45,468 bases of DNA from Hyperthermus sp. Lineage in GTDB: Archaea > Thermoproteota > Thermoprotei_A > Sulfolobales > Pyrodictiaceae. The translations under genes were made by a program, and so were the position numbers. The number at the start of each line of letters is the position of its first letter. Position 1 is the first letter of the stretch. A model generated the notes under the pieces. It searched no databases. It saw nothing but the letters and a program-made list of their open reading frames with translations, and was not told the DNA's origin. The stretch spans positions 1-45,468 of the forward strand of contig QNYQ01000026.1 of assembly GCA_003978665.1 (NCBI GenBank), given 5' to 3'. Shown piece after piece: positions 1-45,468 of this stretch.

Positions 1-282
1 TGCCAGAACCCCATCTGCTATGCTGGCATAGCGTTCCTTACCCTCTCACTAGCATGGGGCAGCCCCGAAGCAGTAATAGTATCGCTTGCACTAATCGATC
101 CCTCCTTCACACCTCTCTTAGCATTCATAGAGGTGGGGGGAAGACCTCTCGGAATGATCATGACGCCTCTCGCAGTGCTCCTAGAAATAGTCCCAATAGC
201 ACCCCCGCAAACAGTCACGGCAGCACTCCTGCTTACAGTACTTGCCGCGGAAGCACAGCGGGCAGAGGCCAGGAGAGGGTAG
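1..282 (+). CDS. C-terminal fragment of an integral membrane protein (5' end outside window)
   Basis: Frame 1 is open from base 1 to TAG at 280-282 and reads ...YAGIAFLTLSLAWGSPEAVIVSLALIDPSFTPLLAFIEVGGRPLGMIMTPLAVLLEIVPIAPPQTVTAALLLTVLAAEAQRAEARRG*. It is strongly hydrophobic with a basic tail. It is absent from the ORF track because it lacks a start in the window. Confidence 0.6.
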   Translation, partial: CQNPICYAGIAFLTLSLAWGSPEAVIVSLALIDPSFTPLLAFIEVGGRPLGMIMTPLAVLLEIVPIAPPQTVTAALLLTVLAAEAQRAEARRG

Positions 283-431
283 CATCCCGGGAAAACTGGT
301 TTCCTCCCTCAGCATCGCGTGAAGAGCGTGGCGGAGGCTCTCTGACCCCGTCTAGAACCCTGAGAACGAGGCTGCTGGGGACTGGATAGAGTCTAGTATT
401 ATGGGGCTGTTATTCTCGCTGGTTGAGGCAG

Positions 432-947
432 CTATATGTCCACTACAAACTGGACCCTCCAGCATCCATCCTCCTTCACAATATCCATTGACGCATACGT
501 CATGGCTTTAACTATTGTGCGTGGGGGATGCTTTTCCGGGTTAAACACCTCGCCCCAAGCCTTTGCCTTCAACTTGTAGAATGCTTCCTCTCCGCCCCCA
601 ACTCTGGTTAACTCCTCTATCTTAAACTTTGAGAACACGAGCTTCTCGACGTCAGTGTAGAAGAGGAGCTCCTCGATCCAGCGGTAAAGCAGCTGGTAGA
701 GGTCAAGCCCCTCAGCTTCCACACTCTTCTCAATCCTTTCCTCCACCTTAGACGTATCAGTGATGATCTCGTAGACTCCTAGCGCAGCCTGTTCGAAAGC
801 CTCTTCAAGCCGGCGCCCCCGGCCTATTACGAGCACGTCAGCGGTGTGGGGTGCGTGGGCGTAGCCGGGGCACGGCGTTTTTGATAGTACTTCGAGTATT
901 TCCTTCTCGACATCCTCCACGCCATGCCACCCCCTCTCCTCCAGCAT
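432..947 (-). CDS. Archease family protein (RtcB ligase cofactor)
   Basis: HTADVLVIGRGRRLEEAFEQAALGVYEIITD..., ELLFYTDVEKLVFSKFKI, and C-terminal VKAMTYASMDIVKEDGCWRVQFVVDI are archease signatures. Confidence 0.88.
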   Translation of the reverse strand: MLEERGWHGVEDVEKEILEVLSKTPCPGYAHAPHTADVLVIGRGRRLEEAFEQAALGVYEIITDTSKVEERIEKSVEAEGLDLYQLLYRWIEELLFYTDVEKLVFSKFKIEELTRVGGGEEAFYKLKAKAWGEVFNPEKHPPRTIVKAMTYASMDIVKEDGCWRVQFVVDI

Positions 948-993
948 GGCTTTAGGGGAGTCCGGGAAGCCCGTATCCTGCCCCCTTGACCCT

Positions 994-2319
994 CTATGAG
1001 ACTGCTCCCCCTAAGGCTTCTATGGCTTCTTCAAGCTTCTCCCTGGATTCTTCGAGCAAGCGCTGTATATGCTCGCTGTTCTTTGCGTAGACGGGTCTGC
1101 CGTTAACTATGGTGTATTCTACGTCTCCTGGTGTAGCATTATAGACTATGTGGGAGATTATGTTGTTGGCTGTTAAGGGCGTGAACCATGGGTTTTTGAG
1201 GGATACGACAGCTATATCGGCGGCTCTTCCCTCCTCTATAGCTCCAGCCCTAACGCCCATCAGCCTGGCCGACCCCTCTGTAGCGATCTTTAACGCATCC
1301 CTGGCACCTATCCTTGTATCCCAGTAAGAAAACCTCTGAAGGAGGATCATAACCCTCATCTCTCTCAGCATGTTAAGTGAATTGCTTGCAGCCGGGCTTC
1401 CCGTGCCTAGTCCCACGTTGATTCCGGCCTCTAAGACCTCTTTTAGGGGGAAATGACCCCCCGTAGCCAGCTTCATGGTGGTTGTTGGACAGAAGGCTAG
1501 TCTTGCACCCTTGCGTGACACAAGGTTGAGCTCCCAGCTGGCCACCCAGCCTGTGTTGACGAGTATTGTGAGAGGGGTTAATGCACCTATTGACTCTAAG
1601 AGCTCTATGGGGAATCTGCCGTGCCTCTTCTTTGCCACATATACTTCTCTTCTCGTTTGAGAGACGTGGATCTGGAGCGGGACCCCCAGCTCCAATGCTT
1701 GCTCAGCAATAACCTTTAGTGTTTCAGGCGGTAAAAGAGCTGCTTCACGCACGTCAATAACAGCCCCTATAAGCCCCCCACCCTCCCCCCTAATGGCTTT
1801 AGCATCATCAAAAGCCCTCCGTGCCTCTTGCAGGTCATCGATGCCTGTTATGAGCCGGCCTACAAGAGCCCTTACTCCAACATCCCTTAACGCCTTCATG
1901 CTTTCACGCGGGTAAAGGTAGGTATCTACGAGGCCGCAGGTAGAGGAGGATAATGCTTCGAGGGCTGCAAGCCTTGAAGCATGATACACCATCCACGGCT
2001 GCAGCCTCTTCTCCAGGACACTTATCTTCCTACTCCATGATTCAAGGTCTTCGTCGTCGTAGCTTCCGCGGAAGAGAAGCATCCCAGTGTGAGTGTGTGC
2101 ATTGTATAGGCATGGTATAGCGATACTTCTCTTTGGACACTCGATCACAACACCCCTGCGATAACCGTTCTTCAACTCGCTGCCAACATACTCGATTACA
2201 CCATCCTCAATATAAACCACTACATCCCTCACTACTTCACAGCCGCTGCAAGGGAGAATGAGAGGGCAGCGTAGGAGCAGGGGCTCGCGTCCTCCCATGA
2301 CCCTCTTCCACCTACGCAC
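994..2319 (-). CDS. Amidohydrolase family protein (MTA/SAH deaminase-like)
   Basis: IPCLYNAHTHTGMLLFRGSYDD metal-binding HxH motif, IHVSQTRREV, GLGTGSPAASNSLNMLREMR, and C-terminal GRAADIAVVSL. Confidence 0.85.
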   Translation of the reverse strand: MRRWKRVMGGREPLLLRCPLILPCSGCEVVRDVVVYIEDGVIEYVGSELKNGYRRGVVIECPKRSIAIPCLYNAHTHTGMLLFRGSYDDEDLESWSRKISVLEKRLQPWMVYHASRLAALEALSSSTCGLVDTYLYPRESMKALRDVGVRALVGRLITGIDDLQEARRAFDDAKAIRGEGGGLIGAVIDVREAALLPPETLKVIAEQALELGVPLQIHVSQTRREVYVAKKRHGRFPIELLESIGALTPLTILVNTGWVASWELNLVSRKGARLAFCPTTTMKLATGGHFPLKEVLEAGINVGLGTGSPAASNSLNMLREMRVMILLQRFSYWDTRIGARDALKIATEGSARLMGVRAGAIEEGRAADIAVVSLKNPWFTPLTANNIISHIVYNATPGDVEYTIVNGRPVYAKNSEHIQRLLEESREKLEEAIEALGGAVS

Positions 2320-2405
2320 CGTGGCCTATTCTGCCGAGAAGCCTAAAAAGGGGAGAAGGGGCGCAGCGGCTCCTTAACCAAATCCGAGACGAGGAGTAGG
2401 GCTTA

Positions 2406-2897
2406 ATGGGTGTAGTAGGCATGGTGCGCTGGGCACTGATAGTTACCAGTGATACTGTGAAGAGGGATCCTTCACTAGACAAGGTGACTCCGCTGGTCAA
2501 AGAGAAGCTAAAGAACAGAGATAATGAGCTTGTGTACGCTAGGATCGTGGGTAATAATCCCTTCGAGATACTACATGCCGTTTCCGATGCTGCGATGAGA
2601 GGTGTTGATGTAATCCTCTTGACCGGAGGCACGGGCCCTAATCCCAGGGACGTCACGGTAGACCTCTTGTCGAGGCTGGCTGACAGGGAGATCCCCGGGG
2701 TGGGTGAAGAGTTTAGAAGAAGGAGCCTCTCTAGGGGTGTACGTAATGCCCTGCTAAGCAGGGCCTCAGCATTCACCTTCTACGGCAAGCTAATAATCGC
2801 TAGCCCAGGCAGCCCCGACGCCGTTGAAGCTATGCTGGAGGTAGTCCTGCCAGTAATAGGGCATCTCGTAGAGCAGCTTAAGGGCGGAAAACACTAG
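2406..2897 (+). CDS. moaB: Molybdenum cofactor biosynthesis protein MoaB/Mog family
   Basis: LLTGGTGPNPRDVTVDLLSRLADREIPGVGEEFRRRSL and ASPGSPDAVEAMLEVVLPVIGHLVEQL. Confidence 0.88.
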   Translation: MGVVGMVRWALIVTSDTVKRDPSLDKVTPLVKEKLKNRDNELVYARIVGNNPFEILHAVSDAAMRGVDVILLTGGTGPNPRDVTVDLLSRLADREIPGVGEEFRRRSLSRGVRNALLSRASAFTFYGKLIIASPGSPDAVEAMLEVVLPVIGHLVEQLKGGKH

Positions 2898-2915
2898 GGA
2901 GGGCGTGGGGGAGGC

Positions 2916-3716
2916 GTGGCCAAGATCCCCTTATGGCTCGAGATGAAGGGTAGGAGGGTTCTCGTTGTAGGCGGGGGACGGGTTGGAGCGCGCAGAGCCC
3001 TGTACTTCAGGAGTGCTGGCGCAGAGGTAAGGGTTGTAGGACTGGATTTTTCACGCGAGCTTATTGATGCGGCTAGGCGCGATGATAGATTGAAGCTGGT
3101 AAGCCTGAACGTGCTGGAGGATGCCCGTGGCCTGGAGGAACTGGTGGAGTGGGCAGATATTGTAGTGGTGGCTACAAGCAGTCCAGCTGCAAACGAGAAG
3201 GTATGGGCCATTGCCAGTGCTAGGCGCAAGTGGGTTAACGATGCAACAGACGCCTCTAGGACAGAGATAGTGGTCCCGTATAGGGCAGCAGTCCTCGATG
3301 ATGCCGTTGAAATAGCCGTTACCAGCCTCGGAAAAAGCGGGGTTGTAGCACGCAATATCAGAGACATAGCGGTGGAATGTATAGAGGAGAACAGTATGAT
3401 CAAGTTACTCTACCAGGTTATGTGGAGAGTGAAGCCTGTATTAAAGACGCTAATAAAGGATGGTAGACTCCGCTTCCCAGCATACTTAAGCATAGAGGAG
3501 GCCGTTAAGGAAGTGCTGAGGAAGGGCCAGGGCCTCAACGACGCGTTAAAGGCTGCTGCCGAGAAGATAGTAGAACACGCCTCCAGACACGGCATAGTAG
3601 TCAACAGGGACGAGGTACTTGACGCGCTAATGTCGGTCAAGGAGCCAGTAAAACCCCTAGGGAATCCGAGGGAGCAGGAGGCCAGGCGCGGAGAAGGGGG
3701 CCAGCCCCCACCATGA
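2916..3716 (+). CDS. Siroheme synthase / precorrin-2 dehydrogenase (CysG N-terminal, Met8-like)
   Basis: MAKIPLWLEMKGRRVLVVGGGRVGARRALYFRSAGAEVRVVG is an NAD-binding motif; WVNDATDASRTEIVVPYRAAV is also present. Confidence 0.85.
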   Translation: MAKIPLWLEMKGRRVLVVGGGRVGARRALYFRSAGAEVRVVGLDFSRELIDAARRDDRLKLVSLNVLEDARGLEELVEWADIVVVATSSPAANEKVWAIASARRKWVNDATDASRTEIVVPYRAAVLDDAVEIAVTSLGKSGVVARNIRDIAVECIEENSMIKLLYQVMWRVKPVLKTLIKDGRLRFPAYLSIEEAVKEVLRKGQGLNDALKAAAEKIVEHASRHGIVVNRDEVLDALMSVKEPVKPLGNPREQEARRGEGGQPPP

Positions 3717-3727
3717 ACCTTCCAGAG

Positions 3728-4375
3728 CTAGGACCTAACTATTCTGGCACCCAGCACCCTCTCAATCTCTGAGGCGGACACCGGCCCCTCACGCAGCAGC
3801 CTGGGAGGCCAGGCGGCTAGATCGATCACGGTGCTGGGAACCCCTCCGGGTGAGGGGCCACTATCAATAACATAGTCCACGCCCTCTCCAAGCTGCTCCA
3901 AAGCCTCCAGCGCATTACGTGGAGCAGGCCTCCCATGAATATTAGCGCTTGTTCCCACAAGGGCTCCACAACACTTGTCTATAAGAGACAATGCCACACT
4001 ATGATCCGGCATTCTAACCCCTACCTTTCCCGTCCCAGCGTGGAGGACGCCTGGAACATTCTCCCTGGCCCGTAGCACCAGCGTCAGAGCCCCCGGCCAA
4101 AAGGCCTCGGCAAGCAGCCTCGCCTCACGAGTCATATAAACCACTTCCTCGGCAGCCTCAACACTCGAAACCAGTACTGGAAGAGGCTTATCCAAGGGCC
4201 TCTTCTTCACGCGATAAACCCTCAATACAGCCTCCTCCAGGAAAGGGTTTGAGCCAACGCCGTAAACAGTATCAGTGGGATATACCACAATCCTCCCAGC
4301 CCTAACCTTCTCAGCTATTCTCTCAAGCAAAAGCTCATCTAAATGGCTCGGGTGAACATACACTACCACAACCAC
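3728..4375 (-). CDS. L-threonylcarbamoyladenylate synthase (Sua5/YciO/YrdC)
   Basis: RIVVYPTDTVYGVGSNPF, YRVKKRPLDKPLPVLV, and VGTSANIHGRPAPRN. Confidence 0.92.
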   Translation of the reverse strand: MVVVVYVHPSHLDELLLERIAEKVRAGRIVVYPTDTVYGVGSNPFLEEAVLRVYRVKKRPLDKPLPVLVSSVEAAEEVVYMTREARLLAEAFWPGALTLVLRARENVPGVLHAGTGKVGVRMPDHSVALSLIDKCCGALVGTSANIHGRPAPRNALEALEQLGEGVDYVIDSGPSPGGVPSTVIDLAAWPPRLLREGPVSASEIERVLGARIVRS

Positions 4376-4587
4376 GGCACCAGCACCCTTAAGGGCCCCT
4401 CAGCCCTCAACCACCAGCCTCAGCAGCATGTCGGGGAGACTAGCCAGTATTTTCACGGCAGCTGCAGCAGCCCTGGTATTAGCGTCCTCGAAGACCGAAA
4501 GCCCAAAATATAGGCATAAGGCTGGGCGAGACACCCGGCCCCAAGCCTCCAGACTGCTATTGTGGAGGGGAAAGGGGTCCGGGCATA

Positions 4588-4791
4588 ATGCTGCAGTACA
4601 TCTATGCTCCACTCTTCGCTTCAAGCGCCCTCCTCCTACTCGGCTCGAGCATACTCATGCTGAGGAAATACATGCAGGAATGGGACGAGTATAAGAGGTT
4701 CATTGAGGGTTTCGGCACGCTGATCCTCGTGTTTATCGGCGCGATGTTTCTTGCAGCACTACACGCGGTAACATTCGCGGCAACACCCTGA
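4588..4791 (+). CDS. Small membrane protein, two predicted TM segments
   Basis: 67 aa: LYAPLFASSALLLLGSSILML...FGTLILVFIGAMFLAALHAVTFA. Two hydrophobic helices flank a charged loop. Confidence 0.55.
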   Translation: MLQYIYAPLFASSALLLLGSSILMLRKYMQEWDEYKRFIEGFGTLILVFIGAMFLAALHAVTFAATP

Positions 4792-4900
4792 AAACTGCGG
4801 GACGCTGCGGGACGCTTTCCCTCCAACTCTCCCTTTCCCCTCGCCTCCCCCAGTTTTTGCCTTGGCCCTGCCTGCCTCCTCCCCGGGGTCACCGCCACGT

Positions 4901-5362
4901 TTACATTATGTAGAGGCTCGCCTGCTCCTTAACCTCCTCTTCTCCAGCCCTTATCACGGCTATCTCAAGCTCCCCCGAGTATATCTTCGCGTAGACTCTC
5001 GGAGGCCTTCCACCAGTAAGCCGCAACAGCTGCCCACACTTATTGAGACCCTCAAGCCCCACTTCAACTATCATTTCGCCCACGCGGTAGTAGCCTAGTG
5101 CTAGATCACGATGGTCACGTCTAGGAACAGTGCTCGCAAGCTTCTCGAAACCACGAAACAAGAGCTCCTTATCAGCCATGGATTCTAGGCTCTCAAGCCA
5201 TGAAATGAACTCCCTGCTGCATGTGCTCTTGGTTTTCAACGCGTCATAGTCGCCGTTAACCTTTTCCTGAAGCATTGACACTACAGCATGCAGTACCGGG
5301 AACGGGCCTGTTTCAAGGAGCTTGCCCACAGCCTCCTGCTTACTGTTCACGGTTATGTACAC
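4901..5362 (-). CDS. Hypothetical protein
   Basis: 153 aa ORF with GTG start. On the minus strand a TATA-like GATAAAAAG lies about 30 nt upstream, consistent with a leaderless transcript. Confidence 0.6.
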   Translation of the reverse strand: MYITVNSKQEAVGKLLETGPFPVLHAVVSMLQEKVNGDYDALKTKSTCSREFISWLESLESMADKELLFRGFEKLASTVPRRDHRDLALGYYRVGEMIVEVGLEGLNKCGQLLRLTGGRPPRVYAKIYSGELEIAVIRAGEEEVKEQASLYIM

Positions 5363-5692
5363 CTTGAAGCAGTGTTGAGAGGGTAAGGAGGCTTTTTATC
5401 GCCCCCTCCACCCAGGGTGTGCAGCGTTAGCATCAGAGGCTAGTAAGATCAGCTCCTGGGAGTCTCCGGGAAGAAGGTTTTAGCTAGCGTGTAAATACCC
5501 TTGCCCTGCCCGGTGCATTGTGATGCCTTACAGGCGGCTGCTCGCTCGCCTAGCGTCTCTGCTGGGTGCTAGGGGAATTGGCGCCTTTCCTGAAGCCTCG
5601 CCTAGGCACTGCTGCCTATGGCCTATCGGGGCTCCCGGCTCTCCCAAGCTTCTAGGGTCTGGGGACCGATAGGTTTCGGACATACTTCTAAG

Positions 5693-5700
5693 TTATATTA
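5693..5700 (+). promoter_or_regulatory. Candidate TATA box for the cytochrome/NrfD operon
   Basis: TTATATTA in a GC-rich intergenic region, 66 nt upstream of the ATG at 5766. Confidence 0.45.
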
Positions 5701-5765
5701 GATGATTCGGTTCCAGGACATGACGGTTAAGGGATTGAGGACGAAGCTAGGGTGGTGTAGCGGTA

Positions 5766-6461
5766 ATGAAGCATGTGACAGTAATTAGGCCGGCCCTAGC
5801 ATTAGCGTTCATCGCAGTCTTGTTGGCCGGCTATATTGCCGATGCAAGCCAGTACCGCGACCCCGACAAGTACCAGTTCTACCCCTGCAGCCAGTGCCAT
5901 GCCACGATGAAGGTTACTGGGATGGTGAAGAAGCAGCCCTTCCACGGTATAGACCTTACCAAGGGCGCTCACGCTGGCCTTTACTGTGTCAACTGTCATG
6001 CAGCACCTCAAGTGGATAGGCTCAAGACACGGAACGGCTACGTTGACATAGCTATACCAGGCCTAATGGGCCACGAGGAGTTGATGAAGCTTAACAAGGT
6101 CTGCGAGCGCTGCCACCCCCAGACGTATAGAGACTACATGCATCTAGCACATGCTAATAAGACGTACACTTGTAGCGGTGGAAGCGTTGAGATCGTGAAG
6201 GGCTACAAGGGCATAGCATACGACTTCCACGTGTGTAGCGAGTACAAGAATCTAGCTATGAAGCCCGCAAAAGCTTGCGTAGAGTGCCACGACCCCCATG
6301 TCGGCGTCTATCCGGCGATAAGCATTATGCCCCCTCACAGCGAAAGGCCGGCGCCGCCGCCGGAGGAGACGATAGCCTATGGTCTCATTGCAGCTGTGAC
6401 AGCTGGCCTGGCCTTGTTGCTCACATCCGTGGCCCTAGCCTCTCATACCAGTAGGCAGTAG
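5766..6461 (+). CDS. Tetraheme c-type cytochrome with signal peptide and C-terminal TM anchor
   Basis: Four CXXCH motifs (CSQCH, CVNCH, CERCH, CVECH), an N-terminal hydrophobic signal and the C-terminal helix AYGLIAAVTAGLALLLTSVALA. Confidence 0.88.
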   Translation: MKHVTVIRPALALAFIAVLLAGYIADASQYRDPDKYQFYPCSQCHATMKVTGMVKKQPFHGIDLTKGAHAGLYCVNCHAAPQVDRLKTRNGYVDIAIPGLMGHEELMKLNKVCERCHPQTYRDYMHLAHANKTYTCSGGSVEIVKGYKGIAYDFHVCSEYKNLAMKPAKACVECHDPHVGVYPAISIMPPHSERPAPPPEETIAYGLIAAVTAGLALLLTSVALASHTSRQ

Positions 6462-6474
6462 GGGGTGAAAGGTA

Positions 6475-7530
6475 GTGGTTGAGGATAAGGCCTCCGGGGC
6501 CGGGCTGACTAGGCGTGAGCTGCTCAAAGCCATGGCGGTGGTGGGCGGAGCCTCCACCATATCGTTCATAGCTATTGACCGTGAGAAGCTGCGTGCAGTG
6601 CTTAAGCCGGTGAGCTTGGAGGAGATACTTGGGCTTGAGGCTGAGGCTTCTGCCGACGAGAGTGAGCTGGAGAGGAAGGCCAGGAAGAAGGAGGAGGAGA
6701 TAAAGAAGTGGTGTAGTAGGGAGGCCGAGAAAATATGTAGCGCGAAGGGCGGCGACAGCCCTGAGTGCAAGGAGGCTAAGAGAAGATGTAGCATGGTGAA
6801 GGTGAAGGCTACGCCAGCTAAGCCTGGAGTAAGGTTTGCGATGGCCCTCGACATTAACAAGTGTATAGGCTGTAGGCGCTGCGCCTACGCGTGCGTGATG
6901 GAGAATAATCAGGATAGGGAGATGCATATTGAGTGGATAAAAGTGGTTAGTGTGCCCAGGGAGGAGTTCGAGATACTCAACACTAAGCTCGACTACACCA
7001 AGGCCCCCGAGAAGAACATGGTATACGTGCCGATGGCTTGCATGCACTGTGAAGACCCGCCCTGCGTGATGGTGTGCCCCGTTAGGGCTACGTTCAAGGA
7101 GCCTGACGGCATAGTGGTGATAGACTATGATCGCTGCATAGGCTGCAGGTACTGTATCACAGCATGCCCCTACGGCGCCCGTAGGTTCAACTGGAGAAAG
7201 CCAACAATACCAGTTACAGAGCTGAACCCCAACATGCACATACTCGGCAACGTGCTAAGACAGCCGCATGTAACGGAGAAGTGCACGTGGTGTATACAGA
7301 GGTCTCGTGACGGGGGCGTGCCAGCGTGTGTTGAGGTCTGCCCCGTAGGCGCTAGGAGTTTCGGCGACCTCAACGACCCCGAGAGCCCCATAAGAAGGAT
7401 AATAGAGGAGTATGGAGCCTTTGTTTTAAGGCCCGAGGCTGGCACCAAGCCACGCTTCTTCTACTACTTCGGGCCTGCTCGAACACCGCCTCGCGAGGAG
7501 GCTTCTGGTAAGAGTGGTGGAGAGGGGTGA
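6475..7530 (+). CDS. Tat-type four [4Fe-4S] ferredoxin subunit (NrfC/DmsB/PsrB-like)
   Basis: TRRELLKAMAVVGG is a twin-arginine motif. Four cysteine clusters follow: CIGCRRCAYAC, CMHCEDPPCVMVC, CIGCRYCITAC, CTWC...CVEVC. Confidence 0.9.
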   Translation: MVEDKASGAGLTRRELLKAMAVVGGASTISFIAIDREKLRAVLKPVSLEEILGLEAEASADESELERKARKKEEEIKKWCSREAEKICSAKGGDSPECKEAKRRCSMVKVKATPAKPGVRFAMALDINKCIGCRRCAYACVMENNQDREMHIEWIKVVSVPREEFEILNTKLDYTKAPEKNMVYVPMACMHCEDPPCVMVCPVRATFKEPDGIVVIDYDRCIGCRYCITACPYGARRFNWRKPTIPVTELNPNMHILGNVLRQPHVTEKCTWCIQRSRDGGVPACVEVCPVGARSFGDLNDPESPIRRIIEEYGAFVLRPEAGTKPRFFYYFGPARTPPREEASGKSGGEG

Positions 7531-7536
7531 TTAGTC

Positions 7537-8802
7537 GTGGCTGCGAGAGAGTATGGTGGCGGGTTTGTTGACACGATCAAGTATATTGTGAGTAAGGGGC
7601 TGCTGGAGGGTAGCAGAGCGTACTACATGGCCCTGCTAGGCCTGGTCTTGATGGCTGCCTACGGCGTCTACGTTTGGGTGTTCATTCAGCATGCCCCAGT
7701 ATTCCTCAAGAGCGACTATGGAGGCATGATGCTCACTGGCATGAGCGATTCAGTGCCCTGGGGACTCTACATCTCATTCTTCATATTCTGGGTTGGAGTT
7801 GCTGCAGCCGGTATAGTGTTCGGTTTAGCCGGCTACGTCTTCGGCCACAAGGGCTTCAAGAAGGTTGCAGTCCTCGGTGAGGTCCAAGCGGTTGCGGCGA
7901 TAGTGACGGTGCTGTCGCTTATAATGGTTGACATAGGCAGGCCCTTGAGGGCTATGATACTGATGCCTCAGCTGCCGAACCTGCACTCAATGCTAGACTG
8001 GGACTTCATGGTGCTCACGGGCTACCTGATCCTAAACATTATAGGGTTCCTGGTAACCGTTCACTACTATCGCCAGGACAAGCCTATACCGAGGAAGTTC
8101 CTGGTACCATTCATGATAATAGCCTCGCCGTTCGCCATAGGCATACACACAGTGACAGCATTCATATCGCAGGCGCTGGTAGCTAGGCCCTACTGGAACA
8201 GCCCACTACTGGCGCCACGCTACGTTGCCACAGCGTTTGCCAGCGGCCCGGCAATACTAATGCTTGTGCTCGTGCTTGCAGAGAAATACATAAAGGGCTT
8301 CAAGGTTGATGACGACGTGTACAGGAAGACTATGCTGGTAATGGTTGGCGCCCTAATAATTGGGCTCTACTTCACCTTCAGCGAGGCCCACGAGGTCTTC
8401 TGGTACACCACGGAACCCCTGAAGAAGGCCCAGTTCGAGGAGGCATTCTACGGCTACCATCTGGGCTACCTGCCAGTGATGATGATGCTCTGGATAGGTC
8501 TTGGCGCGGCTGCAGTAATACTGGCGCTTATACCCAAGGTGCGTAACACGTGGCCGGGCAGGCTGCTGATTGCTGTTATAACGATAATTGCCGTGATAAA
8601 CGAGAAGACAATGTCAATACTAGTGCCAGCATACATACCGGACCCCTTGGGCAGGTACATACTATACTATCCGACACCGCTCGAGTATGCTATAACGCTC
8701 GGAATGCATGCCATAGGCATACTAGTCTACCTAGTACTGGCGAAGGTTGCTATAGAAGTCATCATGACACACTACTTCCGTGGTAGTGGCGCACACCACT
8801 AG
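7537..8802 (+). CDS. NrfD/PsrC-family polytopic membrane subunit (quinone-interacting type)
   Basis: 421 aa polytopic protein immediately downstream of the ferredoxin subunit, with SVPWGLYISFFIFWVGVAAAG, DIGRPLRAMILMPQLPNLHSMLDWDFMVLTGY and IHTVTAFISQALVARPYWNSPLLAPRYVATAFASGPA. Confidence 0.88.
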   Translation: MAAREYGGGFVDTIKYIVSKGLLEGSRAYYMALLGLVLMAAYGVYVWVFIQHAPVFLKSDYGGMMLTGMSDSVPWGLYISFFIFWVGVAAAGIVFGLAGYVFGHKGFKKVAVLGEVQAVAAIVTVLSLIMVDIGRPLRAMILMPQLPNLHSMLDWDFMVLTGYLILNIIGFLVTVHYYRQDKPIPRKFLVPFMIIASPFAIGIHTVTAFISQALVARPYWNSPLLAPRYVATAFASGPAILMLVLVLAEKYIKGFKVDDDVYRKTMLVMVGALIIGLYFTFSEAHEVFWYTTEPLKKAQFEEAFYGYHLGYLPVMMMLWIGLGAAAVILALIPKVRNTWPGRLLIAVITIIAVINEKTMSILVPAYIPDPLGRYILYYPTPLEYAITLGMHAIGILVYLVLAKVAIEVIMTHYFRGSGAHH

Positions 8803-8803
8803 G

Positions 8804-8810
8804 CTTTTTT
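8804..8810 (+). terminator. Candidate oligo-T termination signal after nrfD-like gene
   Basis: GGCTTTTTTGC immediately after the stop codon. Confidence 0.3.
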
Positions 8811-8907
8811 GCTTGAGGTGTCGTGAAGGACTGCACATCCCTTACAACCTATATGATGGGCTATCATGAACCCGTAGATAAATGCTCAAATGTGACCGAC
8901 CGAGTTA

Positions 8908-9606
8908 ATGGCGTATAGGAGGAGAAAAGCTGGAGGAAGGTGGTCCGGCATGAGGCGTGGGGTATCCCTCGTAGCTATAGGGGCTTTCATCCTGGCAGTA
9001 GTGGCTGCTGGAGCGCTCGCACTAGCGCTTAGCGAGAGTGAGGCGCAGAAGGAGTTTCAGGCTAAGGGCTGTGTAGGCTGCCATAACGGGCAGATAGCAC
9101 CAGACTTTAAGGGAGTAATTGCTAAGCTGAAGAGCTGGGCCACTAAATACGCGAGCCTCGATGAGGCCGTAGCCTCTGAGGCATCGAGCTTCAGCATGCC
9201 TCAGTTCAAGACCGCGAAAAACTGGAATGATTTGATGAGCAAGATGCCCGGTATCACCGACGAGTTAAAGAAGTTCTTTGAGCAGGTCTACGCTAAGGCT
9301 AAAGGGGCTGGCGGCAAGGCTGCTGGTGCAGCAAAAGCCACTACGACTGCTCCAGCAGCCGCCGCGGCTGCTGCCCCCAAGACTGTAACAGTCACGGTAA
9401 CCACCACTAAGAGTATGGTAAGCACCGTCGTCAAGACGATAACCAAGACTGTGACGGAGAAGGAGATACTAACAGAGACTATGGGCACACCCACCTGCGA
9501 GGAAGGAACGGCGAAGCTCGTATCCAAGGCTGCCTTCGTGGCCGCTGTAATAATAGCTATTGCAGCCATAGCTGTAGCATACATGTTTATGTCTGCGAGA
9601 AGCTAG
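8908..9606 (+). CDS. Monoheme cytochrome c with Ala/Thr-rich stalk and C-terminal TM anchor
   Basis: KEFQAKGCVGCHNGQIAPDFKG is a heme site. It is followed by KAAGAAKATTTAPAAAAAAAPKTVTVTVTTTK...TITKTVTEKEILTET and the helix AAFVAAVIIAIAAIAVAYMF. Confidence 0.85.
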   Translation: MAYRRRKAGGRWSGMRRGVSLVAIGAFILAVVAAGALALALSESEAQKEFQAKGCVGCHNGQIAPDFKGVIAKLKSWATKYASLDEAVASEASSFSMPQFKTAKNWNDLMSKMPGITDELKKFFEQVYAKAKGAGGKAAGAAKATTTAPAAAAAAAPKTVTVTVTTTKSMVSTVVKTITKTVTEKEILTETMGTPTCEEGTAKLVSKAAFVAAVIIAIAAIAVAYMFMSARS

Positions 9607-9646
9607 CGTGCCAGGCGGCCAGGGCCTAATGGTAGCCTGATTAACG

Positions 9647-9652
9647 TTTTTT
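9647..9652 (+). terminator. Candidate oligo-T terminator after the cytochrome cluster
   Basis: AACGTTTTTTACAC about 40 nt downstream of the stop of the 8908-9606 CDS. Confidence 0.3.
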
Positions 9653-9715
9653 ACACTACGTAAAGCTCTCGCTACACCGACCCTCCTTCCCCTTTCCCGG
9701 ACCGTCTCTTATTGT

Positions 9716-10849
9716 TTGCCTGCTGGGTGCCGGGTCTTCATCGCTGTTCTGGAAGGGGTTAGCATGAGGGATGTGGGCTGTCTTGGTGGGGATTGTAGAG
9801 AGTTTCTAAGGACTCTTGGTGAGGGAAGGGTTGCGCTAGTTGTTGTTGCTGGTTCGACGCGTACATCGACCATTCCTGGGCTGAGTATAGCTGGGCCTTC
9901 GCCTCAGGCTACCCTGTGGACTCCTACGCTTGATGTGGAATACCTTGTTGCCGGTAGGCCTCTTTCCCTCGATGTTATACCCGTGTCTCCTCAGGGGCTG
10001 CCGACTCCTGCAGTGATTACTAGGGCTATTGTAGAAGAGTTGGCCGTGTCCCTGCTTGTTGTTGATGCTGGAGTTGTGTATGAGCCTCGGATCCCGCATG
10101 TGAGGCTTCCTTCGCGTACTCCTGGCGGGAGGATTGATGTTGAACGAGCTCTCCCGGAGGGTGTTGCTGAGAGGTTGTTTAGTGAGTCGAGGATGTTGGG
10201 TAGGATGTTGGCGAGAGGGTTTGATGTGGTCATAGTGGGCGAGACTATTCCAGGCGGCACGACTGTTGCTGCTGCATTGCTTGAAGCGCTGTGTTGTAGG
10301 GGGCTGGGAAGGGTTAGCAGTAGCTCTGCCAGCAATCCGCATGAGCTGCGTTCGCGTGTTGTTGAAAGGGCTCTTAGCAGGCTTAGGGTGGAGAGAGGGC
10401 TCGATGTGTTTGATGTTGTAGAGTGTGTTGGAGACCCCGTCCACGTATCTATCGCGGGGCTCGCTGCCGGTATTATCGACGCTGGTGCCTGGGCCGGGCT
10501 TGGGGGAGGTACTCAGATGGCTGCCGTGCTGGCTTTGATGTCGAGAATAGAGTCTGGTGCATTAGAGAGAACGGTTGTGCTTACAACTCCATGGATAATA
10601 AGTGATCCAAGCTCCGACATTGAGGGTTTGGTGAGGGATGCGGGGGGTGGTGTGCCCATAGTGTATCCTAAGCTGTCTTTCTCTTCAATGGCTAGTCCCG
10701 GTTTACGGGCATACGAGAAGGGCTACGTCAAGGAGGGTGTTGCGGCAGGAGCTTCAATGGTGCTGGGCCTCGCCCGTGGGCTGGGGGTGGGGGCTCTGTT
10801 AGAGCTTATTGAGAGCGAGTATGTTAGGGTGGCTGCTGGTGGAGGCTAG
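9716..10849 (+). CDS. cobT: Archaeal CobT-like nicotinate-nucleotide:dimethylbenzimidazole phosphoribosyltransferase family
   Basis: TSTIPGLSIAGPSPQATLWTPTLDVEYLVAG, VGETIPGGTTVAAALLEAL and GGGTQMAAVLAL, plus its position in a cobalamin operon. Confidence 0.85.
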   Translation: MPAGCRVFIAVLEGVSMRDVGCLGGDCREFLRTLGEGRVALVVVAGSTRTSTIPGLSIAGPSPQATLWTPTLDVEYLVAGRPLSLDVIPVSPQGLPTPAVITRAIVEELAVSLLVVDAGVVYEPRIPHVRLPSRTPGGRIDVERALPEGVAERLFSESRMLGRMLARGFDVVIVGETIPGGTTVAAALLEALCCRGLGRVSSSSASNPHELRSRVVERALSRLRVERGLDVFDVVECVGDPVHVSIAGLAAGIIDAGAWAGLGGGTQMAAVLALMSRIESGALERTVVLTTPWIISDPSSDIEGLVRDAGGGVPIVYPKLSFSSMASPGLRAYEKGYVKEGVAAGASMVLGLARGLGVGALLELIESEYVRVAAGGG

Positions 10850-11906
10850 GGTAAGCCTGGTTGGCGACAGCCTTGTCATCGACATGGGCTTGCAGCTTCA
10901 TGTTGCCTCAAGCCTGCATGGTCTTAGGAGGGCCCGCTACATAGTATTCCATTATGTTGACGAGGACTTTACAGTAGATGATGTCGATAGTTTATCCCGG
11001 CGCTTGTTGGCCGGGCTAGGCCTTCCCGTAGGAGATTCTCTGGTGTTTTTCACGGCTGTGGAAAGGGGCAAGCATATAGGCGTTAGGGATGGCCCCGTTC
11101 ACGTGTATGCTACGGTTGGCTTGAAGCCTCCCGTCTGTATTAACTATGATAGCCTTTATGAGCCCCCGTTGGCGGGCACGATCAACGTGCTTGCTGTGGC
11201 GTATGAGCCTCTCTCTGAGCCGGCTTTAATCGACTTGTTTAGGGTTGTTGTCGAGGCGAAGACTCTTGCGGCTAGCATGCTGGGGCTTAGGTGTAAAGGT
11301 AGGGCTGCTGGAACGGTAACTGATGCGATAGCTGTGGCTGCACCAGTTAGGCCCAGGGGGCATAGGTGGGCGGGAATGGCTACTAGGCTCGGCAACCGGG
11401 CTGCAAGGCTTGTATGGAGGGCTGTGGTTGCTGGTGATGAGAGGAGTGTCGAGGAGAGGCTTCGAGGCTTTCTCGGCGTCGGCTTAAGGGAGCTCGTGGA
11501 GGATGCTGCAAAACTGTATGCTGAGGCTCCTCTCGGGGATCCCGGCGGGTTTGAGAAGATATTTGCTGAGAAGCTGGCCATGGTGCTTAGAGACCCGAAC
11601 GTGTGGTCGCTCATTATCGCGGCTAGAGAGCTCGACCTCTACGGCTCCTCCGGCCTAATACCCGGGGTGAGTGAGGAGGAGTTCAATAGGGATAGCGGGA
11701 GGATCGTGGCTGATGAGGTCATGGGCTCAATGCTCGCCCTCTATCTCGCTGGCTTCAAGGGGCTCCTGGCCACATACTGGGTTGATAGAGAGAAGGATAG
11801 GCTTGGCCTACACCTCTCCCGCCTGCCCGTGTTCGAGGACGATATTGCAGCAGCGCTTGTCGGCTCGATCCTAGCCAGGATATATGATGAGGCCAGCGGG
11901 CAATGA
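10809..11906 (+). CDS. cbiS: Bifunctional adenosylcobinamide amidohydrolase (CbiZ domain) / alpha-ribazole phosphatase (CobZ-like domain), CbiS-type
   Basis: The N-terminal half has GRAAGTVTDAIAVAAP (CbiZ). The C-terminal half ELVEDAAKLYAEAPLGDPGGFEKIFAEKLAMVLRDPNVWSLIIAARELD...FKGLLATYWVDREK...FEDDIAAALVGSILARIYDE resembles CobZ. Confidence 0.8.
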   Translation: MRASMLGWLLVEARVSLVGDSLVIDMGLQLHVASSLHGLRRARYIVFHYVDEDFTVDDVDSLSRRLLAGLGLPVGDSLVFFTAVERGKHIGVRDGPVHVYATVGLKPPVCINYDSLYEPPLAGTINVLAVAYEPLSEPALIDLFRVVVEAKTLAASMLGLRCKGRAAGTVTDAIAVAAPVRPRGHRWAGMATRLGNRAARLVWRAVVAGDERSVEERLRGFLGVGLRELVEDAAKLYAEAPLGDPGGFEKIFAEKLAMVLRDPNVWSLIIAARELDLYGSSGLIPGVSEEEFNRDSGRIVADEVMGSMLALYLAGFKGLLATYWVDREKDRLGLHLSRLPVFEDDIAAALVGSILARIYDEASGQ

Positions 11907-12436
11907 GGCTAGCTGCCGTGGTCATGGCTGGGGGCTCCGCTTTAAGGATGGGTGGGGTTGTGAAGCCGCTGTTGCCAGTGTGTGGGGTACCTATGATTGT
12001 TAGGGTGTTGTCCGCTCTCTCGCCGATAGCAGATAGCGTAGTGGTTGCTACATCACCTTCCACAACCCCGTTCCTTAAGGGTGTTTGCAGCCTCCTTCGA
12101 CCCGACTCATGCATAGAGCTGGCGGGCAGCTCCTATCCAGCTGACATGCGTCTCGCAAGCCTAATCATTACTAAACGCCCCCTACTCTTCGTTCCAGCAG
12201 ATACGCCTCTGCTAACATCAGGGGTTCTGGAGGGTTTTGTGAAGGCTTCACTGAGGATGGGGAAGGGGCTTGTCACGTTGCTTGGCAGGAGTGGCCCGGT
12301 TGGAATTTCAATTCTATTAGACCATTTTAATCCCTGGAGTAATATAACTCTCAGCGATGACTCATCATTGTTCAACGTTAACACCTGGAGCGATTACGTG
12401 AGGGCGAATAGGCTTTGCAGCATGCAGCGCTCCTAA
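11903..12436 (+). CDS. cobY: Adenosylcobinamide-phosphate guanylyltransferase (archaeal CobY)
   Basis: AAVVMAGGSALRMGGVVKPLLPVCGVPMIVRVLSAL nucleotidyltransferase motif and FVPADTPLLTSGVL. ATGA 4-nt overlap with cbiS. Confidence 0.85.
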   Translation: MRLAAVVMAGGSALRMGGVVKPLLPVCGVPMIVRVLSALSPIADSVVVATSPSTTPFLKGVCSLLRPDSCIELAGSSYPADMRLASLIITKRPLLFVPADTPLLTSGVLEGFVKASLRMGKGLVTLLGRSGPVGISILLDHFNPWSNITLSDDSSLFNVNTWSDYVRANRLCSMQRS

Positions 12437-13518
12437 AGCATGGCGGCCAGCCACCTCCATGGGCGGAGGATTTCAGCGCGCCCCTAAACCCTCTCGGACC
12501 CCCCTACACTATTGCTGACCTATTAGGCGAGTGTGTGAAGGCCAGCGTGTATACTCGGTACCCCAGCCCCGATTACCGTGGCCTCCGCGAAGCCATAGCG
12601 GCCTTCCACGGCGTTGATGCAGGGGAAGTAGTGGTGGTTAATGGGGCGGCAGAGGCCTTAACGCTGATCCCGGCTATGCTGCGTGCTAGAAGGCTTATCG
12701 TTATAGAGCCGAGCTACGGCGATCATGGCGTTCAAGCTAGGCTATGGGGTGTTGAGCTGCGCAGGGTCCTTGTAGATCCCGGTACCGGTTCTTGGCTTGG
12801 GCAGGATGTTTTCTATAGTCTCCTCGTAGACCATGGTATAGTGTTGCTGACGAGGCCCAACAATCCCGTAGGCTATCTTGTAGCCCCTGACATAATATAT
12901 GAGCTTGCCGAGAAGCTTTCACGGAGAGACAGCATGCTTGTTGTCGATGAAGCCTTTATAGACCTGGCCCCAGGCGCCGAACCCTTGGGCTTGACTGATG
13001 GACTTATCGTGGTGAGGAGTTTCACCAAGGCATTTGCCTTGCCGGGAATAAGGCTCGGCTACATCTACGCTGAGGCAAGCCTCGCATCAAGGCTCCGCCT
13101 AATGCTTCAGCCATGGCCCGTGTCCAGCATCTCATCATGTGTTTACTCGAAGCTCCTCTCCACAACCTCCGTGAAAAACTACTTGGAGAGGGCCAGGAGC
13201 CTCATAGCAGAGGAGGCCCCCAGGATTAGGAGTGCCCTCTCCTCGATGGGGCTTGTAGCCTACCCTACCAGTGCCCCCTTTATACTGGTTAGGCACAGGG
13301 GACTCACCCATCCAGGCTTCCAAGAGGAGCTTGCTAGGCGTGGCGTGTATGTTCGCGATGCTAGCAGCTTCTATGGTTTGGGGCCAGATTACAGTAGGGT
13401 ATCGGTTAGGACTCCAGGCCATAACGACTTACTCCTCAAGGTATTCAAGATGGTGGTCGAGGAGCAATGGGGTTTGCTTCAAGGCTTACAGCCTTCCCGT
13501 GCCTCCTCTCCTTCCTAA
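12415..13518 (+). CDS. CobD/CobC-like aminotransferase class I/II (threonine-phosphate decarboxylase family)
   Basis: HGGQPPPWAEDFSAPLNPLGPP, RYPSPDYRGLREAIAAFHGV, VVDEAFIDLAPG and SFTKAFALPGIRLGY (PLP lysine). Confidence 0.85.
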   Translation: MQHAALLKHGGQPPPWAEDFSAPLNPLGPPYTIADLLGECVKASVYTRYPSPDYRGLREAIAAFHGVDAGEVVVVNGAAEALTLIPAMLRARRLIVIEPSYGDHGVQARLWGVELRRVLVDPGTGSWLGQDVFYSLLVDHGIVLLTRPNNPVGYLVAPDIIYELAEKLSRRDSMLVVDEAFIDLAPGAEPLGLTDGLIVVRSFTKAFALPGIRLGYIYAEASLASRLRLMLQPWPVSSISSCVYSKLLSTTSVKNYLERARSLIAEEAPRIRSALSSMGLVAYPTSAPFILVRHRGLTHPGFQEELARRGVYVRDASSFYGLGPDYSRVSVRTPGHNDLLLKVFKMVVEEQWGLLQGLQPSRASSPS

Positions 13519-14219
13519 CAAGGATACCGGGCAGATGCCATGACGTGAGAAGGGCTGCCTACGCGTTTCCCCTCGCCCCCCTGGTGGGTTTGGTAGAAGG
13601 GCTTCTCCTGTCGCTCCTTGCATCTATGATGCATTGTAGCCCTAGGATTACGGGTGCCCTTCTACTGGTGGCTCACCTCATGCTTACGGGCGGTATTCAC
13701 ATGGAGGGGTTCGCTGACTATAGTGATGCTGTAGGTGCTGGTGCGCGTGGGAATAGGGCCTTGGAGCTGCTAAAGGACCCTAGGAGGGGAGGCTTTGCGG
13801 TCATCTTTACGGCTGTCCTTGTTATCGCGAAGTATGCTGGCTATGCGTCCCTGGCAGAGAAGCCGTTAGCGTTACTGTCGCCGTATGTAGCCTCCACCGA
13901 GGCAATGTATATTGCCAGCATTATCCTGCCCTCAGCCAATGCTGAAGGCTTGGGCATGCTCTTTAAGAAGCTTGGAGCAGTTGGGGACGGAGTTATGGTT
14001 AATATCGTGGCGTTCGCCCTTTCCTCGCTTACAGTGGTTTGGCTCCTGCCTCAAGACTCTCTTATAGCATTGTCCACGGGTGTTTTAGCAGGCTTACTCG
14101 CCGCCATTGACGCGTTGAAGAGGATCGGGAGAGTCTCGGGTGACGCCCTAGGCTTCGTCTACGAAGTGTCTAACACAGCATCAATCCTAGGTGTCGCGGC
14201 ACATGGCTGCGCCTCCTGA
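13467..14219 (+). CDS. cobS: Adenosylcobinamide-GDP ribazoletransferase (cobalamin 5'-phosphate synthase)
   Basis: FLTRIPG..., GGIHMEGFADYSDAVGAGARGNRALELLKDPRRGGFAV (CobS signature), polytopic. Confidence 0.9.
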   Translation: MGFASRLTAFPCLLSFLTRIPGRCHDVRRAAYAFPLAPLVGLVEGLLLSLLASMMHCSPRITGALLLVAHLMLTGGIHMEGFADYSDAVGAGARGNRALELLKDPRRGGFAVIFTAVLVIAKYAGYASLAEKPLALLSPYVASTEAMYIASIILPSANAEGLGMLFKKLGAVGDGVMVNIVAFALSSLTVVWLLPQDSLIALSTGVLAGLLAAIDALKRIGRVSGDALGFVYEVSNTASILGVAAHGCAS

Positions 14220-15147
14220 ATGGGTTTATCCTGGAAGAGAGCTCATGCTATACTCAATACTCTTATCCCACCTACTTGACGTGGTCTATCCCTTCCACAC
14301 AGGTATTCTTTTATCTCTCCACCCGGTTCACACCAGCTATGTCATGTCCCTGAGGCTTGCCCCTCCATTCTCCTCTAGGATGCGTGGCGTGCTTGTATGG
14401 TTTGTTGTGGTGGTTGTGCACATTGCACTATACTCCCTCATCCTCTACGCTGCCTGGAGCATATCTCGCTTCCTCTGGCTCCTAGCATCTTCGTGGATTC
14501 TGAAGACCTCTTTCTCACTGAGACTGCTGCTTGAAACAGTCAGTGGAGTAGGAGCTAGGCTGGACGGGGGCGATGTATGGGGGGCTAGGAGGCTCGTAAG
14601 CGGTATTGTTAGAAGGGATGTGAGGGAGCTGGGGCCGGGTCATGTGGCTAGTGCAGCACTTGAAAGCCTCGCCGAAAGCATGGTTGATGGATACGTTTCC
14701 CCCCTCTTCTATGCTCTAGCCCTAGGGCCTCTGGGCGCGCTGCTTCAAAGGCTAGCAAACACTCTTGACGGCTCCCTAGGCTATAAGACCCCAGAGTATA
14801 GGGATGTTGGATGGTTTAGTGCGCGTATGGATACAGTACTCAACTACGTGCCTGCCAGGCTTACAGCCCTCTTGCTCATTCTCCTATCACCTATAGCGTT
14901 AGGTGATCCCAGGCGGGCGTGGATGGTGTGGAGGCGTGATGCAAGCGCTACGGATAGCGTCAACGCTGGCCACCCTATGTCAGCCATGGCCGGGGCTCTT
15001 GGGGTAAGACTGGAGAAGAAAGGGTACTATAAGCTGGGGGAGGGACCTCTTCCAGGCCCCCTGCACGTAAGGCTTGGGTTGAGACTAGCGGTGGCGGCTG
15101 CGCTTGCTTGGCTTTCCATATGTATTATTGTGCTCTCACTACTCTAA
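14191..15147 (+). CDS. cbiB: Adenosylcobinamide-phosphate synthase
   Basis: DVWGARRLVSGIVRRDVRELGPGHVASAALESLAESMVDGYVSPLFYA, NTLDGSLGYKTPEYRDVGWFSARMDTVLNYVPARLTAL and GHPMSAMAGALGVRLEKKGYYKLGEG. Confidence 0.93.
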   Translation: MSRHMAAPPEWVYPGRELMLYSILLSHLLDVVYPFHTGILLSLHPVHTSYVMSLRLAPPFSSRMRGVLVWFVVVVVHIALYSLILYAAWSISRFLWLLASSWILKTSFSLRLLLETVSGVGARLDGGDVWGARRLVSGIVRRDVRELGPGHVASAALESLAESMVDGYVSPLFYALALGPLGALLQRLANTLDGSLGYKTPEYRDVGWFSARMDTVLNYVPARLTALLLILLSPIALGDPRRAWMVWRRDASATDSVNAGHPMSAMAGALGVRLEKKGYYKLGEGPLPGPLHVRLGLRLAVAAALAWLSICIIVLSLL

Positions 15148-15927
15148 CGTCGCCCCTATCATCTCCTCAAGCACCCTTCTAGATAGGACAGCCGTACCGG
15201 ACCCCGCCTCCGCGGGCGTTTTCGGCCTCTCGGCGATAATCTTCAGCCCGTACTGCGAGAGTATTAAGCGGAGTATTGACTTACCCTCATTTCCTCCCCC
15301 TCTTACACAGTCCATGGGAGTGTTAAATGCTACTTCAAGGATGTCGTCACTAAGGAATGGAGCCAGTGCTTTCACGCCTATACACTCGGCCAATTCTACT
15401 CCAGGATAGCGCCCCTTGACAGCCATGTTGAGGATCGTCGTATACAGTTCTCTTCCTAGAAGGTGTAGCATGAAGCTATACCCGGCGAAGAGTTCGTCTC
15501 CCCCATCGCCTATGATCGTGCAGCCGCATCCATGCTCCTGTGCAGCCTCAAGAACCCTCATGAACACTACATCATTCCTTAACTCAATGTGGTTTCTCCT
15601 CCCCGTACATTCAACGATCCTCTTCCAGCGAGATACTATGTAGCTGTCGTCTATAGGGATCTCGGTCAAGTCGATCAACAGGCTTGAGGCGAGAAGCCTC
15701 GCGTACACGAGGTCTCTGGGGACACCCTTCGTGTAGAAGGCTATGAAGCCCTGGAGCTCACGGTTCTCTAGCCTAGCAGCTAAGGCTAGCACTGAGGTAT
15801 CAATACCTCCGCTGAGAGCTATACAGTCACAGCCACTGCTCCCTATAACCCTCCTAAGCCTATCCAGGAGGAGGCTTGCGGTTGTATGGCAGTCAAGTCC
15901 AGCCATGAACCACACCCACGGGATCAT
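15139..15927 (-). CDS. Stand-alone asparagine synthase-like (AsnB C-terminal, PP-loop) protein without glutaminase domain
   Basis: CIALSGGIDTSVLALAA PP-loop, CTIIGDGGDELFAGYSFML, and VKALAPFLSDDILEVAFNTP. No N-terminal Ntn-type amidotransferase domain is present. Confidence 0.85.
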   Translation of the reverse strand: MIPWVWFMAGLDCHTTASLLLDRLRRVIGSSGCDCIALSGGIDTSVLALAARLENRELQGFIAFYTKGVPRDLVYARLLASSLLIDLTEIPIDDSYIVSRWKRIVECTGRRNHIELRNDVVFMRVLEAAQEHGCGCTIIGDGGDELFAGYSFMLHLLGRELYTTILNMAVKGRYPGVELAECIGVKALAPFLSDDILEVAFNTPMDCVRGGGNEGKSILRLILSQYGLKIIAERPKTPAEAGSGTAVLSRRVLEEMIGATLE

Positions 15928-16166
15928 GCGGCAGTATTACTGGCTCCGGGTAGCTAGTGGCGTGCATTCACGGTAGTGCGCTCCTCCCTCCTCGGCTCGC
16001 AGGTAATGCTGCATCGTTAGAGTCATTGCCAAGGCTTGTTAGAGGACTGCCTCGCGCTTCTAGTCTGGGGGCGCGCCAGGTACCTCCTTCTTTGGCTGGT
16101 CTGGGGAGAAACGTTGAGGCTCAGGGGGATCGATAAAGATGTGATTATGATTTTGAGGTAGGGGAG

Positions 16167-16514
16167 TCATGTGAGCCCATACTCCTTCTTGGCTTTCTCG
16201 ATCGCGTCTCTGATTCTTGTCCCGGCTGGGATTACCATGTTCTTTATCTTCATCTCGGCGAGTACTGCTTGCGCGTTAGGGCCGAATGCTGGACCTATGA
16301 CTATGTCCACGCCTTCGTTTATTAATGCTTGTATAGCTTTGATGGCGGCTCCGCCGGTTGCCTGTGCTCCGGGGTTGTCAATTATCTTGATGTTTTGTAC
16401 CTCTCCTTTCTCGTCTAGTTCGACTATTGTGAATTTGGGTGCTCTCGCAAACCTGGAGGCAACTACATCGTCTAAGCCCTTGCTGTCTTCTGAGGCAATA
16501 GCTATCTTAGGCAT
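16167..16514 (-). CDS. Dinitrogenase iron-molybdenum cofactor biosynthesis-like protein (NifX/NifB C-terminal family)
   Basis: KIAIASEDSKGLDDVVASRFARAPKFTIVELDEKG...NPGAQATGGAAIKAIQALINEGVDIVIGPAFGPNAQAVLAEMKIK. Confidence 0.9.
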   Translation of the reverse strand: MPKIAIASEDSKGLDDVVASRFARAPKFTIVELDEKGEVQNIKIIDNPGAQATGGAAIKAIQALINEGVDIVIGPAFGPNAQAVLAEMKIKNMVIPAGTRIRDAIEKAKKEYGLT

Positions 16515-16580
16515 GCGGCCTCCACCACTTCTATCAAGGCTTTGTGGCTGCGAAAATAGGGCTTGCGGGGACTGCTCTCC

Positions 16581-17564
16581 TTATCTTCTTGCTCCTATCT
16601 CTCTTGGTTTTATTAGTATGGGTGTATAGTGTACTGGTTTTCGCGGCATGTGTCTCCGTGCCCATTCTCGCCAGTTTCGTACTATGGTGTTCTCTACCTT
16701 TCTTGATATATCTAGTAGGGCTTTGGCTGCTGGCGAGTCGGGATAGAGTTTGATTGGGTGTTTCATTTTGGCTATGGCTGCTGGTACGTGGTCGTCGTAG
16801 GGTATCATGCCTAGTACGTCTATGTTTTCTTCCTTAGCGTATGCGAGTATTTTGTCCAGGTATTCTGGGTTTATGTCGTACTTGTTTATGATGAGTGCTG
16901 AGGGGAGTAGGAATTGTTTGGCTATGGTGTGTACTCTCTTGAGGTCGCTCAAGCCTGCTGGAGTGGGCTCGGTGACTAGTATTGCTGCGTTGGCTCCTGC
17001 GAGCGAGGAGATGACCTGGCATCCGATGCCGGCTGCGGAGTCGACAACTATTATCGTGTTTTCCCTGGCCATTGCTTTTGCCCTGTTCTTTATCTCTGTG
17101 ACAAGCTTCCCTGTATTAGGCCTGCCTGGCAGGAGTTCAGCCATCCAGAGGGGGAACCCGTACCTTGTCTTGGCTAGTCTCACGTAGCCGCGTCCGGTTT
17201 TTACGCGTCTAATGGCCTTCTCGGGGCAGGCTAGGATACATGTTAGACAGCCTTCGCATATAACTGGATTTATGGTGTATTTATTGCCTGTTAGCTCGAC
17301 GGCTTCATAGGGGCATACTTCTGCGCATATGCCGCAGTTAGTGCACTTGGAGTAGTCTATTTCTGAGATCCAGGCGTCCTCGAACCATTCCTCCTTCTCC
17401 CATTTATCGACTTCGAGTACTAGGTGGAGGTTGGGTGCGTCGGCGTCTGCGTCGACGGCTATTACGTCGTAATCTTTCCTATGTAGGTATATTGCGAGTG
17501 CTGAGGAGACCGTGCTCTTTCCTACTCCGCCTTTACCGCTGGCCACAGCTATCTCTAACGCCAT
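16581..17564 (-). CDS. MinD/Mrp-family P-loop ATPase with inserted 2x[4Fe-4S] ferredoxin domain
   Basis: Likely start is the ATG at 17564 (MALEIAVASGKGGVGKSTV deviant Walker A). Inserted clusters are CTNCGICAEVC and CEGCLTCILAC. The ORF track opens at 17618 but that overlaps the upstream gene. Confidence 0.9.
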   Translation of the reverse strand: MALEIAVASGKGGVGKSTVSSALAIYLHRKDYDVIAVDADADAPNLHLVLEVDKWEKEEWFEDAWISEIDYSKCTNCGICAEVCPYEAVELTGNKYTINPVICEGCLTCILACPEKAIRRVKTGRGYVRLAKTRYGFPLWMAELLPGRPNTGKLVTEIKNRAKAMARENTIIVVDSAAGIGCQVISSLAGANAAILVTEPTPAGLSDLKRVHTIAKQFLLPSALIINKYDINPEYLDKILAYAKEENIDVLGMIPYDDHVPAAIAKMKHPIKLYPDSPAAKALLDISRKVENTIVRNWREWARRHMPRKPVHYTPILIKPREIGARR

Positions 17565-17589
17565 GGTCCTTGCAGCCTCCAGGCCTGCC

Positions 17590-18477
17590 TTAGATGACTT
17601 CAATGACTTCTCTGGCAAGGGACTCGAATATCATGGAGACTTTATGGCTTGGGTCAGCCTCTACTATGGGGGTTCCCTTAACGTAAGCGTCTACGATATC
17701 TCTTGAATAGGGTATTTTTGCTTTGATCTCTGCGTGGTAGTCTCTAGCGATTTCGGTGATGCGGTTGATTATCTTCTCGGAGGAGGCTATTCCCCACTTG
17801 TTTATGGCGATCCACGCCTCTATTCCTAGCTCGTCAAGGATTCTTAGGATAGCCTCTAGGTCGTGGAGTCCTAGTGGTGTTGGCTCGGTAACGGCTATGG
17901 CTAGCTTAGCGCCCTCTAGAGCTATTGCCACATGGCTTGCTGTGCCAGCGCTAGTGTCCACGATCACAACGTCTTCTGCTAGCTTAGAGGCCCTTCGCCT
18001 GGCAGCTAAAACTACTGGTGGGGTATGCTCCTCTCCTTCGCGTAGCACTCCGGTTACTAGGTCGAAGCTACCAGTTTTCATGGATACTCTCGTATGGTAC
18101 GTGTAGCCTATGATTCTCTGACCCTCAATAATAGCCTTCTCTGGGCATACGAAGTAGCATGCTCTGCATCCACTACATAGCCTGGGGATGATGTATGGCG
18201 TTTTATCCCTGGTTAGCACCAGTGCTCCCGTGTCACACACTTCAGCGCAGGCACCGCACCTAGTGCACTTCCGGTAGTCTATGAATGGTAGCATTATCTT
18301 GACAGGCTCCTCATTCTCGAGCCCGGCCCTCAACAGTATATGGTCGTTGGGCGCCTCCACGTCAAGGTCTGCTAGCACCAGTTTTCTTTCGCGGGCAATA
18401 AGCACGGCAAGATTTGTTGCTACAGTACTCTTCCCCGTGCCCCCCTTGCCTCCGGTTACGGCGAGCTTAACCCTCAT
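17590..18477 (-). CDS. MinD/Mrp-family P-loop ATPase with inserted 2x[4Fe-4S] ferredoxin domain (second copy)
   Basis: LAVTGGKGGTGKSTVATNLAV, CTRCGACAEVC, CSGCRACYFVC and VIVDTSAGTASHVAIALEGAKLAIAVTEPTPLGLHDLE. Confidence 0.92.
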   Translation of the reverse strand: MRVKLAVTGGKGGTGKSTVATNLAVLIARERKLVLADLDVEAPNDHILLRAGLENEEPVKIMLPFIDYRKCTRCGACAEVCDTGALVLTRDKTPYIIPRLCSGCRACYFVCPEKAIIEGQRIIGYTYHTRVSMKTGSFDLVTGVLREGEEHTPPVVLAARRRASKLAEDVVIVDTSAGTASHVAIALEGAKLAIAVTEPTPLGLHDLEAILRILDELGIEAWIAINKWGIASSEKIINRITEIARDYHAEIKAKIPYSRDIVDAYVKGTPIVEADPSHKVSMIFESLAREVIEVI

Positions 18478-18918
18478 CTAGAACCCTCCCCTCTCTAGGA
18501 GGGGCTTGTAGCGTGGATCTCGGATAACCAGGCGGTTGAGTGATGCATCGTCAAGCCCTCTTACTTCCTCCATCACCTTCTCCAGTATCTCAGCATGCTT
18601 TCGCGGTATTTTCGGGGGCTCGTTGCAGACGTATTCGAGACACTTCTCTTCTTCATTAGGTCTTACACACTTTTCCTCTCCTCTCCTTGCAGCCTCTTTT
18701 ATGGATGCTATTTCGGGAATAGTGAAGCCGGCCTCGAAGCCCTCTATGCTAAACCTTACTATAGGCTCGCCAGACTCCTCCAACGCCCTCCAGTTGGCGA
18801 GGACGAGTATCCTGCTTATCCTGTATGGGTGTAGGCACTTATGCTTGTAGAGGAGGTAGGCTACAATGTCACGCAGAGATATCGTGGCTCTTCCACCCAT
18901 GTTAAAGGAGAGGATCAA
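18478..18918 (-). CDS. Hypothetical protein, possible Panacea/DUF4065-like fold
   Basis: LRDIVAYLLYKHKCLHPYRISRILVLANWRALEESGEPIVRFSIEGFEAGFTIPEI...LDDASLNRLVIRDPRYKPLL. The pattern recalls Panacea (DUF4065) proteins by eye only. The stop codon abuts the downstream ATG at 18477. The alternative ATG at 18900 fits a TATA near 18932-18940. Confidence 0.6.
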   Translation of the reverse strand: MILSFNMGGRATISLRDIVAYLLYKHKCLHPYRISRILVLANWRALEESGEPIVRFSIEGFEAGFTIPEIASIKEAARRGEEKCVRPNEEEKCLEYVCNEPPKIPRKHAEILEKVMEEVRGLDDASLNRLVIRDPRYKPLLERGGF

Positions 18919-18960
18919 GGGCCCCTAGAAGACTTATAAAAACATTACCGTTATGGACCC

Positions 18961-18984
18961 CGGCATCAACAATGATCCATGCCG
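18961..18984. repeat. Inverted repeat CGGCAT...ATGCCG
   Basis: CGGCAT (18961-18966) pairs perfectly with ATGCCG (18979-18984), 12-nt loop, in intergenic DNA. Confidence 0.5.
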
Positions 18985-19030
18985 AGCAGCCCGGGAGGCG
19001 TATAGCCCGGTGCACTCCTCGCCTGGAAGG

Positions 19031-19468
19031 TTAACAGTCGGGCAAGATCACTCTTACCCCCAGGCCTTCCGATTGTTCTACAAGCTTTCTGTCAAACGTG
19101 TAGAGCTTCTGCCCAAGCCTTGCGGCTAGAGCTACATAGAGAGAGTCGTAAACCGTCAGCCTATAAGTGGAGGCGATATGGAAGGCATCTATTAACAGTT
19201 TATCTATACTATGCACTCTGATCACCCGCTGCAGCTTCCCAAGCATAGATAACGCTTTCTCAGCGATATCCACGTCAATATCGTGTAGCAGTGTAAGATG
19301 CTTCCATACAGCGTTAGCAACCTCTCCAAACACTATGCACGGAACATGTGCCCCCTCCTCCCTGCTCACGGCTTCCCGGAACAAGCGGAGGGCTACACTG
19401 CTACAGTCTTCTCTAAGGACGAGCTTAACGAGGAATGATGCATCAAGCACGGCCAAGGCGTGGAGCAC
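19031..19468 (-). CDS. vapC: PIN-domain ribonuclease, VapC-type toxin
   Basis: LAVLDASFLVKLVL, GEVANAVWKHL, YRLTVYDSLYVALAARLGQKLYTFDRKL with the acidic residues expected of PIN domains. Confidence 0.88.
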   Translation of the reverse strand: MLHALAVLDASFLVKLVLREDCSSVALRLFREAVSREEGAHVPCIVFGEVANAVWKHLTLLHDIDVDIAEKALSMLGKLQRVIRVHSIDKLLIDAFHIASTYRLTVYDSLYVALAARLGQKLYTFDRKLVEQSEGLGVRVILPDC

Positions 19469-19481
19469 GCTCGGAGCCTTG

Positions 19482-19712
19482 CTACCTGTATACTGCCATG
19501 CTGTCCCGGTCCTCCCTTATTAGCCGGGTGCTATCGGATACCTTTCTCATTGACGAAAGTAGCTCCTCCAGTTCCCTCACAAGCCTTTCCGCCTCTAGCT
19601 GACGGATCCTCCTCTCAAGGAACAACCTAACCTCCTCAGATATATTGACTCTTAGCTCGTCAAGCCTCCTCTTCAACTCTCTTGGAACCCTTACATGTAT
19701 CACGACACTCAT
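19482..19712 (-). CDS. vapB: VapB-type antitoxin
   Basis: MSVVIHVRVPRELKRRLDELRVNISEEVRLFLERRIRQLEAERLVRELEELLSSM is RHH-like, located just upstream of vapC. Start moved to the internal ATG at 19712. Confidence 0.85.
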   Translation of the reverse strand: MSVVIHVRVPRELKRRLDELRVNISEEVRLFLERRIRQLEAERLVRELEELLSSMRKVSDSTRLIREDRDSMAVYR

Positions 19713-19976
19713 ATCACGGCCCCAACACACTGGGAGGAGACACACTACCCGTAAAATATTTCCCCTGCACCTCCGGGGATAAGCCAAGGCAGTCTCTGTG
19801 CCAGGGCAGCTACCCAACGCTCAGAGGCTTCAGCCGCGACCCCCACTAGTCTATGACCCGTAACGGTCCGCGCAGCCATCTAAAACACGGAACAACTTAA
19901 CACTCCTCCAGCACATCGCAGCCCCAGGGGCCGTAGATGGCAGGGCTGTCATCGTAGCCGGAGGTGTTCCCGGGCA

Positions 19977-20747
19977 TTGAGCCATCACGCACTACTAGTT
20001 GCGCGAGAGATCAAGGAAATGATAGGGGCCAAACCCTGCCTCCTAGCGATAGACGTGGATGGCACGCTTACCTCCAAGCGGGCTAGAGGAGAATTCCTGC
20101 TCGACTTCGCTGCGGCCAGCCTCATAGCGAAAGTCGAGGAGAAGGGTACCACGACAATGCTTGTAACCGGCAACTCCGCACCCGTTGCAGCAGGGCTTGC
20201 AAGATACCTTGGCAGCAGGGGACCGCAGGTTGCCGAGAACGGGTGCCTCGTCTTCTACAATGGGAGAATATGGAGCAGCTGCCGCTACACTGCTAGGCCA
20301 GCGGCCCGCATTGTTGAGAGAGAGCTAAGTGGACTACTTAACCCCAGCTGGCAGAATACCTGCAGGATCCACGACTACGCCTTCCTCGCGAGAAACCCCG
20401 CCACCGACCCATCATTATTGCTAGGCCATGTAGAAAAGGTTCTAGAAAGCCACGGTATTGAAGCCAAGCTCAGCAGCAGCGGCTACGCAATACACGTGAG
20501 ACCCCCCGACGCCAGCAAGGCTAATGGAGTAGCGTTAGCCGCCAGCCTACTCGGCGTAGATACCTCATGCATAGTAGCTGTCGGAGACTCAAGCATAGAC
20601 GTTGAAATGCGACCCTCAAGCGGCATACTAGCAGCCGTGGGCAACGCCGACCCAGCGCTAAAGAAGGAAGCCGATATAGTGCTTCCCGGAGAAAGCGGCA
20701 CATCACTAAGAATACTCCTCGAAGCCATACTGCACCTAGCCCACTAG
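19977..20747 (+). CDS. Archaeal phosphoglycolate phosphatase / SPP-like HAD phosphatase
   Basis: LLAIDVDGTLTSKRA HAD motif I, MLVTGNSAPVA, and CIVAVGDSSIDVEM...GILAAVGNADPALKKEADIV. Confidence 0.88.
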   Translation: MSHHALLVAREIKEMIGAKPCLLAIDVDGTLTSKRARGEFLLDFAAASLIAKVEEKGTTTMLVTGNSAPVAAGLARYLGSRGPQVAENGCLVFYNGRIWSSCRYTARPAARIVERELSGLLNPSWQNTCRIHDYAFLARNPATDPSLLLGHVEKVLESHGIEAKLSSSGYAIHVRPPDASKANGVALAASLLGVDTSCIVAVGDSSIDVEMRPSSGILAAVGNADPALKKEADIVLPGESGTSLRILLEAILHLAH

Positions 20748-20905
20748 CCCATAGCACCACGACGAGAAAAACACTTCCCTCCACACACCCCCCTTCAAGC
20801 AAAACAGGCTTCCTAGCCCTCTGCCCTCCAGCAATTACACCACAGCCCCATAGGAACATTAATATCGTTCCTCCAGCCGTCTAGGCTGGGGAGGGGGCGG
20901 GCCCT

Positions 20906-21472
20906 TTGCTAGCGCTACTAATCCTTCTAGCCGCCATCATCACCATAATGCTCCTCGCACTCACAGCCACCAAGAACCCCATACTACTCCTCATCCTAGT
21001 CCCCCTACTCACAGTAGTCTTAATGGCATGGAGCATGAGCGCTATCACGGCGAGGACAGAGTCCGTAGTGGTAACCATCACACCACAACAACCCCCCATG
21101 ACACCGCCATCTTTCCACAGGCACCATGTAGGGCTGAAGGCCTGCTGGGCCAGTATAGATGCAAGCCTAACCATAATAGACAACAATGTCGAAGCAAGGT
21201 ACAAAATAAGCGTCCCCAACCCATGCTACAGAATCCTCTCAGTCGCCTCCAAAAACGAGGAGAAAAACGGAGAACTACTCCTATACCTCGAACTCACAGG
21301 CACAAGCCCCCCAAGCAACACCTATTGCATACAAGTAGTACCTCCACCCCTAGAGCACATGGAGTTCATAGGGCTCACCCACCCAGTCAAAAAGATACAC
21401 CTACACATCAAGCTCCTAGACAAGCAGACAGGTAAGACTTGCAACGCAACAGCAACGATAACAGTCAAGTAA
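20906..21472 (+). CDS. Hypothetical membrane-anchored protein
   Basis: Two N-terminal hydrophobic segments (LALLILLAAIITIMLLALTA, ILLLILVPLLTVVLMAW) followed by a soluble beta-rich domain with several cysteines. Confidence 0.55.
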   Translation: MLALLILLAAIITIMLLALTATKNPILLLILVPLLTVVLMAWSMSAITARTESVVVTITPQQPPMTPPSFHRHHVGLKACWASIDASLTIIDNNVEARYKISVPNPCYRILSVASKNEEKNGELLLYLELTGTSPPSNTYCIQVVPPPLEHMEFIGLTHPVKKIHLHIKLLDKQTGKTCNATATITVK

Positions 21473-21962
21473 AACAACAAGGTTCCATCACCCTCCAACA
21501 ACGCCTACAGCCCCCTCATGCCCATAAGAAGCCAGGCCACACTATAAGGCCAGCATAACCGCCCAGAACCCATAGTACCACCCCCTAACCCCACACTCTC
21601 CGAGAACACAACATCCAACAAGGCAGCAAGCCTTCTCACAGTAGGCTACACGAAGACTCAATAAGGAGGAGAACGAGATGAACCAGGCGCTACAGCAAGC
21701 CCAGCGGATCCCCGAGGGACCGAAAGCAGGCCTATGAACCCGTCAACCAGCAGTAGACACAGTCTTCAGAAGAGACTCTCCCCCAAACCTCCCACACGAA
21801 TAAACAATGCAATGATTATGGTGCATCCAGGCTATAGAAGCAAAATAGACCTGGAGCTGAAACGGGCCAAAGAGAGCAGGAACCCCGTAAAATGGAGGGG
21901 AGAGCCCGGCTGTCTGGGGAGGAGAAGAGGCCAATAGACAACCGCCTACAGCGCCACGGGCA

Positions 21963-22556
21963 TCATCTCTGGCGGCCGGGGGCTAGCTTCCCCCATAGTC
22001 TCTGCAGGGCCTTCTCATGGCTCTGCGTCCACTTTCCCTCCCGCTCCAGCCTCGACCTCACCTGTTCCTTGACGATCTCGGCCAGCTCTGTTAACAGTAC
22101 CAGCATTTCGTATGCTGCTTCTCCACGGCCTCGGTACTTGCTGTACTCTAGGTCTGGGTCCGGGCCGTGGTACTGGTAGTCGTGGAGGTCCAATGCTACT
22201 GCGGTGTACGCGGGGAAGTCCAGGTAGCCGGCTTCCTTCAGCAGCCTCGCTAGGAACTTGAGCCTGCTGCTAGGCACCCGGGGCACTGCCTTCTCCAGCA
22301 GCCACCTCCTCTGCTCCTCGCCCCCAAGCCTCCCGGCTACCCTGTCACTCTCCAGCGCCAGCAGTGCCCCGGTCAGCGCCCTCCAAGCCTGGAAGGCCTT
22401 GCCCGCAGCATTCCGAGTATAACCCCTCTCTAGGAACTCGAGGGCGAGTACAGCCTCAAGCAAAGCCTCCAAGACACGGACAGAGGCGTAGCCCAGCAAA
22501 TCCCTCCCAGGCTTTGGCAGCGGCTGGTCGAGGGCTTCTGCGAGGCTTCCGGGCAA
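21963..22556 (-). CDS. PaREP1-family (HEPN-like) protein
   Basis: VRVLEALLEAVLALEFLERGYTRNAAGKAFQAWRALTGALLAL and ALDLHDYQYHGPDPDLEYSKYRGRGEAAYEMLVLLTELAEIV. Confidence 0.72.
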   Translation of the reverse strand: MPGSLAEALDQPLPKPGRDLLGYASVRVLEALLEAVLALEFLERGYTRNAAGKAFQAWRALTGALLALESDRVAGRLGGEEQRRWLLEKAVPRVPSSRLKFLARLLKEAGYLDFPAYTAVALDLHDYQYHGPDPDLEYSKYRGRGEAAYEMLVLLTELAEIVKEQVRSRLEREGKWTQSHEKALQRLWGKLAPGRQR

Positions 22557-22875
22557 GGGGCCCCTTACCCATTACTGGCTAGGCCTCTAGGAGCTCTTAT
22601 GCTTTCACTTCCACGCCGAGCCGGTAGGGCCCTACTCTAGCTGATACCGGGAGCTTTCGAGTCCTGCAGAGGAGGTTCCCTTGAATCTCCAGTCTTGTCG
22701 GCTGTTATGCCATGTTATGGTGATATAGGCTGTGGTGTTTGCGGGAAGTATATGTGCATTGGGCTAGCAAATAGATATCCCGTCTTCTTCTCTTCCCGGG
22801 TGATGGAGGGCTTCCGTTGTGCTCTAGCCATATATTGGGTGCTTCTCTGTTGTGGGCTGTGGAGTGTGTGGGTTT

Positions 22876-23409
22876 ATGGCGAGGAGGTCTAGGAGGAGGA
22901 GTGTTGCGATAATTATGGCTTCAGGGTTTATTGCGTTATTGTTCCTTGAGATTCTTGCCATCTTCTCTCCCGCACTGTCAGGTTTACTTGGCCGTGGTGG
23001 AAAGGAACACTATGTGCTCTACCTCTATGCTCCACGCGACCTCTCCTCCAACGCTGACAGTGTGGGACGGGCCCTTGCAGACTCCATGAGCGCCAGCTAC
23101 GTTGTACATCCCGTCAACGTTACCGGGGTCCCTGCCATAGCTCTTGTAGTTAAAGGCGACAAGGGCCCTCTCGTGCTGACCCTCATACCTCCCATATCCA
23201 ACTCTTCCATGGTTTCAGAGGTCAAGAGCTATGTCACTGACCTAGTCCGCTTCGCACACTCTAGGCTGATGGATAACGAGACCCTCCTCTACATTGGTGG
23301 CACACCCTATAGGCTGCCGCGTAACATGAGCTATGTAGAGGATCTAGCCAAGCTTATACTCTCTAGAATGGCAGCCAATATGTCTCCTCCCGGTGCAGGC
23401 GGGGGCTGA
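22876..23409 (+). CDS. Hypothetical protein with N-terminal TM/signal
   Basis: Likely start MARRSRRRSVAIIMASGFIALLFLEILAIF (internal ATG). It has an extracytoplasmic-looking domain and overlaps the following gene. Confidence 0.6.
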   Translation: MARRSRRRSVAIIMASGFIALLFLEILAIFSPALSGLLGRGGKEHYVLYLYAPRDLSSNADSVGRALADSMSASYVVHPVNVTGVPAIALVVKGDKGPLVLTLIPPISNSSMVSEVKSYVTDLVRFAHSRLMDNETLLYIGGTPYRLPRNMSYVEDLAKLILSRMAANMSPPGAGGG

Positions 23410-24517
23410 TGATGTTGTGGATGCTGCTATTATAGGTGGTGGCCCTGCCGGGCTTGCTGTAGCCAGCCATGTTAAGCACACCGACCTGGTAGTGTTGGAG
23501 GCCAGGAGAAAACTCGGCCACCCTCCCCACTGCACTGGCGTGGTAAGCCCCTCTACTGCTACAAGGCTCGATGCATGGGAGGTTGTTGAAGCCCAGTATA
23601 CCGTAGCGGTATTCCTTGATGGAGGGTTTAAGGAAGCCTGCAGGCTGGAGGACAAACCGGTCGCAGTTAAGCTTTCAAGGCCAGGGCTTGAAGAGCTTCT
23701 CGCAGCCAGGGTTGAAGATGCTGGTCACCGCGTGTACAGAGGTGTCAGGGTCCGTGGCGTTATAGACGGCAAGGGCGGCATACGAGTTGTAGCCGATGGC
23801 TGGAGGGGGTTTTTCGGCAGGGTTGTGGTAGCCACGGGAATAAACACCTATAACCCCACCATCCCCCTGCCGGTCTCCCAAGGCAGCTGTAATAGTATTG
23901 TGGGCGTGGAGGCTCGGGTAGTTTTCGAGGAGAGGGTGGGCGACGAGGAATTCTACACCATCCACGCCACGAGCCTCGCCCCAAGCTTCTTCGCCTGGAT
24001 AGCCCCCCTCTCCGGGGGCAGGGAAGCCGCTGTCGGCTTGGCGGGAGGAGTGCCTGGAAGCCTCTATGACAGGCTAAGGCTACTCCTCGCACTGGTCTCC
24101 CGTAGGCTTTCATGGATACGTGGGGTGAAAGACTATCGAGGCGGCGTCATAGCTAGAGGACCCCCCGCCCTAAAGGCTTCAAGAGGCCCCATCCTCTGGA
24201 TCGGCGATGTCCTCTGCGCCTCCAAGCCTTTCACTGGAGGAGGACTCTATGCCATAAGCGTGCTAGCCCCCCACGCAGCCAAGGCGCTGGATGCTGGCGA
24301 TGTTAACGGCTTAGAGGAGGTCTGGAAGAGTCTTAGGAGGGAGCTCATCCTCCAGCGCTCCGCAACCCGTGCTGCACTAGCCGCTAGACACCTCTTCCCC
24401 CGCCTCCTCAGCCTAGCCTGCTCTCCCGCCCGCCGAGGCCTTTGCAAGGTTAGGTTTGACGAGCATAGCAGCCTCCTACCATGCCTGCTCCTAGGGCTAG
24501 CATCCCGTGGAGACTAG
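23393..24517 (+). CDS. Geranylgeranyl reductase family FAD-dependent oxidoreductase
   Basis: DAAIIGGGPAGLAVASHV FAD motif, HCTGVVSPSTA, AWIAPLSGGREAAVGLAGG, and ILWIGDVLCASKPFTGGGLYAISVLAPHAAKAL. Confidence 0.88.
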   Translation: MQAGADDVVDAAIIGGGPAGLAVASHVKHTDLVVLEARRKLGHPPHCTGVVSPSTATRLDAWEVVEAQYTVAVFLDGGFKEACRLEDKPVAVKLSRPGLEELLAARVEDAGHRVYRGVRVRGVIDGKGGIRVVADGWRGFFGRVVVATGINTYNPTIPLPVSQGSCNSIVGVEARVVFEERVGDEEFYTIHATSLAPSFFAWIAPLSGGREAAVGLAGGVPGSLYDRLRLLLALVSRRLSWIRGVKDYRGGVIARGPPALKASRGPILWIGDVLCASKPFTGGGLYAISVLAPHAAKALDAGDVNGLEEVWKSLRRELILQRSATRAALAARHLFPRLLSLACSPARRGLCKVRFDEHSSLLPCLLLGLASRGD

Positions 24518-25456
24518 CCTGTCGAGGACTATGGGGACGGCAATAACTATGCCTATTGCGAGGTTAGTGTTGAAAGCCTCCGGTATCGCTGCAACCCCCC
24601 TCCTCCTAAGCAAGACGTGCTGGTAGGCCAGCAACAGAGCCGATAACACCACCCCCAGCGCAGCCATAAACCCTAGATTGTAGGCTACTACGCCCAAAGC
24701 TAAGAGTAATGCTGTAGAAGCATGCATTGCCAGGCTTATGTCCAGCGCCGCCCCAGCCCCGAGCCTTGCGGGTATACTTCCCACGCCATGCCTTCTATCA
24801 AACTCGACGTCCAGGATAGCATAGTACGTGTCGAAGCCTGCAACCCAGAGCGCCACAGCTACAACATAGATCCAGGGGATCCCCGCCAGCACTCTTGAGA
24901 CACTATCCTCGATCATCCCCAGTGACGCTACAGAACCCCCGAAGATCACAAGGCCCAGCACTAGGCCCAAATGGATATGAGGCAGCCAATGAATTCTTTT
25001 AGCATGAGGATAAGTCATTGCCAGGATCCAGGGAAGAGGGCTCAGCATCATAGTATACTTGTTGATCATTACAGCCGAGGCATAGTACAGCACGCTGCCA
25101 AGCAATACGAGAACCCATGCGTCACGAGGCTTGACAGCCCCCGTGACGAGAGGCCTCGACCTCGTCCGCGGGTTCAACGCGTCTATATCCATGTCGGCCA
25201 AGTTGTTATAGGCCATTGCAGCAGTCCTCAACCCCAGCACAGCTAAGCCTATGAGAACAGCCTCCCGCAGGCCTATGCACCCGCTGCACGCCAGGCATGC
25301 ACCAGCATAAGCATAGGGGAGGCTGAACAAAGTATGCTCGATACGCACCAGCCTAGCCAGCGCCCTAACCCTACCCCTACCCGTCCTCCCAGGATCCCAG
25401 GAGGCCTGGCGCGTGAGAGACAAGGAGTAATCAGCTCCCCCCAAGCCCCATCTCAT
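24497..25456 (-). CDS. UbiA-family polyprenyltransferase
   Basis: RIEHTLFSLPYAYAGACLA, AMAYNNLADMDIDALNPRTRSRPLVTGAV, and FDTYYAILDVEFDRRHGVGSIPARLG. Confidence 0.92.
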   Translation of the reverse strand: MRWGLGGADYSLSLTRQASWDPGRTGRGRVRALARLVRIEHTLFSLPYAYAGACLACSGCIGLREAVLIGLAVLGLRTAAMAYNNLADMDIDALNPRTRSRPLVTGAVKPRDAWVLVLLGSVLYYASAVMINKYTMMLSPLPWILAMTYPHAKRIHWLPHIHLGLVLGLVIFGGSVASLGMIEDSVSRVLAGIPWIYVVAVALWVAGFDTYYAILDVEFDRRHGVGSIPARLGAGAALDISLAMHASTALLLALGVVAYNLGFMAALGVVLSALLLAYQHVLLRRRGVAAIPEAFNTNLAIGIVIAVPIVLDRLVSTGC

Positions 25457-26978
25457 CCCACACCAAGTCTATACGCCTCACGGTATCCGGGTCAGGCTCA
25501 ACTTCAAGCGGCCACTCCCTCCACCCATACTCCTCGGGCAGCTTGCGCGTGGCATCTATCCCCAGCTTACTACCATAACCCGGAACCACCACGGCCGGGT
25601 CAAGGTGGTCGGTGTGGGCTCCAGGTATAACTACTACGTCCCTCTGCGGGTCCACATGAGCAGCCACAGCCCACATTACCTGGTTCAAATCGTTAACATC
25701 TATGTCATGATCGACTACAACCAGTATCTTCGTCAGCGATAACTGACCCAGCCCCCACAACGCCATCATAACCTTCTTCGCCTGCCCCGGGTAAGTCTTC
25801 CTTATGGAAACTATAGCTATGCCGTGGAAGACCCCGTAAACGGGCATGTTCACGTCCACTATCTCGGGGATCAGAGTCTTGATGAGGGGCAGGAATATCC
25901 TCTCGGCAGCCTTACCTATATACGCGTCCTCTAGAGGAGGCTTACCCACAACAGTGCCCACGTAGATAGGGTTGTCCCTCATCCAGATTCTCTCAACAGT
26001 CATCACCGGGAACCTGTGGACCGGCTTATCATAGTACCCCCAGTGGTCTCCAAAGGGCCCCTCCTCAGACTCTCGTCCAGGCTCTATGAAGCCCTCCACT
26101 ACTATCTCAGCCGTAGACGGGACCAGTATGCCGCTGGGAAGCTTGTAAACCCTTATCCCGCGCCCGGCCATAACACCTGCGAAGAACAGTTTGTCGACGG
26201 GAGGGGGAACGGGCATTGCGCCGGCAAGCATCGCTGCGGGATCGCCTCCCACAACAACCGCAACCCTCATAGCCTCCCCCTTCTCCATAGCGTCGAGGTA
26301 CGCGTGCCTCCCCCTCTTATGGAGCTGCCAGTGGATTACAGCCTCTCTTGCACCCTTCAACATGACCCTATAGGTGCCTATGCCTATCGTACCGCTCCTC
26401 GACTCCCTGAAATACACTTGCGCGAATGTAAAGTATCTCCCACCATCACGAGGCCACGACTTAAACGCTGGGATCGAGTTAAGATCGGCCTCATCACCCT
26501 CCAGCACATTATCCTCGAAACTAGCCCTCCTCGACGGCTTCGGAGTGAAGCGTGCGAGACCAGCTACATCCCTAAGGCTGCTAAGCTTCTCCAGCACACC
26601 CGTCGGCGGCGGCCTCCAGAGGAGGCCGGCAAGCCTCCAGCCAATATCCTCTAAGCGCTCAACCCCAAGAGCAAGCTTAATTCTCTCCATCGACCCAAAA
26701 ACATTACCCACAACCCTCCATCCAGGATAACCCTCCACGTTCTCAAAAAGTACAGCAGGGCCGCCACTCCTCATAACACGCCTCAACACCTCGGGTATCT
26801 CAAGGATAGGGCTTAGAGGAGTCCTCACACGCTTCAAGAGCCCACGCGACTCCAGTAGCTCAAGCAACTCCCTGAGATCGCTAGGCGCCTCCACGGGCTC
26901 CACCCACCCTTCACTATTCCCCGGAGAGTCGGCTGCCACCTTCCCGGGAGTAGACGGGGTCATGCTGGCTGGGAACAC
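25431..26978 (-). CDS. UbiD-family (prenylated-FMN type) decarboxylase
   Basis: FAQVYFRESRSGTIGIGTYRVMLKGAREAVIHWQLHKRGRH, ESEEGPFGDHWGYYD, ILVVVDHDIDVNDLNQVMWAVAAHVDPQRDVVVIPG. The alternative ATG at 26963 may be the true start. Confidence 0.93.
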   Translation of the reverse strand: MFPASMTPSTPGKVAADSPGNSEGWVEPVEAPSDLRELLELLESRGLLKRVRTPLSPILEIPEVLRRVMRSGGPAVLFENVEGYPGWRVVGNVFGSMERIKLALGVERLEDIGWRLAGLLWRPPPTGVLEKLSSLRDVAGLARFTPKPSRRASFEDNVLEGDEADLNSIPAFKSWPRDGGRYFTFAQVYFRESRSGTIGIGTYRVMLKGAREAVIHWQLHKRGRHAYLDAMEKGEAMRVAVVVGGDPAAMLAGAMPVPPPVDKLFFAGVMAGRGIRVYKLPSGILVPSTAEIVVEGFIEPGRESEEGPFGDHWGYYDKPVHRFPVMTVERIWMRDNPIYVGTVVGKPPLEDAYIGKAAERIFLPLIKTLIPEIVDVNMPVYGVFHGIAIVSIRKTYPGQAKKVMMALWGLGQLSLTKILVVVDHDIDVNDLNQVMWAVAAHVDPQRDVVVIPGAHTDHLDPAVVVPGYGSKLGIDATRKLPEEYGWREWPLEVEPDPDTVRRIDLVWDEMGLGGS

Positions 26979-27127
26979 CTATTCTAATTAAGGCTCGCCT
27001 ACAGTCAACAACAGCTTAAGGCGGCACGACCGGAGTGTGGTATCGCCCCCTCGGAGAACCCTTGGTGGGTGTGGCTCGGCTTCGGCCCAGGCTCGTATGG
27101 CCTGGAGTGCTGAAGCTTTGTGTTGTC

Positions 27128-28135
27128 TCATGGTCTTAGAACTAGCTTCGCGCCGTCAATAGCCGGGTACGTGTTAGGAAATATTCTCTTAGCTTCCCAT
27201 ACGAGGGGTTCTGGTGACGTGTAGCGTGCACTGAAGTGGGTCAACACGAGTATTTTGGCGGCAGCTTCTCTAGCGGCTCTTGCCGCATCCAATGCTGTGC
27301 TATGCCCCTCGTTGTGTGCTTCTTCAGCCATGTCGGAGGCGAAGGTCGCGTCATGAACTAGCACGTCAACATTCCGGGAGGCCTCCACCACGGAGTGTGA
27401 GGGAGCAGTATCGCCGGTGTATGATACTGAGATCCTATGCTGACTCCTCACCACATCGCTTGGCCGAATAACCCTGCCATTCACTCTAACCTCCAGGCCC
27501 CGCTGAAGCATCCCCAGGATAGGGCCCGGCTCGAGACCAAGCCTCCTTGCAGCATCAAGGTCGATCTTAGGCTTGCGTGGAGCCTCCCACAACCTGTAGC
27601 CGAAAGCCTCTACGCCCCGGTGGTTTACCGGGTAGGGCAACACCTCTATGCCGCCTGGAAGCCTTATCCTCTCCCATGCGCGAGCCTCTACAACCTCTAT
27701 GGGGTATGGTGGAAGCCATAGCGTTAGCTTGGCCACCTCCTCCACTAGAGAGCCAAGGCCCCGGGGGCCTATGAGGACTAAAGGCTTCGAGCGGCCGAGC
27801 ATGGCCATTGATTGTAGGAGCCCCGGGAGCCCAAGCACGTGGTCGCCATGTAGATGAGTAACTAGGATCGCAATTATCTTCGATGCACTTAAGCCAGCCA
27901 TGTCCAGGGCCTTCTGCACACCCTCGCCGGCATCAAGCAGTACTATGCGTGATTCATTAATGAACGCGAGACCCGGCAAACCCCTATTATTCCTGGGGAC
28001 AGCCGCGCCACTACCCAGGAACACTAGCCCGGCCTGCAACCCCCATCTACCATAGCATTTAGCCAGAAGGATCCCCGGGGCCCCTTCGGATCCACTGTCA
28101 GTATTCGAGAGCCTCCCGCCTAAAAGACGCTGCAA
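27128..28135 (-). CDS. rnz: Ribonuclease Z (tRNA 3' endonuclease), metallo-beta-lactamase fold
   Basis: LVFLGSGAAVPRNNRGLPGLAF, ILVTHLHGDHVLGLPGLLQSM, SVSYTGDTAPSHSVVEASRNVDVLVHDATF. The N-terminal about 35 aa may be over-extended. Confidence 0.9.
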   Translation of the reverse strand: MQRLLGGRLSNTDSGSEGAPGILLAKCYGRWGLQAGLVFLGSGAAVPRNNRGLPGLAFINESRIVLLDAGEGVQKALDMAGLSASKIIAILVTHLHGDHVLGLPGLLQSMAMLGRSKPLVLIGPRGLGSLVEEVAKLTLWLPPYPIEVVEARAWERIRLPGGIEVLPYPVNHRGVEAFGYRLWEAPRKPKIDLDAARRLGLEPGPILGMLQRGLEVRVNGRVIRPSDVVRSQHRISVSYTGDTAPSHSVVEASRNVDVLVHDATFASDMAEEAHNEGHSTALDAARAAREAAAKILVLTHFSARYTSPEPLVWEAKRIFPNTYPAIDGAKLVLRP

Positions 28136-28188
28136 GCAGCACGTATAACCCTCCCCTTTATAGTTGTCGCACTAAATGAGCATGCAAG

Positions 28189-29499
28189 GTGTCCCGTATA
28201 GTGGTGAGTGTAAGGCTTAGGGGCGGGACTCAGCTATCCGGCATGGTCGCGGTTCCACCCTCTAAAAGCTATACTCACCGTGCACTCTTCGCGGCACTAC
28301 TGGCTAGTGGGACGTCAGAGATCATCAATCCCTTGTGGAGCCTGGACACCGAGGCCACAATGAATACTATAGCAGCATTCGGCTCCAATATATACAGGAG
28401 AGGGGACAGGCTTCTCGTAGAGTCTCAGGGGGCTGACTCGCTCTCATGGACGCCATGTATTAATGTAGGAGAGTCAGGCACTACAATGAGGCTATCCACG
28501 GGTATTGCAGCTCTACTAGACAAGCCCGTTCTCGTATACGGCTCCGGCAGGATCGGTGAGAGGCCCATCAAACCCCTTCTTCAAGCGCTGGCCCAGCTTG
28601 GAGCAAGATACCTGTTGAGCAACGGCTGCTGCCCTCCCCACGTGGTCATGGGGCCCTTGAGGAGGGGGTCTGCGAGGATTGATGCGTGGGAGAGTAGTCA
28701 GTATGTCTCGGCACTGCTCTACGCTGCTGCAGGGCTGGGGGAGCTCCACGTTCTAGTCGAGAGGGTTTCATCCAAGCCGTATATTGACATGACGATTAAG
28801 GTTCTAGAAGCCTTTGGGGTCACAGTGGAGAGGGAGGGCTACAGTAGACTCTGGGTCAAGGGCAGGCCCAAGCCCACCAGCTACAGGGTGTGGGGTGACT
28901 GGAGTAGTGCAGCGTCACTAGCAGCAGCTATAGCCGCGGCCGGCGGTAGGGCGGTCCTTAAGGGGCTTGCACGGGACGATCCCCACCCCGACAGCTCCGT
29001 AGCCGATCTCTTAGCGGTGGCGGGGGCCCGTGTAAGGTGGATGGGAGACGCTGTGGAGGTTTCTTCGCCGGGCCCCGGAGGCCTTGAAGCCTTCGAATGG
29101 TGCTTCCAAGATGCGCCGGACCTAGCTATGCCTGCTGCCTCCCTGGCGGCTGTGGCTTGCGGGGTCTCGAAGCTCTGCTGTATAAGTAGGCTTAGCCTAA
29201 AGGAGAGTGATAGGGTTGCCGCAATACTTGATGTACTGAAGACTGTGGGGGCGACAGCCTACCTTGTCGAGGATAGTAGGGGGGCTTGCCTAGAGGTTAG
29301 GGGGCTCTGCGGCGTTAGGGGTGGACGCGCGGTAATAGACTCCCACCGTGACCATAGGATAGCCATGATGGCCTCAGCGATATGTTTATCATCACTTAAT
29401 GAATGCATAATATTAGGCTCTGACAGCGTGGCTAAATCCTATCCAGGCTACTGGCAGGCATTGAGAAGGCTTGGAGCCATCGTGGAGGAGCGGAGATGA
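28189..29499 (+). CDS. aroA: 3-phosphoshikimate 1-carboxyvinyltransferase (EPSP synthase)
   Basis: VAVPPSKSYTHRALFAALLASGTS, NVGESGTTMRLSTGIAAL, ESDRVAAILDVLKTVGA, and DSHRDHRIAMMASAI. Confidence 0.95.
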   Translation: MSRIVVSVRLRGGTQLSGMVAVPPSKSYTHRALFAALLASGTSEIINPLWSLDTEATMNTIAAFGSNIYRRGDRLLVESQGADSLSWTPCINVGESGTTMRLSTGIAALLDKPVLVYGSGRIGERPIKPLLQALAQLGARYLLSNGCCPPHVVMGPLRRGSARIDAWESSQYVSALLYAAAGLGELHVLVERVSSKPYIDMTIKVLEAFGVTVEREGYSRLWVKGRPKPTSYRVWGDWSSAASLAAAIAAAGGRAVLKGLARDDPHPDSSVADLLAVAGARVRWMGDAVEVSSPGPGGLEAFEWCFQDAPDLAMPAASLAAVACGVSKLCCISRLSLKESDRVAAILDVLKTVGATAYLVEDSRGACLEVRGLCGVRGGRAVIDSHRDHRIAMMASAICLSSLNECIILGSDSVAKSYPGYWQALRRLGAIVEERR

Positions 29500-29505
29500 G
29501 TAGTC

Positions 29506-30411
29506 ATGGGGGGTGAGGCCAGAAGACCCTACGCGAGCCTTGCAGGATTCTATCCCTCAAACCCCGCCAGCCTAGAGAAGGCTCTAGTAGACAGCTTCCT
29601 CGACAAGAGGTTCGGGCCCGGGAGCCTACCCTCAGAGCGAAGGGGGGAGATCCTCCTCGTAGGAGGCGTCGTACCCCATGCGGGCTACAGCTACTCGGGT
29701 CCAGCCGCAGCCCACTTCTACAGCCTCTTGGCTTCAGCGAGAAGGCCGGACACTATTGTGATAATAGGCACCAACCACACGGGCTACGGCGGCTACTACA
29801 CGACCACAACCCGCTGGGATGAATGGGCCACTCCTCTAGGCACTGTTAAAGTGGATAAAGAGTTTATCCATGCCCTCCTAGACGCTACTAGTATTGTAGA
29901 GGATGATTACCTTGCTCACCTGGAGGAGCACAGCATAGAGGTGCAGCTCCCCTTCCTCCAGTACATTTACGGTGATGGATTCAAGATCGCCCCCATAGTT
30001 GCCAAGGAGGTATCGAAGAGGCTTGCCAAGGATATGGCTGCAGCGCTGAGGGAGGCTGCCGAGAGGACGGGTAGAAGCATAATGGTTCTTGCAAGCTCCG
30101 ACTTCACGCACCACGGCTACATATACGGCTACCTGGTGTTCACGGAGAACATAGCTTCTAACGTCGAGAAGCTTGACATGAAGGTTATAGATGCAATACT
30201 GGCCCTCGACACCGACCAGTTCCTAAGAACCATAGCTGAGACGGGGGCAACAGTTTGCGGTGTAGGGGCCATAGCAGCGTTAATGGAGTACGCGAAGACC
30301 AGGGGAAGGGTTGAGGCTAAGCTGCTCAAGTACTACAACTCAGCCCAGCTAACCGGCGACGAGGAGGTTGCTGTGGGCTACGCGAGCATAGCAATATACC
30401 TTAGAGAGTGA
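29506..30411 (+). CDS. MEMO1 / AmmeMemoRadiSam system protein B family
   Basis: FYPSNPASLEKAL, GGVVPHAGYSYSGPAAAHFYSLL, IIGTNHTGYGG, EEHSIEVQLPFLQYIY, and LASSDFTHHG. Confidence 0.92.
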   Translation: MGGEARRPYASLAGFYPSNPASLEKALVDSFLDKRFGPGSLPSERRGEILLVGGVVPHAGYSYSGPAAAHFYSLLASARRPDTIVIIGTNHTGYGGYYTTTTRWDEWATPLGTVKVDKEFIHALLDATSIVEDDYLAHLEEHSIEVQLPFLQYIYGDGFKIAPIVAKEVSKRLAKDMAAALREAAERTGRSIMVLASSDFTHHGYIYGYLVFTENIASNVEKLDMKVIDAILALDTDQFLRTIAETGATVCGVGAIAALMEYAKTRGRVEAKLLKYYNSAQLTGDEEVAVGYASIAIYLRE

Positions 30412-30597
30412 TAGGGAGTGACAGGCCAGGCAGCTGCCCTCCTCACGGGGCTGGAGGCGTCCAGCAGGGTTCGCCGCGGTTTCGAGAGTTTTAGACGAGT
30501 GTTCCCAGACGCTATTCTATCCTAGTACGATTGTCTTCTTTTCCTCATTTAGGTTGTTAGAAACCTCCGGCCCGCTTTCCCGTCTTTTGCTGGCAAG

Positions 30598-30607
30598 TAT
30601 TTTAACA
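30598..30607 (+). promoter_or_regulatory. Candidate TATA element for amt-glnK
   Basis: GTATTTTAAC about 40 nt upstream of the amt ATG. Confidence 0.35.
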
Positions 30608-30645
30608 GCGTTCGCACGCCTCCTTCGCCGGCAAGGGTTATTGGA

Positions 30646-32225
<1,580 letters not shown>

Positions 32226-32277
32226 GGCTGTAGCAGGCAGCAACACCAGGGGTCAAGCGGCAGTGCATGCGTAGAAG

Positions 32278-32285
32278 TATAAATA
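32278..32285 (+). promoter_or_regulatory. TATA box for peroxiredoxin gene
   Basis: TATAAATA 55 nt upstream of the ATG at 32341. Confidence 0.5.
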
Positions 32286-32340
32286 AGGGGTAAGACGGGA
32301 TCTAAACCAACCATAAGCCCTAGACCCTTGAGCCCACAGC

Positions 32341-33069
32341 ATGTTCCCTGGAGAGGTGGCTGGCATGCCTGGTTCGTTCCCCTTAATAGGCGAGAAATTC
32401 CCGGAGATGGAGGTGCAGACGGATCATGGAGTATTGAAGCTTCCAGGCCACTTTCGGGGACGATGGTTTGTCCTCTTCAGCCACCCGGGCGACTTCACCC
32501 CAGTTTGCACGACAGAATTCATAGCCTTTGCTAAGAGATACGATGACTTTAAGAGGCTTAACACGGAGCTTATAGGTCTCAGCGTTGATAATACGTTCAG
32601 CCACATAAAGTGGAAGGAGTGGATTAGGGAAAAGCTTGGCATCGAAATACCCTTCCCCATAATAGCCGACCCCACTGGTGTAGTAGCTAAGGCCCTCGGC
32701 ATGATACATGCAGAAAGCAGCGTGGTAACGGTTAGGGCAGTGTTTATAGTCGACGATAAGGGTGTTATAAGGGCGATACTCTACTATCCACTCAACGTAG
32801 GCAGAAACATTGACGAGATACTGAGGCTTATTGAAGCACTCCAGCTCGCCGACAAGTATAAGCGCGCAGTACCCGCGGGCTGGCCTCTCAACGAGCTGGT
32901 CGAAGACAACCTCATAGTTCCCCCTGCAAGCACAGTCTCCGAGGCCAGGGAGAGGCCCAGCAGGTTCAAGTGCTTCGACTGGTGGCTATGCTACGACGAT
33001 AATGCCAGCGAGGAGGAAAAGGAGCTGGCAAAGAGATTCCTGCGTAGAGCAGCGGGCTGCGAGAAGTAA
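32341..33069 (+). CDS. Peroxiredoxin (archaeal Prx6/thioredoxin peroxidase type)
   Basis: [26 protein letters not shown] active site and C-terminal [11 protein letters not shown] Cys-x5-Cys pair. Confidence 0.95.
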
Positions 33070-33123
33070 ATCACGCCCCGTAAGCCTCCAAGGCAGTCCC
33101 AGGGCACTTTTGCCTGCCATCCC

Positions 33124-33918
33124 TCACCTCCTCGGGCTAGGCTCCTCGGTGAAGTAATCCTCCCCGCCAGCCACAACCTGCTGTATTGCAGCATAGAGGT
33201 CTTCAAGCCCATAGCCAGAGAGGGCTGACACGAACCTTAAGGGGGCCGGGGCGGATTCTTCCTCGGGGTATAGTGCTTCAAGTGCACGCGCGGAAGCTTC
33301 AGCCATTGCAGGGTCTACACCGCCCTCGATGAGTGCCGCGTAGAGGCGGCTGGGATTGTTGATCTGCTCCTCCAGCTCATCGAGCCTACTGGGTTCGAGC
33401 AAGTCTACTTTAGAGACCACCGTGACCTGAGGCAGCCCCATTCTGAGCCTAGTTGAGAGGGCTAGGAGTAGTGTGGATGCGAGGCTTCGCGGGTTTGACG
33501 CGAATACAGAGTCTACTATGAATACGGTTACTGTCTTATGCCCGCGGGTAATCTCGTGGACGACGTAAGGCCCGGTATCTCTGAACGCGAAAAGCTCCAT
33601 CTGGCCAGGCGTATCTATTATCACGTAGTTTGAGCCCGCCGCCTCTATCTCCTCCCTCAGCTTGTCAGCATACTCAACCATCATGTCCACAGACGCTACT
33701 AGGGCCCCGTTAGGCCCCAGCTTATACTTCCTCATAACCGCCCTGGCATCAACATAGCTGCGCACGTCCACATCAGGCTCGTAGGGTATCCACTCGGCAG
33801 CCGGGTCGAGATTAACCCTTGCAACGCTAAGCTCGTTGAACTCCATCCAATCGCCTAGCGCGTCGGCAAGATAGGATTTCCCGCTCCCCGCAGGGCCTAC
33901 GAGGACTATAAAGTACAA
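33124..33918 (-). CDS. GPN-loop GTPase
   Basis: VLVGPAGSGKSYLADAL Walker A, LGPNGALVASVDMM GPN motif, and IIDTPGQMELFAFR. Confidence 0.94.
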   Translation of the reverse strand: MYFIVLVGPAGSGKSYLADALGDWMEFNELSVARVNLDPAAEWIPYEPDVDVRSYVDARAVMRKYKLGPNGALVASVDMMVEYADKLREEIEAAGSNYVIIDTPGQMELFAFRDTGPYVVHEITRGHKTVTVFIVDSVFASNPRSLASTLLLALSTRLRMGLPQVTVVSKVDLLEPSRLDELEEQINNPSRLYAALIEGGVDPAMAEASARALEALYPEEESAPAPLRFVSALSGYGLEDLYAAIQQVVAGGEDYFTEEPSPRR

Positions 33919-33979
33919 GGTTTAGGGAAACACCTCCAAAGAGGGAGAACCCTAGCTACAGGAAACCCCGGAGAGAAGC

Positions 33980-34411
33980 GTGCGTTACAGCTCAGAACTT
34001 ATTATTCTCGCCACAAAGCCTCCATGCTCCTCCTGGGGTAAAGGGTTGGCACCCGAGCTTCGGGAGAGACTTGTACCAGTAAGAGTGAATAAGATAAGCG
34101 ATCTTGCTAGGGTGGCAGCCACCATTATAACCCTGGGGCAGCCAGCGTACCTGGTGAGGTTCACCCACAATGGGAGAAGGGTCTACGCGATCATAGCAGT
34201 GCTCCGAGACTACTACAAGTACTATGGCCTCCCCATGATATACTATTATGTTGATGAGGAGGATAAGTTCAAGGATGGAAGCTACCTGCTGGTCAAGGTA
34301 GACGATCAGGGTGAACAGATAGAGCTCTCTAAAGGCATAAGGCATGGCTGGGTCGCCATACCCATAATAGACCTTGCCGAGAAGCCCAGCTTCGTCCCCG
34401 ACGACCTTTAG
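33980..34411 (+). CDS. Conserved hypothetical protein
   Basis: 143 aa ORF of normal composition, ending VAIPIIDLAEKPSFVPDDL. No family recognised. Confidence 0.6.
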   Translation: MRYSSELIILATKPPCSSWGKGLAPELRERLVPVRVNKISDLARVAATIITLGQPAYLVRFTHNGRRVYAIIAVLRDYYKYYGLPMIYYYVDEEDKFKDGSYLLVKVDDQGEQIELSKGIRHGWVAIPIIDLAEKPSFVPDDL

Positions 34412-34528
34412 TCCGGCCCGGTATTTGGGACGGCAGGGATAATAGCGGTGGGTGGGGCAGCTAAGGCTCCACCATTTTTCACTGTTTACCATTAATCATA
34501 ATTAACCAGAATGTTTAATAATACTCAA

Positions 34529-36217
34529 TTATGCGGATACTAGCGTGGGTGAGAGCCCCGAGGGAGGGAAACCCGTCTGGCATCGGGGATCCTGGCTGAA
34601 AGCCATGCCCGGAATACGGTTAATCAGCATCACGAAGTCCAGGCCCCTTATCTCCGAAAGCCCTGGAGGAGGCTCTGCCCCCAGTAGTTTCTCGAAGGCG
34701 TTGTCCCCTCCCATAGCCTCGTCTACGGCCGCGGCAATACTCCTAACACAGAAGCCCGTGAACATGTCGAGCCTCGAAGCAAGCGCTACAAGCATCCTCA
34801 GCTGCCCCTCCTCGACCAGTTGCTCGTTGAAATCGAGCGCTAAGGGCTCCTTGAGCGTCTTCGATACTAGCCAGTCAGCCTTTAGCTTAGGCTTAGCGAG
34901 CTTAACCGGCATGGCCAGCCTACGGGGCCTCGGCGCCCTATACTCTGCCGCCGGCCTCCCATGAAGCCTAGCCAGCTCGGCTGCCTGCCTGGTCTCATCC
35001 CTTGCACGGTAGTTCTCCATTACTATTAGCGTGTCAGCCGATGCTGCCAGCGGCGTGGAGCCGCTAGACACTATCACGAGGGAAGCGTGCCTTGACAGGC
35101 TTGAGGCAAGCTCTGCTATTGTTGTAACTGTCTTTGAGAGGAAAAGGTGGGTTATGCGCTCATCATAGTAGAGGAGGTTTGTCGCGGATGTGTCCTCGTC
35201 TATGAGCACCAGCTCGGCGCCAGCCTCTATAGCCTCTTGTATCGAGGCGGCCATGCTCGTGGCTCCGCTGGCGTCGTCCGTGGTAAAGCATCTTGTACCC
35301 CGTCCTCCGGGGAGTGAGTGAATGAATGTTGATATGTCGACGCAGCCTACGTGTCTGCCATCCTCGGCTTTAACCTTAACTGTTGAGCGTAGTGAAACCA
35401 CGAGCTCCCTGCCATCGCCTGGGATATGATTGTATATCCCCTGCTGGATGGCTTCAAGCAGCGTCGTCTTACCATGGAACGCGGTGCCGGCGATAACAGT
35501 GACCCCGCGCTTAACACCCATGCCGCTGAAGACTCCTTGATCAGTCTCTATCTCCACACGCAGGCTGGGAGGAGACTCGAAGGGGACAGCGTCCGGCAGC
35601 GGTTCATCGCACCAGCCGCAGCGTCTCGGCAGTATGCTGCCATCCCCCAGGAATGCTACGAGGCCCTTAGCCTTCAAGGCCCCGCGGAGCGCTTCTTGAA
35701 GCCTCCACACGTGTACATGCTTGCGGAGCTCGTGCAGAGACTCCTTGGCCGACGACACGGCTTCATGAAGGGCTCGCGGCAGCAGTGAGAGCAAGAGCTG
35801 CTTGGCAAGCTCTCCCTCAATCCTACGCCTCCTGCTGGGAAGCCCCACCCAGACCCTGGCAACAAGCCTGCCGTGAACAACCTCGAGGCCACTACGCTTC
35901 AAAATAACCGGGCCCGGCCTAGGCAGCATTAGGAGCCCGCTATTGCCCTCACCGAGCCTCCTCGAATACCTCTGAAGCCTGCTGCGCAGCACACGATACA
36001 AGTAGTCGGCCAAGGGCACCGGGTAGCTGAGAACCTCGCCAGGCAGGTCAAGCTTCATCTCCAGCCTCACAGTGCTCGGCGGCGCGTACGGGTCTCCCTG
36101 AACCCTTACAACACGTATCGTAACACCCCTCACACTATCACTAGCGCCTACAAGCCTCCGGTACTGCGAGTAGCTCCTCCCATCAATGCTCTCGATAATC
36201 CTGGAGATAGCACCCAT
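34529..36217 (-). CDS. Predicted ABC-class P-loop ATPase (COG3044-like)
   Basis: GVKRGVTVIAGTAFHGKTTLLEAIQQGIYNHIPGDGRE, FIHSLPGGRGTRCFTTDDASGATSMAASIQEAIEAGAELVLIDEDTSATNLLYYD, and RGLDFVMLINRIPGM. Confidence 0.9.
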   Translation of the reverse strand: MGAISRIIESIDGRSYSQYRRLVGASDSVRGVTIRVVRVQGDPYAPPSTVRLEMKLDLPGEVLSYPVPLADYLYRVLRSRLQRYSRRLGEGNSGLLMLPRPGPVILKRSGLEVVHGRLVARVWVGLPSRRRRIEGELAKQLLLSLLPRALHEAVSSAKESLHELRKHVHVWRLQEALRGALKAKGLVAFLGDGSILPRRCGWCDEPLPDAVPFESPPSLRVEIETDQGVFSGMGVKRGVTVIAGTAFHGKTTLLEAIQQGIYNHIPGDGRELVVSLRSTVKVKAEDGRHVGCVDISTFIHSLPGGRGTRCFTTDDASGATSMAASIQEAIEAGAELVLIDEDTSATNLLYYDERITHLFLSKTVTTIAELASSLSRHASLVIVSSGSTPLAASADTLIVMENYRARDETRQAAELARLHGRPAAEYRAPRPRRLAMPVKLAKPKLKADWLVSKTLKEPLALDFNEQLVEEGQLRMLVALASRLDMFTGFCVRSIAAAVDEAMGGDNAFEKLLGAEPPPGLSEIRGLDFVMLINRIPGMAFSQDPRCQTGFPPSGLSPTLVSA

Positions 36218-36327
36218 AGCAGGACAAGCCCCATACGGATCTAACTGGGTCTCCCCCGGGGCCCGATGAACCCCTAATAACCTCCCCCTTTTCCTCCCCG
36301 GGACGAGCCCCTGGCCCCAGTACTTCC

Positions 36328-37914
36328 TTGTACCCTGGGGGTTCGTCCTCCAGGGTTCTGTCTAGGCCTGCCTCCTCTCCCTCTCCTGAACACCTGCCGG
36401 ACCAGATATTTTGTAGTGGTTCTTCTCAGCCACTGTTTCTTGGTGGCTCGGCCTTGGCCAGGCTTATAGCTGGCGTTGGCAGGGATGTTGACGCTAAGGC
36501 TTTCGTGTCGGGGAAGGATGGTGTTCAATGGATTTCCTCTCTTGACCCCTTGTTCGCTGAGGTTGTGAAGCTAGGCGACTTTGACGGTGAGGCGGGCAAG
36601 TCGCTTGTGGTTTATGGTTCTCGCCTCGCTAGGAGAGCTGTTCTGGCTGGGGCGGGGGATGAGGAGTGGTATGGATGGGTTGAGGCTTTAAGGATTGGTG
36701 TGGCTGCTGCTGTGAGGGCTGTTGTTGGGCTTAAGAACGTTAAGAGTGTGGCTGTCAGCGTTGAGCCTAGGCTTGTCGAGCGTGCTCTCGGCGAGGGAGG
36801 GGGCTCTGAGTGGGTTTACGAGCAGGCGATGGTTGCCGGCGACATGGCGGCGTACAGGTTTGTGTTGAAGAAGGAGGATGAGGGTGGGGGGCTGGAGGAG
36901 ATAGTGTTCCCTGAGGCCCCCAGTGCTTCGGCGGGCAGTGCCGAGGCTATTGCATTGGGTGTTAAACTGGCCCGTGACGTTGCTAACATGCCTGCCTCGC
37001 GCATGAACCCGGAGGGGATCGAGGAGGAGGCTAGGAGGATTGCCGGCAAGTATGGGCTAACGCTGAGGGTGCTTCATAGGGGTGAGTTGGAGAGCCTGGG
37101 CATGGGCGGTGTACTTGCTGTGGGTATGGGGAGTAGTGTTGAGCCTAGGCTGATAGTATTGGAGTATGATGGCGGGGGCCCAAGCCTGGCTGTTGTAGGC
37201 AAGACCGTTACATTCGACTCCGGCGGACTCGACATTAAGCCCTCGCAGGCCATGCTGGAAATGAAGTATGATAAGAGTGGGGGGGCAGCAGCCCTAGGCG
37301 CAGCCGTCGCTGCTGCATTATTGAAGCTGCCAGTCAAGCTCACCGTGCTCCTGCCAGCAGTCGAGAACATGCCGAGCGGCAGCAGCTACAAGCCACTAGA
37401 CGTCATAGAAATGTATAACGGCCTACGCGTCGAAGTAGGCAACACGGACGCTGAGGGAAGACTAACACTAGCTGACGCGCTGGCATATGCCGCAGAAAAA
37501 TACAAGCCTAAAGCCCTCCTAGACCTAGCAACACTCACCGGCGCAGCAGTAATAGCGCTAGGAAACCACGCGGCTGCACTAATGAGCAACAACGAGGAGC
37601 TCGCCAGACTAGTAGAGAAAGCGGCATGGCGCGCAGGAGAACCCGTATGGAAACTGCCCATGTGGAAGGTCTACGGCAAACAGCTCGAAAGCAAGGTAGC
37701 AGACATAAACAATATAGGCGGCAGGGCAGCAGGCCCCATCACAGCCGCAAAATTCCTCGAGAAATTCGTCGGAGAAACACCATGGGTCCACCTAGACATA
37801 GCTGGAGTCGCCTGGGTGCAGGAGAAGGGGCCCTGGAAACCATACTACCAGCAGGGAGCTACAGGCTGGGGTGTAAGAACAATCATAGAAGCCGCCAGGC
37901 TACTGGCAGCCTAA
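36328..37914 (+). CDS. Leucyl aminopeptidase (M17, PepA-like); start uncertain
   Basis: VGKTVTFDSGGLDIKPSQAMLEMKYDKSGGAAALGA, and VEVGNTDAEGRLTLADALAYA (NTDAEGRL signature). The first about 35 aa look non-homologous, so the true start may be near 36430. Confidence 0.93.
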   Translation: MYPGGSSSRVLSRPASSPSPEHLPDQIFCSGSSQPLFLGGSALARLIAGVGRDVDAKAFVSGKDGVQWISSLDPLFAEVVKLGDFDGEAGKSLVVYGSRLARRAVLAGAGDEEWYGWVEALRIGVAAAVRAVVGLKNVKSVAVSVEPRLVERALGEGGGSEWVYEQAMVAGDMAAYRFVLKKEDEGGGLEEIVFPEAPSASAGSAEAIALGVKLARDVANMPASRMNPEGIEEEARRIAGKYGLTLRVLHRGELESLGMGGVLAVGMGSSVEPRLIVLEYDGGGPSLAVVGKTVTFDSGGLDIKPSQAMLEMKYDKSGGAAALGAAVAAALLKLPVKLTVLLPAVENMPSGSSYKPLDVIEMYNGLRVEVGNTDAEGRLTLADALAYAAEKYKPKALLDLATLTGAAVIALGNHAAALMSNNEELARLVEKAAWRAGEPVWKLPMWKVYGKQLESKVADINNIGGRAAGPITAAKFLEKFVGETPWVHLDIAGVAWVQEKGPWKPYYQQGATGWGVRTIIEAARLLAA

Positions 37915-37916
37915 CG

Positions 37917-38609
37917 CTAGCCGTGTTCCTCGATGGTTTTCTTCGCGACTTCTATGGCTTCTCTGAGCAGCTGGAATGCTTTGAGCGCGTCCTCGAGTTT
38001 CATTACGAGTATGGTGTCGGTGTGGACTGATTCTATCTGGCTGATGTTTATCCCGTTCCTGGCGAGTATTCCCGTTACATGAGCTATGAATCCGGGTACC
38101 TCGATTACCTCTCTGGGGCTTACTATTACGAGGACGGCGTGGTCCCTGTAGATTTCTATGAAGCTTTCCTCGCCCAGCCTCCTAACTATTTCGTCGAAGT
38201 ACTCGCTGCTCACGGTGACTGTGACGCTTGTGATGCTCTGCATTAGGAATAGGAGCCTACTCTTGCCTATCAGCTCGGCGACTACCTGGGCGAGTTTTGG
38301 GAGGACGTGTAGCCTTACAGTGGCCACGACTACTCCTGTTCGGAGCTCTAGGGCGCTGCGAGCTAGTACCTCAAGTAGGCGGTGTTGCGGCGTCTCCTGC
38401 TCCCCGCTCTTGAGCCGGTGGGAGTATCTTAGGAGGGCGGCTTTCAGTGCTTCCAGGCTGGCTCCTCTACCGCTTTCGGCTTCTACAAGGGGCTTTATTC
38501 TGCGTGCTAGCTCGGAGTAGTTGACTACACCTCTGGCTAAGCACTCGCGTATGCACGGGTCAGCGTCGACTATTCTGCGCACGATCCCCGAGAGGCTTTG
38601 AGGGGGCAA
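37917..38609 (-). CDS. ACT-domain regulatory protein with N-terminal helical domain
   Basis: C-terminal VIVSPREVIEVPGFIAHVTGILARNGINISQIESVHTDTILVMKLEDALKAFQLLREAI is an ACT-domain pattern. Confidence 0.75.
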   Translation of the reverse strand: MPPQSLSGIVRRIVDADPCIRECLARGVVNYSELARRIKPLVEAESGRGASLEALKAALLRYSHRLKSGEQETPQHRLLEVLARSALELRTGVVVATVRLHVLPKLAQVVAELIGKSRLLFLMQSITSVTVTVSSEYFDEIVRRLGEESFIEIYRDHAVLVIVSPREVIEVPGFIAHVTGILARNGINISQIESVHTDTILVMKLEDALKAFQLLREAIEVAKKTIEEHG

Positions 38610-38685
38610 GGGCCTCCTCCTATTGCAGGTGGTGCTTTGAGTACCGGGTTAAATCTAGTTTCTCTCGGAGCCGTAGCCTCTGGTG

Positions 38686-38703
38686 CGCTTGTTTTAACAA
38701 GCG
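38686..38703. promoter_or_regulatory. Perfect 8-bp inverted repeat overlapping the putative argG core promoter
   Basis: CGCTTGTT-TT-AACAAGCG, centred about 40 nt upstream of the argG TTG start; the centre contains TTTTAA. Confidence 0.5.
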
Positions 38704-38734
38704 GTATCGGGGGTTATGCGTGTGGGTGTTGTAG

Positions 38735-39925
38735 TTGAGGGTTGTGCTGGCTTATTCGGGTGGCCTTGACACTTCGGCGATACTGGCTATGCTTAGTGAG
38801 CAGGGCCACGAGGTTATCACGGTAACTGTTGGTGTGGGCCAGGAGGGTGAGCTGGAGGGGGTTGAGGAGAAGGCTTACCGTCTTGGAGCCGTTAAACACT
38901 ATACTATCGATGCTAGGAGGGAGTTCGCCTACAGGATGGTTTCAGCCGCCATTAAAGCCAACGCCCTCTACGAGGACAAGTACCCGCTGGGGACGGCTCT
39001 CGCGCGCCCTCTTATAGCGGAGAAGGTTGCCGAGGTGGCGGTGAAGGAGGGTGCTGACGCTGTTGCCCATGGATGCACGGCTAAGGGTAATGACCAGGTT
39101 CGCTTTGATACTGTGCTTCGCTTCTATCTCAGAGACGATGTCAGGATCATTGCTCCCGTGAGGGAGGCTAGGCTCACGAGGAGGAAGGCTATAGAGATCC
39201 TGGCTAGGCACGGTGTGAGTGCTGGAATACATGGAAAGTATAGTGTCGACGAGAATCTTTGGAGCCGTAGCATTGAAGGCGGGATTCTAGATGATCCTAT
39301 GGCCGAGCCCCCGGAGGATGCTTTCGCCTGGACTGTGGCCCCGGAGAAGGCCCCCGACGAGCCCCTATACCTTGAGGTGGGCTTCGAGAAGGGCGTGCCT
39401 GTGAGCATTAACGGGGAGAGGATGAGCCTTGAAAAGCTCATAGCTGTATTGAACAAGCTCGCAGGCTCCCATGGATACGGCAGGGTGGATCACATTGAGA
39501 ACAGGGTTGTTGGGCTGAAGAGTAGGGAGGTCTACGAGGCGCCGGCTGCCCTGCTGCTGATAGAGGCTCACCGTGACCTCGAGAAAACGGTTTACACGCC
39601 GCGCGAGCTCAGGTTTAAGAGGCTTCTCGACCAGTACTGGACGGACCTCGTCTATCAGGGTCTCTGGGTTGAGCCGTTGAGGCTTGTCTTAGAGGAGGCA
39701 ATAAACTACATGAACCAGTGGGTTACTGGCACCGTTAGGGTTAAGGTGTATAAGGGTAGCCTGAGCATTGTCGGGAGGAGCAGCGACTACAGCAGCTATG
39801 ACGCAGCCCTGATAGACTATGATCGCGGCTGGTACCCCAGCGACGAGGAGGCTAGGGGCTTTATAACGATCTGGGCTATGCACAGTATAGCCGCCCTCAA
39901 AGCCAGGGGCCTTAGAAAGGTTTAG
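38735..39925 (+). CDS. argG: Argininosuccinate synthase
   Basis: RVVLAYSGGLDTSAILAML, DKYPLGTALARPLIAEK, VAHGCTAKGNDQVRFD. Confidence 0.96.
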   Translation: MRVVLAYSGGLDTSAILAMLSEQGHEVITVTVGVGQEGELEGVEEKAYRLGAVKHYTIDARREFAYRMVSAAIKANALYEDKYPLGTALARPLIAEKVAEVAVKEGADAVAHGCTAKGNDQVRFDTVLRFYLRDDVRIIAPVREARLTRRKAIEILARHGVSAGIHGKYSVDENLWSRSIEGGILDDPMAEPPEDAFAWTVAPEKAPDEPLYLEVGFEKGVPVSINGERMSLEKLIAVLNKLAGSHGYGRVDHIENRVVGLKSREVYEAPAALLLIEAHRDLEKTVYTPRELRFKRLLDQYWTDLVYQGLWVEPLRLVLEEAINYMNQWVTGTVRVKVYKGSLSIVGRSSDYSSYDAALIDYDRGWYPSDEEARGFITIWAMHSIAALKARGLRKV

Positions 39926-39959
39926 GTGATGGAGCTGTTGATGCGGGGCTGAAGCATTA

Positions 39960-41351
39960 ATGCCAAAGTACCGTGACCTCGTGGGTCTAGGCGGCGGGGA
40001 ACTAGTCTATAGCTACACTGCCAGCATAGAGCATGACGAGAACATAGCGCGTGAGGCACTGCACGTGCTCCTGGCGCATGCCGTTCACCTGGCGGAGGAG
40101 GCTATTATTCCGGGGGATGCTGCATGCAAGATCATTGCTGCTTTGAGAGAGATGCTTGCGGAGCCTGGCAGCCTGCTTAGGGAGGGCTACGAGGATGTCT
40201 GGGAGGCTTTTGAAGACGTATTGTACGATAGAGTGGGTGATGCTGCAGGATACCTTTTCCTCGGAAGGAGCAGGAACGATCACGTGTCAGCCGCTCTAAG
40301 GCTGTGGGCTAGGGGTAAGGCTGCCAGCACTGCTGCCAACATTATCGCGGCTAGGAGGCACCTGCTGGAGAAGGCTAGGCTGTGGAGTAGGATCCCGGTG
40401 GTTCTTCACACGCATGGCCTGCCAAGCCAGATAGGCTTCGCCTCCTGCATAGCAATGGCGTGGGAGGAGGCTTTGGCATCGTCCACAGAGCTTCTACTGG
40501 CTGCGTTAAAGCTCGTGGACCGCTCACCCCTGGGCGCGAGTGCTGGAGCAGGCACGCTTGCCCCTATTAGGCCGGAGAGGCTGGCGTGGCTGCTGGGCTT
40601 CGACTCTACAATAGCTTCAAGCATCTACTCGGCCGGCAGCAGGATGGACTTGTTCAGTCTCGCAGCCGCCTCAGCCCTCTTTCTTGAGGAGGCTTCCAGG
40701 ATAGCCTCGGACATCATAATGTACTCGAGCCCGTACATAGCCCTGTTAAAGCTCCCCGAGAAGCATATATCGACGAGCAGTGTGATGCCGCATAAACGTA
40801 ACCCCGTCACTCTCGAAGTACTCCGTGCAAGGGCGGCTAGGGCTGCAGGCTCTCTGGCCTCGCTACTAGCCATAGCCGGTGGGCTGCCAAACGGCTATAG
40901 CCTGGATCTCCAGGAGGCGAACAAGATACTCTACATGATCATCCTGGACGCATACACTTCATCCCAGATACTAGAGGACTTGTTATCCGAGATCGAATGG
41001 GAGGCCAGCAGCGAGCCGTCACGGGTCATGGCGTGGGGGGCTGAGCTTGCGGAGGCGATCGCGCTGAACGAGAAGATCCCCTTCCGCAGAGCATACCGGA
41101 TGGTTGCAGAGGCGTTGAGGTCTGGGAGGGTGAGGGAGCTCCTGGAGAAGCAGGGCTACCACGACCCCCTAGAGCTTGCCGCTTCGAGGGCCACGGGGTG
41201 TGCCCCACGGGCCGTAGAGCGTGCCTGGAGCATCGCGTTGGAGAGGCTGGAGAGGCACTCCTCCATGATCGAGCCCTACGCGGCTAAACTGGTAGGCTAC
41301 CAGCAGAGGCTACTATCAGCGGCAGACGAGGTGTTGAAGGCTTGCAGGTAG
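39960..41351 (+). CDS. argH: Argininosuccinate lyase
   Basis: FLGRSRNDHVSAALRLWARG, SSVMPHKRNPVTLEVLRARAARAAG. Confidence 0.95.
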   Translation: MPKYRDLVGLGGGELVYSYTASIEHDENIAREALHVLLAHAVHLAEEAIIPGDAACKIIAALREMLAEPGSLLREGYEDVWEAFEDVLYDRVGDAAGYLFLGRSRNDHVSAALRLWARGKAASTAANIIAARRHLLEKARLWSRIPVVLHTHGLPSQIGFASCIAMAWEEALASSTELLLAALKLVDRSPLGASAGAGTLAPIRPERLAWLLGFDSTIASSIYSAGSRMDLFSLAAASALFLEEASRIASDIIMYSSPYIALLKLPEKHISTSSVMPHKRNPVTLEVLRARAARAAGSLASLLAIAGGLPNGYSLDLQEANKILYMIILDAYTSSQILEDLLSEIEWEASSEPSRVMAWGAELAEAIALNEKIPFRRAYRMVAEALRSGRVRELLEKQGYHDPLELAASRATGCAPRAVERAWSIALERLERHSSMIEPYAAKLVGYQQRLLSAADEVLKACR

Positions 41352-42529
41352 ACGGCATTAAGGTATACACTATGCCCCTCCTCCAGTGCCCCACAGGGCT
41401 CAGGGCCCGCCTCCTCCTCGCCGACGGCACAGCCGTCGAGGGCTGCGGTTTCGGCGCACCCGTGACCAGGGTGGGAGAGGTAGTGTTTACCACCGCCATG
41501 ACGGGGTACCCGGAGAGCCTAACTGACCCGAGCTATCGAGGCCAGATACTCATCGAGACCCATCCAATGATAGGAAACTACGGCGTCCCTTCTAGAAGCA
41601 GGCTGGTCCACGGCGTCCCCCTAGACTACGAGTCTGACAGGGTTCACGTGGAGGGGTTCATTGTAGCCGAGCTACCCAGGCCAAGCCACTATGCTTCTGT
41701 CGCAAGCCTCCACGCATGGCTTGCAGGCGAGGGTGTTCCCGGCATCTACAGGGTTGATACACGCTTTCTTGTAGAGAGGATTAGGGAGCATGGGGTAATA
41801 ATGGGAATCATATCCGTTTACCCTTCGGGCGAGGAGGCCCCGAGCTGGCGGGAGCTCGAGAAAAAGCTTAGGTCGGCTAAGAGCTATGATGAGAGGCTCT
41901 TCGCGCTGGAGGTATCGCCCAGCAGCCCCATCAAGCATGCTCCAGAAGCACGGCCCCTGGCAAGGGTAAGCGTGCTCGATTGCGGGCTCAAGTATGGCAT
42001 ACTGAGGAGGCTTCTTGAGAGGAGGCTTGAGGTGACAAGGTATCCTTGCAATGCTAAGGCGGATGCCCTAATCGAGAACTATGACGGCATTGTAATAGGT
42101 AATGGCCCTGGGAACCCAGCGCTACTTAAGCACCAGGCTAGGGTTGCGGCTGAGGCAGCGCTATCGGGTAAGCCCGTGCTAGCCATATGCCTGGGTGCAC
42201 AGCTGCTGGCTCTAGGCCTCGGCGCTGAAACCTATAAGCTACCCTACGGGCATAGGGGGGTGAACAAGCCCGTAGCTGAGATAGGCGGCGGGAAGCGATG
42301 CATGATCACAACCCACAACCACGGCTACGCAGTCTCCTGGGAGTCCCTCGCCGGGACCGGGCTGGTTCCCTGGTTCCGTCAGCCTGACGACGGCACACTT
42401 GAAGGGTTTAGGTCCAAGGACGGGATGGTTATTGCCACACAGTTTCATCCGGAGGCGGGCCCGGGGCCGTGGGATTCCTCGTGGATATTCGACATGTTTG
42501 TTGAGAGGATCAGGGAGCGTGCGGGGTAG
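41342..42529 (+). CDS. carA: Carbamoyl-phosphate synthase small subunit
   Basis: VVFTTAMTGYPESLTDPSYRGQILIETHPMIGNYGV, VLAICLGAQLLALGLGAETYKLPYGHRGVNKPV, ATQFHPEAGPGP. The start may be the internal ATG at 41372. Confidence 0.95.
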   Translation: MQVDGIKVYTMPLLQCPTGLRARLLLADGTAVEGCGFGAPVTRVGEVVFTTAMTGYPESLTDPSYRGQILIETHPMIGNYGVPSRSRLVHGVPLDYESDRVHVEGFIVAELPRPSHYASVASLHAWLAGEGVPGIYRVDTRFLVERIREHGVIMGIISVYPSGEEAPSWRELEKKLRSAKSYDERLFALEVSPSSPIKHAPEARPLARVSVLDCGLKYGILRRLLERRLEVTRYPCNAKADALIENYDGIVIGNGPGNPALLKHQARVAAEAALSGKPVLAICLGAQLLALGLGAETYKLPYGHRGVNKPVAEIGGGKRCMITTHNHGYAVSWESLAGTGLVPWFRQPDDGTLEGFRSKDGMVIATQFHPEAGPGPWDSSWIFDMFVERIRERAG

Positions 42530-42535
42530 ACCAGC

Positions 42536-45468
42536 ATGCCTAGGAGGATTGATGTACGCAAGGTTCTAGTGCTGGGTAGCGGTGCAATCAAGATAGCTGA
42601 GGCTGCCGAGTTCGACTATAGTGGCAGCCAGGCTCTCAAAGCCTTAAGGGAGGAGGGCATAGAGACTGTCCTCGTAAACCCTAACGTTGCCACGATACAG
42701 ACAAGCTACAAGCTAGCCGACCACGTGTACCTTGGCCCGCTTACCAGCTGGTTTGTCGAGAAGATCGTGGAGCGTGAGAGACCCGACGCCATACTCTTGG
42801 GGTTCGGGGGGCAGACGGCACTAAGCCTGGGCGTCGAGCTACACTATAAGGGCGTGTTAAACAGGTATGGAGTGAAGGTGCTGGGCACCCCCATAGAGGG
42901 TATTGAAGCAGCGTTGAGCCGCGGCTTATTCCGCAAGACAATGATAGAGCACGGCCTACCCGTCCCCCCGAGTCTCCCGGCGAGAAGGATTGACGATGCG
43001 CTGGAGGCTGCCGAGCGCATCGGGTACCCTGTCATTGTGAGGGTTAGCTTCAACCTAGGTGGGGGAGGCAGCTTCATGGCCTGGGGGAGGAGCGAGCTTG
43101 AAGAATGGCTGTTGAGGGCTTTCGCGCAGAGCGGTATTGGGGAGGTTCTTGTAGAAAAGTACCTGCATCATTGGAAGGAGATAGAGTTCGAGGTTGTGAG
43201 GGACTCGTATGGCAACATGGCCGCTGTAGCCTGCCTTGAAAACGCTGACCCCATGGGTGTGCATACGGGCGAGAGCGTGGTGATAGCGCCTTGCCAGACG
43301 CTCACAGACCAAGAGTACCAGCTGTTGAGGAAGGCCAGCCTCGGGGTGGCGGAAGCCATAAGCCTTGTGGGTGAGGGTAACGTACAGCTGGCATTGAATC
43401 CTAGAAGCAGCTGGGACTACTATGTCATAGAGACCAATCCACGCATGAGCAGAAGCAGTGCTCTCGCAAGCAAGGCTACGGGGTACCCCCTGGCCTATAT
43501 TGCTGCGAAGCTGGCCCTGGGCTATAGGCTGGACGAGCTAATAAACAAGGTTACAGCCAGGACCTGCGCCTGCTTCGAGCCAAGCCTGGACTATGTTGTA
43601 GTCAAGGTGCCGCGATGGGATCTTGAAAAATTCCATGGGGTAGACAAGAGCATAGGAAGTGAAATGAAGAGTATAGGCGAGGTAATGGCGATAGGGAGGA
43701 ACTTCATAGAAGCACTACAGAAGGCTATGAGAATGCTCGACATAGGTGAGCCCGGCGTAGTAGGGGGGCCACGCTACGAGGAGCCCGAGTCAAGCACTAG
43801 CATACTGAGGAAGCTGAGGACACGTGAGCCCTACTGGCCGATATGGGTTGCTAAAGCCTTCAAGATGGGGTTGACCACCGAGGAGATCTACGAGGCAACA
43901 GGCATAGACCCCTACTTCCTCGAGCAGATCCGTGATGCTGTAGAGCTCGCCGAGAAGCTTAGGAGAACCAGGCCCGGAGACCTAGAGCACCTAGCCCTCA
44001 TAGCTGAAGCGAAGAGAATGGGCTTCAGCGACGAGCAAATAGCGCTACTCTCCTCTACAAGCCCCAGCACAGTGGTCAAGGCGCGTGCCAGCATAGGTGT
44101 TGACAGGCCCCGTGTGAGACAGATCGATACACTTGCCGCCGAGTGGCCGGCAGCAACAAACTACCTCTACATGACCTATAACGCGTTCGCTGATGACAAG
44201 CCCATAGAGAAGGGTAGGCCGAAGATCGTGGTGCTCGGTGCAGGAGTCTTTAGGATAGGGGTCTCGGTAGAGTTCGACTGGGGTGTTGTAAGCTTCTCGG
44301 AGGAGGCACGGCAGCTAGGCTACGAGGTAGTGGTTGTAAACTATAACCCGGAGACCGTCTCCACGGACTGGGACGTTAACGAGAAGCTCTACTTTGAGGA
44401 GCTCGTGCTCGAGAGGATCCTGGACATTTACGGCTACGAAAAACCTATAGGCGTAGTAGCCTTCCTGGGAGGGCAGATAGCAAACAATCTAGCCAGGCCG
44501 CTTGAGGAGAAGGGGGTGAGGCTGCTTGGAACCCCGGGCAGCAGCGTAGACACAGCCGAGAATAGGGCTAAGTTCTCCGACCTCCTCGACAAGCTGGGCA
44601 TCAAGCAGCCTCCATGGATAGCAGCCGTAAACATTGACGAGGCATTAAGCTTCGCCGAGGAGGTAGGCTACCCGGTCCTCGTGAGGCCAAGCTATGTGCT
44701 CAGCGGCTCAGCAATGTCTATAGCCTGGAGCCTGGAGGAGCTCAAAGACTTCATAAGCAAGGCCGCAAGGATCTCGCCGAAATACCCTGTCGTAGTCTCA
44801 AAGTTCTACCAGGACTCTGTAGAAGCGGAAATAGACGCTGTGGGTGATGGAAGAATAGCTGTTGGGGCTGTGATAGAGCACGTGGAGCCTGGAGGAGTCC
44901 ATAGCGGCGACTCAACAATGGTACTTCCATGGTTCACCCTCCCCGAGACGGCTGTGAAGGATATGATGCGTATAGCTTCACGTCTAAACGAGGAGCTGAG
45001 AATCAAGGGGCCATTCAACATACAGTTCTTGTACGCTAACGGCGACGTGCTCGTAGTAGAGCTAAACCTTAGGGCAAGCCGCTCAATGCCGTTCACAAGC
45101 AAGGTCACAGGATACAATCTCATGCGTGCGGCGGCGGAGGCAAGCCTAAAGGGCAGCATAAAGACGCTGCCGACGGTGAATGAGAGCGGTGAAGACGCGT
45201 TCGTATTACTCAAGCCGAGAGGATACTGGGGGGTGAAGACCCCGCAGTTCAGCTGGCATAGGCTGCGTGGAGCCTACCCCGGCCTCGGCCCCGAAATGAG
45301 GAGCACTGGGGAGGTAGCAGCGCTTGGAAGGAGCCTTGAAGAGGCGCTGCTCAAGAGCTGGCTCAGCGCGCAAGGGAACAGGCTGCCTAGGCCCGGAGGC
45401 ATTGTTCTCGCTTATACTCCTACCGGGAGGGGGAGAGGGGGGCTGGCCGAGGCTGCCAGACTGTTCTC
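42536..45468 (+). CDS. carB: Carbamoyl-phosphate synthase large subunit (3' end outside window)
   Basis: Open frame from the ATG at 42536: [50 protein letters not shown]...[25 protein letters not shown]...[21 protein letters not shown]... and the second synthetase half. No stop before the window end, so not in the ORF track. Confidence 0.95.

Follow-up and report, generated by a model that had tools for sequence, protein, structure and literature searches.

A probable quinol:cytochrome c module of NrfD type in Pyrodictiaceae and its likely octaheme partner

The membrane module analyzed here bears on how hyperthermophiles such as Pyrodictium and Ignicoccus link H2 oxidation to external electron acceptors, and it has been published under three names that contradict one another. 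We met the module in a 45,468-nucleotide stretch of DNA (the window) from a Pyrodictiaceae metagenome-assembled genome that is 61% complete. The host is a deep-sea, heat-loving archaeon. Here, an NrfD-type membrane protein is encoded together with two cytochromes and an iron-sulfur protein, raising the question of which partner such a gene set would serve.

Four genes and their products

The module comprises genes A–D at window positions 5766–9606, all on the plus strand and separated by gaps of 13 bp (A–B), 6 bp (B–C) and 105 bp (C–D). The initial annotation had described four co-directional genes with this set of cofactors and this topology, and the open reading frames, the heme and cluster motifs and the Pfam matches confirm the description, coordinates included. 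Subunit A (5766–6461, plus strand; 231 aa), the orthologue of Igni_0530 and Pyrde_0488, is a predicted extracytoplasmic tetraheme cytochrome c with four CxxCH motifs, a hydrophobic N-terminal signal and a C-terminal transmembrane (TM) helix at residues 207–225. It exceeds the Pfam cut-offs of Cytochrome_C554 (24.8 versus 20.8 bits) and Paired_CXXCH_1, and gives weak matches to NrfB/DmsE-type carriers. Five additional conserved histidines (H60, H69, H129, H155 and H178) could supply bis-His ligation; the cysteine pair C136/C157 is conserved as well. Because of the four CxxCH motifs, the spare histidines and the weak carrier matches, A looks like a wire and not like an enzyme.

Subunit B (6475–7530, plus strand; 351 aa) is a DsrO/NrfC-like protein with a Tat-type N-terminus (TRRELLK) and four sets of 4Fe-4S ligands with 16 cysteines in all, every one of them conserved among the archaeal module members. 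It carries an extra N-terminal hairpin with four further conserved cysteines (Cx7Cx9Cx6C), the first and last of which are missing together in one genome (G002). Subunit C (7537–8802, plus strand; 421 aa) is an NrfD/DsrP-like integral membrane protein (NrfD PF03916, E 1.2e-30) with 10 separate hydrophobic peaks, read as 10 TM helices, and is probably the quinol-oxidising subunit. Finally, subunit D (8908–9606, plus strand; 232 aa), the orthologue of Pyrde_0485, is a membrane-tethered monoheme cytochrome c with a signal segment, a single CxxCH at residue 55, candidate Met ligands M110/M113, a flexible Ala/Thr-rich linker and a C-terminal TM helix at residues 210–228. AlphaFold models of A (pLDDT 42 from a 2-row alignment) and D (pLDDT 52 from a 3-row alignment) were too poor for use, and a Foldseek search with the latter gave no match at E < 0.001.

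We saw no catalytic signature in any subunit of the module. A Pfam scan of 28 of the roughly 40 probable genes in the window, combined with a CxxCH search of its open reading frames, gave no molybdopterin, hydrogenase or NrfA-type subunit, in agreement with the initial annotation of the flanking DNA; CxxCH motifs occur in A and D only. Outside the module, the window encodes a UbiA prenyltransferase (24497–25456, minus strand; PF01040, E 1.7e-45) and a UbiD decarboxylase (25431–26978, minus strand; PF01977, E 1e-67), both probably for quinone biosynthesis. UbiD-family genes lie at most about 22 kb from the module in four further genomes.

Conservation and kinship with known complexes

The order A–B–C–D is kept in essentially every examined Pyrodictiaceae genome with a complete locus, at orthologue identities of about 58–78% for B and C, 38–66% for A and 25–52% for D, and this recurrence places the module far beyond chance. 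In Ignicoccus we found A–B–C and did not detect D, which lies downstream of C in Pyrodictiaceae. The C sequences of the module are monophyletic (96/99), with DsrP of Flammeovirga kamogawensis as nearest outgroup (34% identity, branch 100/99); the positions of E. coli NrfD and the Halorubrum sequence, both on long branches, are uncertain. The label DsrP-like for C is based on profile scores and the Flammeovirga sequence, the tree containing no bona fide DsrP of a sulfate reducer. The near-complete genomes that carry the module contain 11 further NrfD matches above the cut-off. Ten of these have a molybdopterin subunit within 3 kb, and the eleventh is an interrupted fragment. No molybdenum-enzyme gene lies within 3 kb of any module, setting it apart from Psr/Ttr/Arr-type enzymes. 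The view of the locus as an orphan quinone/cytochrome c electron-transfer module of Dsr type, with no molybdopterin or hydrogenase subunit of its own, is thereby upheld.

It is not an undescribed complex, as the initial annotation had supposed. For Ignicoccus and Hyperthermus the genes had already been reported, Igni528-530 under the name polysulfide reductase (PMC2614490). Their P. delaneyi counterparts were labelled a membrane-bound "sulfite reductase" in strain Hulk (Pdsh_08990-09020, PMC5556600) and a "putative membrane respiratory complex" in strain Su06 (Pyrde_0485-0496, PMC8105010). The tetraheme Igni_0530 has been purified from I. hospitalis membranes (PMC4429474). These clusters (Igni528-530, Pyrde_0485-0488, Pdsh_08990-09020) are orthologous to ours, with the same genes, order and cofactors (tetraheme, Tat iron-sulfur protein, monophyletic NrfD), except that Ignicoccus lacks D. 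The module is thus already known under conflicting names; what is new is its pairing with a surface octaheme cytochrome, its probable partner.

Among characterized families, the best matches of B and C are DsrO and DsrP, followed by NrfC, TtrB, ArrB and QrcC/QrcD, yet both stay below the NCBIfam cut-offs (B versus DsrO 193.5 bits, cut-off 200; C versus DsrP 238.9 bits, cut-off 350). DsrJOP of DsrMKJOP shares the cytochrome–iron-sulfur–NrfD gene set, but the module has four hemes in place of the three of DsrJ and neither DsrM nor DsrK in its neighbourhood. A search of 12 module genomes gave no DsrA; no CCG-domain (DsrK) gene lies within about 30 kb of any module, and none was detected in G014. 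NrfBCD of E. coli and NetBCD of Aeromonas likewise join a multiheme cytochrome, a 4x[4Fe-4S] protein and NrfD without a molybdenum subunit, and feed a multiheme reductase or conduit. They differ in that NrfB is a soluble pentaheme and A an anchored tetraheme, their NrfD is shorter (8 TM) than C, and our module has the extra D and an octaheme in place of NrfA or MtrCAB. The scores remain far from membership (A versus NrfB 20.1 bits, cut-off 166.6; B versus NrfC 124.9, cut-off 377.6; A versus NetB 18, cut-off 380). Since B and C are nearest to DsrO/DsrP while A is NrfB/c554-like, we conclude that the module would work like these quinol:cytochrome c oxidoreductases without belonging to their families. 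Of the likenesses proposed initially, that to the Dsr type holds. Membership in Qrc does not (QrcC 150.1 versus 400 bits, QrcD 63.5 versus 570 bits; no QrcB-like neighbour at the modules examined), nor does membership in alternative complex III, as B (351 aa) lacks the ActB-type fusion of Mo-like and iron-sulfur parts and there is one NrfD, not two. An operon of F. kamogawensis (nap–cytochrome c3–FeS–DsrP) shows the same cytochrome–iron-sulfur–NrfD series, but inside a NapA operon and with a cytochrome whose homology to A is uncertain (23% identity, gapped).

An octaheme cytochrome as candidate acceptor

Of 71 near-complete relatives, 10 have the module, and these 10 all have the octaheme as well; neither was found in the remaining 61, among them four genomes with cytochrome c maturation genes. 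These counts are not independent because they come from three lineages (f1, f7 and genus g25 of f10 in our numbering), and an uptake hydrogenase and the Ccm genes have nearly the same distribution. Seven genomes (G005, G006, G008, G010, G012, G014 and G015) have the octaheme gene no more than about 15 kb from the module, directly adjoining it in G006, and in most of them CcmA/B/C/F and a CcmE-like gene come along with it. In Pyrolobus, Ignicoccus and the window's genus the two are far apart. The genome of the window (G000) yielded only an octaheme of a second type (G000:C47); its stalked octaheme may sit in the missing 39% of the genome. Octaheme matches in G046, G056 and G084 were discarded because they covered only coiled-coil sequence. 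The initial annotation had named a catalytic subunit encoded elsewhere and consistently partnered with the module as a finding that would speak against its reading. This holds in part: among near-complete genomes an HAO-type octaheme accompanies the module without exception, and the two are often neighbours.

The linked octaheme matches IhOCC of I. hospitalis (Igni_1359, PDB 4qo5; E 4.9e-79), its structurally solved relative, from which the Pyrodictiaceae proteins differ by an added coiled-coil stalk and a TM anchor at the C-terminus. The presence of D is confined to lineages with a stalked octaheme: both features occur in Pyrodictiaceae, D shares contig and strand with the stalked octaheme in G038, and the Ignicoccus octaheme has no stalk. 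Judged from sequence, the likely electron acceptor of the module is this surface octaheme homologous to IhOCC. In P. delaneyi, D was more abundant on ferrihydrite, and the octaheme Pyrde_0496 was detected on both acceptors (PMC8105010). In I. hospitalis co-culture, NrfD was up 4-fold, and the list of abundant proteins includes both Igni_1359 and the large subunit of the hydrogenase (PMC3149612). P. delaneyi also has a second multiheme system, Pyrde_0784-0787, which competes as acceptor.

Competing assignments and a proposed electron path

Sulfite reductases of the MccA type have eight hemes and are served by NrfCD-like proteins, which speaks for the module as the membrane portion of a reductase for sulfur, polysulfide or sulfite. 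The published names of Igni528-530 (PMC2614490) and Pdsh_08990-09020 (PMC5556600) point the same way. Additionally, sulfur respiration is found in Ignicoccus and in most of the cultured Pyrodictiaceae (PMC2614490, PMC8105010), and sulfite supported growth of P. delaneyi Hulk. However, the subunits lack any catalytic signature, the 12 genomes lack DsrA, and the linked octaheme is of HAO/IhOCC type with no MccA structure among its PDB matches. P. delaneyi Su06 has the module and does not grow on sulfur (PMC8105010, PMC5556600), and the SreABC-type reductase of Ignicoccus is a separate cluster (PMC2614490). We consider this assignment rather unlikely. A role as quinol dehydrogenase of a Nap-type nitrate reductase is suggested by the Flammeovirga sister module downstream of napA, and by NapA-like genes, one of which lies some 6 kb from the module in G014 while those of G001 and G007 are close to the stalked octaheme. 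We rate it distinctly unlikely because the NapA-like genes of P. delaneyi, Pyrolobus and I. hospitalis adjoin their own NapG/NapH-like genes, and the family was not found among the molybdenum proteins of four near-complete genomes with the module (G005, G008, G015, G038).

The module could also run in reverse like Qrc, passing electrons from a cytochrome pool or hydrogenase to quinone. The weak QrcC/QrcD similarity fits, and in vitro the hydrogenase of I. hospitalis was able to reduce the octaheme Igni_0955 and, to a smaller extent, the octaheme Igni_1359 (PMC4429474). We think this very improbable: the scores fall far below cut-off with no linked QrcA or QrcB homologue, and since the hydrogenase locus of G000 encodes its own membrane proteins, a cytochrome detour would be unnecessary. 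Least probable, and hardly to be expected, is a DsrMKJOP-type complex in which DsrMK-like proteins from another locus would let the module exchange electrons with a thiol/disulfide partner in the cytoplasm. DsrO and DsrP are indeed closest to B and C, and 11 of the 12 module genomes searched have CCG-domain proteins, but the nearest such gene is at least about 30 kb from any module, G014 has a module and no match, DsrA is missing, and the four-heme A has no DsrJ family match. Moreover, the Flammeovirga DsrP, which exceeds the family cut-off, lies in a Nap operon, so that DsrP similarity need not imply DsrMK.

The reading we favour, and hold to be reasonably probable, is that the module acts as a quinol:cytochrome c oxidoreductase feeding the surface octaheme and not as a terminal reductase. 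In PsrC, ActC and QrcD, the NrfD fold provides the quinone-binding subunit, and ActC matches turned up in our similarity search. C would accordingly oxidise (methyl)menaquinol, the presumed donor, within the membrane, and the four [4Fe-4S] clusters of B on the outer face would relay the electrons to A, the anchored tetraheme. In Pyrodictiaceae, the tethered D would ferry them, presumably as a swinging carrier, across the gap beneath the surface layer to the membrane-anchored HAO/IhOCC-family octaheme on its coiled-coil stalk, a surface reductase or conduit, giving the putative order C–B–A–D–octaheme. Quinol would most likely be supplied by a group-1 uptake [NiFe]-hydrogenase, which is present in all near-complete module genomes. 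More tentatively, one may speculate that this DsrOP-like quinol dehydrogenase, tetraheme and tethered monoheme supply the stalked HAO-type octaheme as a general terminal reductase for nitrite, sulfur compounds or Fe(III), with stalk and tether gained or lost together with the type of cell envelope.

Recasting the module as a quinol:cytochrome c oxidoreductase tied to an IhOCC-type octaheme would correct the polysulfide- and sulfite-reductase annotations and turn the conflicting labels into a concrete, testable chain. It would also offer a possible physiological role for the crystallised octaheme.

The module and its surroundings

The four open reading frames A–D (5766-9606, + strand) were found at exactly the coordinates given in the initial annotation. 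A is a tetraheme cytochrome that carries a signal segment and is anchored at its C-terminus; the Tat-exported B has 16 cluster cysteines; C belongs to the NrfD family and shows ten hydrophobic segments; and D, a monoheme cytochrome, combines an Ala/Thr-rich tether with a C-terminal anchor. The gaps A-B and B-C measure 13 and 6 bp. A and D are the only CxxCH proteins in the window, across the remainder of which we found no catalytic redox subunit; the source genome is a 970-kb assembly, 61% complete. That the module is an orphan holds also among near-complete module-bearing genomes: none of their module NrfDs has a molybdopterin subunit within 3 kb, while such a neighbour accompanies 10 of their 11 remaining NrfD matches above the cut-off, the eleventh being an interrupted fragment. 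The neighbouring stretch 9716-15147 carries a late-step or salvage cobalamin cluster with DBI_PRT, CbiZ, CobD/CbiB and probable nucleotidyltransferase, aminotransferase and CobS-like genes.

Conservation and family placement

Of 98 relatives, 23 have a clear C orthologue: 17 belong to Pyrodictiaceae and the rest to Ignicoccus and genus g25 of family f10; in two named Pyrodictiaceae records C is 65% identical. The order A-B-C-D is retained across Pyrodictiaceae wherever the locus is complete, and the Ignicoccus and f10 loci hold A-B-C without D. Archaeal members keep all 16 cluster cysteines of B, and the four heme sites, five spare histidines and one cysteine pair of A. Additionally, archaeal B carries an N-terminal Cx7Cx9Cx6C hairpin (residues 80-105, window 6712-6789), not present in the aligned bacterial and haloarchaeal relatives. 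Its outer cysteines may form a disulfide, judging from their joint loss in genome G002, as expected of such a pair. Among side observations, a divergent B-C pair (G052:C8, locus L049; 33-38% identity) adjoins a molybdopterin gene that contains an in-frame TAG, and the G005 NrfD match has one in-frame stop upstream.

B scores highest as DsrO (193.5 bits against a cut-off of 200) and C as DsrP (238.9 against 350), and A weakly matches NrfB/DmsE/NetB carriers. A tree of 36 NrfD proteins places archaeal module C in a single group (support 96/99), apart from other Thermoproteota NrfDs; its nearest outgroup is Flammeovirga DsrP (100/99). Because this DsrP, although above its cut-off, is sited in a napA operon, DsrP similarity does not imply sulfate reduction. 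DsrA was absent from all 12 module genomes searched, and no CCG (DsrK-type) genes lie near any module. The module's general design is the same as that of NetBCD, described as an inner-membrane quinol dehydrogenase used in extracellular electron transfer (PMC8805035; PMC9012536).

The octaheme cytochrome and subunit D

In seven genomes an octaheme cytochrome lies within about 15 kb of the module, and in G006 it adjoins A. It matches I. hospitalis IhOCC (PDB 4qo5, E 4.9e-79). The P. delaneyi module is followed by CcmE-like, CcmC and CcmF genes, a thioredoxin-cytochrome-DsbD-like fusion, CcmB, an HTH_10 regulator, an unassigned membrane protein and the octaheme, with a CcmA-like ABC ATPase on the D side. 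Module and octaheme occur in the same 10 of 71 near-complete relatives and are both missing from the other 61 (Fisher p 2e-12, which overstates independence because only three lineages contribute); mismatches are confined to incomplete genomes, and the four Ccm-bearing genomes without the module lack the octaheme too. Uptake hydrogenase is distributed almost identically; this agrees with a chain H2-quinone-module-octaheme but also confounds the co-occurrence. The octaheme gene of near-complete G005 (C1:452766-455172, L058) is broken by stop codons or frameshifts.

Pyrodictiaceae octahemes carry a terminal stalk formed by a long coiled coil, and a TM helix as anchor; stalk and anchor are present in those of f10 as well, while those of Ignicoccus (638-640 aa) have neither. 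D follows this pattern: it is present in Pyrodictiaceae and in f10 genome G038, where a stalked HAO-type octaheme shares its contig and strand, and was undetected in three Ignicoccus genomes. We infer that D spans the gap to the raised octaheme. The Pyrolobus version of D is a duplicated, diheme form in which the heme domain occurs twice (L034:10283-11209). An anchored monoheme cytochrome recurs beside the module, octaheme or a NapA-like gene (L035:6182-6946, with a Pfam Reeler domain; L038:12538-13239; L045:13819-14544; L153:7488-8171; L157:929-1615). Igni_1052 of Ignicoccus resembles it.

Quinone supply and earlier descriptions

Pyrolobus uses methylmenaquinone as its quinone (PMC8105010). 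An overlapping head-to-tail UbiA/UbiD pair in the window (24497-26978, - strand) probably serves quinone biosynthesis; UbiD-family genes are also found no more than about 22 kb from the module in G002, G005, G012 and G015.

The module of the initial annotation is real, conserved and orphan, but not undescribed: the gene set already appears as 'polysulfide reductase' in Ignicoccus (Igni528-530, PMC2614490), as sulfite reductase in P. delaneyi Hulk (PMC5556600) and as putative complex Pyrde_0485-0496 (PMC8105010). Igni_0530 was obtained pure from membranes, a hypothetical sulfur reductase part according to its authors (PMC4429474), and in co-culture with Nanoarchaeum the NrfD Igni_0528 increased 4-fold and Igni_1052 3-fold (PMC3149612). 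The module is best read as a putative quinol:cytochrome c oxidoreductase with the octaheme cytochrome as probable acceptor.
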